Positions 1-64,000 of a stretch of 64,000 nucleotides of DNA are shown piece after piece. The DNA is taken from positions 1-64,000 of the forward strand of contig NZ_AAEW02000019.1 in assembly GCF_000167355.1 (NCBI RefSeq), written 5' to 3'. The stretch comes from Desulfuromonas acetoxidans DSM 684. Lineage in GTDB: Bacteria; Desulfobacterota; Desulfuromonadia; Desulfuromonadales; Desulfuromonadaceae. The number at the start of each line of letters is the position of its first letter. Position 1 is the first letter of the stretch. A model generated the notes under the pieces. It saw only the letters and a program-made list of their open reading frames with translations. It had not been told where the DNA came from and made no database searches. The translations under genes were made by a program, and so were the position numbers.

Positions 1-808
1 TCCCTTCCAGACCAGGTGAAGAGTTAACCTCCATCACCACCGGACCGTGGTTGGAACGCAGGATGTCGACACCGGCAACATTGAGGCCCATAATTTTGGC
101 GGCGCGCACGGCGGTGGAGCGCTCTTCCGGGGTCAGCTTAACGGTCAGCACACTGCCACCACGGTGCAGGTTGGAGCGGAAGTCACCAGCCCGGCCTTTG
201 CGCATCATGGCAGCAACCACTCTCTCGCCGACAACAAAGCAGCGGATGTCACAGGAGTTGGCTTCTTTGACGAATTCCTGCACCAGGATATTTTGCTTAA
301 GGCCGCGGAACGCTTCGATAACGCTTTCCGCCGCGTTTTGGGTTTCAGCCAAAACCACACCGACGCCCTGAGTGCCTTCGAGTAGTTTAACCACCAGCGG
401 AGCGCCGCCCACCTGGGAGATCAGGTCTCCGGTAAATTTGGTGGAGTGGGCAAATCCGGTGACGGGCAGGCCGATCCCTTTGCGGGCCAGCAACTGCAAC
501 GAGCGCAGTTTGTCTCGCGAGCGGCTGATGGCCACCGACTCGTTGATGCAGAACACGCCCATCATCTCAAATTGGCGGACAACCGCAGTACCGTAAAAGG
601 TGATGGATGCGCCAATGCGCGGGATGACCGCGTCAAAATCGGTCAGCTCGCGGCCCTTGTAGTGGATGGTCGGGTGATGCGAAGCGATCACCATGTAGCA
701 CAGCAATGGATCAATCACTTCTACGTCATGGCCACGTTGTTTACAGGCTTCGACCAGTTTGCTGGTAGAGTAAAGGGCGGGGTTACGCGACAAAATACAA
801 ATTTTCAT
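1..808 (-). CDS. rimK: RimK-type ATP-grasp ligase (C-terminus beyond left edge)
   Basis: The visible 269 residues begin [15 protein letters not shown] and continue as a RimK/ATP-grasp protein: an N-terminal pre-ATP-grasp region with the motif [11 protein letters not shown], then the ATP-binding half with [17 protein letters not shown] and the metal/ATP site end [19 protein letters not shown]. RimK adds glutamates to ribosomal protein S6 in E. coli; relatives join amino acids to other substrates. The ATG overlaps the TGA of the upstream protease-like gene by four bases (805-808), so the two are almost certainly translationally coupled. The last residues lie outside the window. Function as S6 ligase is inferred from family; family assignment is strong. 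Confidence 0.88.
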
Positions 809-1278
809 TTTACATCTCCCTGGGGATAGACAGAGTTCAGGGTCTCTTTATCGGGGCGGTCAAAACAATAGGATCGACTCGGATCGACCAGCAGCCGATC
901 CATCGCGGTTCGGCCCAACAGCATACGGAACCGCATGGTTTCGCGATTGGTCAACGTCATTTCAATCGGCCATTCCTCGTCACCGAGGCGAGCCAGGGTT
1001 TCGATGACATAGCGTTGTTCACGATGGCCACCAGAGTCGGTCACGGTCCGACGGTCCTTGACTACGGCTTCACAGGTCAGCTCGGGTATGGTGGCACCTT
1101 GTAGGGGGTGAAGACGAAATCGAACCCAGTGCTGATTGTCGCGGGTAAACTCTTCAACAAAACAGGTATGCAATGCCGAGGTGCGGGCACCGGTGTCGAT
1201 TTTGGCTTTGATCCACGGTATATTCAATTGAGGCAGGCACAGCCATTCGCGCCATCCAACGACCGATTGTGTTTCCAT
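805..1278 (-). CDS. RimK-associated retropepsin-like (ATP-dependent zinc protease family) protein
   Basis: A 157-residue protein with the motif [12 protein letters not shown] near residue 26, the DTGA signature of the small clan-AA peptidases that Pfam calls putative ATP-dependent zinc protease (RimB/RloA-like). A second conserved block, [19 protein letters not shown], closes the fold. It lies between an aspartoacylase-like gene and rimK, 24 bases after the former and overlapping the latter, an arrangement common in proteobacteria. The 'zinc protease' label is historical; the DTGA motif points to an aspartic-peptidase-like fold, possibly acting on the glutamylated product of RimK. Substrate unknown. 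Confidence 0.85.
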
Positions 1279-1302
1279 GGTCGCTCCTTCTTAAAACACG
1301 GG

Positions 1303-2331
1303 TTAATAAAAATCTTCCACCAGAGACTGGAATGCCTCTATGGAGTCAACAATCTGATCTTCGTCGCCATCGGGGGCGGCCAGATGAAACAGGGCATCAC
1401 CCTGGTACACGAGGGGTAAGTTCTGTAACCCCATAACCACGCCCCGGTGCTGGGCAATCACCGGCGTGCGTTTATTGTTCAGTGGATTCTCAATATAGCC
1501 CAGTTTGTCGCCATCACTGACCAGATCGCCCAGTTCGCAGGTGCGGCGCAGTAAGCCACTGATCGGTGCCCGGACCCAGAATGTTCGCCGCGAGATCAGC
1601 GATTCCCCCTTTGGTGCTCTGGGTCGTGCCGGCAGCATGTGCAGATGGCGCATCACTGAAACAATCCCCCGTACCCCGAAACGGATCGAAGGTTCGTCAA
1701 AGCGCAATGCTTCGCCGGCTTCATAGACTAGGATCGGTACGCCCATCTCATGCACGGCCTGGCGCAGTGAATTATCACGCAATCGCGAGTGAACGATGAG
1801 CGGCGCTCCAAAGGCGCGGGCAAATGCCAGCTCGGCGTCATTTTCCCATTCGCAACGGATCTGCGGCAGGTTGTTGCGATGGTTGGAACCGCTGTGTAGA
1901 TCGATGCCGTGCGTACACTGGCTGACGATCTGCTCAAGAAAGCGATGGGCCACCCGTGATGCCAGCGAACCCTCCTCGGAACCGGGAAACGAGCGATTGA
2001 GGTCGCGCCGATCCGGCAGATAACGGGACCGGTTGAGAAAGCCATACACGTTCACCAGTGGAATCGCAATCAGGGTGCCGCGCAGCGATTTGAGCAACTT
2101 GAGGTTGATCAGTCGGCGGACAATCTCCACCCCGTTGATCTCGTCACCGTGAATGGCCGCGCTGACAAATAGTACCGGGCCGGGACGGCGGCCGCGAAAC
2201 ACATGAACAGGCATGGCCAGTTCGGTGCGATCATACAGGCGTGGCAACGGCAGGGAGATCAGGCGGATTTCTCCGGGCTTGATCATTTCACCGGCAATTT
2301 CAATTGTTGAGGATGTTGTCTCAGTCATCAT
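1303..2331 (-). CDS. Succinylglutamate desuccinylase/aspartoacylase family zinc carboxypeptidase-like protein
   Basis: About 342 residues of the AstE/AspA family (M14-like zinc amidohydrolases). Zinc-site motifs are visible: AAIHGDEINGVE (His and Glu ligands) and GIDLHSG (third His), with DRRDLNRSFPG between them. The C-terminal part is the beta-barrel domain typical of the family. I chose the ATG at 2331 because a GGGGGG stretch lies just upstream; an in-frame ATG at 2343 has no such site. First gene of the minus-strand operon with the retropepsin-like gene and rimK, which suggests a role in making or trimming amide-linked amino acids. Substrate unknown. Confidence 0.85.
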   Translation of the reverse strand: MMTETTSSTIEIAGEMIKPGEIRLISLPLPRLYDRTELAMPVHVFRGRRPGPVLFVSAAIHGDEINGVEIVRRLINLKLLKSLRGTLIAIPLVNVYGFLNRSRYLPDRRDLNRSFPGSEEGSLASRVAHRFLEQIVSQCTHGIDLHSGSNHRNNLPQIRCEWENDAELAFARAFGAPLIVHSRLRDNSLRQAVHEMGVPILVYEAGEALRFDEPSIRFGVRGIVSVMRHLHMLPARPRAPKGESLISRRTFWVRAPISGLLRRTCELGDLVSDGDKLGYIENPLNNKRTPVIAQHRGVVMGLQNLPLVYQGDALFHLAAPDGDEDQIVDSIEAFQSLVEDFY

Positions 2332-2766
2332 GTTTCCCCCCATGAGGGCACACCATTACGTTGTGCACAAGCGGCAGGGGAGAATACACCCATAATGCGA
2401 AAATGCAAGCGTATTTTCTCCTGTAATAACAGAGAGCTTCACTTTTTATCGTTCATATTGACAGGACTGGAAATCTGACGGAATCCAATGGGTCGGTAAA
2501 CACATACTAACAGTGTAACCGAAACTGGACAGATCGCCATTCCAACGGCTCATTCAGCGCCACTTTACAGGATTAGTCATCAGGGTGTAGAACTGTCACA
2601 TGGAATTTTTTGTCTGTCAGGGTGGTGAAAACAGACTGTTGAGCCCATGGATGCGCGCGCAATTAAATCCCTGATTTTGTGCGCAAGGCATCGTCTTGTC
2701 GACGTGTTTCGTTAAAGTGCTTCGGATGGGACGTTTTCTATTTCCTGGCGGGAGGGGATTTTTGTG
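2332..2766. other. Divergent intergenic region, no gene seen
   Basis: 435 bases between the minus-strand aspartoacylase operon and the plus-strand sigma-54 activator. It must carry both promoters. I see no coding frame, no terminator and no strong palindrome; the only clear signal is the purine-rich ribosome binding site GGGAGGGGA just before the activator. Confidence 0.6.
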
Positions 2767-4743
2767 ATGACGCATGCACAGGTATGGCAACAATTTATTG
2801 AAACCGGAAAACTCGACAGTGCCGTCGATAAAGCCGAAATCCGACATTCCTGGCAACGTTGTCGTGAGATGGATGTTGATCCCTACGATGGTGTCAGTCA
2901 TCAATTGCTGACACCCGGACAGATCAGCGCATTGCTCGGCAGCCAGAAGCTCTACATCTCATTGGTGCGCCATTTTATGAAGCAGCTTTATGAGTTTGTC
3001 AAAGGGTCCGGGTTTATCGTGTTTCTGGCCAATCGGGAAGGGTATATTCTCGAAGCCTTGGGCGATCCGGAGACCTTCAAGGCCGCCGCTCAGGTCAACT
3101 TGATTCAGGGTGCCTGCTGGGTCGAATTTGCCGGAGGCACCAACGGCATCGGGACCGCGTTGGCCATCGGGCGACCGGTTCAGGTCTCAGGTTGTGAGCA
3201 CTATTGTCAGAAACTGCATAGCTGGACCTGTTCAGCAGCCCCGCTTTATGACGAGTGTGGTGATATCAGTGGTGTTTTGCAGATGTCCGGCCCCTGTGAA
3301 AAAACCCATCCGCATACGCTGGGCATGGTTGTCGCTTCAGCGGAAGCAATCCGCAAGCAGTTGAGTGTCTGGCAACGCAACAATGAGCTTGTTCTGGCCA
3401 ATGCGCAGCTCAGCCATCTGTTTCAGACCATGTCCGACGGAGCTCTGGTCATCGATGCTGATGGCCGGGTGATCCAGGTGAACCCTGTCGCACGTAAGGT
3501 GTTTGGCAAAGAGCTGAGCGGTGAAAAACTCAACCGCATTATCACAGCAGCCGATAGTCCTGATCTCATCAGTTCAACCCACTCCTGTAAAGACCTCGAT
3601 GTGGTTCTGCATACTGAAACCGAGCCGGTTGAAGCATTATTGACGGTGAAACCGCTTAAAGATGACAATAGCGATCAATCCGGGGCGGTGGTGTTTTTCA
3701 ACCCGATCCGCAAAATGAAAAAGCTGGTGAATCGTTTTGGTGGTGCTCAGGCGACGTTCCATTTCTCAGACATCATCGGGGAACACGACAGCGTTAAGGC
3801 TGCTATTAACATGGCACGCAAGGCCGCTGATAATCTAAGCCACGTGCTGATCCTCGGTGAAAGTGGAACCGGCAAGGAGCTCTTGGCTCAGGCCATTCAC
3901 AATCACAGCATGCGCCGCAACGGACCCTTTCTGGCGGTGAACTGCGCTGCGCTGCCGCGCGACCTGATCGCCAGTGAACTGTTCGGCTATACCTCCGGGG
4001 CGTTTACCGGCGCCAGCCCCAAGGGACGTCCGGGAAAATTCGAGATGGCTTCGGGTGGAACGCTGCTGTTGGACGAGATTGGTGACATGCCGCTGGATCA
4101 ACAGGCCACATTGCTACGCGTACTTCAGGATAAACACGTGACCCGGCTCGGCAGCGAACGGGCCATTCCAGTGGATGTGCGGGTCATCTGCGCGACCAAC
4201 AAGAACTTGCTCGATGCCGTGAGCAAAGGGCATTTCCGCCAGGATCTTTACTATCGGCTCAATGTCACGCGCATTGATGTCCCACCATTGCGCGAGCGGG
4301 GGCGTGATGTTGAGCTGCTGTTTAGGTTTCTGCTCAAAAAAATCAGCCTGCGTCTTCATCAGGCCCGTCCCCATGTTGATGAGGCGGTGGTTACGGCCTT
4401 GCTGCATTACGGTTGGCCGGGGAACGTCCGCGAGCTGGAAAACGTTGTCGAGCGGATGATCCATACCGTTGAAGAGGAAACGTTGCACTGCGCCCATCTC
4501 CCGCGTGAGATCTGTTGCGAAACGCCCGTTGGCCGTGCCCTGCCCGACAGTGTTGTCACAACGCAGGATGCCGCCACACTGAAACAGGTGGTTGGCGAGC
4601 AGGAGCGGCGCCTGCTGGTTGATCTGCTCCAGCGCTATCAAGGGAATATCAGTCTGATTGCCCGGGAGATGGCCGTATCGCGCAACACCATCTACCGCAA
4701 AATGCATCACTACAACATCTCCAGAGACTATCGCTTCGATTAA
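2767..4743 (+). CDS. Sigma-54-dependent transcriptional activator, AcoR type
   Basis: About 658 residues, with the AcoR layout: GAF-like sensor (roughly 60-200), PAS (about 215-300), AAA+ sigma-54 interaction domain and a C-terminal Fis-type helix-turn-helix (ISLIAREMAVSRNTIYRKM). Walker A is GESGTGKE near residue 364; the sigma-54 contact loop GAFTGA is intact near 411; the second region of homology ends GWPGNVRELENV. Relatives activate acetoin, alcohol and aldehyde catabolic genes. The next gene downstream is an aldehyde dehydrogenase preceded by a sigma-54 promoter, so it is the likely target. A GTG one codon upstream (2764) is an alternative start. The inducer cannot be read from the sequence. 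Confidence 0.9.
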   Translation: MTHAQVWQQFIETGKLDSAVDKAEIRHSWQRCREMDVDPYDGVSHQLLTPGQISALLGSQKLYISLVRHFMKQLYEFVKGSGFIVFLANREGYILEALGDPETFKAAAQVNLIQGACWVEFAGGTNGIGTALAIGRPVQVSGCEHYCQKLHSWTCSAAPLYDECGDISGVLQMSGPCEKTHPHTLGMVVASAEAIRKQLSVWQRNNELVLANAQLSHLFQTMSDGALVIDADGRVIQVNPVARKVFGKELSGEKLNRIITAADSPDLISSTHSCKDLDVVLHTETEPVEALLTVKPLKDDNSDQSGAVVFFNPIRKMKKLVNRFGGAQATFHFSDIIGEHDSVKAAINMARKAADNLSHVLILGESGTGKELLAQAIHNHSMRRNGPFLAVNCAALPRDLIASELFGYTSGAFTGASPKGRPGKFEMASGGTLLLDEIGDMPLDQQATLLRVLQDKHVTRLGSERAIPVDVRVICATNKNLLDAVSKGHFRQDLYYRLNVTRIDVPPLRERGRDVELLFRFLLKKISLRLHQARPHVDEAVVTALLHYGWPGNVRELENVVERMIHTVEEETLHCAHLPREICCETPVGRALPDSVVTTQDAATLKQVVGEQERRLLVDLLQRYQGNISLIAREMAVSRNTIYRKMHHYNISRDYRFD

Positions 4744-4926
4744 TATCTCTGATGAGTGGTGCGATTTCCAGCAGTGTCCTATTTGTGTGACATGTGTTTC
4801 AAACGGGGGGCGTTTGTCCTTTTGACGGAACAGTTGCCGTAGCCCGTAGCCCATCCCTCAAATCATCTCTTGTTGATTTTTCCGTATACACTTTTCCTCC
4901 TGAAAACAAACTTTTAGACAAATAGT

Positions 4927-4940
4927 CACACGACTGTGTG
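4927..4940. promoter_or_regulatory. Inverted repeat CACAC-GACT-GTGTG upstream of the sigma-54 promoter
   Basis: A perfect 5-base inverted repeat with a 4-base spacer ends 17 bases upstream of the -24 element. It could be an activator site, but sigma-54 activators usually bind 80-200 bases upstream, so it may instead be a repressor or IHF-neighbouring site. Assignment is weak. Confidence 0.3.
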
Positions 4941-4957
4941 GCGTTAACAGCAGTGGC

Positions 4958-4973
4958 TGGCATATCGGTTGCT
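4958..4973 (+). promoter_or_regulatory. Sigma-54 (-24/-12) promoter of the aldehyde dehydrogenase operon
   Basis: TGGCATATCGGTTGCT matches the sigma-54 consensus TGGCAC-N5-TTGCW with a single mismatch and exact GG/GC spacing. It lies about 215 bases upstream of the aldehyde dehydrogenase start and directly downstream of a sigma-54 activator gene, so site and context support each other. Confidence 0.82.
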
Positions 4974-5186
4974 ATAAGGCTTCTCATGCCCGCGTGTTAG
5001 GCGACTGTTTTCAGTTTGTGGTTCTGGTCCGGTTTTGGTGCTTTTTCGTCTTTGTCGCATTATCCGTCGTTGTTATAGACGCCTATGATGTTTTCCTGTG
5101 CTGCTACGAAAAGCCCTCAAAGGTGCCGTCCTCATCTGATTGACAACGCCTCTCACGCACTCATTTTTTATCAAAGGAGAGAGTGT

Positions 5187-6662
5187 ATGAAAACCCAACT
5201 TGATTCCCAGTACAAATTGTACATCAACGGCCAATGGGTGGATGCCAGTGACGGCCAAACCTTTGAAGCGCACTGCCCGGCGGATGGTTCGCTGCTGTCG
5301 ACCTGTGCCAATGCCACCAAAGAGGATGTCGATGCTGCCGTGGATGCTGCCTGGGGCGCTTATGATGCGTGGAAAGATGTCAGTGCTCAGGAGCGTGCTG
5401 GTTATCTGCTGAAAATCGCCGATCTGATTGATGCCAATGCCGAAAAACTGGCTATGGTGGAAACCCTTGATAACGGCAAACCGATTCGCGAAACACGCAA
5501 TGTTGATGTACCGTTGGCCAGCGACCACTTCCGCTACTTTGCCTCGGCCATCCGCACCCAGGAAGGTCAGGCGACCATGATCGACAAGGACACCATGAGC
5601 CTGATTCTGCGCGAACCGATCGGCGTGGTGGCCCAGATCATCCCTTGGAACTTTCCGTTTCTTATGGCGGCATGGAAAATTGCCCCGGCGCTGGCAGCCG
5701 GCAACTGCGTGGTGATTAAACCGTCGTCCACCACCTCACTGAGCCTGTTGGAACTGGCCAAACTGCTTGATCAGGTGCTGCCCCCCGGCGTGGTCAATGT
5801 GATCACCGGCAAAGGCTCCACCACCGGCAACTTTGTCCTCGAACACCCCGGATTCACCAAACTGGCGTTCACCGGCTCAACGGATATCGGCTACAACATT
5901 GCCGATGCTGCCGCTAAAAAATTGATTCCGGCCACGTTGGAACTCGGTGGCAAGTCGGCCAATATCTATTTTGACGACTGCCAGTGGGACAAAGCGATTG
6001 AAGGGACCCAAATCGGTATTCTGTTCAATCAGGGCCAGGTGTGCTGCGCCGGCTCACGGATTTTTGTTCACGAAGCGATCTACGACAAATTTGTTGCCGA
6101 CATGGCCACCGCATTTGAAAAAGTCAAAGTTGGTCTGCCTTGGAACGACGACACCATGATGGGTTGCCAGATTGATGAAGGGCAACTCAACCAGATTCTC
6201 TCCTATGTCGATGTTGGTAAACAGGAGGGAGCGCGACTGGTCACCGGCGGCGTCAGACTGACCGATGGTGAGTTGGGTAACGGTTCCTTTATGGCGCCGA
6301 CCCTGTTTGCTGATGTCGATAACTCCATGCGCATTGCTCAGGAGGAGATCTTCGGTCCAGTGGTGTGTGTCATCAAGTTCAAAGATGAACAGGAAGTGAT
6401 CGATATGGCTAACGACAGCGAGTTCGGTCTCGGTGGTGCCGTGTGGACGCGTGACATCAACCGCGCCATGCGTGTCGCTCGCGGTGTTGAGACCGGTCGT
6501 ATGTGGGTCAACACCTACAACCAGTTGCCCGCCCATGCCCCGTTTGGCGGATACAAAAAATCCGGTATCGGTCGTGAAACTCACAAAATGATGCTTGAGC
6601 ACTACAGCCAGGCGAAAAACATCTTTATCAGCATGAGCGAAGAGAAAATGGGCTTGTATTGA
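5187..6662 (+). CDS. NAD(P)-dependent aldehyde dehydrogenase
   Basis: 491 residues, full length for the ALDH superfamily. The cofactor motif is IIPWNFP, the general-base glutamate is E252 in LELGGKS, and the nucleophile is C286 in GQVCCAGSR; the C-terminal APFGGYKKSGIGRE block is also present. It oxidises aldehydes such as acetaldehyde to the acid. I chose the ATG at 5187, which follows AAAGGAGAGAG; the frame is open 34 codons further upstream but without a binding site. Transcribed from the sigma-54 promoter upstream and followed by a DUF1858-like gene and an iron alcohol dehydrogenase, consistent with ethanol oxidation via acetaldehyde. Closest to AldA/ExaC-type enzymes. Confidence 0.93.
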   Translation: MKTQLDSQYKLYINGQWVDASDGQTFEAHCPADGSLLSTCANATKEDVDAAVDAAWGAYDAWKDVSAQERAGYLLKIADLIDANAEKLAMVETLDNGKPIRETRNVDVPLASDHFRYFASAIRTQEGQATMIDKDTMSLILREPIGVVAQIIPWNFPFLMAAWKIAPALAAGNCVVIKPSSTTSLSLLELAKLLDQVLPPGVVNVITGKGSTTGNFVLEHPGFTKLAFTGSTDIGYNIADAAAKKLIPATLELGGKSANIYFDDCQWDKAIEGTQIGILFNQGQVCCAGSRIFVHEAIYDKFVADMATAFEKVKVGLPWNDDTMMGCQIDEGQLNQILSYVDVGKQEGARLVTGGVRLTDGELGNGSFMAPTLFADVDNSMRIAQEEIFGPVVCVIKFKDEQEVIDMANDSEFGLGGAVWTRDINRAMRVARGVETGRMWVNTYNQLPAHAPFGGYKKSGIGRETHKMMLEHYSQAKNIFISMSEEKMGLY

Positions 6663-6759
6663 TCATGTTTCACCGGTCTCTGCGCGACCTTTGGCGCAGA
6701 GACCGGTAAGCCCCTGTACCCCGTCGGTTGATTCGTGACCAATTCGGCAAGGAGAGAGC

Positions 6760-6975
6760 ATGACGATTACCTCAGAGACTCTGGTTGAAGAGATTCTAGA
6801 TCTTGATTCGCGTGTCGTGCGTTATTTCATCCTCAACAAAGTCAAACCATTTACCTGTGGCGGTGCCTATCCTCAGACGTTGAGTGAGTTGCTGGCACGG
6901 TACGGCGTAGAGGATGTCGAAGCCTTTATTGCCGGACTGAATACATTCATCGCTGACGAAATAGAATCTTCATAA
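6760..6975 (+). CDS. Small DUF1858-like protein
   Basis: 71 residues with a binding site GGAGAGAG just upstream. The pattern LVEEILDLDSRVVRYFILNK, a single Cys-Gly-Gly and LSELLARYGV resembles the DUF1858 / hybrid-cluster-associated redox disulfide fold, but only one cysteine is present instead of a pair. It sits between the aldehyde and alcohol dehydrogenase genes and is likely co-transcribed with them; a regulatory or redox-partner role is possible. Function unknown. Confidence 0.7.
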   Translation: MTITSETLVEEILDLDSRVVRYFILNKVKPFTCGGAYPQTLSELLARYGVEDVEAFIAGLNTFIADEIESS

Positions 6976-7020
6976 ACATTGACGGCCCGTTGCCTGAGTG
7001 ACGAGCCATGGAGAAATGAT

Positions 7021-8185
7021 ATGGCATTCGCAGATCAAACGTACGGTTTCTTTATTCCGACTGTTTCCCTGATGGGGGTCGGTTGTGCCAAGGAAACCGG
7101 CGACCAGGCCAAAGCGCTTGGTGCATCGAAACTTCTTATTGTCACTGACGCCGGTATGAAAGCGTTAGGTGTCGCTGATACCATCAAAGGCTATGTCGAA
7201 GAGGCAGGGCTTCAGGCGGTCATTTTTGCCGGAGCGGAACCCAACCCGACCGACACCAATGTTGCTGACGGCATTGCTGCCTATAATGAAAACAACTGTG
7301 ACGGCATCATCACCCTGGGCGGTGGCAGCGCCCACGACTGCGGTAAAGGAGTTGGCCTGGTGATCGGCAGTGGCGGTAACATTCGCGATTTTGAAGGACT
7401 CAACAAATCGACCAAACCGATGCCACCGTTTCTGGCCATCAACACCACAGCCGGAACCGCCTCAGAAATGACCCGCTTTTGCATCATCACCAATACCGAC
7501 ACCCATGTAAAAATGGCCATTGTCGATTGGCGCTGCACGCCGAATATCGCCATCAATGATCCAGTGCTGATGGTCGGGATGCCGCCGTCACTCACCGCCG
7601 CCACCGGCATGGATGCTCTGACCCATGCGGTTGAGGCCTATGTGTCGACCATTGCCACGCCGATCACCGATGCCTGTGCCATCAAAGCCATTGAGATTAT
7701 CGCCGAATCACTGCGTCCGGCCGTTGCCAATGGTGAGAACATGCAGGCGCGCGACCAGATGGCCTATGCCGAATACCTGGCCGGTATGGCGTTTAACAAT
7801 GCCAGCCTCGGCTATGTCCATGCCATGGCGCATCAGTTGGGCGGTTTTTTACAACCTGCCGCACGGGGTGTGCAATGCTGTGCTGCTGCCGGTGGTGTGC
7901 GAGTTCAACGCCATTTCCAACGTGAAGCGGTTTGCCGATATTGCCGTGGCTCTGGGTGAAAACATCGAAGGTCTGTCCGATGTCGAAGCCGCCGAGGTCG
8001 CCATTGGCGCGATCCGTCGTTTGTCTGCCGATGTTGGAATTCCGGCCGGATTAACCGAACTGGGTGTTGAGGAAAAAGATCTCGCAACCATGGCCGATAA
8101 TGCTCAGAAAGATGCCTGCATGTTGACCAACCCCCGTAAGGCAACGTTGCAGCAAGTGGTCGATATTTATAAAGCGGCCATGTAA
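7021..8185 (+). pseudogene. Iron-containing alcohol dehydrogenase, interrupted by a +1 frameshift in a T6 run
   Basis: The first frame (7021 onward) encodes an iron/group III alcohol dehydrogenase: GGGSAHDCGKG near residue 100, NTTAGTASEMTRFCII, and DALTHAVEAY. After HAMAHQLGGF (residue 276) the frame goes wrong, while the correct continuation YNLPHGVCNAVLLPVV is found in the +1 frame and runs to the stop at 8185. Removing one T from the run at 7845-7850 restores a 387-residue protein, normal for the family. The break falls inside the metal-binding H-x3-H-x13-H region, so the first product alone would lack part of the site. It may be a sequencing or assembly error, a phase-variable homopolymer, or a true pseudogene. 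Likely co-transcribed with the aldehyde dehydrogenase. Confidence 0.85.
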
Positions 8186-8232
8186 CCTTTTGTCACGTGA
8201 GTCTCTCCGACGCTCTACCCCCGTGACTTTAG

Positions 8233-8269
8233 CGCCACAGGAGCTGTTCTCCTCCTGTGGCGTTTTTTT
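8233..8269 (+). terminator. Rho-independent terminator after the alcohol dehydrogenase
   Basis: Perfect 11-base stem CGCCACAGGAG / CTCCTGTGGCG followed by seven Ts. It closes the aldehyde/alcohol dehydrogenase operon just before the first repeat array. Confidence 0.92.
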
Positions 8270-8339
8270 GTGCGATAGCAACATTGTCGAGGAAGGTCAG
8301 GATGATGGTTCTGGCTACCTTGCAGTCGTCTGTTTCGTA

Positions 8340-9358
8340 TAAGCGAACCACTAAAGATCAAGATCAAAGTCAAGGTCGCCGGGTTTCGTCCCGGCAGCCG
8401 ACATACTTTTGACTGGCCGCTCAAAAGTGTGCAAAAGCTAGCTTGAACACCTCCTGAACCTGGATGAACCGACAATGGGTCTGTTTCCGTGATACGTCAG
8501 AGATTCGGTTTGCCTCCCTTTAGCTCGGCAAATTCTGCAACTCATCACCTTTGACGTAAAACGTTGATAACAATATGATGTCTCGCTCTATTTCTTTCGT
8601 GGCACCAGTTAAACGGGTGGGCAGTGCCCACCCTGCTTCAGTGTGTTATTTAGCAGCCAAGCCCTCCCGTTCAGCAGCACCGAACGCAATGAACGTCAGC
8701 GCGATGGTCGTCGGCAACCTGTTTGAGCGATAGCGAGTTTTGCCGACATCGCGATGTAAGAGAATGGAGAGAGGGAACCCGAAGGGTGCAATGACGGGAG
8801 TCGATTTTGCCTCCCTTTTGTCGACGCAAAAGGGAGCCGACGGGCGGGCGCGGAAGCCCGCGTCACGTGGGTACCACCATTGCGAGCGGAAGATGTTTGC
8901 CAGAGCAATTCGTTCCGAATGACGAACCACTGAAGATCAAGGTCAAAGTCAAGGTCGCCGGGTTTCGTCCCGGCAGCCGACATACTTTTGGCTGGCCGCC
9001 CAAAAGTATGCAAAAGCCAGCTTGAACACCTCCTGAACCTGGACTCACCGACAATGAATCTGTTTGCGTTATGCGTTACAGGTTCGGCTCGTCACCCTTT
9101 AGGTCGACGAATCGAGCAATTCATCAGCACTGGCGTAAAACGTTGATAACGATCCTGTGTCTTTCTTTATCTCTGGTGTGGCACCGATCAAACGGGTGGG
9201 ACGGAGCCCACCCTGCCAAGGTTTGTTATTTAGCAGCCAGCTCTCCCGTTCAGCAGCGCCGAACGCAAAGGAGTGTCGTCGGCAACCTGTTTGAGCGGTA
9301 GCGAGTTTTGCCCACGTTACATGCGTACCAGAATTGCGAACGGATGATGTTCGCCAGA
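8340..9358 (+). repeat. Modular intergenic repeat array 1 (two units)
   Basis: Two direct copies of a composite element with a period of about 580 bases (8344 and 8924). Each unit has the same order of blocks: a hexamer tract (AAGATC/AAAGTC/AAGGTC), hairpin GCCGGG-CCCGGC, hairpin CATACTTTTGG/CCAAAAGTATG, a box GCGTAAAACGTTGATAAC (its second base differs in the first unit), hairpin GGGTGG..CCCACCC, hairpin CGTTC..GAACG, and, in unit 1 only, the long hairpin CTCCCTTTTG-tcgacg-CAAAAGGGAG. Unit 2 lacks that last hairpin and ends against the MFS stop codon. Open frames here are short, differ between copies and look non-coding. No transposase. Confidence 0.85.
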
Positions 9359-10573
9359 TTAGCTATTGTGCGAACAGAAACAGTTCCTTTTCTCAATTCC
9401 AATCAACACCCGAATCGTCACCACTGCAACGATCAGCAGAATTGCCACTAACCCGACAATCCCCGGCCATCCCCAGGCACTCCACACATAACCGCCACCG
9501 GTTCCGGAAATACTCGATCCAAGGTAGTACGCGAGCAGATATAGTGACGATGCCTGAGCGCGTGCCACAGGGACTCGGCTGCCGACCCACGCTGAGGCCA
9601 GAGCATGGGCGGCGAAAAAGCCGATGGTCAGGACCACAATACCGACGACAATAGCGGCCAGCGGTGTCAGCAGAGTGAGCAGAATGCCGATGATCATGAT
9701 AAGAACGGACAACGTCATCAGCCGATTGCGACCATAGCGATCAGTAAGTCCGCCGATGATACTGGAGCCGCCGGCGCCGAAAGCATAGGCAAAAAAGATC
9801 AGTGCCACCTGGGACTGGCTCAGATCATAAGGGGGCGCCAGCAGGTAAAAGGTGACATAGTTGTACACGGTTACAAAGCTGCCCATAAACAGAAACGCCA
9901 ACAGAAACAGGCAGATCAGACCTGGATCACGCAAGTGGTGAATCAGTGACAGAGAGATTTTTTTCAGATGAAACGGTTGGCGCTCAAAGTGGCGTGATGG
10001 CGGTAGCAACACCCAGAACAGCACGCTCATCACCACCGCGGAAAAACCGATCAAAGCAATGGTTGCCTGCCAGGCAAACAGATCGACCAGCCATGAGGTG
10101 AGGATGCGTCCGGTCATGCCGCCGCAGGCGTTGCCGGCAATATACAATCCCATGGCCGCGCCGATGGCGCGTGGTGACATCTCGTCATTGAGGTAGGCCA
10201 TGGCCACCGCCGGGACACCGGCAACCACAATCCCCTGGAGCAATCGCAGCGCCAGCAGACTGGGCAGGGTGGTACTGGTCGCACACAGCACCGAAATCAA
10301 GGAAGTGAGGATCAATGCCCAGCCCATCAGCTTCTTGCGGCCGAAACTATCGGAGATCGAGCCGGAAATGGGCAGCATCCACGCCAGGGCAAAGGTGGCC
10401 ACAGACAGGGTCAGACTGGCCGTGGCCGGAGAGATGGCAAACTCACGCACTAGCAAAGGAAACAGCGGCTGAAAGGTGTACAGGGTGGAAAAAGTGACAA
10501 ACCCGGCGATGAACAACGCCAGATTGGCGCGATGGTAGTCGCTGGTGCCGCGTTCAATACAGGGTGGTGTCAT
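9359..10573 (-). CDS. MFS transporter, YnfM-like
   Basis: 404 residues with 12 predicted membrane helices. The loop 2-3 signature SDSFGRKKLMGW and its counterpart TDRYGRNRLM mark the major facilitator superfamily; length and the divergently transcribed LysR regulator match the E. coli YnfM/YnfL pair, which belongs to the acriflavine/arabinose-efflux-like branch. Start at 10573 follows TGAGGTTTTCC. Substrate is unknown; export of an organic acid or arabinose-like compound is only a guess. Its stop abuts a repeat unit, so the last few residues may have been reshaped by that insertion. Confidence 0.88.
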   Translation of the reverse strand: MTPPCIERGTSDYHRANLALFIAGFVTFSTLYTFQPLFPLLVREFAISPATASLTLSVATFALAWMLPISGSISDSFGRKKLMGWALILTSLISVLCATSTTLPSLLALRLLQGIVVAGVPAVAMAYLNDEMSPRAIGAAMGLYIAGNACGGMTGRILTSWLVDLFAWQATIALIGFSAVVMSVLFWVLLPPSRHFERQPFHLKKISLSLIHHLRDPGLICLFLLAFLFMGSFVTVYNYVTFYLLAPPYDLSQSQVALIFFAYAFGAGGSSIIGGLTDRYGRNRLMTLSVLIMIIGILLTLLTPLAAIVVGIVVLTIGFFAAHALASAWVGSRVPVARAQASSLYLLAYYLGSSISGTGGGYVWSAWGWPGIVGLVAILLIVAVVTIRVLIGIEKRNCFCSHNS

Positions 10574-10643
10574 GGAAAACCTCAGTGAAGAGTAGCGCAG
10601 AGAGTCAACATGTCTCTCTTGACAGCAGACTAACCAGTGGCCG

Positions 10644-10662
10644 AATATATGTAAAATATATT
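10644..10662. promoter_or_regulatory. Palindrome between the divergent MFS and LysR genes (probable LysR-type box)
   Basis: AATATAT-GTAAA-ATATATT is a perfect 7-base inverted repeat with a 5-base spacer containing the T-N11-A pattern of LysR-type operators. It lies 29 bases before the LysR gene and 71 bases before the transporter gene, where a regulator controlling both would bind. Confidence 0.6.
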
Positions 10663-10690
10663 GAGTTAATAGAAACGATAAATTGAATTT

Positions 10691-11572
10691 ATGGACCTAC
10701 GTCAGATCAAAACCTTTCTCGCAGTGGCCGAGCATCTTAACTTTACCCGAGCCGCCGAATCGCTGCGTCTGGCCCAGCCGGCAGTGAGCATCTCCATTGC
10801 CAAACTGGAAGAGGCGTTGGAGCTGACTCTATTTAACCGTCAGGGCCGTCATATCACCCTCACGGCTGAGGGCGAGGTGTTTCTGCGTCATGCCCGGCGC
10901 ATTATCGATGATCTGTCTGATGCCGAACGGGAGATGACCGAACTCAAGGGGCTGGTGCGCGGCGAGGTGCGTATCGGTATCCCGCCGATGCTCAGTTCCT
11001 ACTATTTCCCACGGGTGATCAGTGATTTTCGTGCCGCTTATCCCAACCTGAATTTGTCGGTAATGGGCCAGGGCGCCGGAGAGATTCAGCAACTGATCCG
11101 GTCCGGTGATGTCGACCTTGGCGTGATTGCCGGCAGCAACATTCCCGATGGTTTGGAAGCGCGCTGTTTCCTGCGCGAGGAGATTGTCGCCTGTGTGCCG
11201 GTGGAGCATCCGTTTGCCTGCCGCGACAGCATCACTTTGGACGAGTTGTGGCGCGAACCGCTGATCCTGTTCAAGCAGGGTTTTTACCTGCGTGAATGGA
11301 TCGATTCGCTGCATCGTGACCTGCCGCAAATCCCCAATGTGGTGTTTGAAACCAACCTGTTTTCTCTGGTGCGGTCATTGATCCGCGAAGGGGTTGGTGT
11401 TTCGACCCTGCTGCGCATGGTGGTGGCGGATGAGCCGCAGGTTGCGGCGGTTCCGTTTGCGCCGCCGTTGTCGCTGGATCTGCATATTGCCTGGAAGTCG
11501 GATGGGTATCTGTCGCAGGCGAATCAGGCGTTTCGGGATTTTCTTCTTGAGCGGATTGAGTCGTATCGTTAG
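10691..11572 (+). CDS. LysR-family transcriptional regulator, YnfL-like
   Basis: 293 residues. The N-terminal winged helix-turn-helix is typical: MDLRQIKTFLAVAEHLNFTRAAE and LAQPAVSISIAKLEEAL. The rest is the periplasmic-binding-like effector domain (about 90-293). It is divergent from the MFS gene and very likely controls it. The binding site before the ATG is weak, as is common for autoregulated LysR genes. Effector unknown. Confidence 0.92.
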   Translation: MDLRQIKTFLAVAEHLNFTRAAESLRLAQPAVSISIAKLEEALELTLFNRQGRHITLTAEGEVFLRHARRIIDDLSDAEREMTELKGLVRGEVRIGIPPMLSSYYFPRVISDFRAAYPNLNLSVMGQGAGEIQQLIRSGDVDLGVIAGSNIPDGLEARCFLREEIVACVPVEHPFACRDSITLDELWREPLILFKQGFYLREWIDSLHRDLPQIPNVVFETNLFSLVRSLIREGVGVSTLLRMVVADEPQVAAVPFAPPLSLDLHIAWKSDGYLSQANQAFRDFLLERIESYR

Positions 11573-11579
11573 GTTTTTC

Positions 11580-13190
11580 GATTGAGGTTTAAGGTCAAAG
11601 TCAAGGTCGCCGGGTCTCGTCCCGGCAGCCGACATACTTTTGGCTTGCCGCCCAAAAGTATGCAAAAGCCAGCTTGAACACCTCCTGAACCTGGATCAAC
11701 CGACAATGCGTCTGTTTCCGGTGTGCTTCACAGATTCGGCTTGCCTCCCTTTAGGTCGACGAATCGTGCAACCATCATCTTTGGCGTAAAACGTTGATAA
11801 CTATTCTGTCTCTTTCTTTATCTCTGGTGTGGCACTGATCTAACGGGTGGGACGGTGCCCACCCTTCGGTTGTCTGTTATTCAGCACCCAAGCCCTCCCG
11901 TACTGCAGCGCCGAACGCAAGGAGCGTCGTCGTGATGGTTTTCGGCAAACTGTTTGAGCGATAGCGAGTTTTTGCCGATATCACGGCGTAAGCGGATGGA
12001 GGGAGGGAACTCGAAGGGGGCATTGGGGTTGTTATTAATCAGATGAACGAGAGATGTTGCGTGAGATTTTTTGCGTCAGCAAGGCAGAGGGAGGAGCTAT
12101 AGTCGTTCTATGGCGACGACCGATAACGCTGCTGACGTGAAAAAGATCCGCAACAACACCGTGAAGGCTGATTGATGACAACCCCTTGGGAGTCGATTTT
12201 GCGCCACTTTTGTCGACGCAAAATGTGGCCCGAGGTGTGGGCGCGGAAGCCCACGTCACGTGCGTGCCAGGATCGCGAATGGATGAAGTTTGCTGGAGCG
12301 ATTAGCTCCGAATGTCGGACCACTGAAGATCAAAGTCAAAGTCGCCGGGTCTCGTCCCGGCAGCCGACATACTTTTGGTTGGCCGCCCAAAAGTATGCAA
12401 AAGCCAGCTTGAACACCTCCTGGACCTGGATCAACCGACAATGCGTCTGTTTCCGGTGTGCTTCACAGATTCGGCTTGCCTCCCTTTAGGTCGACGAATC
12501 GTGCAACTCATCAAGTTTGGCGTAAAACGTTGATAACAGGCTTACGTCTATCTTTATTCCTTCCGTGGCACTGATCAAACGGGTGGGACGGTGCCCACCC
12601 TCGCGGCAGAGTGTCATTTAGCAGCCAAGCCCTCCCGTTCAGCAGCACCGAACGCAATGAACGTCAGCGCGATGGTTGTCGGCAACCTGTTTGAGCGTTA
12701 GCGAGTTTTGCCGACATCGCGGTGTAAGAGAATGAAGTGAGGGAACCCGATAGGGTGCAATGACGGGAGTCGATTTTGCCTCCCTTTTGTCGACGCAAAA
12801 GGGAGCCGACGTGCGGGCGCGGAAGCCCGCGTCACGTGGGTACCACCATTGAGAACGGATGAAGTTTGCCAGAGCGGTCAGTTTCGAGTGACGACCACTG
12901 AAGGTCAAGATCAAAGACAAAACCGCCGGGTTTCGTCCCGGCAGCCGACATCCTTTAGCTCGGCAAATCCTGCCACTGACCATTTTTGCGTAAAACGTTG
13001 ATAACAAGATGATGTCGTGCTCACTTTCTTCTGTGGCCCCGATGTAACGGGTGGGGCGGTGCCCACCCTGCACTCGTATGTTGTTTAGCACCTCAGCCCT
13101 TCCGTTCAGCAGCACCGAACGGTGCGTACCAACTCGCATGAACGGATGCCACTTCGCCGAAGCGGCAAATTTATTGGCACACTCTCACAT
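11580..13190 (+). repeat. Modular intergenic repeat array 2 (three units, one long form)
   Basis: Three direct units starting near 11588, 12316 and 12893. The second-to-third spacing is about 577 bases, as in array 1; the first unit is about 730 bases because it carries an extra block at roughly 12020-12185. The third unit has lost the CATACTTTTG hairpin: its sequence jumps from GCCGACAT directly to CCTTTAGCTCGGCAAATC. The GTCGACG-centred hairpin is present in units 1 and 2, as CCACTTTTG-tcgacg-CAAAATGTGG and CTCCCTTTTG-tcgacg-CAAAAGGGAG. Apart from the repeats, nothing else is visible between the LysR gene and the dksA-like gene. Confidence 0.85.
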
Positions 13191-13295
13191 CAAACCATAA
13201 CAGACATCTCACGTCTCCTTTATCCTCCACAGGTTTAATCAGCACCATTTCAGCGCCAGAATGTTGTCTCAACCACGATATGAGGAGAATTTCTG

Positions 13296-13715
13296 ATGAA
13301 GCGTGTTGTCGGTTCCTACCACCCCCATGAAGAAGAACCTTATATGAACCAGCGTCAGCTGGACTATTTTGAATCTCAGCTCAAACAGTGGCGAACCCAG
13401 CTGCAGCAGGAAGCCCATGACGCCACCCGCGAAATGCGTGAGGAAAACGTCCGCGCTGCCGAGTTGGTCGAACAGAGTCTCAGTGAATATCAACGTCGCA
13501 TGACCCTGATCAGCCATGACCGAAAAAGCCGCCTATTGGCGCAGATTAATGCGGCCCTGTTACGGATCAAAGAGGGTAGCTACGGTTACTGTGTCGAAAC
13601 CGGTGAAGAGATCGGCCTGCGCCGGTTGCTCGCTTACCCGGCGGCCTTTCTGCTCGTTGAAGTGCAGGAAGCTCGCGAACATCGCAGTCGCTCATTTGCT
13701 AACGGCGTCGGATAA
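13296..13715 (+). CDS. DksA/TraR-family protein without a zinc finger
   Basis: 139 residues: a coiled-coil N-terminal half (about 15-85) and a C-terminal DksA signature EGSYGYCVETGEEIGLRRL. In classical DksA four cysteines bind zinc; here the positions read C-x2-T and L-x2-V, so only one cysteine remains, as in zinc-independent DksA paralogues such as P. aeruginosa DksA2. DksA proteins insert into the RNA polymerase secondary channel and, with ppGpp, tune rRNA and amino acid promoters. Start at 13296 follows ATGAGGAGAAT; a later in-frame ATG at 13344 is possible. The stop codon sits inside a terminator hairpin. Confidence 0.85.
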   Translation: MKRVVGSYHPHEEEPYMNQRQLDYFESQLKQWRTQLQQEAHDATREMREENVRAAELVEQSLSEYQRRMTLISHDRKSRLLAQINAALLRIKEGSYGYCVETGEEIGLRRLLAYPAAFLLVEVQEAREHRSRSFANGVG

Positions 13716-13726
13716 ATCCGACGCCG
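13703..13726 (+). terminator. Terminator-like hairpin overlapping the dksA-like stop codon
   Basis: CGGCGTCGGAT / ATCCGACGCCG, an 11-base perfect stem with a 2-base AA gap. The TAA stop (13713-13715) lies within it. Only three Ts follow, so termination may be inefficient. A near copy occurs at 13883-13910. Confidence 0.6.
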
Positions 13727-13736
13727 TTTCAGTTTG

Positions 13737-13914
13737 ATGACAAAGTCCATTCAGGGACTTTGTCATGGCCGTTTCGCAAAAACGCGGTTTTGCTTCACTT
13801 ACAAAAACAAGGAGTTAAGCCTCTCCTTGTTTTTGGCTCGCCCGTCCTTGGGCTCGGGGAGCCTATTTGTCAACAGCCTGCAACGGCGTCGGTTAATACC
13901 GACGCCGTTTTTTT
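13737..13914 (+). other. Hairpin-rich element ending in a strong terminator
   Basis: Non-coding stretch holding a perfect 12-base stem (ATGACAAAGTCC / GGACTTTGTCAT, 13737-13766), a perfect 13-base stem (CAAAAACAAGGAG / CTCCTTGTTTTTG, 13802-13835), a GC-rich imperfect stem (GGCTCGCCC...GGGGAGCC) and a terminator AACGGCGTCGGT / ACCGACGCCGTT with six Ts (13882-13914). The last is a near duplicate of the hairpin at the dksA-like stop, with a change on both arms. It could be a small RNA or a remnant of a duplicated 3' end. Confidence 0.55.
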
Positions 13915-14012
13915 GACTGGCACGTTCAGCCGGTTTGTTTTTTTTGTGTGATGCTTTTCTTTGGCGTCTGAATCTCTATACTTGGAACAACACACCAAGA
14001 GGAGATTCCGCC

Positions 14013-14342
14013 ATGTCCCGTCATTTTCGTCCTACATCGCGAAAAAAAACGCCGCTTAAATCGGCTGAGGAGCGCGAGGCTTTTGTGCGTCAGGCCAAAG
14101 CGCAACAGCAGGACAATCGCAATTACCGTGAGCGCTCTTTAGCGTTGCATGGCTGGATTTGTGCCAAATGCGGACGCGAATTCACCCTCGACACCTTGCA
14201 TCTTCTGACGGTGCACCACATCGACGGCAACCATCACAACAACCCTGCGGACGGCAGTAACTGGGAAAACCTGTGCGTCTACTGTCATGACGATGAACAC
14301 AGCCGTGGTTTGCTGGCTGATGCTTTGAAGCATTATGACTAG
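14013..14342 (+). CDS. yajD: HNH nuclease-family protein, YajD-like
   Basis: 109 residues. The C-terminal half is an HNH module with two zinc-binding CxxC pairs: CAKCGREF, the catalytic LTVHHIDGNHHNN and LCVYCHDDEH. This closely matches E. coli YajD, including the phrase NPxDGSNWENLC. Biochemical role is not established. The ATG at 14013 follows AAGAGGAG; the frame is open upstream but lacks a binding site. It ends eight bases before the next gene. Confidence 0.85.
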   Translation: MSRHFRPTSRKKTPLKSAEEREAFVRQAKAQQQDNRNYRERSLALHGWICAKCGREFTLDTLHLLTVHHIDGNHHNNPADGSNWENLCVYCHDDEHSRGLLADALKHYD

Positions 14343-14350
14343 GAGGTGCC

Positions 14351-15865
14351 ATGGAGATCACCCGCGCCTTCCTTAGTTCGATTATTAACTCCTCCGATGA
14401 TGCCATTCTCGGCATGCGCCTGGATGGACGGATCATCAGTTGGAATGAAGCGGCGGAAAAAATTTATGGTTATCGTCGCGAACAGATCCTCCACAAACAC
14501 CTGTGGCAACTGTGTCTTCCCGAGCGGCACGATGAGATTCGTCAACTGCTTAACAGCGTCATCAAGGGACAGCGGGTCAGCCATTTTCACACCATGCATC
14601 TGCGCCGTGACGGCCAGTCGATTTTTGTCTCCTTGTCGATCTCTCCACTGGTGGACGATGTTGGCCAGTGTGTCGGTGCCGCTCTGATCTCCCGTGATAT
14701 CACTCGCCAATGGCATGAACAGCAAGCGCTGGAAGAGGCCCGCGAAAAATATCAGCAGATTTTCCACCGCGAATCTGATGCGATCATTTTGCTTGACGCC
14801 AAGCGACGCACCGTCAGTGAGGTGAATGATGCTGCCTGTCGTCTGTATGGTTATTCCCAGGAAGACTTTCTCAATCAGACTTTCAACGATCTGCTGGTGG
14901 ACAGTGAGCAGGGCAAGATTGATCTGGCCCGCTGTCTGTGTGGTGAGGGCGACGTGATTCCGGCCAGTCGTCATCGCCGCCGAGATGGCAGTACCTTTAC
15001 CGCCGAGGTGTCGATCAGTTCGATCCTGTGTGGCGGACATCGCACTCTGGTCGCCATCATTCGCGACATCAGTGAACGCCAAAAAACACAGGCGCTGCGT
15101 CACTCCCTGGCCATGGCTCGCGAGATCCAACGTAAACTGTTGCCACGGGTCGAAGCCTGTCAGGCTCCGGTTGATCTCTATGTGTCGTCACGTTATTGCG
15201 ATGAGATTGGCGGTGACTTTTACGATTTCTTCTTACCGGATGAACAGCACCCGTTGCTGAGCTTTGCCGTGGGAGATGTGTCGGGTCACGGTGCCGGTGC
15301 CGCTCTGCTCATGGCCATGGTCAAAGGGGTGTTCCGTCTGTCCATTGAGCAGCTCAGTTGCGATCTGCAACGGCTGTTTTCGGTGATCAATCGCCATCTG
15401 GTTGAACACAGTCAGGATGACAGTTTCATGACCTTGTTTTGCGGCCAGTACCATCCGCAAACGTCACGGTTGGTGTGGAACTCGGCCGGTCACGGACCAG
15501 TGTTCTGGTACCGGAGCCGCAGTGAAACCATTGAAGAATTAGCTACAACCGGGTATCCTCTGGGGATTAATGCCGAAGCACGCTATGTGCCTGCAGAGGA
15601 GATCATCCTGGCGTCCGGAGATATTCTGCTGATTGGTACCGATGGCATTTGGGAAGCCCGCAATAGCGACGGGGAGATGTTTGGCACCGAACGGTTGCGC
15701 CAGGTGCTCGCCAGTCATGTCGAAAAATCGGCACGCAGCATTCATCAAAAAATCATGGCCCATCTTGACCAGTTTATGGGAACCGCTCGACAGGAAGATG
15801 ATATCAGCCTGATGGTTGTTAAATTCCTGCCGGAACATCCTCTGGTGCGTCAGCGCGAGGGATAG
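14351..15865 (+). CDS. PAS-PAS-PP2C (SpoIIE/RsbU-type) serine phosphatase
   Basis: 504 residues: two PAS domains (about 5-120 and 130-245) and a PPM/SpoIIE phosphatase domain (about 260-498). Metal-binding motifs are IGGDFYDFF and VGDVSGHGAGAALLM, with the closing DDISLMVVK. Such proteins dephosphorylate anti-sigma-factor antagonists or act as response outputs. There are no membrane helices, so sensing would be cytoplasmic. A near-perfect AGGAGGTG precedes the ATG. The next gene, a diguanylate cyclase, follows after 32 bases and is probably co-transcribed. Confidence 0.9.
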   Translation: MEITRAFLSSIINSSDDAILGMRLDGRIISWNEAAEKIYGYRREQILHKHLWQLCLPERHDEIRQLLNSVIKGQRVSHFHTMHLRRDGQSIFVSLSISPLVDDVGQCVGAALISRDITRQWHEQQALEEAREKYQQIFHRESDAIILLDAKRRTVSEVNDAACRLYGYSQEDFLNQTFNDLLVDSEQGKIDLARCLCGEGDVIPASRHRRRDGSTFTAEVSISSILCGGHRTLVAIIRDISERQKTQALRHSLAMAREIQRKLLPRVEACQAPVDLYVSSRYCDEIGGDFYDFFLPDEQHPLLSFAVGDVSGHGAGAALLMAMVKGVFRLSIEQLSCDLQRLFSVINRHLVEHSQDDSFMTLFCGQYHPQTSRLVWNSAGHGPVFWYRSRSETIEELATTGYPLGINAEARYVPAEEIILASGDILLIGTDGIWEARNSDGEMFGTERLRQVLASHVEKSARSIHQKIMAHLDQFMGTARQEDDISLMVVKFLPEHPLVRQREG

Positions 15866-15897
15866 ATATCGCCTCCTTACAAAGGAAAAGCAGCACG

Positions 15898-17250
15898 ATG
15901 ACATTGAGCTTTTCGCATCGCCGACTTAAGTATCCGGTGGCCATACTCGCTTTTATCGTGACATTGTCGGTGATGGAATTTTTTTCTTATCAGTACCGGC
16001 AATTGCACCTGACGCAACAGCGCAATCAGGTGATGGCCAAGGCCAGCCTGTTGCGTGCTCAGATCGAATATGAGATCCATACCACACTCAACCTGACCAT
16101 GGGCTTGGTGGTGTTTGTGTCCAGTACGCCGGATTTTTCACCAGAGGATTTCAATCGGGTTGCGGGCATCTTGCATCAGCAGGCGCCCAATATCCGTAAC
16201 ATTGCTCTGGTCAAAGACTTAGAGGTTTGTCAGATCTATCCGACACAGGGCAATGAAGCCGCGCTGGGACTCGATTACCGCAATTATCCAAAACAGTTGA
16301 GTGCGATTCAGCGTGCATTTGATGCTGGTAAAACGGTGATTTCCGGACCGATTGATCTTGTACAGGGCGGCCGGGGGTTTATCAGCCGGGTGCCGATTTA
16401 TACCACTCCCGATAACGCGCTATGGGGGTTGGCCAGCATTGTCATTGACGCGGATATCTTCTATCAACGATGCGGTTTGAACAACGTCGATTCAACCCTG
16501 ACCGTTGCCTTGCGCGGACGAGATAGTCTGGGGGCCACGGGCGATTTCTTTTACGGTGATCCCGGCGTTTTTGACAAAGATGCCGTGTTTCAGGATATTG
16601 CTCTGCCGGTCGGCTCCTGGCAGATGGCGATGATGCCGGTTGAAGGATGGGGGCAATCCGCCGGGGTGCTGTTGGCCTTCCGTTTAAGCGGTCTTGTTCT
16701 GGCGGCGGTGGTGGCCATCTTGTCGTTTGCCTTGATCAAATCCTATCAGCGTAATCGTAAACTGGCGCTTCATGACCCATTGACCCATCTGGCCAACCGA
16801 CGCTTTTTTAATCGCTACCTGGAGCAGAGTCTCGCCGTGGCTCGCCGCAATAAACACCACCTGTGCCTGCTTTATCTCGATCTGAACAACTTCAAACCGG
16901 TCAATGACACCTATGGCCACAAAAATGGCGATCAGGTGCTCGTCACCATTGCCCAACGGCTGGGTGAAACGTTGCGGCAATCCGATCTGATCTCACGCAT
17001 TGGCGGCGATGAATTTGTCGTGATTTTGTCAAATTTTACCGAGGGTAACGGGATTGACACGGTGGTGGAAAAATTACGCGAAGCGCTGGCCACACCAATC
17101 GATCTCGGCAGTGCCGGATCAATTACCCTCGACACCAGCATCGGCATCAGTCGTTTCCCGGACGACGGCCTGACCGCTGATCAGTTGCTCAAGCATGCGG
17201 ATATCGCCATGTATGACGACAAAAAACGGCTCAAGGCACGAGTGCTCTGA
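15898..17250 (+). CDS. Membrane diguanylate cyclase with CHASE-like sensor
   Basis: 450 residues: a membrane helix near 13-28, a periplasmic CHASE-like sensor (about 40-245, with the motif SGPIDLVQGGRGFISRVPIY), a second helix (about 255-278) and a C-terminal GGDEF domain. The active-site loop is intact (RIGGDEF), and an RxxD inhibitory site (RQSD) lies five residues before it, so c-di-GMP synthesis with product inhibition is expected. Directly downstream of the PAS-PP2C gene. Confidence 0.9.
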   Translation: MTLSFSHRRLKYPVAILAFIVTLSVMEFFSYQYRQLHLTQQRNQVMAKASLLRAQIEYEIHTTLNLTMGLVVFVSSTPDFSPEDFNRVAGILHQQAPNIRNIALVKDLEVCQIYPTQGNEAALGLDYRNYPKQLSAIQRAFDAGKTVISGPIDLVQGGRGFISRVPIYTTPDNALWGLASIVIDADIFYQRCGLNNVDSTLTVALRGRDSLGATGDFFYGDPGVFDKDAVFQDIALPVGSWQMAMMPVEGWGQSAGVLLAFRLSGLVLAAVVAILSFALIKSYQRNRKLALHDPLTHLANRRFFNRYLEQSLAVARRNKHHLCLLYLDLNNFKPVNDTYGHKNGDQVLVTIAQRLGETLRQSDLISRIGGDEFVVILSNFTEGNGIDTVVEKLREALATPIDLGSAGSITLDTSIGISRFPDDGLTADQLLKHADIAMYDDKKRLKARVL

Positions 17251-17286
17251 CAACACTTGAATTTTCAGCATTGACAGAGTACTGGA

Positions 17287-18666
17287 TCAGGACAGCTGAT
17301 CGCGCGCATCCCGCACCGCATCGCGAATCAACTCCGGCAGTGCCGGGTGGATGTAGATCATCTGCAGGAGATCCTCGACAGTGACCTGTTGCTGCAAGCC
17401 AAGAATCAGCATGTGGATCAGATCCGATGCTTCCTCGCCGATAATGTGCGCGCCGAGTAACCGACGGCTGTTGCGGTCAAACAGCAGCTTGGCAAAGCCG
17501 TTCTCCAGCATGCGCGCCATCCCCATATTGCTGTCCGCATAGTCGGCGCGGCCGACCACGTAATCAACGCCTTGTTGTTGAAGCTGTTTTTCTCCAGCGC
17601 CCACGGCAGCCATTTCCGGAACGGTAAACACCGCGCGCGGCACCGCGCCATACACAATCGGCTCGTCACTCGGCGCTTCAAACAGCGTGCGCATCAGGTA
17701 TTCCCCTTCAAAATTGACGCTGTGACGGAACAGGTAGTTGCCGACACAGTCGCCCAGGGCATAGACGCCGGGAACCGCCGTCTGCAAATGGTCGTCAACC
17801 TCAATGAACCCTTTGTCATTACAGGTGATTGCCGTGTGTTCCAGGCCAAGGTCATCGGTGACCGGATCAACGCCGGTGCTGACGAGCAGGGCTTCGGCGT
17901 ACAGTTCTTTTTCCGTCCCTTTTTCGTTATGACGTAGCCGGATACAGAACAGCTCATCTTCCCAGCGCACCTCCACCGGCTCAAAGCCCATATGCAGGGT
18001 GTGGCGCTGGCGGAAATCGTCGGCAAAGGCTGTGCGGATATCGTCATCCTCCTGTCGCAAAAGCGCACTTCGCACCAGAAAGTGGGTTTCGGTGCCGAAG
18101 GCTTCGTAGACATGACCAAGCTCGCAGGCGATATAGCTTGCGCCAATAATGACCATTCTTTTCGGTAATGATTCGCATCGCAGTGCTTCGGTGCTGGTCA
18201 TGTAAGGTGTGTCGGCAAGGCCGGGTATCTCTGGGATGGATGGGCGCGCACCCGTGGCGATAAAGATAGTGGGGGCGGTCAGTTGGCGGCCATTGACCTC
18301 AACCACCTTGTCAGCGACAAAATGGCCACTGCCGTTGATATAATCAAGATGATCGAGCTGGCGGACCTTGTCGGCAAAGTGCTCGGACATTTGCGATACG
18401 GTTTTAGTGACGCGTTGCACCAGGGCAGAAAAGTCACCATCAATCTGCTGGTCAGCATAAACATTAACCCGCCGGGCGTTGCGAATGGCGTAGATCATGT
18501 CTGCAGGGTAGATCAACATTTTTGAAGGGATGCAGCCGCGATTCAGACAGGTGCCGCCAAACGCATCGCGCTCAATCAGAGCTGTTTTTAAGCCCCGCTG
18601 TGCTGCGGGAAGTGCGATCTTGGTGCCACCACCGGAACCGATTACAATAACATCGAACTGTTCCAT
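17287..18666 (-). CDS. Dihydrolipoamide dehydrogenase-like flavoprotein disulfide reductase
   Basis: 459 residues of the class I pyridine nucleotide-disulfide oxidoreductase family. The FAD site is IVIGSGGG, the redox disulfide is in FGGTCLNRGCIPSKM, a second FAD motif is VYALGDCV and the C-terminal catalytic pair is HPALPE. Start at 18666 follows GGTGGAGG. No 2-oxoacid dehydrogenase subunits are nearby, so the physiological disulfide substrate is open; dihydrolipoamide, mercuric-type or soluble transhydrogenase roles are alternatives. Convergent with the upstream diguanylate cyclase. Confidence 0.88.
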   Translation of the reverse strand: MEQFDVIVIGSGGGTKIALPAAQRGLKTALIERDAFGGTCLNRGCIPSKMLIYPADMIYAIRNARRVNVYADQQIDGDFSALVQRVTKTVSQMSEHFADKVRQLDHLDYINGSGHFVADKVVEVNGRQLTAPTIFIATGARPSIPEIPGLADTPYMTSTEALRCESLPKRMVIIGASYIACELGHVYEAFGTETHFLVRSALLRQEDDDIRTAFADDFRQRHTLHMGFEPVEVRWEDELFCIRLRHNEKGTEKELYAEALLVSTGVDPVTDDLGLEHTAITCNDKGFIEVDDHLQTAVPGVYALGDCVGNYLFRHSVNFEGEYLMRTLFEAPSDEPIVYGAVPRAVFTVPEMAAVGAGEKQLQQQGVDYVVGRADYADSNMGMARMLENGFAKLLFDRNSRRLLGAHIIGEEASDLIHMLILGLQQQVTVEDLLQMIYIHPALPELIRDAVRDARDQLS

Positions 18667-18889
18667 GGGTTCCTCCACCGGGAAAGTGCCAAAAAAATCA
18701 TTCAATTTTTTCACCCTAATACACTCGCCGAGGAATGTCCATGGCAAAAGATAACCTGTGGGGTCATGTTTACTGTTTACACATCGGCAAGATGAAATTT
18801 TCCTGTTAAACTATGAAGAAAATCAGGCAGATGACATTGGAACTGCTTTTTTTGTCCGTAGCTCTGCGGGCCTTTATAAAGGGGAATCT

Positions 18890-20548
18890 ATGGACGTGAA
18901 CCGTCTGTTGCGTGGCTTGCGCCGTTTTGAACCGCGCACTTTGTATGGCCAGATGCTGGTGCTGGTGCTGGTGGTAGCGCTGATTGAAGTGTTTATCAGC
19001 GGTGCCATTTTTGCCGGGTTGATCGGCAGTATCTCCGAAAAGCAAATTGGCCGACGGGCGCTGGATATTGCCCATTCCGTGGCGGTGATGCCGGTGGTGG
19101 TCGAGGCGCTGCAGCATCCCAAAGGGGAGCATCCGCAAATCCAACAGCTGGCAGAAGCGATACGTGCACAAACCGTGGCGGAATATGTCATGGTTGCTGA
19201 TCGCAACGGCAGGCGTCTCTCCCACCCCGAGCAGGAACGTATCGGCAAAAAATTTGTCGGCGGTGATGAAGTCGCTGCGTTGGAGGAGGGACGTTCCTAC
19301 ACATCAAAAGCCAAAGGAACCTTAGGCTATTCATTGCGCGGCATTGTGCCGGTTTTTGATGCGGAGCACGCGATTATCGGGTTTGTCGCAGTGGGGTATT
19401 TGAGTCAGGATATTGCCGAGATCGTCTATGGTTATCAGCGCGAACCGCGCACCTATATTTTGATGATGATTGTCATCGCCCTGCTCAGCGCGTCGTTTAT
19501 TGCCCGCTTTGTCAAAAAGCAGACCCTGGGTTTGGAACCGCAGGAGATTGCCGCTCTCTACCAGGAACGCGATGCCATTCTCCAGTCGATCCGTGCCGGT
19601 ATTATTGCCGTTGATGCGGCGTCACGCATCCGCCTGATCAATCAGGCGGCCCTTGTGCACACCGGTCTGGACGGTTCCAACTCACTGGTAGGGCGCACCG
19701 TTGCCGACGTGTTTGCCAACAGTGATTTCAAACCGTTACTGCAGGCCGGTGAGGAGATCCATTTTAAAGAGCTGGTCATTGACGGCCAGCCGATGTTTTT
19801 TACCAGCGTGCCGATCATTTATCAGGGCGAGGTCAGTGGTTCGGTCGCCAGTTTTCGCCGCAAGGAGGAATTGGATCGCCTCGAAGAGGAGTTGCGCCAG
19901 ACCCGCGAATTCACAGAGATGCTGCGGGTACAGGCCCACGAATATTCCAACAAGCTCCATACCTTGTCCGGGCTGTTACAAATTCAGGCCTACGATGAGG
20001 CCCTTGATCTGATTGTGCGCGAGGCCGAAGATTATCAGAGCCTGATTCAGTTTTTGACCCGTGCTGTGCCGCACCCGATGATTTCGGCGATCATTCTTGG
20101 CAAGTATAATCGTGCTCAGGAGCTTAAAGTGGCCTTTGCCATTGACCCTGACAGCAGCATGGCGGACATTCCCGACAGTCTCAATCAACAGAATCTGGTC
20201 ACTATCCTTGGCAATTTGCTCGATAATGCTTTGGAGGCGGCGCAGCGCTATGGACAGCGTCCGGCCAAGATTCAATTGTTTATGACCGATATCGGCCATG
20301 ATCTGATTTTTGAGATTGAAGATTCAGGTCGTGGGATTGAGCCCGAAGAGCAGGAGCATGTGTTTATCAAGGGTTATTCGTCCAAAGTGGATACGGGTGC
20401 GTCACCGAGTGCGCATGGCGTCGGGTTGTATCTGGTTCAGGAAAAGGTCAAAGAGCTGGCCGGTCAGGTGACTATCTCCACCGGAGAGTTGGGGGGGGCG
20501 TTGTTCACCGTGATGATTCCCAAGCAGTCACACCGGGAGGAGGGTTGA
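18890..20548 (+). CDS. Sensor histidine kinase, DcuS/CitA family
   Basis: 552 residues: first helix (about 24-48), a periplasmic PASp sensor (about 50-180, including ATMs of the type HPEQERIGKKFVGGDE), second helix (about 190-208), cytoplasmic PAS (about 225-335) and a kinase core. The phosphorylated histidine is in AHEYSNKLHTLSGLL; the ATPase part shows GNLLDNALEA and DSGRGIEPEE. The HPExxxIGxxxxGGDE string is the citrate/C4-dicarboxylate-binding signature. Start at 18890 follows AAAGGGGAA; the frame extends 44 codons upstream without support. It overlaps the response regulator. With dcuB nearby, C4-dicarboxylate sensing is likely. Confidence 0.9.
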   Translation: MDVNRLLRGLRRFEPRTLYGQMLVLVLVVALIEVFISGAIFAGLIGSISEKQIGRRALDIAHSVAVMPVVVEALQHPKGEHPQIQQLAEAIRAQTVAEYVMVADRNGRRLSHPEQERIGKKFVGGDEVAALEEGRSYTSKAKGTLGYSLRGIVPVFDAEHAIIGFVAVGYLSQDIAEIVYGYQREPRTYILMMIVIALLSASFIARFVKKQTLGLEPQEIAALYQERDAILQSIRAGIIAVDAASRIRLINQAALVHTGLDGSNSLVGRTVADVFANSDFKPLLQAGEEIHFKELVIDGQPMFFTSVPIIYQGEVSGSVASFRRKEELDRLEEELRQTREFTEMLRVQAHEYSNKLHTLSGLLQIQAYDEALDLIVREAEDYQSLIQFLTRAVPHPMISAIILGKYNRAQELKVAFAIDPDSSMADIPDSLNQQNLVTILGNLLDNALEAAQRYGQRPAKIQLFMTDIGHDLIFEIEDSGRGIEPEEQEHVFIKGYSSKVDTGASPSAHGVGLYLVQEKVKELAGQVTISTGELGGALFTVMIPKQSHREEG

Positions 20549-21240
20549 TGACACCGTTACGTGTATTGATTGTTGAGGATGATCCGCGCATTGCCCAGCT
20601 TCATCAACGGTTTTGCGAAAAAGTTGCAGGATTTGAAGTCAGTGGACTGGCGGCCACCTATGAAGAGGCCGATGAGCTGGCTACGATCCTCGAACCCGAT
20701 CTACTGCTGCTTGATCTCTACTTGCCCGATGGCAACGGTATGGACCTGCTACGCCAGTTGCGTTCGCGGGGCCAAGAGGTGGATGTGGTCCTGATTACAG
20801 CGGCCAAAGATGTCGCCGCCGTGCAACAGGCTCTACGTGCCGGAGCATTTGATTATATTGTAAAACCGGCGGTGTTTGCCCGTTTTGAAGAAGCCCTGAC
20901 CAAGTTTGCCGCTTATCGACAACAACTCGAACAAGGGGATGTCCTGAATCAGAACGATATCGACCAGCTGCTGCACAGTCACCATCAGCCCAAGGTGATG
21001 GATCGCGGAGCCGTGCCGAAAGGGATTGATCCTCTGACTCTGACCAAAATCCGTCAGGTGTTTGCCGACCAGGAGCAACAGGGGCTGAGTGCTGAAGAGG
21101 TTGGGGCGCAGATCGGCGCCAGTCGCTCGACTGCGCGGCGCTATCTCGAATACATGGTGTCGATCAGTGAGCTGACGGCGGATGTGGTGTACGGGACGGT
21201 GGGGCGGCCGGAGCGGCGTTATTTTAGTTTTGAAAATTAG
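20548..21240 (+). CDS. Response regulator, DcuR/CitB family
   Basis: 230 residues: a receiver domain (about 1-120; acid pair ED-D at the N-terminus and phosphorylatable Asp in LLLLDLYLPDGNG) and a C-terminal DNA-binding domain with GASRSTARRYLEYMV. This is the DcuR/CitB layout. The ATG overlaps the kinase stop by one base (TGATG). The target is most likely the dcuB-like gene beyond the repeat, on the opposite strand. Confidence 0.92.
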   Translation: MTPLRVLIVEDDPRIAQLHQRFCEKVAGFEVSGLAATYEEADELATILEPDLLLLDLYLPDGNGMDLLRQLRSRGQEVDVVLITAAKDVAAVQQALRAGAFDYIVKPAVFARFEEALTKFAAYRQQLEQGDVLNQNDIDQLLHSHHQPKVMDRGAVPKGIDPLTLTKIRQVFADQEQQGLSAEEVGAQIGASRSTARRYLEYMVSISELTADVVYGTVGRPERRYFSFEN

Positions 21241-21242
21241 CA

Positions 21243-21640
21243 AAGTGGTTATCTGGTAGCCGAGCTCACCCGTTCAGCAGCACCGAACGTGATGAACGTC
21301 AGTGCGGTCTGTTCCGAATTGCGAACCACTGAGGACCAAGATCAAAGACAAGGTCGCCGGATTTCGTCCCGGCAGCCGACATACTTTTGACTGGCCGCTC
21401 AAAAGTATGCAAAAGCCAGCTTGAACACCTCCTGAACCTGGATGAACCGACAATGGGTCTGTTTCCGTGATACGTTAGAGATTCGGCTTGCCTCCCTTTA
21501 GCTCGGCAAATCATGCGTCTCAACAATGCTGGCGTAAAACGTTGATAACTATTCTGTATCTTTCTTTTTCTCTGGTGTGGCACTGATTTAACGGGTGGGA
21601 CGGTGCCCACCCTTCGGGAGAGTGTGTTTTGAACATCGAT
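21243..21640 (+). repeat. Modular intergenic repeat array 3 (one short unit)
   Basis: A single unit between convergent dcuR-like and dcuB-like genes. It starts with the CGTTC..GAACG block, then runs directly into the hexamer tract with the GTCGACG hairpin missing, and contains the CATACTTTTGA/TCAAAAGTATG hairpin (21380-21409), the GCGTAAAACGTTGATAAC box and the GGGTGG..CCCACCC hairpin. Confidence 0.8.
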
Positions 21641-21670
21641 TTCTCGTTCAGCGCATCGCTTCTAAAACAG

Positions 21671-21703
21671 CAGCGCCCCGATCAATCACTGATCGGGGCG
21701 CTG
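21671..21703. terminator. Bidirectional terminator downstream of dcuB
   Basis: Perfect 14-base stem CAGCGCCCCGATCA / TGATCGGGGCGCTG with a 5-base loop; Ts on both sides (TCTTTT on plus, TTTTAG on minus). It can serve dcuB and read-through from the repeat array. Confidence 0.88.
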
Positions 21704-21729
21704 TCTTTTAACCTGTTGCGTCGTGGAGT

Positions 21730-23055
21730 TTAGATAAACATCGAAGCCAGGACATAGCCGACACAACAGGCCGTAATTACAGCGATCAAACCGGGAACCA
21801 TGAAGCTGTGGTTGAAGTAGTACTTACCGATCTTCGTGGTACCGGTGATATCGAACGCCACCGTTGCAATATCCGAAGGATAGTTGGGGATGAAGAAGTA
21901 CCCGTAGCAGGACGGCATAATCCCGATAACCAGCGCTGGAGACAGGCCCATACCGAGCGCGACCGGCAGCATCATGCGGCAGGTGGCAGCCTGACTGTTA
22001 ACGACCACGGAGACGATGAACATGGCCAGGGCAAACGACCACGGATAGGCTTGAACCATATCCAGGATCCCGGCTTTGAAACTCGGCATGGCAAACTGAA
22101 AGTAGGTGTCACTCATCCAGGCGATGCCGAAGATGGCAATGGCGGCGACCATACCGGATTTAAAGACCACGCCTTCAGGCACTTTGGAGGTTTTGGTTTT
22201 TGTCACCAGCAGAATGATGCCACCAAAGGCCAGCATCATCATCTGAATAACCACCGACATCTTGATCGGTTTAGCGGCGTCAGCGATCGTGCGAATGCTC
22301 GGGAACATGGCGATAATAACAATGGTCACCAGGGCGAGGACAAACAGGATCACTGCTTGCTTGGCAGACGCCGGCAGTTCTTCATCAAGTGTGGTTGCTG
22401 TGGTTTCTTCAATGCGCTTACGCATATCGGGATCTTGCATGCGGCGTTGATATTCCGGATCATCTTCCAGCTCAACACCACGACGCATGCTGTACAGAGA
22501 CATGGCGATCAGGCCGATAAACGTGGCCGGGATTGTTACACTCAGGATCGACAGCAGGGTGATCGTGACATCGATGTTGGTCAGTTGTGCCAGATAGTAG
22601 ACGACAGCGGCAGAGATCGGGCTGGCGGTAATGCCCAGTTGGGCGGCCACCGAAGAGGCAGCCATCGGGCGCTCAGGACGGATGCCGTTTTTCAACGCAA
22701 CATCACCGATGATCGGCATCACCGAATACACCGCATGGCCGGTACCGAGCATGAAGGTCATGGTGTAGGTGACCAGAGGACCGAGGAAGGTGACCCGGCG
22801 CGGATTGGAACGCAGGATACGTTCAGCAACCTGCAACATGTATTTAAGCCCGCCAGCAGCTTCAAGCACCGAGGCGCAGGTGACAACGGCCATGATGATC
22901 AACATTACGGTGATGGGCGGTGACGTTGGTGGCATTTGGAAGATAAACACTTCGGCAACCAGACCGATACCGGAAACAACGCCCAGTCCGATCCCTCCGT
23001 AACGACTTCCCAGATACAACATCAAAAGCAGGAACATGAACTGGATGTACAACAT
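21730..23055 (-). CDS. dcuB: Anaerobic C4-dicarboxylate antiporter, DcuA/DcuB family
   Basis: 441 residues, very hydrophobic, with the Dcu-family motifs LGTGHAVYSVMPII and AAQLGITASPISAAVVYY. Dcu carriers exchange external fumarate, malate or aspartate for succinate during fumarate respiration. The start at 23055 follows AAAAGGAGAACC. A DcuS/DcuR-like two-component pair lies just across the repeat array, so control by it is likely. DcuA and DcuB cannot be told apart reliably by eye. Confidence 0.92.
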   Translation of the reverse strand: MLYIQFMFLLLMLYLGSRYGGIGLGVVSGIGLVAEVFIFQMPPTSPPITVMLIIMAVVTCASVLEAAGGLKYMLQVAERILRSNPRRVTFLGPLVTYTMTFMLGTGHAVYSVMPIIGDVALKNGIRPERPMAASSVAAQLGITASPISAAVVYYLAQLTNIDVTITLLSILSVTIPATFIGLIAMSLYSMRRGVELEDDPEYQRRMQDPDMRKRIEETTATTLDEELPASAKQAVILFVLALVTIVIIAMFPSIRTIADAAKPIKMSVVIQMMMLAFGGIILLVTKTKTSKVPEGVVFKSGMVAAIAIFGIAWMSDTYFQFAMPSFKAGILDMVQAYPWSFALAMFIVSVVVNSQAATCRMMLPVALGMGLSPALVIGIMPSCYGYFFIPNYPSDIATVAFDITGTTKIGKYYFNHSFMVPGLIAVITACCVGYVLASMFI

Positions 23056-23539
23056 GGCGGTTCTCCTTTTCAGCTGAGGGGTCTTGGCAACGCGGTTGGT
23101 GAAGAGCGTGTCGCAACCGTGTCTGATCTTTATTGTTATACACAGCATAGAACCACTTTTATGGAATTGTAAGTTTCTGGAATTAATCTGTTTTTAGTCC
23201 TTTAAGGTCATTTTGTTCATAGTGTTCACGGTGGTTTTTTACGGTGAGAATAAAGCGTGACGGAATACGTGGTAAACATGAAAGTGTGCCACATGTGGCT
23301 CATGTTTCACCGTATACTGTCTCACTCCGTTTCGACCTGCACCACATTGTTACGCGCGCAAAACGGTAGAAAAATGTGCTGTAGAATGGGTGTTCGGTAA
23401 CTAACTGAAAATACAGGGTTAAAAATTTTTCCAGCAAGATTGGAGAATTTGGCAATCTCTTTGCAAAATAGATAAACAAGTTTGATGAGCTAATTTAACT
23501 CGTTGTTTTAACATACAAAATTTCACAGGAGTAAAGACT
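23056..23539. promoter_or_regulatory. Intergenic region upstream of dcuB with a GCCACATGTGGC palindrome
   Basis: 484 bases, divergent between dcuB and the small RHH gene. The 12-base perfect palindrome GCCACATGTGGC lies at 23288-23299 and is bordered by AAACATGA and TCATGTTT, which extend the symmetry imperfectly. It is a candidate binding site for the DcuR-like regulator or another dimeric protein. No coding frame seen. Confidence 0.45.
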
Positions 23540-23707
23540 ATGGGACGCAAAAAAGAACATCCGAAGAAGCACATCGTATCCTGCCGTATCAACACTGAGG
23601 AAATGGAAATTCTGCGTGAGATCTCCGAAGATTCCGGTATGAGTATCACCATGCTGTTGCGTAAGAGTCTCGACGCTCTGACCAACAACAATCCTCTCAG
23701 CGCGTAA
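23540..23707 (+). CDS. Small ribbon-helix-helix-like protein
   Basis: 55 residues: MGRKKEHPKKHIVSCRI followed by an acidic helix and MSITMLLRKSLDAL. The pattern of a short beta strand (HIVSCRI) and two helices is that of Arc/MetJ/CopG ribbon-helix-helix DNA-binding proteins. A good binding site, CAGGAG, lies nine bases before the ATG. No toxin partner is next to it, so it looks like an orphan regulator. Family assignment is from the fold pattern only. Confidence 0.7.
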   Translation: MGRKKEHPKKHIVSCRINTEEMEILREISEDSGMSITMLLRKSLDALTNNNPLSA

Positions 23708-23802
23708 CGACGTTTTCCAATGAAGCTGGTGGCCGATTCATTAGCATTGGCTGTTGTTTTTGGCCTCTAGACTGTAACATTTTGGAACACCGAGCTTTTT
23801 TT

Positions 23803-23834
23803 AAAGGCTCCCATCATGGGAGCCTTTATTTTTT
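23803..23834 (+). terminator. Rho-independent terminator after the RHH gene
   Basis: AAAGGCTCCC / GGGAGCCTTT, 10-base perfect stem, 5-base loop, followed by ATTTTTTT. Confidence 0.88.
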
Positions 23835-23856
23835 TGCCAAAAAACACCCGCCAAGT

Positions 23857-23885
23857 TCGACAAATCACATTTTTTATTGTATACA
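23857..23885 (+). promoter_or_regulatory. Probable sigma-70 promoter for the 24.0-kb small gene
   Basis: TCGACA, 17 bases, TATACA: one mismatch in each hexamer (TTGACA and TATAAT differ in one or two positions). It lies about 140 bases before the ATG. The leader contains an imperfect GC-rich hairpin (near 23970-23992, CCAGTGGGGGC / GCCCCTGCTGG). Confidence 0.5.
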
Positions 23886-24022
23886 GTATAAGTATCGTTT
23901 GCATCGCATCTTACTCTCTTGAATTGTTTTATACGGAGGAGGATCAACGACTCGCGTTGATTCTGGCATCCAGTGGGGGCTGCCCCTGCTGGAGTTTATT
24001 ACTCACTGTATGGGAGGAAACA

Positions 24023-24388
24023 ATGAAAAGTGAGCTAAGGGCGTATATTGCCTACGTTGCGGCGAAGTTGGCGAAGCAGGAGAATCTGCAGATGAGCGTT
24101 CTGGATCTGGATGGAAATGTTCAGCGTGATCTGACGGAGATGTGCCAATTGCGTCCGGTTAAATCCACGGCACAACAGCGGGAGTGCGGCATGGTGCGTA
24201 GTGCCGATGGTGAGAATTTCTGCATGGTCTTGCCTCAGGAAGAGCAGCACACCTGTCTATCGGTTTATGGGCAGTTGTTCGATGGCTACGATCATGATAG
24301 CGATTCGCACTTCAGTGGATTTATCAACGACGACCTGGTAGAGCTGTACGATTACAAATGTTCAGATCATTTTTCGTATCAACTCTAA
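24023..24388 (+). CDS. Hypothetical cytosolic protein, 121 residues
   Basis: The ATG at 24023 follows GGGAGGAAAC. The product is acidic and soluble, with five cysteines (in MCQLR, ECGMV, FCMVL, TCLSV and YKCSD), and no recognised motif. It ends 29 bases before a TTCG-looped terminator. The frame is open upstream, but that section has a hydrophobic run without a binding site and overlaps the predicted promoter, so I exclude it. Function unknown. Confidence 0.65.
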   Translation: MKSELRAYIAYVAAKLAKQENLQMSVLDLDGNVQRDLTEMCQLRPVKSTAQQRECGMVRSADGENFCMVLPQEEQHTCLSVYGQLFDGYDHDSDSHFSGFINDDLVELYDYKCSDHFSYQL

Positions 24389-24416
24389 AGGTGCAGACAA
24401 TCAATCGCCCAAACAG

Positions 24417-24443
24417 AAAAAGGGTCGCTTCGGCGGCCCTTTT
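24417..24443 (+). terminator. Rho-independent terminator with TTCG tetraloop
   Basis: AAAAAGGGTCGC-TTCG-GCGGCCCTTTT; one internal mismatch in an otherwise strong stem with flanking A and T tracts, so it can act in both directions. Confidence 0.85.
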
Positions 24444-24497
24444 CTGGTTTAGCGGGTGGTTGCATTCCGGGTTTGGATGTCATCGCAGTTTCATCGG

Positions 24498-25313
24498 TTA
24501 AAACGAAATTTCTGACAATTCCATGTCAAGCAGGTCAACCATCAGCAGGCGATTGTCAAGCAGATCGCCGCGATCCAGAAGCAATTTACTTACTTCCGCC
24601 ACCTGAAGAGAGGCGATCACGGCCGGGGTAAAGGAAGGATTGCCGAGTTTTTTTTCAATCCCTCTGGAGTCAGGCTGTTGATAAATCTGTTCCAGGTGGT
24701 GATGTTCCGGCATCAGTGTGGTGACATGGCCGTACCAGCCGCCAATGGCACCGTGTACCAGTGGCACTTCCAGCTCGCGGCACACTTCAGCCAGTTCCAG
24801 ACGGGTGGCAATAGAGTCGAGTGCATCTACGACCACCTGGGCACCGGCAAGCAGGCCAATGCCGTTATCACGTCGAAATTCCTTCACTTTTGGCGTGATT
24901 ACAGTGGCGGGATTGACCTGAGCAATGCGCTGCGCCGCAATTGTTACTTTGTCACAACCGAGCACATCGGTGGAGGAGAACAGTTGGCGGTTGAGGTTAT
25001 GTTCTTCAAACACGTCGGGGTCAATAATCGTGATGTGGCCAACACCGAGGCGGGCCAGTTCTTCGACTACGAAACCGCCTAAACCTCCACAGCCGACCAC
25101 GGCAACGTGACTGCTGAACAGGCACAATTGGTCGTGACAACTGAGCATGGCGCCATTGCGCTGGTAGCGAGTCGGCAGAATGCCACGTTTCAGGCTGATC
25201 GCCTCAATGCAGGCAACGCTGACATTAAAGCGTTTGGCCGCCGCCTGCTGGTCGGCCCAACTCAGTAAGCCTGAAGAGGCGTGGTTTTCAATCCATAGTT
25301 GTACATCACACAT
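24498..25313 (-). CDS. ThiF/MoeB/HesA-family adenylyltransferase for the tungsten cofactor operon
   Basis: 271 residues. The nucleotide-binding loop is VVGCGGLGGFVVEELARLG, then the E1-type DPDVFEEHNLNRQLF with the arginine that contacts ATP, and the VVDALDS metal site. The structural zinc CxxC pairs of classical MoeB/ThiF are absent. Starts one base after the MoaD-like stop, so it should adenylate that protein's C-terminal GG. Together with the AOR gene upstream, the pair is likely to provide the dithiolene sulfur of the W-pterin cofactor. Confidence 0.87.
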   Translation of the reverse strand: MCDVQLWIENHASSGLLSWADQQAAAKRFNVSVACIEAISLKRGILPTRYQRNGAMLSCHDQLCLFSSHVAVVGCGGLGGFVVEELARLGVGHITIIDPDVFEEHNLNRQLFSSTDVLGCDKVTIAAQRIAQVNPATVITPKVKEFRRDNGIGLLAGAQVVVDALDSIATRLELAEVCRELEVPLVHGAIGGWYGHVTTLMPEHHHLEQIYQQPDSRGIEKKLGNPSFTPAVIASLQVAEVSKLLLDRGDLLDNRLLMVDLLDMELSEISF

Positions 25314-25314
25314 A

Positions 25315-25542
25315 CTAGCCTCCCCCTACCAAAGGGAAAATCCCGACGGAGTCACCGTCGTTAAGAAGCGTATCGACATCGCCATGGCGACCGTTGATCA
25401 TCAAGACGCCCAGTTCCTCAACGGCAATACCCAATTCACCAAGAAGTTGACGAGAGGTCAGTGGCGCGGAAAAGCTGCGTTGTTCTTCCTTGAAACGATC
25501 AATGCGAAACTGGGCAAACAGCTTGATGGTTATCGTCATCAT
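25315..25542 (-). CDS. MoaD/ThiS-family sulfur carrier protein
   Basis: About 75 residues, a ubiquitin-like fold ending in the required C-terminal Gly-Gly (FPLVGGG). Two adjacent ATGs at 25542 and 25539 follow TTGGAG. It sits between AOR and the ThiF-like gene and would carry thiocarboxylate sulfur for molybdopterin/tungstopterin dithiolene formation. Such dedicated MoaD copies are typical next to tungsten oxidoreductases. Confidence 0.87.
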   Translation of the reverse strand: MMTITIKLFAQFRIDRFKEEQRSFSAPLTSRQLLGELGIAVEELGVLMINGRHGDVDTLLNDGDSVGIFPLVGGG

Positions 25543-25658
25543 GTCGGTCTCCAAAACGAAAAAATCCGGATGTGCCCAAGGAGGGGAGGGCACATCCGGC
25601 AAAGAGAGAACAGCAGCTCTCGTATGGGGTCGATCACTTACGCGGGTAAGTGATCAGG

Positions 25659-27389
25659 TTAAAAGTTCCAAAATTCGTCGATCTCTTCGTCGCTGAAATC
25701 CCAGATCGCGTTGTGCGGCGGAACCGGATCGGTCTTGAAAAACTCAGGCAGCCGATCGTCCTTGTTGGTCATGCCGGCATCAAGATTGAACTGATGCTCC
25801 AGCTTGAGGACTTTCTTACCCAGCTCGGTGACATCATCACCGGTCAACGCACAACCGAAGCGGGCGTTGATCATGTCGATCAATGCCGGCAGACACTCGG
25901 GAATATCCAGTGCCGGGAAGGCAATGAAGATACACATGCCGGTGGAGTCGATGGCGGCGGAGGCGATCTGCAGATTGCGCGACAGCTCAACCTGACCGTC
26001 TTTTTTCAGCGGATCAACAAAACCGCCAACATTAAGGATGTTGGTCGCAATGGTATAGCCGGAGGTGTGGTCGGCACCCATGGTGCTGGTGGCATAGGTG
26101 ATGCCGATCCCCTTAACACTGCGTGGGTCATAGGCGGGAATGGCTTGATTCTTAACCACAGGAACACGGGTGACACCATAAGTGCGGCCAACACAACCGG
26201 CACCACCACCGAGGATACGGCCCAGAGGAGTGCCCTTGCCGATCTCTTCGCGCAGCATGCGCAAAATCCCTTCGCCGTCGCCGAACGGCAGGATGCCCGC
26301 TTCCATGGCCACACCAAACATGACCACACCTTCGATGGAGTCGATGCCGATGTCGTCCATAATGTTGTCAGCTTCAGCGATCTGATCCAGATTGTCGACG
26401 CAGCAGTTGGCACCCATGCCCCAGATGGTCTCGTACTCGAAACCGGAGGTCAGGTAGTTGCCGTCTTTATCATTGTACACCTGGGAGCACTGGATGATGC
26501 AGCCTTTATGGCAACCGTGCTTAGGGCTACCACCACGCTCAACAATGGTGTCGTGCATGGTCTCACCGCTGATCTTGTCGTGCGGCTCGAACTGACCATA
26601 ACGAAAGTTTTTCGTCGGCAGACCACCGGCTTCGTTCAAAATGTTCACCAGGATGTTGGTGCCGTACGTGGGCAGACCTTCGCCACTGACCGGGTGATCC
26701 AGCATCGCCTTAGCAAACACGCGGGCGGCTTTTTTGAAGGTGTCGGGGTCCGCGATGGGCACCGCACCGGCACCTTCGGAATCCACGGTCATGAACTTGA
26801 TTTTTTTCGAACCCATAACCGCACCCATGCCGCCACGACCGTGGCTGCGGATTTTACCGTCAGGGTCTTTCACCGAGATATTAGCGGACGCCATCTTCAG
26901 TTCACCGGCAATACCAATGGTGATAACACCGATTTTCTTATCGAATTTTTCCACCATGGCATCAATCACGGCAAAGTTGCCGCTGCCGAGCAGCTCGGAC
27001 TCTTCAGCGATAGACACGCCGTCTTTGGTGATGTGCAGGCTGTAGAACTTGTCCTCTTTGGGCATGCCCTCGATGATCATCGCCTTGATGCCCATGCGGG
27101 CAAATTGCTGAGCGGTAGTGCCACCGGCATTACTCTCTTTGATGCCGCCGGTCAGCGGACTTTTAGCGCCGCAGGACATCCGGCCGGATTGGGCCGCAGC
27201 GGTGCCGCTGAGCAGGCCGGGGGCAAAAACCAACTTATTGAACTGGCCAAGGGGATGGCATTCAGGATCAACCTCGGTAGCAACGATGGTTGAAGTCAGA
27301 GCACGACCACCGAGGCCGAGCCATGCTTCAGGGACATCTTCAACAGTGGTGGTCAGGTCGGTCATGTTAACGCGAAAAATTTTATCCAT
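25659..27389 (-). CDS. aor: Tungsten-type aldehyde:ferredoxin oxidoreductase
   Basis: 576 residues, full length for AOR. Three cysteines of the 4Fe-4S site are in KHGCHKGCIIQC; the fourth is near the C-terminus, probably in NARFGCALTGDD. Pterin-site motifs GRGGMGAVMGSKK, TSTMGADHTSGYT and DSTGMCIF are present. AOR oxidises aldehydes to acids with ferredoxin, or reduces acids at low potential. The ATG at 27389 overlaps a possible leader peptide. First gene of the aor-moaD-thiF operon; the leader contains a candidate molybdenum/tungsten cofactor riboswitch. Confidence 0.95.
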   Translation of the reverse strand: MDKIFRVNMTDLTTTVEDVPEAWLGLGGRALTSTIVATEVDPECHPLGQFNKLVFAPGLLSGTAAAQSGRMSCGAKSPLTGGIKESNAGGTTAQQFARMGIKAMIIEGMPKEDKFYSLHITKDGVSIAEESELLGSGNFAVIDAMVEKFDKKIGVITIGIAGELKMASANISVKDPDGKIRSHGRGGMGAVMGSKKIKFMTVDSEGAGAVPIADPDTFKKAARVFAKAMLDHPVSGEGLPTYGTNILVNILNEAGGLPTKNFRYGQFEPHDKISGETMHDTIVERGGSPKHGCHKGCIIQCSQVYNDKDGNYLTSGFEYETIWGMGANCCVDNLDQIAEADNIMDDIGIDSIEGVVMFGVAMEAGILPFGDGEGILRMLREEIGKGTPLGRILGGGAGCVGRTYGVTRVPVVKNQAIPAYDPRSVKGIGITYATSTMGADHTSGYTIATNILNVGGFVDPLKKDGQVELSRNLQIASAAIDSTGMCIFIAFPALDIPECLPALIDMINARFGCALTGDDVTELGKKVLKLEHQFNLDAGMTNKDDRLPEFFKTDPVPPHNAIWDFSDEEIDEFWNF

Positions 27390-27429
27390 GGGTTCTCTCC
27401 GTTGTTGCAGGTGAACAATCATCGCTCAT
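27382..27429 (-). CDS. Possible 15-codon leader peptide overlapping the aor start
   Basis: ATG at 27429 follows GGAAAGGAGATTTCC, whose arms GGAAA and TTTCC can fold around the AGGAG. The frame reads MSDDCSPATTERTHG and stops at TAA just inside aor (the aor ATG lies within it). This would couple aor translation to a short upstream frame. It could be chance. Confidence 0.35.
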   Translation of the reverse strand: MSDDCSPATTERTHG

Positions 27430-27452
27430 GGCGGAAATCTCCTTTCCAAACA

Positions 27453-27530
27453 TGGGGGGCGATACCGTTTCCGGGACCACCTGGCGGCCGGACCACCATG
27501 ATCACGCTCGTAGGTGGTAGCGGCTCGGAG
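27453..27530 (-). ncRNA. Candidate molybdenum/tungsten cofactor (Moco/Tuco) riboswitch in the aor leader
   Basis: The leader reads, 5' to 3', CTCCGAGCCG, then ACCACC ... GGTGGT as a stem, then CCGGCCGCCAGGTGG and CCCGGAAACGG followed by CGCC. These are the pieces I recall as conserved in the Moco RNA motif. The downstream gene is a W-pterin enzyme whose operon includes cofactor genes, as expected. The ACCACC arm can pair with either of two GGTGGT copies, suggesting alternative folds. An upstream 8-base stem CTCAATCG/CGATTGAG (27573-27546) might be part of the element. Recognition is from memory, without a covariance search. Confidence 0.55.
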
Positions 27531-27803
27531 ATTTAAGGGCTGGTCTCAATCGGCGGCCCCTGATCTGGAGTGCGATTGAGAACACCCCCTAAGACCACGA
27601 GGTGTCAATAACTCAGCACAGGGCCGTCAAATGAACCAATGCTGGACGAGGTAAAAACGCAAAGACTGTACCAACCACTTTATCAGGGATGTTCGAAGAG
27701 GCAATAGTATGGCTAAACTATCGAAATAAGGTATTTTATTCGCAGTAAGGGTGGTTGCGGTGTCGAGTGGGAGAATAGGGAAACTGTGCCGTTCTGAAAC
27801 AGG

Positions 27804-27820
27804 TGTTCAGCATGTGAACA
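27804..27820. promoter_or_regulatory. Palindrome TGTTCA-gcatg-TGAACA upstream of aor
   Basis: Perfect 6-base inverted repeat with 5-base spacer, about 415 bases upstream of the aor start and 95 bases past the end of the neighbouring permease gene. It might be an upstream activator site. The rest of 27531-27915 shows no coding frame. Confidence 0.35.
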
Positions 27821-27915
27821 GAGGCCGAATGGTATACAAAAAGAGCGTCAAATCCGTTAAAAGAGTCTGTTGAAAACAACCTGAGGTGAGGTAACTCGGT
27901 GGTCGTGACAGTCGA

Positions 27916-28968
27916 TCAAAAATAGACGTATTTTTTACGGTCGCGAATAATCAGAAACAGGAAAAACGGACCGCCAAGCAGGGCGGTAAGCACGCCGATG
28001 CGCAAGCCGCCACTGCCGACCAGTCGCACCAGACAGTCGGCATAAACCACCAGCGCGCCACCGAGTAGACCGGAGGCCGGTAGCAACAGGCGATTGTCGG
28101 AACCCACCAGACTGCGCATCATGTGCGGTGCAATCAGGCCGACAAAACCGATGCCGCCGGCGACAGCCACAGCGCCACCGGTGAGTAAAGCGGAAAACAC
28201 CAGCAGGATATTGCGCGACCAGTTGACGCGCACGCCGAAATTGCGTGCCTGCTCTTCGCTGATCATCAAAATGTTGAGATCGCGGGCAAAAAGCAGAGAG
28301 CCGATAAAGCCGACCACGGCAATGGCCGCAATGATGAGGACATGTTCCCATGAACGGTTGGTCAGATCGCCCATCAACCAACTTACAATCTTGCGGGCCA
28401 TGTCGTACTGTTCCGTCGACAACACAATCACCACTGAGGTGATGGCAGTAAAAATGGCGTTAAAGGCGATGCCGCCGAGCAGCAACGTGTAGCGTGAGGT
28501 TAAACCGCCACTGGTGGCAACAGCCAGTACCACCATCAACGAAAAGAAAGCCATGGTCACCGCCAGCAACGGCACTAGATAAAGGCTGGTGGCCGCCAGA
28601 CCGAAGTACAGGGCTGTCACTGCACCGAGCGCCGCGCCGGAACTGGTGCCGATAATGCCTGGGCTGGCCATGGGGTTTTTAAACACCCCCTGCATCACCA
28701 CACCGGCACAGCCGAGTGAAAAGCCAACCAGAACACCACACAGCGTGCGAGGAATGCGACCATACCAGACAATGGTGCCGATGGGGTCAGCCGGGTCAAT
28801 AGCGCCGCCACCCAGCACATGGCCGATAATGTCACCGATCTGCGACAACGTGATCGACCACGAGCCGATAGACACCGATAGCATCATGCCGAGTAACAGA
28901 CATACCAGGGTGGCCAACAGGGCCAGAAACGGTTTGCCAAAGGCAGTGCGGTGGGCCTCACTCGTCAT
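27916..28968 (-). CDS. FecCD/BtuC-type ABC transporter permease
   Basis: 350 residues, about ten membrane helices, with the family patterns GRIPRTLCGVLVGFSLG, GASSG-like TSSGAALGAV, and GGIGFVGLIAPHMMR. This is the permease of metal-chelate/vitamin B12/siderophore importers. The ATG at 28968 overlaps the end of the binding-protein gene by 11 bases. Third gene of the ATPase-binding protein-permease operon. Substrate not readable; iron chelates, cobalamin, or molybdate/tungstate (as for the MolBCA branch) are all possible. Confidence 0.92.
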   Translation of the reverse strand: MTSEAHRTAFGKPFLALLATLVCLLLGMMLSVSIGSWSITLSQIGDIIGHVLGGGAIDPADPIGTIVWYGRIPRTLCGVLVGFSLGCAGVVMQGVFKNPMASPGIIGTSSGAALGAVTALYFGLAATSLYLVPLLAVTMAFFSLMVVLAVATSGGLTSRYTLLLGGIAFNAIFTAITSVVIVLSTEQYDMARKIVSWLMGDLTNRSWEHVLIIAAIAVVGFIGSLLFARDLNILMISEEQARNFGVRVNWSRNILLVFSALLTGGAVAVAGGIGFVGLIAPHMMRSLVGSDNRLLLPASGLLGGALVVYADCLVRLVGSGGLRIGVLTALLGGPFFLFLIIRDRKKYVYF

Positions 28969-29980
28969 TGAGAATCCCCCCGAGGTAATTGAGGCTGGCA
29001 ATAACAAATTGAGATGATGCGGTCAGGTAATATTCAGGAATCGCATAAATGCGGTGTTGCTGGACAGCGTTCGACATGGCCAGAATCGGTTGGCCGGTGA
29101 GGCGCTGTTTCAGGCCGCTGTCAGCCGGAACCACAATGATATCCGGGTTCCACTTCAGCACCGTTTCATAGCCGACCTGTTTAAAAAAGCCGATGCCGTG
29201 CTCGCTGGCCGCATTTTTTACGCCGAGGCGTTGGCACAACGCATCAAACAACGTGTGCTTGCCTGCAACAAAGCCCATGCGGTCATAGTAAAGCAGGGTC
29301 GGCACCTGGCCGTCGAGTCGTTGCGTGACCACGTTGCAGATCGCTTCACTGTTGTGCGACATGGTTTGTAACAGTTGACGGGCGCTGGCTTCAACGCCGA
29401 GCATGTCGCCAAACAGGCGAATCTGGTCACGAATATCCTCAATGCCGCCAAAAAAACCGGTTTCAACGTGAGGAATCTCCGCCAGATTAAGCTGGTGCTT
29501 GAACGCCGCCGACGAATAAAAACTGGTGATCACCAGATCCGGTTGCAGGCCGATCACCATCTCGGCATCTTCCGTGAGAAAGGTTGGAATTTCTGCGGGG
29601 AATTGATCCGCCAGAAACGAATACGCCGCAACCCGGCTGCTCTCATGCAGACCGACAATGCGCTCATGAGGCACAATCGCCCACAGTTCCTCGGTCAAAC
29701 CGACCGTGTGGGGAATCACCCGTTGCGGTTGCTGCTCCAGCAGTAAGCTGGCTGAGCGGTTGTTCAGGGCATCAGTGATTTTATTCCAGGTGCGGATCTG
29801 ATAATCGACGCGCCGTGGATAACGGTTATTGCGACTTTCCGGGCGGTGGGCATCACTCAGCTCGGCACGCAGGTCGGCCATGTTCAGGGGAAAGTCGAGT
29901 GTATTACCGTCTTTGGCTTCGGCCAAAGCAATAGAGCTGAGGCACAGCAGGATTGTTAAAACGATCAACAGTTTATGCAT
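28958..29980 (-). CDS. Periplasmic metal/chelate-binding protein (BtuF/FepB-like)
   Basis: 340 residues with a Sec signal peptide (MHKLLIVLTILLCLSSIALA). The two-lobe cluster A-II fold is indicated by RVIPHTVGLTEELWAIVPHERIVGLHES and IGLQPDLVITSFYSS in the N-lobe and NPDIIVVPADSG in the C-lobe. Start at 29980, overlapping the ATPase stop. It delivers the ligand to the FecCD permease. Ligand unknown. Confidence 0.88.
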   Translation of the reverse strand: MHKLLIVLTILLCLSSIALAEAKDGNTLDFPLNMADLRAELSDAHRPESRNNRYPRRVDYQIRTWNKITDALNNRSASLLLEQQPQRVIPHTVGLTEELWAIVPHERIVGLHESSRVAAYSFLADQFPAEIPTFLTEDAEMVIGLQPDLVITSFYSSAAFKHQLNLAEIPHVETGFFGGIEDIRDQIRLFGDMLGVEASARQLLQTMSHNSEAICNVVTQRLDGQVPTLLYYDRMGFVAGKHTLFDALCQRLGVKNAASEHGIGFFKQVGYETVLKWNPDIIVVPADSGLKQRLTGQPILAMSNAVQQHRIYAIPEYYLTASSQFVIASLNYLGGILNDE

Positions 29981-30743
29981 AGAACAACAGAGACACGCCG
30001 TGCGGTGTCTCGCTCTCCTCAATATCAACATGAAAGACCTGGCGAATGTGTGCAGTTTGAAACGCTTCTTCCGTCGGTGCCTGGCAATACAAGCGACCGC
30101 TCTCCAACAACATCAGGGTGTCGCAGTAGCGCCGCGCCAGATCCAGATCATGAATACTCATCAAAATGGTTTTGCCCTGTGCCTTGAGTCGGGTCAGCAG
30201 CTCCATAATCTGCAACTTGTGTTGGATGTCCAGCGAACTGGTCGGTTCATCCAGCAGGATGATCGGAGCTTCCGTTACCAGAGCGCGGGCAATGCTCACC
30301 AGTTGGCTTTCGCCGCCGGACAGTTGATTAATCACCCGATCTTTGAACGGCAGCGTGCCTGTCACGTCCATGGCCTGCTCAATGATGTCGAGATCGTGAT
30401 AGCCCAGCCACGAAAAACGCCCTAAATGGGAGTGGCGACCCATGGCAATAAAATCAAACACGCGAATGGAAAAATCGACCCGCGACTCCTGCGGCACCAG
30501 GGTGATCATCTGACTCAGTTCGCGGCGGCGGATGTGGCGCAGGTCGCGACCATTCAGTGTTACCGTGCCGCCAGCAGGCTCCCAGATACGGCACAAGTTG
30601 CGCAGCAACGTCGACTTGCCTGCCCCGTTCGGGCCGATAATGCCGTGAATCAGACCCGGTTCAAACGCCGCGCTGATGTCATGCAGAATCGGCTGGCCGC
30701 CAATGGCATAGCTGAGGTTGTCGATGTCGATCAAGGGTTCCAT
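29973..30743 (-). CDS. ABC transporter ATP-binding protein (FecE/BtuD-like)
   Basis: 256 residues. Walker A is GPNGAGKST, signature motif LSGGESQL, Walker B IILLDEPTSSLD and the H-loop SIHDLD. Start at 30743 because the family begins near MEPLIDIDNL and the upstream open frame (to 30851) has no homology. First gene of the overlapping three-gene importer operon. Confidence 0.93.
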   Translation of the reverse strand: MEPLIDIDNLSYAIGGQPILHDISAAFEPGLIHGIIGPNGAGKSTLLRNLCRIWEPAGGTVTLNGRDLRHIRRRELSQMITLVPQESRVDFSIRVFDFIAMGRHSHLGRFSWLGYHDLDIIEQAMDVTGTLPFKDRVINQLSGGESQLVSIARALVTEAPIILLDEPTSSLDIQHKLQIMELLTRLKAQGKTILMSIHDLDLARRYCDTLMLLESGRLYCQAPTEEAFQTAHIRQVFHVDIEESETPHGVSLLFYA

Positions 30744-31118
30744 GGCTGTGTTTTGACTCCAATTTGTAGCGTAATTGCACAACATAACATAGAGCGGTAA
30801 AAAGTTCTTCTGGCGTTTGCGGGCGGGCAGTATAAATTTATTTCGGGTCAAAAGGAAACAGCGTAATCAACGATGTCAGGCGGCACCAGCCAGAAACAAC
30901 GAGAGGCACGCCCAAACAATAAACCGTATGCCAAAAACGAGAATAGTTGAATTAAGGATCTCTATTGACACCGGTGCAGGCAGGGTGGATAGTAATCGAT
31001 GCATTATGGATAAATCAGCCTGTTTCTGATGGCTTAGCATCCGGTTTATACATGATTTACGCTGTTGAAATGCGGTGGGCTACAACACAGAACAGAAAAC
31101 AACTGCAGGGAGTTTCGT
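30744..31118. other. Divergent intergenic region, no gene seen
   Basis: 375 AT-rich bases between the ABC operon (minus) and the LprI-like gene (plus). It must carry both promoters. I see no conserved RNA, no terminator and no strong palindrome. Confidence 0.5.
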
Positions 31119-31616
31119 ATGAGAATCATTATATCAATTGCCATTGCCTGTCTTTATCTTGTTCTCCACAGCGTGTCTGCCCAGGCCTTTGACTATAAGA
31201 AAGTCGATGCGTTCCCTGCGTTGCGCGACTTCGCAACGGTCAGTGATTTTGAAAAATTCTATGGCGAATATACCCAAACCTGTCTGGATAACTCCTACGG
31301 AGGGACCCGTGGTATTCCCTGCTTTATCGGTTCTGAACTCTGGGATCGGGAGCTGAACGATTACTATCATGCGCTTTACAACACACTGGATAAACAAGGC
31401 CAGGAGGCGTTGAAACAATCGCAGCGAGCCTGGCTCAAAGAGCGGGACCTGAGCATTGATTTCAACACCCTGCTGCTCAATCAGAAATATTCCACACGTT
31501 CTGGGACAATGTTTTTATTGATGAGAGCTGGTGATGCTGAAGAACTGACCCAGGACATTGTGAAACAACGTGCGTTGCAGCTTAAAAAATGGCTGGAGTT
31601 CTGTTCAAACGATTAG
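31119..31616 (+). CDS. Periplasmic LprI-like (DUF1311) protein
   Basis: 165 residues with a signal peptide (MRIIISIAIACLYLVLHSVSAQA). The core ELNDYYHALYNTLDKQGQEA followed by LKQSQRAWLKERD is the DUF1311/LprI helical-repeat signature; in mycobacteria LprI inhibits lysozyme. Three cysteines lie in the mature part. Start at 31119 follows GCAGGGAG; 18 codons upstream are open but unsupported. It leads a three-gene run with the Coa1-like and RDD genes. Confidence 0.8.
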   Translation: MRIIISIAIACLYLVLHSVSAQAFDYKKVDAFPALRDFATVSDFEKFYGEYTQTCLDNSYGGTRGIPCFIGSELWDRELNDYYHALYNTLDKQGQEALKQSQRAWLKERDLSIDFNTLLLNQKYSTRSGTMFLLMRAGDAEELTQDIVKQRALQLKKWLEFCSND

Positions 31617-31634
31617 ACAACAGCAGGAGAGCCA

Positions 31635-32306
31635 ATGGACTTTACAATTGAAAACAATTCCGGCCAGGGGAAAAACAGCACACTTCCACCTGAAATCAAA
31701 GGGTGGAACTGGGGGGCTTTTTTTCTCAACTGGATCTGGGGCATCGGCAACAGCACCTTTATTGCCTTGCTGATGTTTGTGCCCATTGTCAATTTTGCCA
31801 TGCCGTTTGTTCTGGGCGCCAAAGGCAATAAATGGGCGTGGCAAAACCGGACGTGGCGCAGCGTCGAGCATTTCAAAAAAAGCCAGAAGCGTTGGGGGCT
31901 TGCCGGACTCCTCCTCGTGTGCGTGGGCTTGCCGGCGTTGATTCTTTCCATCTCCATGGGCATGAAAAGCAGCGATGCCTACACGATGTCGCTGGCACAG
32001 CTTCAGCACAATCAACGCGTGATCAAACTGTTGGGTGAGCCTGTTGAGGCGGGCTTTTTTGTTTCCGGAAATATTTCCGTCAGCACCGCTGGTGGGCAGG
32101 CTTCACTTGGCTACTCGGTCAGTGGTCCCAAAGGTGAAGCAACGGCCTATGTCTATGCCGTCAAGGAGTTGGGCGTGTGGAAGCTGATAGAGCTTGGGGT
32201 GTACTCTGAAGCCTTGCAGCGGCGGATAATCCTGATTGTCGATGGCGAGAACGTTGACATTCCGCAGGAAGAATCCCTTATTCAGCACAACAAGGTGGGG
32301 GGATGA
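31635..32306 (+). CDS. Membrane protein with C-terminal Coa1/Tim21-like domain
   Basis: 223 residues: a hydrophobic half with helices around 28-58 and 87-107, then a soluble domain (about 120-205) with the pattern LGEPVEAGFFVSGNISV, GGQASLGYSVSGPKGEA and GVWKLIELGV. That is the Coa1/DUF1783-like fold first described in cytochrome oxidase assembly. The bacterial role is unknown. The stop overlaps the RDD gene. Confidence 0.7.
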   Translation: MDFTIENNSGQGKNSTLPPEIKGWNWGAFFLNWIWGIGNSTFIALLMFVPIVNFAMPFVLGAKGNKWAWQNRTWRSVEHFKKSQKRWGLAGLLLVCVGLPALILSISMGMKSSDAYTMSLAQLQHNQRVIKLLGEPVEAGFFVSGNISVSTAGGQASLGYSVSGPKGEATAYVYAVKELGVWKLIELGVYSEALQRRIILIVDGENVDIPQEESLIQHNKVGG

Positions 32307-32752
32307 TGGAACGGGAATATGCCGGTTTTTGGGTGCGCAGTGTTGCAACCCTGATTGATATGCTGATCCTGTCCATTGTGACGGGGATTCCATTGACCAT
32401 CATCTATGGCCAGGACTACTGGCGTGACCAACAGATGATTCACGGCTTTTGGCAAGTGATGATCAGTTATGTGTTTCCTTTGCTGGCGACAATCTGGTTC
32501 TGGCGTCGCTATCGCGGTACGCCGGGCAAGATGGCCTTTCGGCTCAATGTCGTTGATGCCCAAACGGGTGGAGCGCTGACTGTGGGGCAGTCTGTTTTGC
32601 GTAACATTGGCTATGTTGTGTCTGCTCTGCCGATGATGCTGGGTTATATCTGGGTTGGTGTTGACCGGCGCAAGCAAGGGTTTCACGATAAAATGGCGGG
32701 TTCAGTGGTTGTTCGCGAATTGGGTAAAGAGCCGGTGAGATTTGAAGAATGA
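32303..32752 (+). CDS. RDD-family membrane protein
   Basis: 149 residues with three to four membrane helices and the RDD signature: AGFWVRSVATLIDMLILSIV near the start, RRYRGTPGKMAFRLNVVD, and DRRKQGFHDKMAGSVVV at the end. RDD proteins are of poorly known function; some act as ion antiporters. Overlaps the Coa1-like gene by four bases (ATGA at 32303-32306), so the two are coupled. Confidence 0.88.
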   Translation: MMEREYAGFWVRSVATLIDMLILSIVTGIPLTIIYGQDYWRDQQMIHGFWQVMISYVFPLLATIWFWRRYRGTPGKMAFRLNVVDAQTGGALTVGQSVLRNIGYVVSALPMMLGYIWVGVDRRKQGFHDKMAGSVVVRELGKEPVRFEE

Positions 32753-32849
32753 AAATCCAATGATCGTTTACTTTTTAGCCTTGGGATGGTGAATCTGGTG
32801 AAAAAATAAACGTACGTTGAAGTTTTGTGCTCCAATTGTTCGTATTATG

Positions 32850-33650
32850 CGTACTACTGCAAGAGCAAGAGCAAGAGCAAGAGCAAGAGCAAGAGCAAGA
32901 GCAAGAGCAAGAGCAAGAGCAAAGTCAAGGTCAAGGTCAAGGTCAAGGTCGCCGGGTTTCGTTCCGGCAGCCGACATCCTTTTGACTGGCCGCTCAAAAG
33001 TATGCAAAAACCAGCCTGAATACCTCCTGGCCCTCAGATCAACCGACAATGAGTCTGTTTCCGTTATGCTTTGCAGATCCGGCTCGCCGCCCTTTAGGTC
33101 GACGAATCGTGCAACTCATCAGCTTTGGCGTAAAACGTTGATAACAATCTTGTGTCTTTCTCTATTTCTTTCGTGGCACCGATCAAACGGACGGGACGGT
33201 GCCCGCCCTTCAGTGGTGTGTTATTGAGCAGCCCAGCTCTCCCGTTCAGCAGCACCGAACGTGATAAACGTCAGCGCGATCAGCTTCGAATTACGAACCA
33301 CTGAAGATCAAGATCAAAGTCAAGACCGCCGGGTCTCGTCCCGGCAGCCGACATACTTTTGACTGGCCGCTCAAAAGTATGCAAAAGCCAGCTTGAACAC
33401 CTCCTGAACCTGGACTCACCGACAATGAATCTGTTTCCGTTTTACTTTACAGGTTCGGCTTGCCTCCCTTTAGCTCGGCAAATCATGCGACTCATCAATG
33501 CTGGGGTAAAACCTTGATAACGATCTTGTGTCTTTCTCTATTTCTTTCGTGGCACCGATCAAACGGGTGGGACGGTGCCCACCCTTGCGGCAGAGTGTAA
33601 TTTAGCAGCCCAGCCCTCCCGTTCAGCAGCGCGAAAGCCCACGTCATGTG
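32850..33650 (+). repeat. Modular intergenic repeat array 4 (two short units)
   Basis: Units start near 32861 and 33300. Both contain the GCCGGG hairpin, the CATxCTTTTGA/TCAAAAGTATG hairpin (32975-33004 and 33352-33381), the AAAACGTTGATAAC box (second copy AAAACCTTGATAAC) and the GGTGCCCACCC or GGTGCCCGCCC hairpin. The long GTCGACG hairpin is missing from both; a piece of its downstream flank (GCGAAAGCCCACGTCATGTG) is fused to the CGTTC block at 33630-33650. No coding frame is credible. Confidence 0.85.
32861..32950 (+). repeat. Expanded hexanucleotide tract (AAGAGC)10 at the start of repeat array 4
   Basis: Ten exact AAGAGC units (32861-32920), then AAAGTC and four AAGGTC units, leading straight into GCCGGG. 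All other repeat units carry only three or four such hexamers of AARRTC type, so this is a local expansion at the same point of the element. Reading frames through it give Lys-Ser or Arg-Ala repeats and are not genes. Confidence 0.95.
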
Positions 33651-33798
33651 CGTAGCAGGGAACGTGAACCGACAAGGTTGTCCAAGATGAATAGTGTTAA
33701 CAGATTAATACTTTTTCTTGACAAAATTAGACCGGGAGCCGATAGTGAGCGTCATATTATGAATGAATTGTCATGCAATGTTCCTGGGAGTCACTATC

Positions 33799-35211
33799 AT
33801 GCGCTTGATCTTTGTTCATGGTTGGAGTGTCACTAATACTGACACCTACGGCCAACTGCCTGAGGCGCTGCAAGCCGCCTCAGCCGATTACGACCTGTCA
33901 CTTGATCTGCACCACATCTATCTCGGTAAATACGTCAGCTTTCACGACGAAGTCACCCTCGACGATATTGCCCGTGGCCTGCACCAAGCCCTGCACGACC
34001 TGCCCGACAATGCCGATCAGATTCAACCCTTCTCGTGTATTACCCATTCCACCGGCGGCCCGGTGGTGCGTTACTGGCTCAATCGCTTTTATGGCCCGGA
34101 AAAGCTCAGTGCCACACCACTGTGCCATCTGGTGATGCTGGCACCGGCCAATCATGGCTCCTCGCTGGCGATCCTCGGCAAGCAACGTGTCGGCCGCATT
34201 GATGCCTGGTTTAAAGGTGTTGAACCGGGGCAGCGCGTGCTTGACTGGTTGTGCCTTGGCAGTGAACGACAACGCCGCCTCAACGAAAGCGGCCTGCACT
34301 ACGACTATGCCGCGCACAATATTTATCCCTTCGTTCTTACCGGGCAGGGCATTGACCGCAAGTTTTACGACTTTATCAATAACTACCTGACCGAGCCCGG
34401 CAGCGATGGCGTCGTCCGTGTCGCCGGGGCCAATATGAATTACCGCTTCTTCTCAGTGTGCCAGAGCGACGAGGTGTTGAGAAAAAGCCCATACACCACC
34501 CGGTTGGCCTATGACAAAAAGCATCCGGTCCGCACATCGCCCGCCGTGCCGCTGGGAGTCTACAATCAATACAGCCATTCCGGTAAAGATATGGGCATCA
34601 TGCGCAGCATCAAACAAGATAAAGGCGCAGCGCAGCCCGTTGTCGCCGATATCCTCAAATGCCTGCAAATCGAGTCAGCCGATGGCTATCAACAGCGTGC
34701 GGAAGAGCTGAACGCCCTGACTGAAACGATGCAAACCGAAGCCTGTCAGCAAAGAGACTGTGACCGCTACGCCATGCTGGTATTCCGCATTAAAGACGAT
34801 CAGGGCAACACCTTCAGCAAAGACGATTACGACATCCTGCTGCTCGGCGGCAAAAGCTATCAGCCTAACATCATGCCGAAAAGCTTTCTGCGTGATCGCC
34901 AGATGAACGGCAAAACCAGCAACCTGGTGTTTTACATCGATGTCGATCAATTTCACCAAATCAAAGATAGTCAGTTTGGTATCCGCGTCATCGCCCGTCC
35001 GCAAAAGGGCTTTTCCTATTACCAGTGGGCCGAGTTCCGCTCTGATGGCGTGTCACTGACCGATATTGTCGCACCCAATCAGACGACCTATGTGGATATC
35101 ACCCTCAAGCGTTGTGTGGATAAGAATGTGTTCCGTTTTGCGCGTGGGGATGAGAAACGGGGGAGTTTTAAAGGTGTGAAGGCTGATGGTGGGGAGATAA
35201 AGGACTTATGA
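33799..35211 (+). CDS. Lipase/esterase-like alpha/beta hydrolase, uncharacterised
   Basis: 470 residues. The beginning MRLIFVHGWSVTNTDTYGQL and the nucleophile elbow ITHSTGGPVVR (S84) place it among alpha/beta hydrolases of the lipase/phospholipase kind; the oxyanion HG is in VHGWS. The motif APANHGSSLA follows, as in many lipases. After about residue 220 there is a further 250-residue part with beta-rich sequence and no recognised domain. There is no signal peptide. The ATG follows CTGGGAG. No immunity or secretion gene sits beside it, though standalone T6SS lipase effectors share this general layout. Function open. Confidence 0.65.
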   Translation: MRLIFVHGWSVTNTDTYGQLPEALQAASADYDLSLDLHHIYLGKYVSFHDEVTLDDIARGLHQALHDLPDNADQIQPFSCITHSTGGPVVRYWLNRFYGPEKLSATPLCHLVMLAPANHGSSLAILGKQRVGRIDAWFKGVEPGQRVLDWLCLGSERQRRLNESGLHYDYAAHNIYPFVLTGQGIDRKFYDFINNYLTEPGSDGVVRVAGANMNYRFFSVCQSDEVLRKSPYTTRLAYDKKHPVRTSPAVPLGVYNQYSHSGKDMGIMRSIKQDKGAAQPVVADILKCLQIESADGYQQRAEELNALTETMQTEACQQRDCDRYAMLVFRIKDDQGNTFSKDDYDILLLGGKSYQPNIMPKSFLRDRQMNGKTSNLVFYIDVDQFHQIKDSQFGIRVIARPQKGFSYYQWAEFRSDGVSLTDIVAPNQTTYVDITLKRCVDKNVFRFARGDEKRGSFKGVKADGGEIKDL

Positions 35212-35453
35212 GTTTAAATATTAAGAGAAAATGCCGCTTCCGTACTATTCTCCTAATACATTGAAGAAGACTTCTAGCTTGGTCTATTATAGGGAGGATG
35301 ATTCATTGAAAAATTGCTCGTAAGCTCTATCGCTTCACTTATTTTTACACGGGCTGAATTTATGGGCACAGAAGGCTTCGAAAAAGTAAATTTCCCCTTA
35401 AGCGGAATCGGTTGGTTCTATCGGGAAAAAAATAATTTAGCGAGGATATTAAT
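35212..35453. other. AT-rich spacer upstream of the defence pair
   Basis: The base composition drops sharply here, at the left border of the ietAS-like pair. No coding frame of note and no recognisable att site, tRNA or direct repeat. Confidence 0.5.
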
Positions 35454-36440
35454 ATGGCCAGCGGGAAAATGCTTAGACAGTTGATCAAGTCGGGAGTAAA
35501 GGGTGACTCAGATGCTTTCCGCGCAGCATCTGAAGCTGTTATTAAGGAAGAGCGCCACAAAAATCACCATTTACTTGCTAATGATCTTGAACGGCTACTT
35601 TATGGTGACCAATCAAAACTTGTCAATAAGGGGAAAAACCTGAGTTCAATCTCTTCATCTCCCCTTAATAAGGACAATGGACTGCCTCTGCTTGAAGAGC
35701 GAGCTGTAGTTCGAGAAGATAAAGATTTGATTTTGTCGGATACTGCTCAATCAGCCCTTGATGAAATTCTAATTGAGCATACCCGGGGGGATGTATTGCG
35801 ATCCTATGGTCTGCAACCTGCTCAAAAACTTTTATTTTGTGGCCCTCCCGGTTGTGGAAAGACTTTGGCGGCTGAAGTAATTGCTCATAGTCTCTCTATG
35901 CCTCTTGTTTTAGTCCGGCTTGATTCCGTTATATCCTCATTTCTAGGTGAAACAGCTTCAAATTTGCGTAAAGTTTTTGATTATATTTCTGCACAACCAG
36001 TAGTAGTTCTTTTCGATGAGTTTGATGCTTTGACTAAAGATCGTGGAGACAGTGCCGACCATGGTGAGTTGAAACGTTCTGTCAATGCAGTATTGCAAAT
36101 GATGGATAGTTACCGTGGTGAAAGTATTTTGATAGCAACAACTAACTACGAATCATTGCTCGATAAAGCTGTTTGGCGGCGTTTTGATGAAGTTGTTAAC
36201 TTTGAAATGCCTAACCTTGAGCAAATCAAGCGCTTACTAACACTGAAACTTTCTGGGGTGAGGCGCAACTTTGAAGCTGACGATAATAAAATTAGCTCTT
36301 TATTTAAGGGAATGTCACACGCTGACATTGAACGAGTACTTCGGAGATCTATTAAAGAAATGATTCTAGCCAATCGAGAGTTTCTTGAAAAAAAGCATCT
36401 TGATATGGCTTTGGCTCGTGAATATCATCGTAATAGTTGA
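35454..36440 (+). CDS. ietA: AAA ATPase of an IetAS-type anti-phage pair
   Basis: 328 residues. Walker A is GPPGCGKT (130-137), Walker B VVVLFDEFDAL (D188, E189), with the AAA arginine-finger region VWRRFDEVV near 240. The N-terminal 120 residues are helical. It is followed after 19 bases by a subtilisin-like protease, the two-gene composition (ATPase plus serine protease) reported as IetAS by Gao et al. 2020. Codon use is AT-rich compared with flanking genes, suggesting horizontal transfer. The ATG follows GCGAGGATATT. Confidence 0.85.
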   Translation: MASGKMLRQLIKSGVKGDSDAFRAASEAVIKEERHKNHHLLANDLERLLYGDQSKLVNKGKNLSSISSSPLNKDNGLPLLEERAVVREDKDLILSDTAQSALDEILIEHTRGDVLRSYGLQPAQKLLFCGPPGCGKTLAAEVIAHSLSMPLVLVRLDSVISSFLGETASNLRKVFDYISAQPVVVLFDEFDALTKDRGDSADHGELKRSVNAVLQMMDSYRGESILIATTNYESLLDKAVWRRFDEVVNFEMPNLEQIKRLLTLKLSGVRRNFEADDNKISSLFKGMSHADIERVLRRSIKEMILANREFLEKKHLDMALAREYHRNS

Positions 36441-36459
36441 AATGTAATGGAGGGGGGGA

Positions 36460-38793
36460 ATGGACTATGAACACTTGCGGTTTGATCGAGAAAATCCGTT
36501 AACTGAAAGACATCCTCGACAATATAGGGGTGGTTATCGCCCCGATGATCCAAAAGCGTATGGTACTACACTTGGAAGGCGGTTTAGTCAGGTCCGACAG
36601 CGGGAATTAACGACTGATTTGGATGGCTTCGACAACCGGAAGTTGCTCAAGCTACGGCTTCATTCGGGAGATAAAAGTGTTCCTAACTTTGAAGCTATTC
36701 CTGGAGTTGAAATAGTTAGTCAAGAGGATGAGGCTGTTGTCCTCGTTTTTACAACCGAAGAAGGACTTAACCAGTTCGAAAGCCGTCTCTCTACCTTAGC
36801 GCGAGATGGTGTCGTTACACGTAAGGAGTTGTTGTATGCTATTGAAGATTTCGACAACTGGACTGCTGAAGATCGCAGAGGGGTAGCTCTTCGTAACGAG
36901 GGTCTACCGAATAATGATCTCTTCATGCTCGATGTTGAGCTGTGGCCTCAAGAGCGTCAAGATAAACGTGAAGAGCTGATTGCAGCATTTTCTAGATGGC
37001 TGCGGGATTTGGGGGCTGAGCAGCTTGATATAATTATTCAGCCGTCACTTTTAATGGTCCGAATACGCTGCAACCATGAGCAGGTTAATCAGCTATTACG
37101 CTACAGGGATGTACGCACTGTTGACCTGCCTCCACGACTCGGGGTTTCTATTGGCTTGATTTCTACTGATGTTAACCAGTTTCCTCCAATTAATCCTCCT
37201 CCTGATGGTGTTCCTTCAATCGCTGTACTTGATTCAGGACTAACGCCTGGGCATACGTTGCTAGGGGAGGCTGTGGGTGATGTGCAGGGTTATCTTGAGC
37301 CTCAGCGTAGTCCTGATGACACGGCTCCAGACTGGCATGGAACTTTTGTTGGTGGTTTGGCCTTGTATGGCGATATCCACACACGTATTCAACAAGGCGA
37401 ATTTGTTCCACAGCTACGTTTATTCTCTGGCAAGGTGTTTGAAGACGATGGTCACGATCAAACCGAGTTTGTCGAGAAAGCTGTTGAGACTGCTGTTCTG
37501 GACATTTATGAGCAGTATGGCTGCCGAGTTTTTAACCTAAGCTATGGAGACCTCAACAAAGTATATGATGGTCGACATGTTCGTGGATTAGCTTATACTC
37601 TAGATCGGCTAACGCGTGAACTTGGTGTTTTATTTGTTGTTCCGACTGGAAACTTGTCATTGCAAGACCTTCCGGAGAATCCCATTGACACTTATCCAGA
37701 CTATCTCTTTAGTGATGAGGTACGGTTGTTGGATCCTGCTACAGCGCTCAATGCATTAACTGTTGGCGGATTAAGTACATTCGAAGCTACTCGTGAGACC
37801 CAAAGGTATCCTAATACTATTGAAGATTATGTATTTGCTAGAAGTGGGCAGCCTTTTCCATTGACGCGTTGTGGCCCTTCTGTGAATAACGCAATTAAGC
37901 CTGATGTAATCGAACATGCTGGTAATCTTGCCTTAATGCGTGATGGAGGCCGTGTACGATATTCTGGGTTGGGAATTGTTTCTCTTAATGGTGGTTTCGC
38001 AACTGGTGTACCTTTTGCCGAAGATATTGGTACTAGCTATGCTGCACCCCAAGTTGCTCATAAAGCGGCAAAGTTGCTAGCCGAGGTGCCGAATGCTAAT
38101 CCTAATTTATTACGTGCTCTTCTTGGGGCACACGCGCGTTGGCCTCAGCCCTGTGTGGATTTGATCAATCCAAGAGATAATTCTGTAGGGAGAGATAAGT
38201 TGTTACGTTTGATTGGTTATGGCCAAGTTGATGAGACAGCGCTATACCGCTCACTGAACGACACAGTCACTCTTCTGGCTGAAGAACATATTGATAATGA
38301 TCGGCATCATTTCTTTGAATTGCCGATGCCAGAAAGTTTTTGGAGCCGGGGACGGCGTGAGAGAGAAATTACTGTGGCATTGGCATATAGCCCTGTAGTA
38401 CGAACAACTCGTCTTGATTATCGCAGTTCAAAATTGTGGTTCACGTTAGTTGCAGCTTCTAGCCTTGAAGAAGTTACTCGGGCTTTTAGACGTAACCGTG
38501 AAGAAGGGATGGGGGAACGTAGTAATAATCGCTGGTTGCCAAACGATACGCGCAAGACAGGCACATTACAAGTCTCTCGCTGGAAATTTATACAGCCTTT
38601 ATCCAACGGTAATAAAATATTTGTAGTCGTTACGCGTCAGGACAGTCCTTGGTCCCTTGAACGAGACGCACAAGAGCCATATTCCTTAGCGATTACCTTG
38701 GCAGATAGAGAGAATGCTGAGGCTGAGCTTTATGTTCAGGCTCGTGATGCATTGCAATCTCGTGTTCAAACTCGTGCTCGGGCCATAGTGTAA
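36460..38793 (+). CDS. ietS: Subtilisin-like (S8) serine protease of an IetAS-type anti-phage pair
   Basis: 777 residues. The catalytic triad is present: D258 in IAVLDSGLTPGH, H293 in DWHGTFVGG, S526 in GTSYAAPQVA; the oxyanion asparagine is N398 in VVPTGNLS. The first about 240 residues are a non-catalytic region absent from ordinary subtilases; about 200 residues follow the protease domain. No signal peptide, so it acts in the cytoplasm, as expected for defence. Start preceded by GGAGGGGGG. The presumed model is that the ATPase controls the protease, but the trigger is unknown. Confidence 0.85.
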   Translation: MDYEHLRFDRENPLTERHPRQYRGGYRPDDPKAYGTTLGRRFSQVRQRELTTDLDGFDNRKLLKLRLHSGDKSVPNFEAIPGVEIVSQEDEAVVLVFTTEEGLNQFESRLSTLARDGVVTRKELLYAIEDFDNWTAEDRRGVALRNEGLPNNDLFMLDVELWPQERQDKREELIAAFSRWLRDLGAEQLDIIIQPSLLMVRIRCNHEQVNQLLRYRDVRTVDLPPRLGVSIGLISTDVNQFPPINPPPDGVPSIAVLDSGLTPGHTLLGEAVGDVQGYLEPQRSPDDTAPDWHGTFVGGLALYGDIHTRIQQGEFVPQLRLFSGKVFEDDGHDQTEFVEKAVETAVLDIYEQYGCRVFNLSYGDLNKVYDGRHVRGLAYTLDRLTRELGVLFVVPTGNLSLQDLPENPIDTYPDYLFSDEVRLLDPATALNALTVGGLSTFEATRETQRYPNTIEDYVFARSGQPFPLTRCGPSVNNAIKPDVIEHAGNLALMRDGGRVRYSGLGIVSLNGGFATGVPFAEDIGTSYAAPQVAHKAAKLLAEVPNANPNLLRALLGAHARWPQPCVDLINPRDNSVGRDKLLRLIGYGQVDETALYRSLNDTVTLLAEEHIDNDRHHFFELPMPESFWSRGRREREITVALAYSPVVRTTRLDYRSSKLWFTLVAASSLEEVTRAFRRNREEGMGERSNNRWLPNDTRKTGTLQVSRWKFIQPLSNGNKIFVVVTRQDSPWSLERDAQEPYSLAITLADRENAEAELYVQARDALQSRVQTRARAIV

Positions 38794-38823
38794 CTTCTAA
38801 CGTAGCTTGTAAAATTAAAAAGT

Positions 38824-38852
38824 AGCCCGCATCGAACTCGATGCGGGCTTTG
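38824..38852. terminator. Terminator between ietS and the chemoreceptor gene (convergent)
   Basis: AGCCCGCATCG / CGATGCGGGCT, 11-base perfect stem with a 4-base AACT loop; followed by TTGTTGTTT on plus and ACTTTTTAATTT on minus. Likely shared by both convergent genes. Confidence 0.85.
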
Positions 38853-38860
38853 TTGTTTCA

Positions 38861-41146
38861 CTAACGGGCAATCATCTTCGTTGTCTGGCTCAACTTGAAG
38901 CGTGACAACATGGTATGCAGTTGATCTGCCTGTGACGAGAGTTGCTCGGCAGCGGCGGCACTCTCTTCAGCACTGACCGTATTGAGCTGGGTGACCTGAT
39001 CAATCTGATCCAGTCCCTGGGAAATCTGGCTGACACCGTCGGTCTGTTCGTTGGATGCCTGGGCGATTTCATCGGCCAGATCCGTGACCTTGGTGACGCG
39101 CTGCATGATCTCATTGAGAGCGTCGGCGGTTTCGGCGGCGATGCGGCTGCCGCTTTGCGCTTTGCCTACGGAGTTTTCGATCATCTCGGTGGTTTCTTGA
39201 GCGGCCTTGGCGCTGCGGGCGGCGAGGTTACGCACCTCTTCGGCGACGACGGCAAAGCCTTTGCCATGCTGTCCGGCGCGGGCGGCCTCGACGGCGGCAT
39301 TGAGGGCCAGCAGGTTGGTCTGGAAAGCAATCTCGTCAATGACCTTGATGATCTTGGAGATGTTGGCGCTGGACTCGTTGATATCGTCCATGGCGCTGAT
39401 CATCTCGGACATGCTGGTGTTGCCCTGTTCGGCGGCGGTTTTGGTTTCACCGGCGAGTACGCTGGCCTGATGGGCATTATCGGCATTGTGACGCACCTGA
39501 GCGCCGATCTCGGTCATGGAGGAGGCGATCTCTTCGAGAGAGCTGGCTTGCTCGGTGGCCCCTTGCGACAAGGTCTGGCTGCTGGCGGCAACCTGTGAGC
39601 TGCCGGAGGAGATCTGCTCACTGGTGGAGCGCACCTGCTCAAGCACTTGGGTCATGCTGGAATTCGCTTTGGCCAGCGGCTGCTTGATCAGGCCGGTGGC
39701 TTCAAAGGTGAAATCTCCGGCGGCTAGTTTTTCAAAGGCGGTGAGGATCTCGTGTTGCAGGTTGTCGGCAAAGGCGTCCATGGCGTCGCCCATCTGGCCC
39801 AGTTCGTCACGGCGGGTCAGGTGCATGCGGCTGTCGAGGTTGCCGTGCTCGAGGTCGGTGAGCATGGCAACGGCTTTGCGGATCGGTCGTGTGGTGGAGC
39901 GGGCCAGCAGCAAGGCTCCGGCAATGATGCCACCAATACAGATCATGGCCAGAACCGACACCAGCCATTTGAGGCGGGTGATCTCGGCAAAGGCTTCGGC
40001 GACGTCGATCTCGGAGAGGAGCGCCCAGGTGGTATCGCCAACCTTGACCGAGGTGTAGGCGGACAGCACCGGGTTGCCGTTGTAGTCGATAATAATCTTG
40101 CTGTCGGTGGCGCCGGTCAGCGCCGCATGGGCGGCGTCGGTATCGACCTTGCCGTTTTGCGGGTCAGCAAAAGCGGCGCGTACTGTGTGATGAGTCGGAT
40201 CGAGGTACGAATCGGAGCGCATCAGCAAGTCGCTGCCCACCAGATAGGATTCACCGGTTTCGCCGAGGCCGGAGCGCTCGGTCATGATGGCGTTGAGCAC
40301 ATCGATGGGAAACTGAAACATGGCCACACCGATCTTGGTGTCGCCATCAAAGATCGGGCAGGCGACAAATCCGGCCGGATCGTTGTACGACGGAAAGTAG
40401 CGTTTGTAGTCGACCAGCACAACGCTGTCTTTGCTGGTGGCGGCATTGGCGCGGCGGAACGCTTCGCCAAAGTTGGTGTTGGCGTAAGGGCCGTCGATCA
40501 GTGAGGTGCTGTAGTCAAGCTCTTTAAACACCGAGTAAACAATGTCGCCGGTTTTGGAATCGACGAGGAAGATGTCGTAATATCCGAAGCGCTGTAAAAA
40601 GTTGCGAATGACCGGGTGAAAGTTCTCGTGCAGGGTGCTGTACCGTGAGTTGTCAGCGGCGCGGTCGAGCTGCTCTTTGGAACCGAGCGGGTTCTGGTTG
40701 GCGCGAATGTAGTGATATTGCAGCGCGATGGAGTCGTCATCAAGCATCGACAGGGGGCGGTTGACCTCAGCCGCTTTGCCGTCGTTGCGCTGGCGGTATT
40801 CCGTGGCGAACTCGTTGCGGTAATAGGTGCTCAATTTGCCGCGCATGGCCGTGATGTCATCAGCGGAGTAGTCATTGTCGGCAATGAAGTTGGCTGCCGC
40901 GTCTTTGAACTGGCCCATGGCTTCGACCACCATGTGGTCTTCAGCAAACGAGAGCATCTGGTTGGAAACCGTCTCAAAGTAACGCTCAACTGAAGCGCGT
41001 TTGGCATCGCGAACACTTTCCAGATGGTGAAAGGCGGATTGGGAAAGTGAATCGGTGGCGCTGTTTAGATACACAATGGCCAGGATGGCAAACGGGGTCA
41101 ATCCGGCAAGGAAAAAGGCAAGAAACAACTTTGTTCCGAACTTCAT
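38861..41146 (-). CDS. Methyl-accepting chemotaxis protein
   Basis: 761 residues. First membrane helix at about 6-27, a large periplasmic sensor (about 30-390, Cache-like in arrangement), second helix around 394-417, HAMP (about 418-470, [20 protein letters not shown]) and the cytoplasmic signalling hairpin with the invariant [19 protein letters not shown] (about 605-623) and [16 protein letters not shown]. No CheR-docking pentapeptide is visible at the C-terminus. Ligand unknown. Start at 41146 follows CGTGGAGGATA. Confidence 0.93.
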
Positions 41147-41530
41147 AAATATCCTCCACGATATGAAGACGTGCGTCAATGCACGCTGAAAAGGCTATCG
41201 ACGGGTGGCAGCCAACCGTTTTGAAAAGCAGAAGTCGTGCCAGTGTCTATTTTTAATATAAATCAACAACTTAGTTAGGGTAATGCTCCGCGGTGTATAA
41301 ATGTGTGCCGCTTTGTTGGACAATCCTGCTAAATTTGTGGGCGAATTTTGGATGGCATTGGGTGGAAATTAGCCAGAAAAAAACGCTAATGTTTGCGCTG
41401 GTTGGCTCATTGTGGATGGTTAATGGCGACAAGGGTGGCAACAGAAAGAGCTTGTCTGGCTTTGGCCAAGATCCGTGACATGAGAACGGAGAGATGAGAG
41501 TGTGATCAATCAGTGCTGTCGTATCAAAAA

Positions 41531-41546
41531 CCACAATATGTTGTGA
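41531..41546. promoter_or_regulatory. NrdR box-like palindrome upstream of nrdD
   Basis: CCACAATATGTTGTGA resembles the NrdR consensus ACACwATATaTTGTGT except at the two ends and one centre base. It lies seven bases before the -35 hexamer of the nrdD promoter. NrdR represses ribonucleotide reductase genes and usually binds a pair of such boxes; a possible partner is TCCACAT-TGAA-ATGTGGA at 41594-41611. Confidence 0.62.
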
Positions 41547-41552
41547 ATCCGC

Positions 41553-41581
41553 TTGACACTCACCACAATTTCGGATAAAGA
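41553..41581 (+). promoter_or_regulatory. Sigma-70 promoter of the nrdD riboswitch transcript
   Basis: TTGACA, 17 bases, TAAAGA. The -35 is perfect. It lies between the two palindromes and about 50-80 bases before the riboswitch core. The dyad TCCACAT/ATGTGGA begins 12 bases after the -10 box. Confidence 0.6.
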
Positions 41582-41629
41582 TAACCAAAAATATCCACAT
41601 TGAAATGTGGACGTCATATTGGATCACGG

Positions 41630-41810
41630 TGCCCAACGGGAGCTTAAATGTCTCGTGAGGCTTGATAGGGAAGAGGGGTGCAACTCCCCCGCGGACCCGC
41701 CGCTGTAAACGTGGACAACAGGCTCCATGCCACTGGTTTCGACCGGGAAGGCGCCTGAAGGATGAAGCGTAAGCCAGAAGACCTGCCTGATCCCAACACT
41801 CAATGATTCC
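41630..41810 (+). ncRNA. Cobalamin riboswitch in the nrdD leader
   Basis: The core motifs of the AdoCbl riboswitch are readable in order: GGGAAGAGGGGTGCAACTCC, CGCCGCTGT, CCGGGAAGGCGC, and the B12-box AAGCCAGAAGACCTGCC (41770-41786). The aptamer leads to a strong terminator hairpin 60-80 bases downstream, so control is probably by transcription attenuation. Repression of a B12-independent (class III) reductase by cobalamin is a known pattern. Confidence 0.92.
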
Positions 41811-41857
41811 TCGTGGTAAAGGGAGAGTGACGCATGCATCCGGATTTTAAATACGCG

Positions 41858-41894
41858 AAGTCCGCAGGGAGCTTTGGCCCCTGCGGACTTTTTT
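41858..41894 (+). terminator. Attenuator terminator of the nrdD riboswitch
   Basis: AAGTCCGCAGGG / CCCTGCGGACTT, a 12-base perfect stem followed by a run of six Ts, located between the riboswitch and the nrdD binding site. It is the natural expression platform. Confidence 0.88.
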
Positions 41895-41952
41895 GTGTTT
41901 CCGGTGCAGACTGTCTCCTGTGCCGCGGTTTAACCTGATGAAGGAGCAGTCG

Positions 41953-43977
41953 ATGCCAGAGACCGAACACGCCCACCAGCTTGCCAGTGTCGTATTACCC
42001 GCCAAAGTCGTGAAACGCGATGGCACCAGTGTGCCGTTTGACAGCGAACGAATTCGCTTTGCTATTGCCCGTGCCGGTAAAGTGACCGGTGAATTCGATG
42101 AGAGTGAAGCCGCTCTGCTCACCCAGCAGACCCTTAAGGTGTTGCGCCACCGTTTTCCGTTTCAGGCTCCCAAGGTTGAACAGATTCAGGATGTGGTCGA
42201 GCAGACGCTGATCTCCGCCAACCATTTTGCCACGCTGCGTGCCTATGTGGTCTATCGTGAGCAGCATCAGAAACTGCGTCAGGACCAGAAAACCGTGGTC
42301 GATGTGGCGTCGTCGATCAATGAATATCTTGATCAGTCGGACTGGCGGGTCAATGCCAACGCCAATCAGGGCTATTCGCTCGGCGGGCTGATCCTCAATA
42401 TCTCCGGCAAAGTCACGGCCAACTACTGGCTGAACCACGTCTATGCCCCGGAACTGGGCGAGGCGCACCGTGACGGCAGTCTGCATGTTCACGATCTCGA
42501 TATGCTGTCCGGCTACTGCGCCGGTTGGTCGCTGCGGATGCTGTTGCAGGAAGGCTTTAACGGTGTGCCGGGCAAGGTGGAAGCGGCTCCGCCACGCCAC
42601 CTGTCCAGCGTCATCGGTCAGATCGTCAACTTTCTCGGTACGTTGCAGAACGAATGGGCCGGAGCCCAGGCGTTCAGCTCGTTTGATACCTATCTGGCCG
42701 CGTTCGTGCGCAAGGACAACCTGAGTTACGACGAGGTCAAACAGCAGATGCAGGAGTTGATCTTCAACCTCAACGTGCCGTCGCGCTGGGGCACGCAGAC
42801 CCCGTTCACCAACCTGACCTTTGACTGGACCTGCCCGGATGATCTGAAAACCCAGGTGCCGGTGATCGGTGGCGAGGAGATGCCGTTTACCTACGGTGAA
42901 TTGCAGGACGAGATGGATCTGATCAACCGCGCCTACATTGAGGTGATGACCAATGGCGATGACAAGGGGCGGGTGTTCACCTTTCCCATCCCCACCTACA
43001 ACATGACGCCGGATTTTCCGTGGGAGAGCGAAAACGCCGAGCGGCTGTTCAGCATGACCGCCAAGTACGGCCTGCCGTATTTCCAGAATTTCCTCAATTC
43101 GGAGCTGCAACCCAACATGGTGCGCTCCATGTGCTGCCGCTTACAGCTCGACTTGCGCGAACTGCTCAAACGCGGCAATGGTCTGTTCGGTTCCGCCGAG
43201 CAGACCGGTTCCATCGGTGTGGTCACCATCAACTGCGCCCGTCTTGGTTATCAGTTTGCCGGGGATGAGGCCGGATTGCTCGCCCGTCTTGACGAACTTC
43301 TTGAATTGGCGCGCACCAGCCTGGAAGTCAAACGCAAAACCATTCAGCGTCAGATGGATCAGGGCCTGTTCCCCTACACGCGACGGTATCTCGGCACCCT
43401 GCGCAACCATTTCTCCACCATCGGTGTCAATGGTCTTAACGAGATGATCCGCAACTTCACAGATGATCAGGACAACATCACCAGCGAACAGGGCCAGCTG
43501 TTTGCCATCCGTTTTATGGATCACGTGCGGCAACGCATGGTGGAATATCAGGAACAGACCGGCCACATGTACAACCTCGAAGCCACGCCAGCAGAAGGCA
43601 CTACCTACCGCTTTGCCCGCGAGGATAAAAAGCGTTTCCCGGATATGATCCAGGCCGGAACAACCGATGCGCCGTTTTACACCAACTCATCGCAACTGCC
43701 GGTCGGCTTCAGCGATGATCCGTTCGAAGCGCTGGAGCTGCAGGAAACCCTGCAACGCAAATACACCGGCGGCACCGTGTTTCACATGTACATGGGCGAG
43801 CCTATCGGTAGCCCCGAAGCCTGCCGAAAGCTGGTCAGACGGGTGCTGGAAAATTACCGCATCCCCTATTTGACCATTACGCCGACATTCTCCATCTGCC
43901 CGAAACACGGCTATCTGGCTGGAGAGCATCCGTTTTGTCCGCTGTGTGATGAGGAGTTAGCGCAAGCGAACAGTTAA
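41953..43977 (+). CDS. nrdD: Anaerobic ribonucleoside-triphosphate reductase (class III), main part lacking the glycyl-radical loop
   Basis: 674 residues. ATP-cone N-terminal domain (VVKRDGTSVPFDSERIRFAI) and the 10-stranded barrel with MCCRLQLD, IGVVTINCARLGY. The C-terminus reaches the zinc site (SICPKHGYLAGEHPFCPLC) and then stops at QANS. In ordinary NrdD the chain continues through a short linker into the glycyl-radical motif RVMGYHRP, which is missing here and is encoded about 700 bases downstream (44678-44836). Start at 41953 follows AAGGAGCAG. Reduces NTPs to dNTPs in anaerobes; activated by NrdG. Confidence 0.9.
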   Translation: MPETEHAHQLASVVLPAKVVKRDGTSVPFDSERIRFAIARAGKVTGEFDESEAALLTQQTLKVLRHRFPFQAPKVEQIQDVVEQTLISANHFATLRAYVVYREQHQKLRQDQKTVVDVASSINEYLDQSDWRVNANANQGYSLGGLILNISGKVTANYWLNHVYAPELGEAHRDGSLHVHDLDMLSGYCAGWSLRMLLQEGFNGVPGKVEAAPPRHLSSVIGQIVNFLGTLQNEWAGAQAFSSFDTYLAAFVRKDNLSYDEVKQQMQELIFNLNVPSRWGTQTPFTNLTFDWTCPDDLKTQVPVIGGEEMPFTYGELQDEMDLINRAYIEVMTNGDDKGRVFTFPIPTYNMTPDFPWESENAERLFSMTAKYGLPYFQNFLNSELQPNMVRSMCCRLQLDLRELLKRGNGLFGSAEQTGSIGVVTINCARLGYQFAGDEAGLLARLDELLELARTSLEVKRKTIQRQMDQGLFPYTRRYLGTLRNHFSTIGVNGLNEMIRNFTDDQDNITSEQGQLFAIRFMDHVRQRMVEYQEQTGHMYNLEATPAEGTTYRFAREDKKRFPDMIQAGTTDAPFYTNSSQLPVGFSDDPFEALELQETLQRKYTGGTVFHMYMGEPIGSPEACRKLVRRVLENYRIPYLTITPTFSICPKHGYLAGEHPFCPLCDEELAQANS

Positions 43978-43984
43978 ATTGTCT

Positions 43985-44635
43985 GTTGAGGGAAGGGCGT
44001 CAATGCAACGACATCCGTTCGCGATGTTGGTACGCACGTGACGTGGGCTTCCGCGCCCACACGTCGGGCCACATTTTGCGTCGACAAAAGTGGCGCAAAA
44101 TCGACTCCCAAGGGGCTGTCATCAATCAGACTTCACGAAGTTGTTGCAGATCTTTTTCACGTCAGCAGCGTTATCGGTCGTCGCCATAGAATCACTATGG
44201 CTCCTCCCTCTGCCTTGCTGACGCAAAAAATTTCAAGCAACACCTCTCGTTCACCTGATCAATAACAACCCCAATGCGCCCTACGGGTTCCCTCGGTGCT
44301 AAGCTGGAGGGCTGGGGTGCAAAATAACCCACAGGCGTAGGGCGGGCACCGTCCCGCCCGTTAGATCGGTGCCACACCAGAGATAAAGAAAGACGAAAGA
44401 GCGTTATCACGGTTTTACGCCAAGGATGATGAGTCGCACGATTCGTCGACCTAAAGGGCGGCGAGCCGGATAAGCAAAGCATCACGGAAATCGACTCAGT
44501 GTCGGTGAATCCAGGTTCAGGAGAAGTTCAGCCGGTTTTTGCATCCTTTTGAGCGGCAAGTCAAAAGGATGTCGCCTGCCGGGGCGAATCCCGGCGACCC
44601 TGACCTTGACTTAGATCTTGGCCTTGAGACTGTGA
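43985..44635 (-). repeat. Modular intergenic repeat array 5 (inverted, inside the nrdD linker)
   Basis: One long-form unit in reverse orientation: 44035-44110 contains the GTCGACG hairpin (CCACATTTTG-cgtcgac-AAAAGTGG), 44110-44270 the extra block seen also at 12020-12185, then the CGGGCACCGTCCCGCCCG hairpin (44342-44360), the TTATCACGGTTTTACGC box (44404-44420), and the hairpin CATCCTTTTGA / TCAAAAGGATG (44542-44571). It lies exactly between the end of nrdD and the separate glycyl-radical ORF. Confidence 0.85.
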
Positions 44636-44677
44636 ACTTAAACAAAAGAACACAACAAACAACAAAGGAGCCAAACC

Positions 44678-44836
44678 ATGAAAGAAAACCAAAATCAGAT
44701 CGATGACAGCCAACGCCAACCCTGCGAAGTTTGGACCCGCGTCATGGGCTACCACCGCCCGGTAAGTTCCTTCAACTCTGGCAAAAAGTCCGAACACCAG
44801 CAACGCTGCTTCTTCAACGAGGAACGCACCCGTTGA
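44678..44836 (+). CDS. Stand-alone glycyl-radical segment of NrdD
   Basis: 52 residues: a Lys/Asn/Gln-rich start (MKENQNQIDDSQRQ), then CEVWTRVMGYHRPVSSFNSG and KKSEHQQRCFFNEERTR. The RVMGYHRP loop contains the glycine that carries the radical in class III reductases, at residue 24. It has its own perfect binding site (AAAGGAG, seven bases before the ATG) and an in-frame stop upstream (44639-44641). The TGA overlaps the likely TTG start of nrdG. Either a functional trans-acting subunit or the remnant of a broken gene; the conserved sequence and binding site favour the first. Confidence 0.8.
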   Translation: MKENQNQIDDSQRQPCEVWTRVMGYHRPVSSFNSGKKSEHQQRCFFNEERTR

Positions 44837-45420
44837 GTTCCGCTTTACAGGTGGGCGGCCTGACCCGCTGCACCACCATCGATTTTCCCGGTGAACTGGC
44901 AGCAGTGGTCTATTGCCAGGGCTGTCCCTGGCATTGCCACTACTGCCACAATGCCGCACTGATCCCGGAGCAGGGCCAACAACAGCTCGATTGGCAACAG
45001 GTGGTGGCGTTCATCCAACAACGTCGCGGATTGCTCGACGGCATCGTGTTCAGCGGCGGTGAACCCACCGCGCAAACAGCGTTGATTGATGCCATGCACA
45101 CCGTCAAAGAGCTGGGCATGAAAGTGGCCCTGCATACCAATGGTGCGTATTCCGACCGCCTGCGGGCTCTGTTGCCGCTGTGCGACTGGGTGGGCATGGA
45201 CTTGAAAGCCCCGTTTGACGACTACGAAACGATCACCAAATGTCCCGCCAGTGGAGAACAGGCACGGCAAAGCGCGGAGCTGTTGCGCGCCAGTGGTGTG
45301 GCCCATCAGTTTCGTACCACAGTTGATCCGTGGTTGCGTGAAGAGGGTCGGTTAGAACAGATGCAAGCATTGGTGGAGTCGTGGGGAGAAACCCTGGTGC
45401 TGCAAACCATGCGCAGTTAA
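44833..45420 (+). CDS. nrdG: Anaerobic ribonucleotide reductase activating enzyme (radical SAM)
   Basis: 195 residues from a TTG at 44833 (TTGA overlap with the glycyl-radical ORF). The radical SAM cluster motif is CPWHCHYCHN, followed by GIVFSGGEPTAQ (SAM-binding GGE) and LKAPFDDYETITK. NrdG generates the radical on the NrdD glycine using SAM. A GTG at 44851 is an alternative start. The product is of usual length for the branch that accompanies NrdD in deltaproteobacteria (no extra ferredoxin domain). Confidence 0.9.
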   Translation: MSSALQVGGLTRCTTIDFPGELAAVVYCQGCPWHCHYCHNAALIPEQGQQQLDWQQVVAFIQQRRGLLDGIVFSGGEPTAQTALIDAMHTVKELGMKVALHTNGAYSDRLRALLPLCDWVGMDLKAPFDDYETITKCPASGEQARQSAELLRASGVAHQFRTTVDPWLREEGRLEQMQALVESWGETLVLQTMRS

Positions 45421-45454
45421 CCTGGCTTCGTAATGGATCGCTTGCGAAAATCAA

Positions 45455-45660
45455 GGTAAGGAGGTGTGCAAACAAAACACATGAGGAGGCGGATCAAGCA
45501 TCCGCCAAGGCGAACAGGAAACGGAAGACGGTGAAAATCCGTCGCGGGCGCGCCGCTGTAACCGGCATAGATAATCCCCCTGCCACCACGGTTGATATCA
45601 ACCGGAAGGGCGCAGGATCACGGGAGCCGGAAGCCAGAAGACGTCCTGTTCACACACAAT
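45455..45660 (+). ncRNA. Cobalamin riboswitch in the metE leader
   Basis: Order of motifs: GGAAACGGAAGACGGTGAAA, ATCCGTCGCGGGCGCGCCGC TGTAACCGG (split across the junction), CCACCACGG, AACCGGAAGGGCGC and the box AGCCAGAAGAC. Vitamin B12 would repress metE when the B12-dependent enzyme MetH can work. The bases TCCTGT at the end of the aptamer (45644-45649) are complementary to ACAGGA (45680-45685), which contains the metE ribosome binding site, so translational control is likely. Confidence 0.92.
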
Positions 45661-45693
45661 CATTTGTCTCGCGTTTCAGACAGGAGAACGTCA

Positions 45694-47991
45694 ATGGAAG
45701 CACATGTTTTAGGTTTCCCACGGATTGGTCGTGGGCGAGAATTGAAAAGGGCCCTGGAGGCCTACTGGCGTGGCGAAAGCAGCGCCGAAGCATTATTGCA
45801 TTGCGCCGAAACTCTGCGTGAGCAGAACTGGCGCTATCAGTACGACAACGGTTTATCTCTGGTCACGGTTGGTGACTTTTCCCTTTATGACCAGATGCTT
45901 GATACCGCCTGCATGCTCGGCATGGTGCCGCCCCGTTTCGGTACGGTGAACGGTGATGTCGACCTGACCACCTATTTCCACATGGCGCGTGGCGATGCGC
46001 AACGCAATATCCCGGCCATGGAAATGACCAAGTGGTTTGATACCAATTACCACTACCTGGTCCCGGAATTTTCCGCCCAGACCAACATCCAACTGGCATC
46101 GCGCAAACTGCTCGACGAAACCCACCAGGCCTTGGCTCTGGGGTTGCGGCCCAAACCGGTTCTGATCGGACCGATCACCTTTCTCTCTTTGAGCAAACAG
46201 GAAGACGGCGTTAATCGCTGGGAGTTCCTGCCGCAAATTCTTGATGTGTATTGCCAGATGATTCAACGGCTGGCACCGCTGTGCGACTGGATTCAGATCG
46301 ATGAGCCGGTACTGTGTACTGACCTGTCTCTGGAAGGCAAAGCACAGGCCACAACGACCTGGCAACAGCTCAAGAAGGCGGCCGGATCGTGCCAAGTGCT
46401 GTTGGCCACCTACTTTGGTCGCCTGGATGAGGCCGTGCCGTTAATCGCGGCCAGCGGCTGCGATGCCATCCATCTTGATGTGTTGCGCAACGAGTCGCAC
46501 TTGACTGAAATCATTCAACAGTTGCCAACAAGCATGATGGTCTCCGCCGGGATCGTCGAGGGACGCAATGTGTGGAAGAACGATCTGCGTTGCAGCCGGG
46601 AGCGGCTCGACAGGTTGCGCAACATGATTGGTGACGAGCGGCTGATGATTGGCTCCACCAGCTCCCTGCTCCACGTGCCGGTGGACCTGTTTCAGGAGCA
46701 GCAGCTCGATCCGGCCATCAAAAGCTGGCTGGCCTTTGCCGTGCAGAAGTGCCGCGAAGTCGCCTTGCTGGCCCACTTGCTCGATGACGGCGACCACGAA
46801 GCACTGCTGCGTGGCAGTGACCGCATTCAGAACTGTCGCCGCAGTGATTCGCGGGTGGAGCGGCCTCTGGTCCGTCAGCGAGCCGCCCAGGTCTGCGATG
46901 CGATGCACACACGCACAGCCTACGCGTTGCGCCGTCCGCAACAGGCCCAGTGGCTGCACCTGCCGTTGCTGCCGACCACAACAATCGGATCGTTTCCACA
47001 AACCCGCGCCATCCGCCTCATGCGTCGTCGCTATCAGAGCGGCGAGGTCAGCGAACAGGTTTATCGCACGTTCATGCAGTCGGAGATTCACAATGCCGTC
47101 AGTGAACAGGACGTACTGGGCCTGGACGTGCTGGTGCATGGTGAGCCGGAGCGCAACGACATGGTTGAGTATTTTGGCCAGCAGATGGATGGCTTCTGCT
47201 TCAGCGAACACGGTTGGGTGCAGAGTTACGGCAGCCGCTGCGTCAAGCCGCCGATCATTTACGGCGATGTGTCGCGACCGCGCCCCATCACCGTAGAATG
47301 GATTCGCTACGCTCAAAGCCTGACCGACAAACCCATCAAAGGGATGGTCACCGGCCCGGTGACCATGCTGTGCTGGAGCTTTGTTCGCGACGATCTGCCG
47401 CGCGATGTCGTGTGCCGACAACTGGCTTTGGCCGTGCGCGACGAGGTGCAGGATCTGGAACAGGCCGGGATTCAGTTGATCCAGATCGATGAAGCCGCCC
47501 TGCGTGAAGGGATGCCGCTGCGCAAGGACGAAGCCGAAACCTATCTGCGCTGGGCCGTGGATTGCTTTCGCCTTACCAGCGCGGGTGTAGCCGACACCAC
47601 ACAGATTCACAGCCACATGTGCTACAGCGATTTCAATACCATTCTGCCCTGGATTGCCGCCATGGATGCTGATGTGATCAGCATTGAGGCCAGCCGCAGC
47701 AACATGGACCTGCTTGAAGGTTTCCGTCGCCTTGAGTATCCCAACGAGATCGGGCCGGGCATCTATGACATCCACAGCCCGCGTGTACCCGAAGTGGCGG
47801 AACTGATCGATCTGATCTGGCGGGCACTGGAGGTGGTGCCGAAAGAGAAATTGTGGATCAACCCGGACTGCGGCCTGAAAACCCGCCAATGGCCGGAAGT
47901 GCGCGCAGCGCTGCGCAATATGGTCTCGGCAGCCCATCAGGTGCGACAGAGGGTGGAACAGGATCAGCAGAGTTGCCGGACGGCGGACTGA
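45694..47991 (+). CDS. metE: Cobalamin-independent methionine synthase
   Basis: 765 residues, full length. Both homologous halves are present; the zinc ligands are His and Cys in HSHMCYSDF and Cys in WINPDCGLKTRQW, and the 5-methyl-THF-triglutamate region KLLDETHQAL is in the N-half. MetE transfers the methyl group to homocysteine without B12. Start at 45694 follows ACAGGAGAACG; 34 further upstream codons overlap the riboswitch and are not used. Confidence 0.96.
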   Translation: MEAHVLGFPRIGRGRELKRALEAYWRGESSAEALLHCAETLREQNWRYQYDNGLSLVTVGDFSLYDQMLDTACMLGMVPPRFGTVNGDVDLTTYFHMARGDAQRNIPAMEMTKWFDTNYHYLVPEFSAQTNIQLASRKLLDETHQALALGLRPKPVLIGPITFLSLSKQEDGVNRWEFLPQILDVYCQMIQRLAPLCDWIQIDEPVLCTDLSLEGKAQATTTWQQLKKAAGSCQVLLATYFGRLDEAVPLIAASGCDAIHLDVLRNESHLTEIIQQLPTSMMVSAGIVEGRNVWKNDLRCSRERLDRLRNMIGDERLMIGSTSSLLHVPVDLFQEQQLDPAIKSWLAFAVQKCREVALLAHLLDDGDHEALLRGSDRIQNCRRSDSRVERPLVRQRAAQVCDAMHTRTAYALRRPQQAQWLHLPLLPTTTIGSFPQTRAIRLMRRRYQSGEVSEQVYRTFMQSEIHNAVSEQDVLGLDVLVHGEPERNDMVEYFGQQMDGFCFSEHGWVQSYGSRCVKPPIIYGDVSRPRPITVEWIRYAQSLTDKPIKGMVTGPVTMLCWSFVRDDLPRDVVCRQLALAVRDEVQDLEQAGIQLIQIDEAALREGMPLRKDEAETYLRWAVDCFRLTSAGVADTTQIHSHMCYSDFNTILPWIAAMDADVISIEASRSNMDLLEGFRRLEYPNEIGPGIYDIHSPRVPEVAELIDLIWRALEVVPKEKLWINPDCGLKTRQWPEVRAALRNMVSAAHQVRQRVEQDQQSCRTAD

Positions 47992-48000
47992 TTGCACTAA

Positions 48001-48033
48001 AAAACCCCGCATCGAAAGATGTGGGGTTTTTTT
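48001..48033 (+). terminator. Terminator between metE and the Pit gene
   Basis: AAAACCCCGCATC-GAAA-GATGTGGGGTTTT with one G-T wobble, followed by TTT. The A and T tracts on both sides allow it to work for both convergent genes. Confidence 0.88.
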
Positions 48034-48062
48034 AGATTCAGTAAGGATTTTTCACCACCCTG

Positions 48063-50303
48063 TTAATCAATTTCACCGAACGATTGCTCGAAAATTTCCA
48101 GCAATTCAAGGTTTTGTTTCGACAGCATCATCGCATTACCGACGATGGCATAGTAAAGGATACTCAAACGCGTTTTCGACGAATTGTCGTGAATGCGCAG
48201 TGCCTGCTTTTCGTCAAGCATGGCGGCCAGGGTGCGCAGTTGTTCATCTTTTCGGCGCAGACTGTCGAGGTCGGCGGTGCGACGGCGGTGGAATGTTTCT
48301 TCCACTTCCGTGAGGATTTCGTTGAGCAGTTCGCGCACTTGCTGCAGCTCCTCAATCTGTACCGGCAGCAAGCCTTTGTGATGGTTGCCGACATGACGAT
48401 AAGAGCGCAGAACAATATCACGCTGGCCGTCGGAGAGTTTCTGCATGCGGCGGATGGTCTGAGGGTACTTGTTGGAAACCGCCAGTCCCGTTTGGCTGAG
48501 CACGCGCATGGCTTTGAAAACATTGGCGCTGATGACATTGGACCAGCGCTGAATCTTTTTCACCCGCTTGCGCTGTACGCGCAACTGATCCGGGTTCTCA
48601 CGAAACAGAGCTTCAAGGGTGCTGTCCAGTGAGGTGCGGATCTCGTCGAGTAACAGGCCCATGTGTTCAAAGGTTGTCTCAATGGCTGTTAGTGGTTCTT
48701 CAACGGACTTGAGGTTGAAAATTTTCTCTTTTTCCGCTTCGCCGGACATAACGCGATGTTTGCAATGGGCATTGTAGATCAGGCCGGCGGCGAGCAAAAT
48801 CAGCACAATGACACCGAGTGCCTGACCGTAGAAGATAACGGTGGCAAAAGTGGCGGCACAGGTAAAAGCGATCACAGCCGTCATAAACCAGCCGCCGATA
48901 ACCGTGAGAACACCGGTGATGCGATAGACGGCGCTTTCACGGCCCCAGGCCTGGTCTGCAAACGAACTGCCCATGGCGACCATGAAGGTCACATAGGTGG
49001 TGGACAGTGGCAGCTTGTTGGACGTGGCGTAGGAGATCACCGCACTGGCCATCATCAGGTTGACCGAAGCGCGCAGCAGGTCAAAGGATGCGGTGGTGCC
49101 TCCTTCCGTGGGCAGCGGTGCGGCAGTGGGGTCGAGTCGGCGGCTGACCAGATGACGGACCGGTTTGGGAACCACCAGTTTGGCGGTATCAAAGATATGC
49201 AGAACCAGGCGGACAATGGCACGTGACAGACCAATGGATTCAAAACGTTCCGCCCCTTCATCCTGCTGGCTGAGGCTGATTTCGGTCTCGGAGACACTGC
49301 GGGATTTGCGTGATATCCAGATGGTCAGAACCATGATAATGCCGGCGATGAGCAGGTAAAGCGTTTCCGAGTGCACTTTTTTGTCCAGGGCACCCATGGT
49401 GACAGTGAGCGGATCGGCCGTGGCGATGGCCGACTTAAACGCATGCAGGCCGGCCAGTGGAACGCCGATGAAGTTGACCAGGTCATTGGCGGCAAAGGCC
49501 ATGGCCAGAGCAAAGGTGCCGATGAGAACAATCGGTTTGAGAATGTTGACCTTCATCAGTTGGAGAATTTGCAGAATCACAGCGGAGGAAACAAAGATAA
49601 TGCCGATCAGGAGCAGGGTGTTGCCTTTGATCCAACTGATGTTTTCCGCCGTCATGAACGAAGCGCCTTTGGCGCCCTTCACCAGGATGAAATAGGTGAT
49701 CGAGGTCAGTGCCAGTCCACCCCACAGAGCACCGTAACGTTTAATGCGTTGGCGGTAGTCAAAGGTGAATAACAATCGGGTGAAAAACTGGGCAACGGCA
49801 CCACAGACAAACGATACGGCCACGGAAAGCAGAATACCCATGATAATGGTAAACGCTTTGGCCGAGTTGATGTAATTGGCAATGGTCGACAGGCCATCTC
49901 CGGCGGAGATGATTTTGAGCAGCGAGACGACAACGGCCGCACCGAGAAGTTCGAACACAATAGAAACGGTGGTCGATGTCGGCATGCCGTAGGTATTGAA
50001 CAGGTCAAGCAGGATAATATCGGTGATCATGACCGCGAGAAATACGGTCAGCAGTTCCGGCATGGTAAAGAATTCCGGGTGGAAAATTCCTTTACGGGCC
50101 ACCTCCATCATGCCGCTGGAAAAGGTGACGCCTGCGATGATGCCGAGACTGGCGATGATCATGATGGTGCGGCGGGTGGCGACACCGGAGCCAATGGAGG
50201 AATTGAGGAAGTTCACCGCATCATTGCTGACGCCGACGACAATGTCGATGATGGCAATGATGATCAGGATTCCAACCCCGACCATAAAGAATTCAGTTCC
50301 CAT
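48063..50303 (-). CDS. Inorganic phosphate transporter (PiT) with C-terminal PhoU/DUF47-like domain
   Basis: 746 residues. The membrane part (about 1-530) carries the PiT signatures GVSNDAVNFLNSSIG and FAANDLVNFIGVPLAG (the repeated xNDxxNF motif). The last about 200 residues are soluble and helical, like the DUF47/PhoU-like domain often fused to or encoded beside PiT proteins. Imports phosphate using a cation gradient. No Pho-box was recognised in the upstream sequence. The ATG at 50303 follows GGAAAGGATAACC. Confidence 0.92.
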   Translation of the reverse strand: MGTEFFMVGVGILIIIAIIDIVVGVSNDAVNFLNSSIGSGVATRRTIMIIASLGIIAGVTFSSGMMEVARKGIFHPEFFTMPELLTVFLAVMITDIILLDLFNTYGMPTSTTVSIVFELLGAAVVVSLLKIISAGDGLSTIANYINSAKAFTIIMGILLSVAVSFVCGAVAQFFTRLLFTFDYRQRIKRYGALWGGLALTSITYFILVKGAKGASFMTAENISWIKGNTLLLIGIIFVSSAVILQILQLMKVNILKPIVLIGTFALAMAFAANDLVNFIGVPLAGLHAFKSAIATADPLTVTMGALDKKVHSETLYLLIAGIIMVLTIWISRKSRSVSETEISLSQQDEGAERFESIGLSRAIVRLVLHIFDTAKLVVPKPVRHLVSRRLDPTAAPLPTEGGTTASFDLLRASVNLMMASAVISYATSNKLPLSTTYVTFMVAMGSSFADQAWGRESAVYRITGVLTVIGGWFMTAVIAFTCAATFATVIFYGQALGVIVLILLAAGLIYNAHCKHRVMSGEAEKEKIFNLKSVEEPLTAIETTFEHMGLLLDEIRTSLDSTLEALFRENPDQLRVQRKRVKKIQRWSNVISANVFKAMRVLSQTGLAVSNKYPQTIRRMQKLSDGQRDIVLRSYRHVGNHHKGLLPVQIEELQQVRELLNEILTEVEETFHRRRTADLDSLRRKDEQLRTLAAMLDEKQALRIHDNSSKTRLSILYYAIVGNAMMLSKQNLELLEIFEQSFGEID

Positions 50304-50779
50304 AAGGTGTGGTTATCCTTTCCAGATTCGGAAAAAGGTGGTCAAGCTACGGCAAGGCGTATACAGCAAAAAACCGGGAGGCTGCACAGCCTGACCCGGT
50401 GTGTAAAAATGACGTGATTTCAGGTTGGAAAACAACATGGACCATAGCCTTTCACCTTGCCTTAAATGTTCGTTCGCCTGTATAGAGGCGAATTGTTAGG
50501 TTTGTGTTAGGGCTTGCATGTTTTTCTAACATAAAATCATTTTTTTTCCACGCCTTAACCGGGGAGAAAACTGAAAAGGATGGTTTCCGTACTCATGCAC
50601 CTGAAATATGAGTAGACACTTTAGGTGAATTGAGGGCGTACGACAACATTGTTGCAACAATAGGTTGTAAGAGTGGGGTCAGCCGCGAATCCAATATATT
50701 TAAAAGAGGAGAATGCTCGATTCGCCAATAAATTTGCTCCTGCAGTTGGTTTCCCATAATACGGAACCCGCAAAAAAAT
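50304..50779. other. Upstream region of the Pit gene, no coding frame seen
   Basis: Holds an imperfect ACCGGG..CCCGGT hairpin (50372-50399) on the plus strand and AT-rich promoter-like sequence around 50490-50545. On the minus strand the direct repeat CTAACA / CCTAAC is visible. No small RNA recognised. Confidence 0.4.
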
Positions 50780-50807
50780 AGGCCGATCCGCTGGGACGGA
50801 TCGGCCT
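50770..50807 (-). terminator. Rho-independent terminator of hcp
   Basis: AGGCCGATCCG / CGGATCGGCCT perfect 11-base stem with a 6-base loop; on the minus strand it is followed by ATTTTTTTG (T7). Confidence 0.9.
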
Positions 50808-50836
50808 GAGGAGAGACTCGGAAGGGGAAAGGGAGG

Positions 50837-52456
50837 TTATCCGAGGATCTGCTCCAGATCTTGTTCGGCTGTGGTGATCGGACCGATGTTGAAGTTCTCA
50901 ACCAAAAAGTTGAGCACATTCGGAGTAATGAACGCCGGCAGTGTTGGACCGAGCTTAATGTTTTTAATGCCGAGGTGGAGCAGCGTCAGCAGAATGGCGA
51001 CGGCTTTCTGCTCGTACCACGACAGGATCATCGACAGCGGCAGCTCGTTGACGTCGCAGTCAAAGGCCCCGGCTAGGGCCACGGCAATCTGAATGGCGCT
51101 GTAGGCATCGTTGCATTGACCGATATCGAGCAAACGCGGAATGCCGCCGATGTCACCAAAGTCAAGTTTGTTGAAGCGGTACTTGCCGCAGGCCAGAGTC
51201 AGGATGACGCAGTCTTCCGGCACCTTTTCAGCGAATTCAGTGTAATAGTTGCGTCCGGTTTTGGCACCATCGCAGCCACCGACGAGGAAGAAGTGGCGAA
51301 TATCGCCCGCCTTAACCGCTTCAATCACCTTATCTGCCACACTCATCACCGCATTGTGACCGAAGCCGACCAGAATCTCTTTGCCGGGAGCGTCGTTAAA
51401 GCCTTCGCAATCCTGAGCTTTGTCGATTACGGCGGAAAAATCCCAGCCATCAATGTGCGGCACGTCGGGCCATTCCACCAGACCCCATGTAAACAGGCGA
51501 TCTTTGTAGGATTCAGCCGGTTTCTGGATGCAGTTTGTATTGAAAATGATCGCGCCGGGGAAGTTGGCAAACTCCTTGGCCTGGTCCTGCCATGCACCAC
51601 CGAAGTTGCCTGCCAGGTGATTGTATTTCTTCAGTTCCGGATAACCGTGTGCTGGGAGCATTTCACCGTGGGTATAAATGTTGATCCCTTTACCTTCGGT
51701 TTGCTTGAGCAGCTCTTCGAGCATGCGCAGGTCGTGACCGGACACCAGAATCGCTTTGCCCGCCTTGGTGCCGAGATTAACCGGCGTCGGCACCGGATGA
51801 CCATAGCTGTCGGTATTGGCTTTATCGAGCAGTTGCATGGTCACCAGATTGATACGGCCACATTCCATGCACAGGTTGACGTAATCCATCAAGCCCAGCG
51901 AGGTGTCGAGGGTGGCGGCCAGAGCACGATGGGTAAAGGCGTAGATCTCGTCCTCTTCCAGGCCGATCACCAGCGCGTGATGCGCATAGGCGGCATAGCC
52001 TTTCATGCCGTAAATAAGAATCTGTTGCGTAGAATGCACATCGGCATCAAGGGCCGGATCTTTGACGCCATGCTGAACGCCTTGGAGAATCAGTTCGCCT
52101 TGGGTTGCCGCAGGCTGCCATTGCGCGGCCTGAGGAATGTCAACGGCAATTGGTCCGGCCAGAGCAGCAGCCTTGTCTTTCAATGCCGCCGCCTGGCGGA
52201 TCAGTTTTTCAATGGCTGCAGCATCAAAGTCGACATTGGTCACCGTGGCAAACAGGCCATCGATCATAAAACGGTCGATCTCCGCATCTTTTTTATCGTT
52301 GGCGCGGGCTTTATCCGCCCAGAAGGCGATCCCTTTCAGTGCATAGACGAGAAGGTCCTGCAGGGCGGCAACCTCGGGCTGCTTACCGCAGACGCCAATC
52401 TTGGAGCAGCCACCGTTGGCGGCTTGTTCGCATTGATAGCAAAACATGTTTTCCAT
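50837..52456 (-). CDS. hcp: Hybrid cluster protein (class I)
   Basis: 539 residues from the ATG at 52456. The N-terminal 4Fe-4S cysteines are spaced C-x2-C-x7-C-x5-C (MFCYQCEQAANGGCSKIGVC), the strict-anaerobe (class I) pattern. Ligands of the Ni/Fe-free 4Fe-2S-2O hybrid cluster lie in FNTNCIQKP, LTLACGKYRFN and PLSMILSWYEQKA. Hcp reduces nitric oxide and hydroxylamine. An alternative GTG/ATG start at 52525 adds 23 residues (MKRILEFFGFSQ) with a weaker binding site; the family normally begins at the cysteine motif. A FNR/HcpR-type site lies upstream. Confidence 0.94.
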   Translation of the reverse strand: MENMFCYQCEQAANGGCSKIGVCGKQPEVAALQDLLVYALKGIAFWADKARANDKKDAEIDRFMIDGLFATVTNVDFDAAAIEKLIRQAAALKDKAAALAGPIAVDIPQAAQWQPAATQGELILQGVQHGVKDPALDADVHSTQQILIYGMKGYAAYAHHALVIGLEEDEIYAFTHRALAATLDTSLGLMDYVNLCMECGRINLVTMQLLDKANTDSYGHPVPTPVNLGTKAGKAILVSGHDLRMLEELLKQTEGKGINIYTHGEMLPAHGYPELKKYNHLAGNFGGAWQDQAKEFANFPGAIIFNTNCIQKPAESYKDRLFTWGLVEWPDVPHIDGWDFSAVIDKAQDCEGFNDAPGKEILVGFGHNAVMSVADKVIEAVKAGDIRHFFLVGGCDGAKTGRNYYTEFAEKVPEDCVILTLACGKYRFNKLDFGDIGGIPRLLDIGQCNDAYSAIQIAVALAGAFDCDVNELPLSMILSWYEQKAVAILLTLLHLGIKNIKLGPTLPAFITPNVLNFLVENFNIGPITTAEQDLEQILG

Positions 52457-52595
52457 GGGAAGTTTCCTTTCCTGGGCTGAGTTTGAGGATTGAGAGAAAC
52501 CAAAAAATTCCAGAATGCGTTTCATGCCTGTTGTCCTTAATTGAGGGGAATGGCTGCGTTGAGAAGCAGAATAGAGGAATCAATCGGTCAGGTAT

Positions 52596-52609
52596 TTGAT
52601 CCAGATCAA
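52596..52609. promoter_or_regulatory. FNR/HcpR-type operator upstream of hcp
   Basis: TTGAT-CCAG-ATCAA is an exact match to the FNR half-site arrangement TTGAT-N4-ATCAA. It lies 140 bases upstream of the preferred hcp start (70 from the alternative). CRP/FNR-family regulators such as HcpR control hcp in many anaerobes. Confidence 0.75.
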
Positions 52610-53130
52610 GAAACGGTCTTTTTTCCCGAAAAAAAAAGCGAATGAGCCTCTTGCAAAAGGTCTCGCGGAGCCCAGGAAAAGACGATAAAAATGGTCGTGC
52701 TTGTTGCAACGAATTGATTATATGAACTTTTTGAGGTGATTCTTTTCAAGGTGTGTTTGAGAAAAGCCAGGGACGGATTTTTGCGAGAACCATGAATAAA
52801 TAAAAAATATAAAAACCATTCAAAATGTATGGCTTAGTTATGCAGTAGCTAACCCTTTGAAATTAAAAGATAATTTAAAGATAGCTTAATCTTGAGCAAG
52901 ATGCGATGACACTCAGATGCATAGCTTTTTTATACAGTTTCGTCTTGTCTGAAAGCGGGGAGTCACTGCGTAGCTGCAAAGAAAAACCTGTAAAAACAGT
53001 ATCTTACATAGAAAAAATGGTTATTTTCTAAAGTTGGTACGTCTCTCGCTATATCAGAAAGGCAAGAACAACGCACAACACTCAATAACGAGTACAAGCA
53101 GCGAACATTGCATAACCATAGGAGGACGTC
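52610..53130. other. Intergenic region with a weak sigma-54-like promoter
   Basis: 521 AT-rich bases before the small membrane-protein genes. A possible -24/-12 element, TGGTACGTCTCTCGCT (53035-53050), has the GG-N10-GC spacing but two mismatches to consensus, and lies 80 bases before the first ATG. There is no coding frame of note; the rest of 52700-52950 is without visible structure. Confidence 0.35.
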
Positions 53131-53361
53131 ATGAAAGCCCTGAAAAAAATCGCCACCAGCCTGATACTTCTCGCAATCGCAGCCGTTCCGGCCTTTGCCG
53201 GACAGGAATCTTCCGACAGTGGTCTGCTGACCTGGTTGTTCCTCGGCTTTATCGGTCTGATCGTGGTCGGTCAACTCATCCCGGCCCTGGTCATGGGCTT
53301 CGGTATGGTCAAGGGCGTTCTCGGACACTCCGACGATCACAGCCATAAGCACAACGCTTAA
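53131..53361 (+). CDS. Small secreted/membrane protein, paralogue 1
   Basis: 76 residues: signal peptide MKALKKIATSLILLAIAAVPAFA, short polar linker, then one membrane helix (LTWLFLGFIGLIVVGQLIPA) with a His-rich end (HSDDHSHKHNA). The ATG follows GGAGGACGTC. Paralogous to the next gene over its whole length. Function not recognised; the type is small one-pass inner-membrane protein. Confidence 0.72.
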   Translation: MKALKKIATSLILLAIAAVPAFAGQESSDSGLLTWLFLGFIGLIVVGQLIPALVMGFGMVKGVLGHSDDHSHKHNA

Positions 53362-53411
53362 CTCTTTATTTAATGTCATTCACAGCACAAAACACGAAAG
53401 GAACCAAAACC

Positions 53412-53648
53412 ATGAAAGCACTTAAAAACATCGCTCTGACTGCTCTGTTGACCCTGATGATGGCTTCACCTTCGCTGGCCGCAACCACCGCTGGCCGCGT
53501 CGACAACAGCGGATTCCTGGTCTGGGCATTTCTCGGCTTCTGCGCCCTGATCGTTGTCGCTCAACTGGTCCCGGCTGTTCTGGTGATGTTCGGCATCGTC
53601 AAAGCCGTTGCCAGCCCCAAAGAGCACGCCGAACAGAAATCGCATTAA
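53412..53648 (+). CDS. Small secreted/membrane protein, paralogue 2
   Basis: 78 residues: signal peptide MKALKNIALTALLTLMMA, then the same hinge-plus-helix pattern as paralogue 1 (FLVWAFLGFCALIVVAQLVPA). Tandem duplication is clear: both start MKAL and contain QL-PA then (M/V)-x-FG-(M/I)VK. The C-terminus ends HAEQKSH. The ATG follows AAAGGAACC. Presumably part of one membrane complex with paralogue 1. Confidence 0.72.
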   Translation: MKALKNIALTALLTLMMASPSLAATTAGRVDNSGFLVWAFLGFCALIVVAQLVPAVLVMFGIVKAVASPKEHAEQKSH

Positions 53649-53729
53649 GCGTGCTTTTGAGGTTAGCGTTGCACTGGATGCCCCGGCTCCCACAACCGGG
53701 GCATCGCCTCTCACACAGGAGAGCGACCC

Positions 53730-54158
53730 ATGTTACCCGTGATTATTGCTTACCAGTCTCCTGCTGAAACCGACGCACTGATGCAGTGTGTTGAAAAGGC
53801 CGGGTGTGTTGCCAAACCCGTCGCCACACTCAATGAAGCCATTGATGCGTTGCGCGAAGAGGAGACGGCGATCATGCTGCTGGGCAAAACCTTTGACGGC
53901 AGTTGCGTGCTGGATGTCATCCCGATCTTCCGCTATCTGCAGAAGCATCTGAAAATCATCCTGCTGGCTGACGATGCACAGATGGGCTTTTTGCGCCAGG
54001 CGCGTGCCGCAGGGATTTTCTATCACGCCATGGAGCCGCACGACGAAGAGGATTGCCACGAGTTGCAACTGGCCCTGGAATGCGCCCGTGAGGTGTGTGA
54101 AAAACAGGGCAGGAGTATCTGGAAGAAACTGGCACCGGTTTTTGGTGGTGCCAACTGA
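53730..54158 (+). CDS. Pseudo-receiver (CheY-like) domain protein
   Basis: 142 residues with the alternating beta-alpha pattern of a response-regulator receiver, but the conserved acids and lysine are replaced: YQSP where the acid pair should be, GKTF where the phosphorylated Asp should be, and EPHD where KP is expected. So it probably does not accept phosphate. Binding site AGGAG lies before the ATG. Downstream of the two small membrane proteins and before a strong terminator, so the three form one operon; likely a regulatory partner of that unit. Confidence 0.65.
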   Translation: MLPVIIAYQSPAETDALMQCVEKAGCVAKPVATLNEAIDALREEETAIMLLGKTFDGSCVLDVIPIFRYLQKHLKIILLADDAQMGFLRQARAAGIFYHAMEPHDEEDCHELQLALECAREVCEKQGRSIWKKLAPVFGGAN

Positions 54159-54226
54159 GTTAAAAACCACGTTTGCCTAACGCGACCAAACTATTTGATA
54201 TTTGACATGCTGTGATGAATGTGTCC

Positions 54227-54257
54227 GGCGCTCCCGATAAGGAGCGCCTTTTTTTTT
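54227..54257 (+). terminator. Strong terminator after the pseudo-receiver gene
   Basis: GGCGCTCC / GGAGCGCC, 8-base perfect stem, then nine Ts. Confidence 0.9.
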
Positions 54258-54443
54258 GCGCATCATTTATGACGTCTAAAATTAATCTCAAAGCTTGTGT
54301 TGATGAGAATAAAAAGTTAAGTTGAAAGTTCTGTGGATTTTGTTTTTTATGTAAGATTTCACTGCCTTTGGGTTAAATCGGGTCGCAACGACTTGCTGAG
54401 ATATTAAAAATTCCTGCTGTCATAACTTTTTTATGAGGTGAAC

Positions 54444-55844
54444 ATGGTTGAACTGGCATTGATCGACAAGATCGTCATCGTCGTCTATCTGATGTGTATT
54501 CTTGGCGTTGGTTTGTGGGCCGGACGTCGGGTCACGGAACTGGAAGAATACGCTGTTGCCGATCGTAACTACAATTCGTTGATCATTGCCGCGACACTGT
54601 CGGCTTCCTTTATTGGCGGCGGATTCACCATGGGCAATGCCGAAAAGGTCTTTTCCGTCGGTATTATCAATATCGTAGTTCTGTGGGGGTTCAGTCTCAA
54701 AGAGTTGCTGGTGGCGCGCTACATTGCCCCTAATGCCGGACGCTTTCCCAAGGCTATTTCGGTGGGTGACGTGATGGAGGTGGATTACGGCAAGGTCGGC
54801 AAAGTGGTTACCGGTGTGTTTTCGGTGTTGCTGTGCGCCGGTATCCTCGGTGCCCAGATCGGCGGCATGGGCTATCTGTTCAACCTGTTTCTTGGCATCT
54901 CTGTTCCGGCCGGAATTCTGATCGGCATGGGGATCATCATTGTCTACGATACGATCGGCGGTATGCGGGCCGTCGTGGCCACCGATGTGCTGCAGTTTGT
55001 GGTGCTGTCTCTTGGTATCCCTCTGTCATTGATTCTCGGTATTTACAGTCTCGGCGGTCTTGAGATGATGCAGAGTCGTTTACCTTCCGGTCATCTGGAG
55101 GTGTTCGGATCGATCAGTCTGGTTAAATTCCTCTCGCTGTTTCTCACTTTTCTGCTTGGTGAAACCCTGGTGCCACCCTATGTGCGTCGTTTGTTCATCA
55201 GCAAGGATATCCGCCACTTGTGTCGGGGGACGTTTTTTAGCGGGATGTTTTCCATTCCCTTCTTTGCTGTTTCCGGCTGCCTGGGGTTGGTGGCTCTGGC
55301 GCTCAATCCGCAGATTGATCCAAACCAGGCCATTCCCTATGTGGTGCAATCAGCTCTGCCTATCGGCCTGCGTGGTCTGGTGATCGCCGGGATTATTGCC
55401 GTGGTGATGTCGTCTGCCGACTCGTTTCTCAACAGCGCTTCGGTGGCGTTTGTCAACGACATCGTCAATCCGCTGCGTAAGGAAAAGCTCAGTGAGCAGC
55501 GCGGTTTGCTGTGGGCGCGGCTGGCCACCTTGGTGACGGGAGGTCTGGCGATTATCTTTGCCATCCGCATTCAAAGCCTGCTCGATATCCTCATCTATGC
55601 CTACAATTTCTGGTCGCCAATTATCCTGGTACCGCTGGCAGCGACATTGCTGGGTTACCGCGCATCGAAGCTGGCTTTTGTCGCCGGTGCTGCGGCCGGT
55701 CTTGTCGGTGTCTATGTGTGGAACGCCATGCTCGGTAGCCCCGGCGGTTTTGATGGTTTGTTGATCGGCGTGTTTGCCAATCTGACCGTCTTTAGCACGG
55801 TCAATGTGCTAACGCCTTCGCCTGCTGTCGCAGCGGATGTCTGA
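54444..55844 (+). CDS. Sodium:solute symporter (SSS family)
   Basis: 466 residues with about 13 membrane helices and the SSS pattern LIIAATLSASFIGGGFTMGN, GVMSSADSFLNSASVAFVNDI-type core (VVMSSADSFLNSASVAFVND). Family members import sugars, proline, pantothenate or nucleobases with Na+. The deaminase gene 80 bases downstream makes a nucleobase or N-heterocycle the most likely cargo. The ATG at 54444 follows ATGAGGTG; the in-frame GTG at 54438 is less convincing. Confidence 0.9.
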   Translation: MVELALIDKIVIVVYLMCILGVGLWAGRRVTELEEYAVADRNYNSLIIAATLSASFIGGGFTMGNAEKVFSVGIINIVVLWGFSLKELLVARYIAPNAGRFPKAISVGDVMEVDYGKVGKVVTGVFSVLLCAGILGAQIGGMGYLFNLFLGISVPAGILIGMGIIIVYDTIGGMRAVVATDVLQFVVLSLGIPLSLILGIYSLGGLEMMQSRLPSGHLEVFGSISLVKFLSLFLTFLLGETLVPPYVRRLFISKDIRHLCRGTFFSGMFSIPFFAVSGCLGLVALALNPQIDPNQAIPYVVQSALPIGLRGLVIAGIIAVVMSSADSFLNSASVAFVNDIVNPLRKEKLSEQRGLLWARLATLVTGGLAIIFAIRIQSLLDILIYAYNFWSPIILVPLAATLLGYRASKLAFVAGAAAGLVGVYVWNAMLGSPGGFDGLLIGVFANLTVFSTVNVLTPSPAVAADV

Positions 55845-55923
55845 TGGTGATCGCACGGGTGTGATGTCATTGAGGTAAGAGAACAGATTCTTAGCCACGG
55901 TGGTGTGACTGACGGAGGACGGT

Positions 55924-57198
55924 ATGGTCGATTTGCTGGTAAAACGGGCACGGACAGTTGGTCGGAATGATCTGGTGGATATCGCCTGTCGTGATGGGCG
56001 CATCGTCGAGGTTGGTCCCGATCTGGCGATTACGGCAACGCAGGAGATTGACGCCGCCGGTCAGTTGGTGACACCGCCGTTTGTCGACAGCCATTTTCAC
56101 ATGGATGCGACGTTGGCCCTGCACGATCAGCAGCGGCGCAATGTCAGCGGAACGCTGTTGGAAGGGATTGCCCTGTGGGGCGATCTGAAGCCGGAGCAGA
56201 CCGTGGAGCGCATCAGCGAGCGGGCCATGAAGCTGTTGTCGTGGTCCATCGCTCGTGGCACGTTGGCCATTCGCTCCCATGTCGATATCTGTGATCCGCA
56301 GTTGCGTGCCGTTGAAGCTCTGGTGGCGGTGCGCGAACAGATCAAACCCTATGTGGATCTGCAACTGGTCGCCTTTCCCCAGGACGGCTATCTGCGCGAC
56401 CCCAAGGCCAAAGCGCAACTGACGCGCGCCCTCGATCTGGGCGTCGATGTCATCGGCGGCATTCCCCATTTTGAACGCACCATGGATGATGGTGCTGAGT
56501 CGGTGCGTCAACTGTGTGAACTGGCGGCCAAACGCGGTCTGATGGTCGATATGCACTGCGACGAATCCGATGATCCGTTGTCGCGTCACATCGAGAGTCT
56601 GGCCTATCACACCCAGCGCTGTGGTTTGCAGGGGCGGGTGACCGGTTCCCACCTGACCTCCATGCACAGCATGGACAATTATTATGTCAGTAAATTATTG
56701 CCGCTGATGGCCGAGGCGCGGATCAATGCCATCTGTAATCCCTTGGTCAACATGGTGCTGCAGGGACGTCACGATACTTATCCGAAGCGGCGCGGCCTGA
56801 CACGGGTCAAGGAGATGCTGGCCGCCGGAATCAATGTCGCTCTGGGGCACGATGACATAGTCGACCCGTGGTATCCCCTCGGCAGCCACGACATGCTCGA
56901 AGTGGCGCACATGGGCGTGCATGCCCTGCACATGAGTGGTACCACTGAAATGGAGCAACTGTTTGGCGCGGTTACCCGCAACGCGGCACGCATTCTCAAC
57001 CTTGAAGGTTATGGCCTGGAGCCGGGATGTTATGCCGACATGGTAGTTTTGCAGGCGCCTGATCCCATTGAGGCTCTACGCCTGCGGGCCACCCGCCTTA
57101 AAGTCATTCGCCGTGGCCGGGTGATTGCTGAAAGCGCCCCGCAGTGTTCGCATCTGCACCTCGGCGACACGACGCTGGGTGTGGATTTTTCCCTCTGA
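55924..57198 (+). CDS. Cytosine deaminase-like metal-dependent hydrolase
   Basis: 424 residues of the amidohydrolase/CodA family. Metal-binding motifs are visible: PPFVDSHFHMD (first HxH), SHVDICD, MHCDESDD (the general-base glutamate region) and LGHDDIVDPW. It would deaminate cytosine or a related ring, giving uracil and ammonia. Start at 55924 follows GGAGGACGGT. Neighbours: a symporter before it and an acetolactate decarboxylase 25 bases after. CodA versus a related guanine/isocytosine-type deaminase cannot be fixed by eye. Confidence 0.85.
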   Translation: MVDLLVKRARTVGRNDLVDIACRDGRIVEVGPDLAITATQEIDAAGQLVTPPFVDSHFHMDATLALHDQQRRNVSGTLLEGIALWGDLKPEQTVERISERAMKLLSWSIARGTLAIRSHVDICDPQLRAVEALVAVREQIKPYVDLQLVAFPQDGYLRDPKAKAQLTRALDLGVDVIGGIPHFERTMDDGAESVRQLCELAAKRGLMVDMHCDESDDPLSRHIESLAYHTQRCGLQGRVTGSHLTSMHSMDNYYVSKLLPLMAEARINAICNPLVNMVLQGRHDTYPKRRGLTRVKEMLAAGINVALGHDDIVDPWYPLGSHDMLEVAHMGVHALHMSGTTEMEQLFGAVTRNAARILNLEGYGLEPGCYADMVVLQAPDPIEALRLRATRLKVIRRGRVIAESAPQCSHLHLGDTTLGVDFSL

Positions 57199-57223
57199 TT
57201 TTTTTAAACGACAGGATTGATCA

Positions 57224-57997
57224 ATGACAAAGATGTCTCGATACATACTGGTGTGCCTGCTGCTCCTGACCTGGAGCAGTGTTGTTTTTGCCGCTCAACC
57301 GGCTCTGGTACAGATTTCGACGATTGATGCCTTACTCGGCGGCATGTATGACGGTGTGACGACCATTGGAGATCTGAAGCAGCACGGTGATCTCGGCATT
57401 GGCACCTTTGATGGCCTCGATGGTGAGATGGTGGTGGTCGATGGCCAGGTGTTTCGTGTGCCTGCGGATGGCCACGTGATGCCGGTCAGTGATAACGAGA
57501 CGACACCGTTTGCCTCGGTAACCCGTTTTGCGCCGACGCGACACCTGTCGCTCGAACAGGGCACTGATCTTGCCGCTTTCACAGCGCAGATGGATAAGAT
57601 CATGGGTTCACCTAACCTGTTTTGTGCGTTCAAGGTCGAGGGGCTGTTCAAACATGTGCGAACCCGCAGCGTTCCCAAACAGAATAAACCCTATCCGCCG
57701 CTGGTCGAGGTGGTCAAACACCAGCCGGTATTTGAAATGGACAACGTGCGCGGTGTCCTGGTTGGCTTCTATTGTCCGCCCTTTGTCAAAGGGGTGAATG
57801 TGCCCGGCTATCATCTCCATTTTCTCAGTGCTGATCAGCAACAGGGCGGTCATGTCCTTGCCTTTGATGTCGAACAGGCCACGGTTGCACTGCAGCCGCT
57901 GCACAGGTTCACTCTGTTATTGCCGCAAGGGGGAGATTTCTCAACCATGGATCTTGAGCGTGACCGTGGTGCCGAGCTGGAGAAGGTGGAAAAATGA
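57224..57997 (+). CDS. budA: Acetolactate decarboxylase with signal peptide
   Basis: 257 residues. The first 23 residues are a Sec signal peptide (MSRYILVCLLLLTWSSVVFA), so the enzyme is expected outside the cytoplasm, as for the secreted Brevibacillus enzyme. Zinc ligands H197, H199 and H210 lie in GYHLHFLS and GGHVLAF. The conserved PFASVTRF and GFYCPPFVKG are present. Converts acetolactate to acetoin and CO2. It overlaps the next gene by four bases. Confidence 0.9.
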   Translation: MTKMSRYILVCLLLLTWSSVVFAAQPALVQISTIDALLGGMYDGVTTIGDLKQHGDLGIGTFDGLDGEMVVVDGQVFRVPADGHVMPVSDNETTPFASVTRFAPTRHLSLEQGTDLAAFTAQMDKIMGSPNLFCAFKVEGLFKHVRTRSVPKQNKPYPPLVEVVKHQPVFEMDNVRGVLVGFYCPPFVKGVNVPGYHLHFLSADQQQGGHVLAFDVEQATVALQPLHRFTLLLPQGGDFSTMDLERDRGAELEKVEK

Positions 57998-60900
57998 ACC
58001 AAAGGTCTGTGATGCGAGGACTGGTGTGGCGTGTTTTTCTGATCGTGGCCCTGATGGCATTACCTGTCGTACCGGTGATGGCGCAAACCGTGATCGGAGG
58101 CACGTCAAGCAAAGCTATGATCACCGAGCAGGGTGAGAGTCGCTATATCGTTCAGTTGGAGGGGCAACCTCTGGCGCTGTATCAGGGCGATATTCCCGGC
58201 TATGCGGCGACCAATCCGCGTGCTGCCGGGACAGACAGACTCGATCTTTCCAGCCCGGCCGCACAGGCGTATAGCGAATATCTGAGCCAGCAACGCCAGT
58301 TGTTTCTAAGTCAGGCTGAGGCGGTTCTTGGCGCGCCGCTGGAGGTTGTTCACGCCTATGCCATCACCTTCAACGGCGTCAGTGTCAATTTGACTGCGGC
58401 GCAGGCCAGTCTGCTGGGCAAGGTCCCCGGCGTGGTTCGCGTGCAACAGGAACAGGTTATTAAGCCGCGCCAGCATGAGTCGGGCAAGCCCCCGAGTGAA
58501 ACGATTACCCGTCATGCGCCACTCAACAACCGTCAGCGGATGACAGCGGTGACCCTGGTGCTGGTGGTGTGCGCCCTGTGCTGGGGGGCGGCCGAGGCAT
58601 TGTGTCGGCGGCGGTCGGCAACCCTGATGTGGTGGGGCATTGCCGTGGTGCTGACCTTGCTGATGGCGGCCTGCGGTTCGGGCGGCGATCATAAAACCGT
58701 GACCATCGAGTGGCCGTATGCCCACGATTGCTCGCCTGGTGTCGCCTGGATCAATGCGCCTCTGGTGTGGTATGGCGCGTTGTTCAGTCCGCCGTTCGGC
58801 ACCATGGGCGAAGGGGTGGTGGTCGGTATTATCGATACCGGCATCAATCCCCATAATCCGTCCTTTTTTGAAGTGGGTGGCGATGGCTATGAACACGACA
58901 ATCCGAAGGGAAAATTTTACGGCGTCTGCGATCCGGATAACCCCGATTATGATGCTGACTTTCCCTGCAACAACAAGCTGATCGGTGCCTGGGTGCTGGC
59001 GGATGACCGCGAAATCAATGTCGATACTGATGGTCACGGTAGCCATGTCGCGGCCACGGCTGCCGGCAACATCGTCTATGATGCGGCGGTGACTTTGGAT
59101 AGTGGTTATTACCTGTCCGCGATCATTTCCGGTGTGGCACCGCACGCCAATATTATCTCCTACAACACGGAAAAGGCCGATGGGTCACTCTCCGGAGATG
59201 CCATTATTGCTGCCATTGAACAGGCGGTGATGGATGAGGTTGATGTCATCAATATGTCACTGGGGGGAGGGAAGGCAAATCCGTGGACAGACACGGAATA
59301 CGGATTGCCATTACTGGCCGCTCAGGAGGCGGGGATTCATGTGGCCGTAGCCGCAGGCAATGACGGTCCCGGTGAAGAAACGGTCGATACACCGGGAATT
59401 ATCCCGTGGTTGACCTCTGTGGCGGCCACCACCCACGATATCTGCTATGTCAACACGCTGGAGTTTGTCGATGACGATGCGGATAAAGAGTCGATTTCCG
59501 GTCTGGCGCTCTCGTTAGGCTATGATGCGGCGGATATTGTTTATGCCGGCGATTATGGGGATGCGACTTGTACTGGCAGCTTTAATGGGTTGTTTGATGG
59601 CCAGATTGTCATTTGTGACCGTGGTGATAATGCTCGGACCGAGAAAGCGGAGCACGTTGAAGCCAATGGTGGCGGGGCGATGATCATGGCCGAGGTGGAG
59701 CCGGGAGGAAAAACTGCTCTGATTGCCGATGCCTGTGTGATTCCCTCGGTTCATATCGCCTATGATGATGCCGAGCAGCTCAAAGTCTGGCTGAATGAAG
59801 CGGCTACAGCGGGGCGGACTTTGCGTGGCTTGTTGACGGGGACCGAAGCCGTCAGTGATTCAATGGCTGGTGATATTGTAACGGGGTTCAGCTCACGGGG
59901 GGCAAACAGCGTCGTGCCGGAGATTATCAAGCCGGATATTGCCGCGCCGGGAGCGAATATCTTTGCTCCGGTTGCCGAAGCAAAGGGCTATGCAGTCTAC
60001 AACGGCACCTCTATGGCCAGTCCGCACGTGGCCGGGGTACTGGCTCTGGTCAAAGGACTGCACCCGGAGTGGAGCCCGGCTGAGGCGCAATCGGCGATTA
60101 TGAGCACATCGTGGACCGATGTGACCACGGATTATGTTGGCACGGCGGCGACGCCGTTTGATTGCGGTGCCGGGCGCATTAATGCCCCCTTGGCCATGCG
60201 CAGTGTGTTGCTGCTTGATGAACAAACCGACGCCTTTCGCCTGGCAGACCCGGCCAACTCATCCTGGGCCGAAGGTGGTCTGGATTCTACGCCGTTGACA
60301 CTGAACCTGTCTGCATTCGGTGATGGGAGTTGTATCGGACAAAGCCAATGGACACGGCAGCTGACCAACGTCAGCGAGGAAGTCACCCGTTGGAATGTAT
60401 CCGTTGTCAATGCGGAAAATCTTTCGCTGAGCGTGGTGCCGGACTCGTTTGAGCTGGCAGCCGGTGAGAGTATTGAACTGCAGGTAACTGCCGATGCCGC
60501 TGATGCGCCACTGAACGAGTGGCTTTTCGGACGTGTTGTGATCACGGAAGAGGCCGGACGCGTGCCGACGGAACATTTTCCGGTGGCGGTCTATCCTCAG
60601 GCCTTTTCCGTGCCCGAGACGCTGGAGGTGGTCAGCGATCAGATCAACGCCAGCGCTTCCTGGTACAATCTGCAGACATTCGGAGGGACGCAGATCACCG
60701 CCTATGGGCTGGTCGCAGCCCAGCAGACCCAAGAGTTGATGAGTTCTGACCCAACACCCGCCGATTATACCAACGATGATGGAGGTGTCGTCTGGCTGAC
60801 CGTCGATGTTCCTGAGGGAGCTCTGGCGTTGTATGTTGATGCCGATTCACAGGACTCTCCTGACATCGACATGTTTGTCGGTCAACAGGGCAGTGATGAG

Positions 60901-61239
60901 GAGATTGGCGTCAGTGCGACTGGCGGTGCCGATGAGTCGGTCACCATCATGAACCCCGAAGCGGGTCAATGGTGGATTGCCGTGCAGAATTTTGCGTCTG
61001 ACCGCGTTGATGATCTGGTAACCATCCGCTACGGCGTGGTCAATGAAGCGGATGCGGGGTTAGCGACCTTGACCGTCACACCGCAAAATCCAGTGACTAA
61101 TCCGTTTGTGCTGACAACCCAGTGGGATGTGCCGACACTTGAAAGTGGTGAGTACTGGTATGGAGTGGTCGGCATTGATGTGAACAGCGTCGATGGGCTG
61201 CAGGAAAAAATGATTCCGCTGCGGGTGATGGGAGAATAA
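57994..61239 (+). CDS. Cell-envelope subtilisin-like protease (S8, with PA insertion) and internal lipobox-like segment
   Basis: 1081 residues. Signal peptide at the N-terminus, an I9-like propeptide region (about 45-155), then two hydrophobic segments (183-203 and 212-226), the second ending in LMAAC (C227), and the S8 domain: D281 in GIIDTGINPH, H348 in DGHGSHVAATAAGN, S673 in NGTSMASPHVAGVLAL. A PA domain (about 505-610) is inserted between H and S, as in lactocepin-type proteases. The C-terminal 350 residues are beta-rich. ATG overlaps the acetolactate decarboxylase stop. The internal transmembrane/lipobox block is unusual. Confidence 0.87.
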   Translation: MNQRSVMRGLVWRVFLIVALMALPVVPVMAQTVIGGTSSKAMITEQGESRYIVQLEGQPLALYQGDIPGYAATNPRAAGTDRLDLSSPAAQAYSEYLSQQRQLFLSQAEAVLGAPLEVVHAYAITFNGVSVNLTAAQASLLGKVPGVVRVQQEQVIKPRQHESGKPPSETITRHAPLNNRQRMTAVTLVLVVCALCWGAAEALCRRRSATLMWWGIAVVLTLLMAACGSGGDHKTVTIEWPYAHDCSPGVAWINAPLVWYGALFSPPFGTMGEGVVVGIIDTGINPHNPSFFEVGGDGYEHDNPKGKFYGVCDPDNPDYDADFPCNNKLIGAWVLADDREINVDTDGHGSHVAATAAGNIVYDAAVTLDSGYYLSAIISGVAPHANIISYNTEKADGSLSGDAIIAAIEQAVMDEVDVINMSLGGGKANPWTDTEYGLPLLAAQEAGIHVAVAAGNDGPGEETVDTPGIIPWLTSVAATTHDICYVNTLEFVDDDADKESISGLALSLGYDAADIVYAGDYGDATCTGSFNGLFDGQIVICDRGDNARTEKAEHVEANGGGAMIMAEVEPGGKTALIADACVIPSVHIAYDDAEQLKVWLNEAATAGRTLRGLLTGTEAVSDSMAGDIVTGFSSRGANSVVPEIIKPDIAAPGANIFAPVAEAKGYAVYNGTSMASPHVAGVLALVKGLHPEWSPAEAQSAIMSTSWTDVTTDYVGTAATPFDCGAGRINAPLAMRSVLLLDEQTDAFRLADPANSSWAEGGLDSTPLTLNLSAFGDGSCIGQSQWTRQLTNVSEEVTRWNVSVVNAENLSLSVVPDSFELAAGESIELQVTADAADAPLNEWLFGRVVITEEAGRVPTEHFPVAVYPQAFSVPETLEVVSDQINASASWYNLQTFGGTQITAYGLVAAQQTQELMSSDPTPADYTNDDGGVVWLTVDVPEGALALYVDADSQDSPDIDMFVGQQGSDEEIGVSATGGADESVTIMNPEAGQWWIAVQNFASDRVDDLVTIRYGVVNEADAGLATLTVTPQNPVTNPFVLTTQWDVPTLESGEYWYGVVGIDVNSVDGLQEKMIPLRVMGE

Positions 61240-61251
61240 TCCGCTGTGAGG

Positions 61252-62622
61252 TCAGTCCTCTCGCTCAGATTGGGTGGGGTGCAATGGAAGGCTCATCTGG
61301 GTGATTCGGGGGCGAAGATCGCCGATGGACTGCCACAGACCGTCCTGCTCCATACCGGGTTGCAGGGTGGTGAGCACGGTTTTGCCCACATGCCAGCGGC
61401 CGTCCTCGCCCAGCAGGGAGGCCGTTTTTAATCCCCACAAGGTGTGCAGTACCACGGCGCGATCTTGATACTCTCCGACATACAGCATGATATGACCGGG
61501 CAGGCGGATCAGGGTGAGGAAAGGAATGCCCTGCTGTAAAATCGCCTGCTCACGCTGCTTTGGGCTGAGTTCGGATAACGGAATGATGGTGCCGACTTCA
61601 GCTTGTTGTGACGAATTGCGCGGCAGCCAGAGGCCGAATGGCGCAAACAGATCGCGAATGGTTGCCGAGCAGTCACGGCCGCCAAATTGCTCACCCCAGT
61701 CATAGGGTTGGCCCATCATTGGTTTAGCCACTTTGGCCAGATTGGCTGGGGTCAGTGGCACGGGAAGCGAGGCAACCGCTTCGGTGGCAATGGTCGCTTC
61801 ACAAAGGCGTGCGCGGTGTTTTTCATCCGCAACGGCAATCAACAGGGTCGCTTCTTGCGAAGACTGCTGTACCGCAGGAAGCAGCATGCCGGTGCGACCG
61901 CTGAAACGCCACTGATTGTCGCTATCGAAAACCGGGTGATTATCCTCAACCACGCCGACCAGAGGGCACGCCTCAATCCTGGCGATCTGTTCTTTGTTCA
62001 CCTCAGCTACGGCGTCCGCCGCAACCCAACCATAAACCGCCGCTGTTTCAACGAACACCCACGCCCGATCACGGGACTGGTGGGTGATTAAAACCGGCGT
62101 ATTGACAGGTAACGCAGCATGTTGCAACTGGTCAAATGGAAAACCCTGACCGGGGTGTTGCGGGTTGTTGAACAATGGCGCATGGGTCGGCAATGCTCGC
62201 GCTGAGCAGGTGTGCACCGTGATGGCCGGCTGATGGCGACTCGGATAGGCGTGTTGCCGGGTCTTGGCAGACAACGCCTGACGTTGGTCGGGGCGCAGCG
62301 CTTGCAGTGTTGCATCATACACCGGCTGATCATTGATCCAATCGATGGCCCAAAACGGTCGCTGGGTGGTCGATAACGGTCCAGGGCTGTGCCAGGGCAG
62401 GTAGTGGCGGGTGCGCTGAGCCTCGGCATGGTGCTGTTGTTCAATCCACGGAATCAGTGGCTGGTTAGCGTGTTGAGAATCGACAAATGCCTGCGGATCC
62501 TGAGGGATGTGCTGCAGGTCACGCGGCTGTGTTGAAGGCAGGGGCGCAGAGCAGGCGGACAACAGCACGCACGCGCAGGCAACGAGCAGCCCACGGAGGC
62601 CCGCTTTCCACAACTCCATCAT
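61252..62622 (-). CDS. NlpC/P60 (C40) cell-wall peptidase lipoprotein with SH3 domains
   Basis: 456 residues. Lipoprotein signal with lipobox LLSAC. Middle SH3b-like domains (WVFVETAAVYGWVAAD) and a C-terminal NlpC/P60 domain with the catalytic Cys in GGRDCSATIRDLF and His in GHIMLYVG, with a second His in VVLHTLWG. Cleaves peptidoglycan stem peptides. The preferred ATG is at 62622, which overlaps the stop of the EAL gene by one base; a GTG at 62625 is possible. Both genes are therefore coupled. Confidence 0.88.
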   Translation of the reverse strand: MMELWKAGLRGLLVACACVLLSACSAPLPSTQPRDLQHIPQDPQAFVDSQHANQPLIPWIEQQHHAEAQRTRHYLPWHSPGPLSTTQRPFWAIDWINDQPVYDATLQALRPDQRQALSAKTRQHAYPSRHQPAITVHTCSARALPTHAPLFNNPQHPGQGFPFDQLQHAALPVNTPVLITHQSRDRAWVFVETAAVYGWVAADAVAEVNKEQIARIEACPLVGVVEDNHPVFDSDNQWRFSGRTGMLLPAVQQSSQEATLLIAVADEKHRARLCEATIATEAVASLPVPLTPANLAKVAKPMMGQPYDWGEQFGGRDCSATIRDLFAPFGLWLPRNSSQQAEVGTIIPLSELSPKQREQAILQQGIPFLTLIRLPGHIMLYVGEYQDRAVVLHTLWGLKTASLLGEDGRWHVGKTVLTTLQPGMEQDGLWQSIGDLRPRITQMSLPLHPTQSERED

Positions 62623-64000
62623 CACGGCTGTGTCACCTCGCGCATTTGCTCCTGATGAATCAATCGACCGTTTTTACTCTGCTTGAGATAGGGGATCAAT
62701 TGGGCGAACGATAGCGGACTGCTGTAATAAAACCCCTGAATCAGGCGGCAACCGGCGTCTTGTAAAATCTGTTTTTGTTGTTCGTTTTCCACCCCCTCGG
62801 CAACGCAGTGGATGTTAAGGGCGGCGGCCAGATTGAGTACGGCAATGACAATGGGCAAGCCGTTTTTCTCCCCCGACAGGTTGCAGATAAAAGAACGGTC
62901 GATTTTTACCTTTGAAACCGGCAGGGTCTGCAGATAACTCAGCGATGAATAACCGGTGCCGAAGTCGTCAATGGCCACACCGATGCCATGTTCGGCCAGA
63001 CTGGTGAGCAGGTTGGCACCGCGATCCATATTTTTCATGATGTTGCTTTCTGTGATCTCGATTTCCAAATGGTTGCTTTCCAGCCCGTGGAGGGAAACGC
63101 TTTCGAGAACATTTTTGGCAAAACTGGGGCGTTCAAACTGTTGAATGGAGACATTGACGGCAATTTTTAATCCTGTGAGCGAGCGTTCCTCAAGCAGACG
63201 GGCATCACGGCAGGCCCGGTCAACAGCCCATTGTCCCAGCTCACAAATCAAACTACTCTGCTCGGCAACCGGAATAAACAAGGATGGATTGAGCAGCCCT
63301 TGTTGTGGATGATTCCAACGGATCAGAGCTTCAAGGCCGACCACCCGTTGGGCGACGGGATCCACTTGTGGCTGGTAGTAGAGTTCGAACTGGTCCTGTT
63401 GCAGGCCCTGACGAATGGCGGTTTCCATTTCAAGAGCCGAAACCTGCTGATGTTGGTACTGGGGTTGGTAAAGAAGACAGCCGTGACGACCATTTTGCTT
63501 AACCTGGCACTTGGCGAGTTCCGCGCAACGGATCAGTTCTTCTCTGGTGGTGCCGTCTTCGGGGAACGTGGCAATGCCAATGCTGAATGTCAGTCTCAGA
63601 TCCTGCTCCTGATAGCTCATGGGGACCGAACAGCTTTGATTGATTTTTTCAGCAATCGTAATGGCGTCCTGAGAGGTTTTGATGTTGGGCAACAGCAGCA
63701 AAAATTCATCGCTGCCGATGCGGGCCAGGGTGTCTTCTTCGCGCAGGTTGGTGCTCAGACGCTGGGTAATCCGTTGGAGGATCTTATCGCCAGCCAGGTG
63801 TCCCAGACTGTCGTTGATCATTCTGAAGCGATCAATGTCAAGAAACAGCACCGCCAGGTTATGGCTGTTGCGGCGTGCCTGGGCCAGAGCCATGTGCAGG
63901 CGGTCATGGAACAGGGTGCGGTTGGGCAGATCCGTGAGGTGATCGTGGTATTGGTGATAGTGTTGCAACGCTTCGGAGCGCTTACGTTCGGTAATGTCAC
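62622..64000 (-). CDS. PAS-GGDEF-EAL phosphodiesterase-type protein (N-terminus beyond right edge)
   Basis: Reading from the right edge: the end of a PAS/PAC segment (DITERKRSEALQHYH), a GGDEF domain with a changed active-site loop (ARIGSDEFLLLL; first Gly kept, second replaced by Ser), and a complete EAL domain (ELYYQPQVDPV, GLEALIRW, EITESNIM, DDFGTGYSSL, KIDRSFI). The cyclase is thus probably inactive, while the EAL motifs for c-di-GMP hydrolysis are intact. The frame is open to base 64000, so the start lies outside. It is translationally coupled to the peptidase gene. Confidence 0.9.
   Translation of the reverse strand, partial: DITERKRSEALQHYHQYHDHLTDLPNRTLFHDRLHMALAQARRNSHNLAVLFLDIDRFRMINDSLGHLAGDKILQRITQRLSTNLREEDTLARIGSDEFLLLLPNIKTSQDAITIAEKINQSCSVPMSYQEQDLRLTFSIGIATFPEDGTTREELIRCAELAKCQVKQNGRHGCLLYQPQYQHQQVSALEMETAIRQGLQQDQFELYYQPQVDPVAQRVVGLEALIRWNHPQQGLLNPSLFIPVAEQSSLICELGQWAVDRACRDARLLEERSLTGLKIAVNVSIQQFERPSFAKNVLESVSLHGLESNHLEIEITESNIMKNMDRGANLLTSLAEHGIGVAIDDFGTGYSSLSYLQTLPVSKVKIDRSFICNLSGEKNGLPIVIAVLNLAAALNIHCVAEGVENEQQKQILQDAGCRLIQGFYYSSPLSFAQLIPYLKQSKNGRLIHQEQMREVTQP

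Follow-up and report, generated by a model that had tools for sequence, protein, structure and literature searches.

To our knowledge, every NrdD enzyme studied so far carries its radical on the catalytic chain. In the class III ribonucleotide reductase (RNR) structures 8p2s, 4u3e and 1h7a, the glycyl-radical loop belongs to that same chain. The locus described here has the catalytic body, ATP-cone, zinc site, loop sequence and NrdG activase in common with these enzymes and with the families PF13597 and TIGR02487, but its loop is the product of a separate gene. Small glycyl-radical-domain proteins that are activated and docked on a large partner are represented by GrcA/YfiD and T4 Y06I, one of them phage-encoded (available text of PMC8683613). 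Their partner, pyruvate formate-lyase (PFL), has a loop of its own until O2 cleaves it, whereas the large chain at our locus never has one. The same text counts only two spare parts as validated, both for PFL, and allows that others may exist. RNR catalytic chains encoded by two genes are likewise described, in the sections available, for class II NrdJa/NrdJb (PMC9669993, PMC4520616) and for phage Aeh1 NrdA-a/NrdA-b, the latter split by a homing endonuclease and reported as still functional (PMC3653736). Both systems represent other classes and other joints, and neither separates a glycyl-radical loop. Phage nrdD itself is found in pieces in phiAS4 and Lactococcus phage 949; in the accessible portion of PMC3653736 the fragmentation is ascribed to an intron in 949 and left unexplained in phiAS4, and is not that of a conserved separate glycyl-loop gene. 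A search of the open-access literature returned no paper recognised as describing an NrdD whose glycyl loop is encoded by a gene of its own, and the available parts of PMC11528403, PMC9531940, PMC4390871, PMC1524935, PMC3019208, PMC12386605, PMC12288474, PMC2795772, PMC3543383 and PMC7762298 contain no report of one.

The window, a stretch of 64,000 nucleotides from Desulfuromonas acetoxidans, carries the locus on its plus strand. A cobalamin riboswitch (41609..41804; Rfam RF00174, 99.4 bits, E 1.2e-23) lies 5' of nrdD; B12-elements ahead of nrdDG in Desulfuromonas were reported previously (PMC545781, text available in part). The nrdD gene (41953..43977) encodes a large subunit with an ATP-cone (PF03477, E 2e-21) and the catalytic NRDD domain, matches positions 2-529 of the 562 in PF13597 (E 4e-176 in the family scan) and exceeds the cut-offs of NF006126 and TIGR02487. 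All four ligands of the zinc motif CPKH..CPLC (43897..43947) are within this subunit, which ends in ...SICPKHGYLAGEHPFCPLCDEELAQANS ahead of a TAA stop and has no glycyl-radical loop. The loop is present at the locus, but in trans: a separate ORF of 52 residues (44678..44836; MKENQNQIDDSQRQPCEVWTRVMGYHRPVSSFNSGKKSEHQQRCFFNEERTR) covers PF13597 positions 531-561 with a score above the curated cut-off (E 1.4e-8). Together with the large ORF it tiles the model, with no overlap. Its match to TIGR02487 (positions 550-578) falls below the whole-protein cut-off, as expected of any fragment, and a Pfam scan of the small ORF with E up to 10 gives only PF13597 and no PFL-type glycyl-radical domain. The predicted radical glycine, residue 24 in RVMGYHRP (codon 44747..44749), aligns with the C-terminal loop of the NrdD models. 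An AAAGGAG ribosome-binding site (44664..44670) stands 7 nt 5' of the ATG. At its 3' end the small ORF runs with its TGA stop into the TTG start, at 44833, of the radical-SAM activase gene nrdG (44833..45420; TIGR02495 NrdG2, 193 bits, above cut-off). With the two ORFs 700 nt apart, loop and catalytic domain are not on one polypeptide; a promoter scan of the gap between them found none. The initial annotation had read nrdD as ending after its zinc motif, with the loop in a separate 52-residue ORF bearing this ribosome-binding site and stop overlap, and had proposed checking whether the two ORFs jointly cover NrdD; the sequence and family matches agree with it on each point.

The pattern of substitution indicates that strong purifying selection acts on the small gene. 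Over 102 nt of this gene the window and the congener G008 differ at 10 sites, every one of them a third codon position, and NG86 dN/dS is 0-0.07 in six pairs with the window, which argues that the ORF is not a chance one and bears out the earlier suggestion that the glycyl-radical piece survived as a gene in its own right. Three further genomes of the genus, of which two are single-contig, have the same arrangement of nrdD and small gene, and an assembly error, which the initial annotation had named as a possible refutation, is thereby excluded.

A second nrdD of the same genome is split too, at a different point, and on contig C22 of this genome the small ORF stands in frame after a single TAA. 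A lone small piece lies inside a Mu-like prophage. The genome also has a class I/II-type RNR large subunit, which we read as class II NrdJ on the basis of a PF02867 match, not a class-specific model. Another intact RNR, with the present locus silent, had been named earlier as evidence that would count against a two-subunit enzyme: the class I/II-type enzyme is indeed there, but the other nrdD is itself split rather than intact. As a class I/II-type large subunit was found in 88 of the 88 order genomes searched, the split NrdD may be dispensable.

Between the two nrdD genes lies a copy of a dispersed repeat element (about 44012..44620); the gap sequence has 118 matches in its own genome, itself included, so the repeat noted in the initial annotation is real. 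The same element occupies the gap in the congeners G002, G007 and G008 (87-96% identity; stop-to-start gaps of 556, 695 and 810 nt), and was found at this position only in the window's genus. It had been proposed that the element entered a linker of NrdD and so created the split. This account does not hold: in G011, from another genus, and G068, from another family, the same split is seen with no match to the element, and the two nrdD genes overlap by 8 nt and 4 nt, respectively. The split is therefore older than the element, which was most simply inserted at an already existing gene boundary.

Related genomes, where the earlier note had suggested looking for the same split, contain it across the order. 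The order scan gave a match in 82 of 88 genomes; its small-piece rows comprise only the matches listed and are not complete at the weak end. Among those matches, the only stop-free full-length NrdD is on contig 2 of G051 and corresponds in place to the NrdD on plasmid pGSUB1 of Geoalkalibacter subterraneus. When nrdD loci of the order were translated directly, 30 of 31 were split, the exception again being that of G051. Almost all nrdD genes found in the order are thus split, and nrdD splits also recur in other lineages. Laboratory anaerobes with the pair include Desulfuromusa kysingii, Malonomonas rubra and Geothermobacter hydrogeniphilus. In total, 97 distinct pairs have both chains encoded by neighbouring genes and kept, as called by stop-to-stop translation and our own profile searches, in which a piece at the end of a contig may be called wrongly (L068, at a contig edge, was called an orphan). 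The 97 include two pairs, L066 and L108, whose large chain is partly masked, in L108 within the tail. A CxxxCxxC motif follows within 900 nt downstream in 88 of the 97. Stand-alone proteins of about 103-123 residues with an NrdD-type loop were also found, in three genomes with a one-piece nrdD. Some relatives have intein-like inserts elsewhere in nrdD.

Under the tree model, the split appears to have arisen more than once at the same joint. Placing all splits in a single clade was rejected (p-AU 3.4e-5), as was grouping the window type with the common form of the order (p-AU 1.9e-5), in tests whose clades were named after the first tree was seen and whose two trees both came from 'quick' searches. 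On its starred branches, the 90-row tree requires just two changes of state.

The distribution of zinc ligands differs between forms of the split. In the common form, the fourth Cys is absent from the large chain and present on the small chain at the same spacing (75 of 81 pairs), whereas in the window type (6 of 6 pairs) and in f32 (3 of 3) all four Cys are found on the large chain and none on the small one. The fourth Cys is in neither chain in 3 of the 93 parsed pairs and in both chains in 6, counts that include related and hence non-independent rows. The small-chain Cys, five residues before the EVY motif, is what defines type 1, so that only its pairing with absence from the large chain is informative. 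With the fourth ligand on the small subunit, the zinc site probably staples the two chains together in the commonest form.

Small pieces are also carried by viruses. In a virus scan that used a split-type peptide as its query and kept the best 80 of 116 relatives, 73 of 78 virus records show the small piece and no NrdD body, though such records may be fragments with NrdD possibly elsewhere. In 11 pairs of phage small genes, 81 of 113 changes are at third positions; the phage copies whose loop was displayed retain the glycine and the residues flanking it, and several copies sit among phage replication and recombination genes. Three phage loci (L156, L160 and L143) were matched to the host genomes G000, G026 and G029, respectively, all members of the order. 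Phage MT835493, considered as a further carrier, was rejected, as its NrdD is in one piece.

We consider it very probable, judging from the sequences, that the locus encodes a two-subunit class III RNR whose glycyl-radical subunit is separate and is also supplied by phages; the two-subunit NrdD proposed in the initial annotation thus remains the best reading. The large chain would provide the ATP-cone, NrdD barrel and zinc site and the 52-residue subunit the glycyl-radical loop alone. NrdG would put the radical on the small subunit, which would dock in the barrel where the loop of a one-piece NrdD sits and hand the radical to the active-site cysteine. Since the loop is what O2 destroys, a small subunit of this kind could be renewed while the large chain is kept, and phages that bring it alone could keep host NrdD active for their own replication. 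A natural two-chain NrdD would allow the radical piece to be produced, labelled, exchanged and repaired independently of the large chain, and so would open the installation of the radical by NrdG and its transfer to direct tests. A phage RNR subunit of about 45 residues would moreover be a very small auxiliary metabolic gene, easily overlooked by gene callers.

Several other explanations were weighed against this arrangement. The class I/II-type RNR in the genome and the repeat between the two pieces would suit a broken nrdD whose small ORF is a decaying remnant, the enzyme being dead and NrdJ doing the work; with purifying selection on the small ORF, by which a pseudogene was rejected, and with its ribosome-binding site and nrdG overlap, the element-free splits in G011 and G068 and retention of the arrangement across the order, this is exceedingly improbable. 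Joining of the ORFs by recoding, ribosome bypassing, RNA splicing or protein trans-splicing has in its favour the in-frame small ORF behind a single TAA on C22, and the intein-like inserts of some relatives. Yet among the 97 pairs the small gene lies in frames 0, 1 and 2 in 34, 20 and 43 cases, and a ribosome-binding motif precedes it in 90, against a background of 12.7% before any ATG at the same loci. Stop-to-start distances range from a 46-nt overlap to 810 nt, and small genes also stand alone in phages. The two genes of in-frame pairs are separated by one to five stops, which may be TAA, TGA or TAG; on this ground selenocysteine or other recoding at the nrdD stop was also rejected as a general account. 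We therefore regard a joined chain as highly improbable.

The comparison with GrcA made in the initial annotation is apt as to mechanism but fails as to the spare part. A GrcA-type partner is complete without the small protein, and neither of the large NrdD chains found in this genome has the loop; without the small chain the window enzyme would have no radical site, and its small piece would be a required subunit. That the protein is only a spare part or regulator, as free-standing phage copies and the stand-alone loop proteins beside one-piece nrdD might suggest, is thus very unlikely as a general account, although such a reading can fit the phage and f53 copies while a constant subunit fits the window locus. 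It also seems unlikely that the phage pieces are decoys blocking host NrdD or NrdG: the virus records lacking a detected partner body would be in keeping with this, but the retained glycine and flanking residues, the mostly third-position changes and the position of several copies among replication and recombination genes, where more dNTP would help, speak for helpers. We give an even chance to a broader extension of the two-subunit reading, in which repeated cuts before the loop would have produced an exchangeable, O2-labile cartridge, zinc-held in its commonest form, phages of several kinds, carrying only this cartridge, would fit it to host NrdD and so drive or restore dNTP synthesis, and the proteins of about 103 residues in one one-piece group would be the NrdD counterpart of GrcA. 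A two-chain NrdD would bear on the question of further spare parts raised in the available text of PMC8683613.

The docking step of the two-subunit reading was viewed in a fold model of a relative's natural in-frame pair, in which docking is favoured because the fold was made from one read-through, tethered chain (pLDDT 83). Within the small part, pLDDT is 63-74 over residues 671-710 and lower in the linker (43) and at the end (34). The best match among solved NrdD structures, 8p2s_B (Z 34.5, rmsd 2.7, 562 aligned), spans model residues 91-708 and so extends into the small chain (669-720). The same pair also matches 4u3e_B (Z 31.2) and 1h7a (Z 30.6).

The window's nrdD is encoded in two parts. 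Its large gene (41953-43977, forward strand), which follows a cobalamin riboswitch (41609-41804), covers positions 2-529 of the PF13597 model together with an ATP-cone; 700 nt further on, a 52-codon ORF (44678-44836, forward strand) covers positions 531-561, the two jointly tiling the 562-position model. An AAAGGAG motif stands 7 nt 5' of the small-ORF ATG, and the stop overlaps the start of nrdG (44833-45420, forward strand; NrdG2 model, above cut-off). Over a conserved 34-codon core, the ORF differs from its counterpart in a congener (G008) by 10 nt, all 10 in third positions, from that in G007 by 5 nt, again all 5 in third positions, and from that in G011, of another genus, by 16 nt, 14 of them in third positions. 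NG86 dN/dS is 0-0.07 in the six comparisons that involve the window and does not exceed 0.28 in the remaining pairs with computable dS. On this third-position bias and low dN/dS, the 52-codon ORF is a gene of its own, as had been suggested. An assembly error is very unlikely, because single-contig congener genomes show the same arrangement.

The gap contains a copy of a dispersed repeat (44012-44620; 118 matches in the same genome), and the element also occupies this gap, at 87-96% identity, in G002, G007 and G008, where the gaps measure 556, 695 and 810 nt, respectively. The initial annotation had credited the element with creating the split; however, splits of the same kind occur with no element match in G011 and in G068, of another family, where the large gene runs into the small one by 8 nt and 4 nt, respectively, so that the repeat element is not the maker of the split. 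In a 90-row tree, the six loci of the window type, in which the large chain carries all four zinc cysteines, group as a single, fully supported clade.

The comparison took in 58 relatives, 53 of which gave a match, and 88 genomes of the order at least 90% complete, of which 82 did. Among the listed matches, those to the main body end near position 525-535 or continue across one to five stop codons, some being partial; the sole stop-free full-length match among them, on contig 2 of G051, corresponds in place to an NrdD that Geoalkalibacter subterraneus carries on its plasmid pGSUB1. When the window's locus and the best-scoring ones fetched were translated directly, 30 of these 31 order loci proved split, the G051 locus being the exception. 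The best 80 of 539 loci from a named genome collection comprise 72 split, 3 one-piece (loop on the NrdD chain itself) and 5 orphan loci, a sample that favours splits because it was retrieved with a split-type peptide; its records include Geothermobacter hydrogeniphilus, Desulfuromusa kysingii and Malonomonas rubra as well as Lentisphaerota/Victivallis, FCPU426 and Goldiibacteriota. In a phylum sample, 96 of 148 genomes have a match; most bodies among those listed are one-piece, and splits occur in families f32, f34, f47, f59 and f82 and in the window's own order. An E. coli-like NrdD is likewise split before the loop, TRRITGYLVGTLDRFNNAKRAEE (L058, L061, L233, L254); a Lentisphaeria genome carries a tandem pair of small glycyl-radical genes behind one nrdD (L136, 6013-6301); and intein-like inserts occur in long nrdD frames, some also loop-split (L234; G118, G145, G168, G092, G176).

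The two pieces are separate genes and, judged by the trees, the split arose more than once. In 97 distinct pairs, the frame of the small gene is 0, 1 or 2 in 34, 20 and 43 cases, a ribosome-binding motif precedes this gene in 90 (background 12.7%) and a radical-SAM-like motif lies downstream in 88. Measured from stop to start, the two genes range from overlapping by 46 nt to lying 810 nt apart: 5 pairs overlap, 69 are separated by up to 100 nt and 19 by 101-300 nt, and the 4 with wider gaps are all of the window type. The 90-row tree needs seven changes between one-piece and split, of which starred branches force just two. A 55-row tree, which drops the four E. coli-like rows and twelve others of the 90-row tree and thins the common form (fourth zinc Cys on the small chain) to 17 rows, rejects holding together all splits (p-AU 3.4e-5), the window type with the order's common form (p-AU 1.9e-5) and Lentisphaerota with the order's common form (p-AU 8.3e-7), the order's common form here taking in single rows from rumen, FCPU426 and Goldiibacteriota.

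A second nrdD of the same genome, on contig C22, has 50% identity to the window's large chain. Its large chain has the terminus ...GEHFSCPHDHNDQAA, and behind it come a 46-codon small ORF belonging to this copy, MSSKCQQKTEVYSRVCGFFRPVQQWNKGKQEEF..., and an ORF resembling NrdG. Here the cut falls within the zinc motif, leaving three ligands on the large chain, and a Cys stands on the small chain five residues ahead of its EVY motif, the place of the fourth Cys in one-piece NrdD in an alignment of relatives; the window's large chain retains all four. Across 93 parsed pairs (four further E. coli-like pairs being unparsed), the fourth Cys of the common form is on the small and not the large chain in 75 of 81 and on both in 6, where only the pairing of large with small chain counts as evidence because the small-chain Cys is what defines the form. 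It is on the large and not the small chain in all six window-type and all three f32 pairs, and in neither chain in three of three f47/f82 pairs, with a His nearby. From these sequences we infer that the common form shares its zinc site between two chains. In 64 of the 81 common-form pairs (L006-L033 and others), the last two residues of the large chain are Ala-Ala, which we would guess to serve in docking or as a protease signal. In f32 (L059, L060, L253), extra charged, helix-like stretches flank the cut on both halves, whose genes overlap by 31-46 nt; these stretches could hold the halves together.

A natural in-frame pair (L126), modelled as one chain by reading through its single TGA, gave pLDDT 83 and pTM 0.77, with pLDDT 63-74 for residues 671-710 of the small chain (669-720), 43 for the linker and 34 for the end. 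The best solved match is 8p2s_B (Z 34.5, rmsd 2.7, residues 91-708, first to last aligned), followed by 4u3e_B (Z 31.2, rmsd 3.0, residues 98-710); some others have rmsd >7 or end at 635. Since tethering favours docking, the model shows compatibility of the small chain with docking on the NrdD body, rather than binding.

The window's own genome also encodes an RNR large subunit of class I/II type, taken here for NrdJ; such a subunit is present in 88 of 88 order genomes. For Desulfuromonas, B12 has been proposed to favour NrdJ by repressing nrdDG (PMC545781), which the riboswitch before nrdD fits; the accessible part of that account of Desulfuromonas nrdDG makes no mention of a split nrdD. Searches of an open-access library likewise yielded no description of an NrdD glycyl loop encoded by its own gene. 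A second cobalamin riboswitch (45478-45664) precedes a gene resembling B12-independent methionine synthase (metE), and a molybdenum/tungsten cofactor riboswitch lies at 27423-27542 on the minus strand (RF01055, 59.6 bits).

A third copy, on contig C7 (L003, L236), is an orphan small piece of 45 aa within a Mu-like prophage. GemA and Gam genes lie close to it, and the prophage gives matches to MuB, Gam, terminase and portal; over 10,143 nt, the DNA around the piece is 100% identical to an IMG/VR record. Of 116 viral relatives, the best 80 are spread over 78 records, which may be fragments. Four records have one-piece NrdD; whole-record searches of the other 74 found an NrdD body in one (G243, about 69 kb off) and none beside the small piece in 73. 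Mu-like transposition genes occur at 11 of the 80 loci, another set of 9-11 loci has gene clusters in common, with representatives that match RusA, AAA_24, a helicase and DUF3799, and an SSB cluster is common to four loci. As called, 79 viral pieces have the zinc-type Cys in 56 cases, a Cys adjoining the EVY motif in 7 and neither in 14, two being unparsable; across 11 phage or prophage pairs, 81 of 113 changes are in third positions. In two of the 73 records an in-frame TAA, Gln in relatives, interrupts the small peptide (L145, 6022-6126; L146, 5507-5611), so that either the copy is broken or the genetic code differs. In the gut phage record MT835493 (L261, 4018-6447), a one-piece NrdD has a glutaredoxin-like domain at its end and is followed by a gene resembling thioredoxin reductase.

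Among described systems, the nearest are GrcA/Y06I as the functional model for a separate glycyl-radical piece and NrdJa/NrdJb and Aeh1 NrdA-a/b as the architectural models for a split RNR chain. Three of the 148 phylum genomes (G123, G149, G173; one family) have, besides a one-piece nrdD, proteins of about 103-123 aa whose terminal loop resembles that of one-piece NrdD and whose N-terminal part is conserved among them; relatives occur in four virus records (loci overall: L243, L256, L257, L258, L274-L277). Other matches to this query give partial cover and are mostly ends of long NrdD frames or split small genes. The layout resembles that of GrcA, the spare part of pyruvate formate-lyase, but the NCBIfam matches are NrdD models, and these proteins are a possible true NrdD spare part. 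The window's small ORF also matches positions 117-154 of phrog_4132 (E 1.8e-9), a 179-position PHROG phage family with function unassigned, perhaps another stand-alone glycyl-loop protein.
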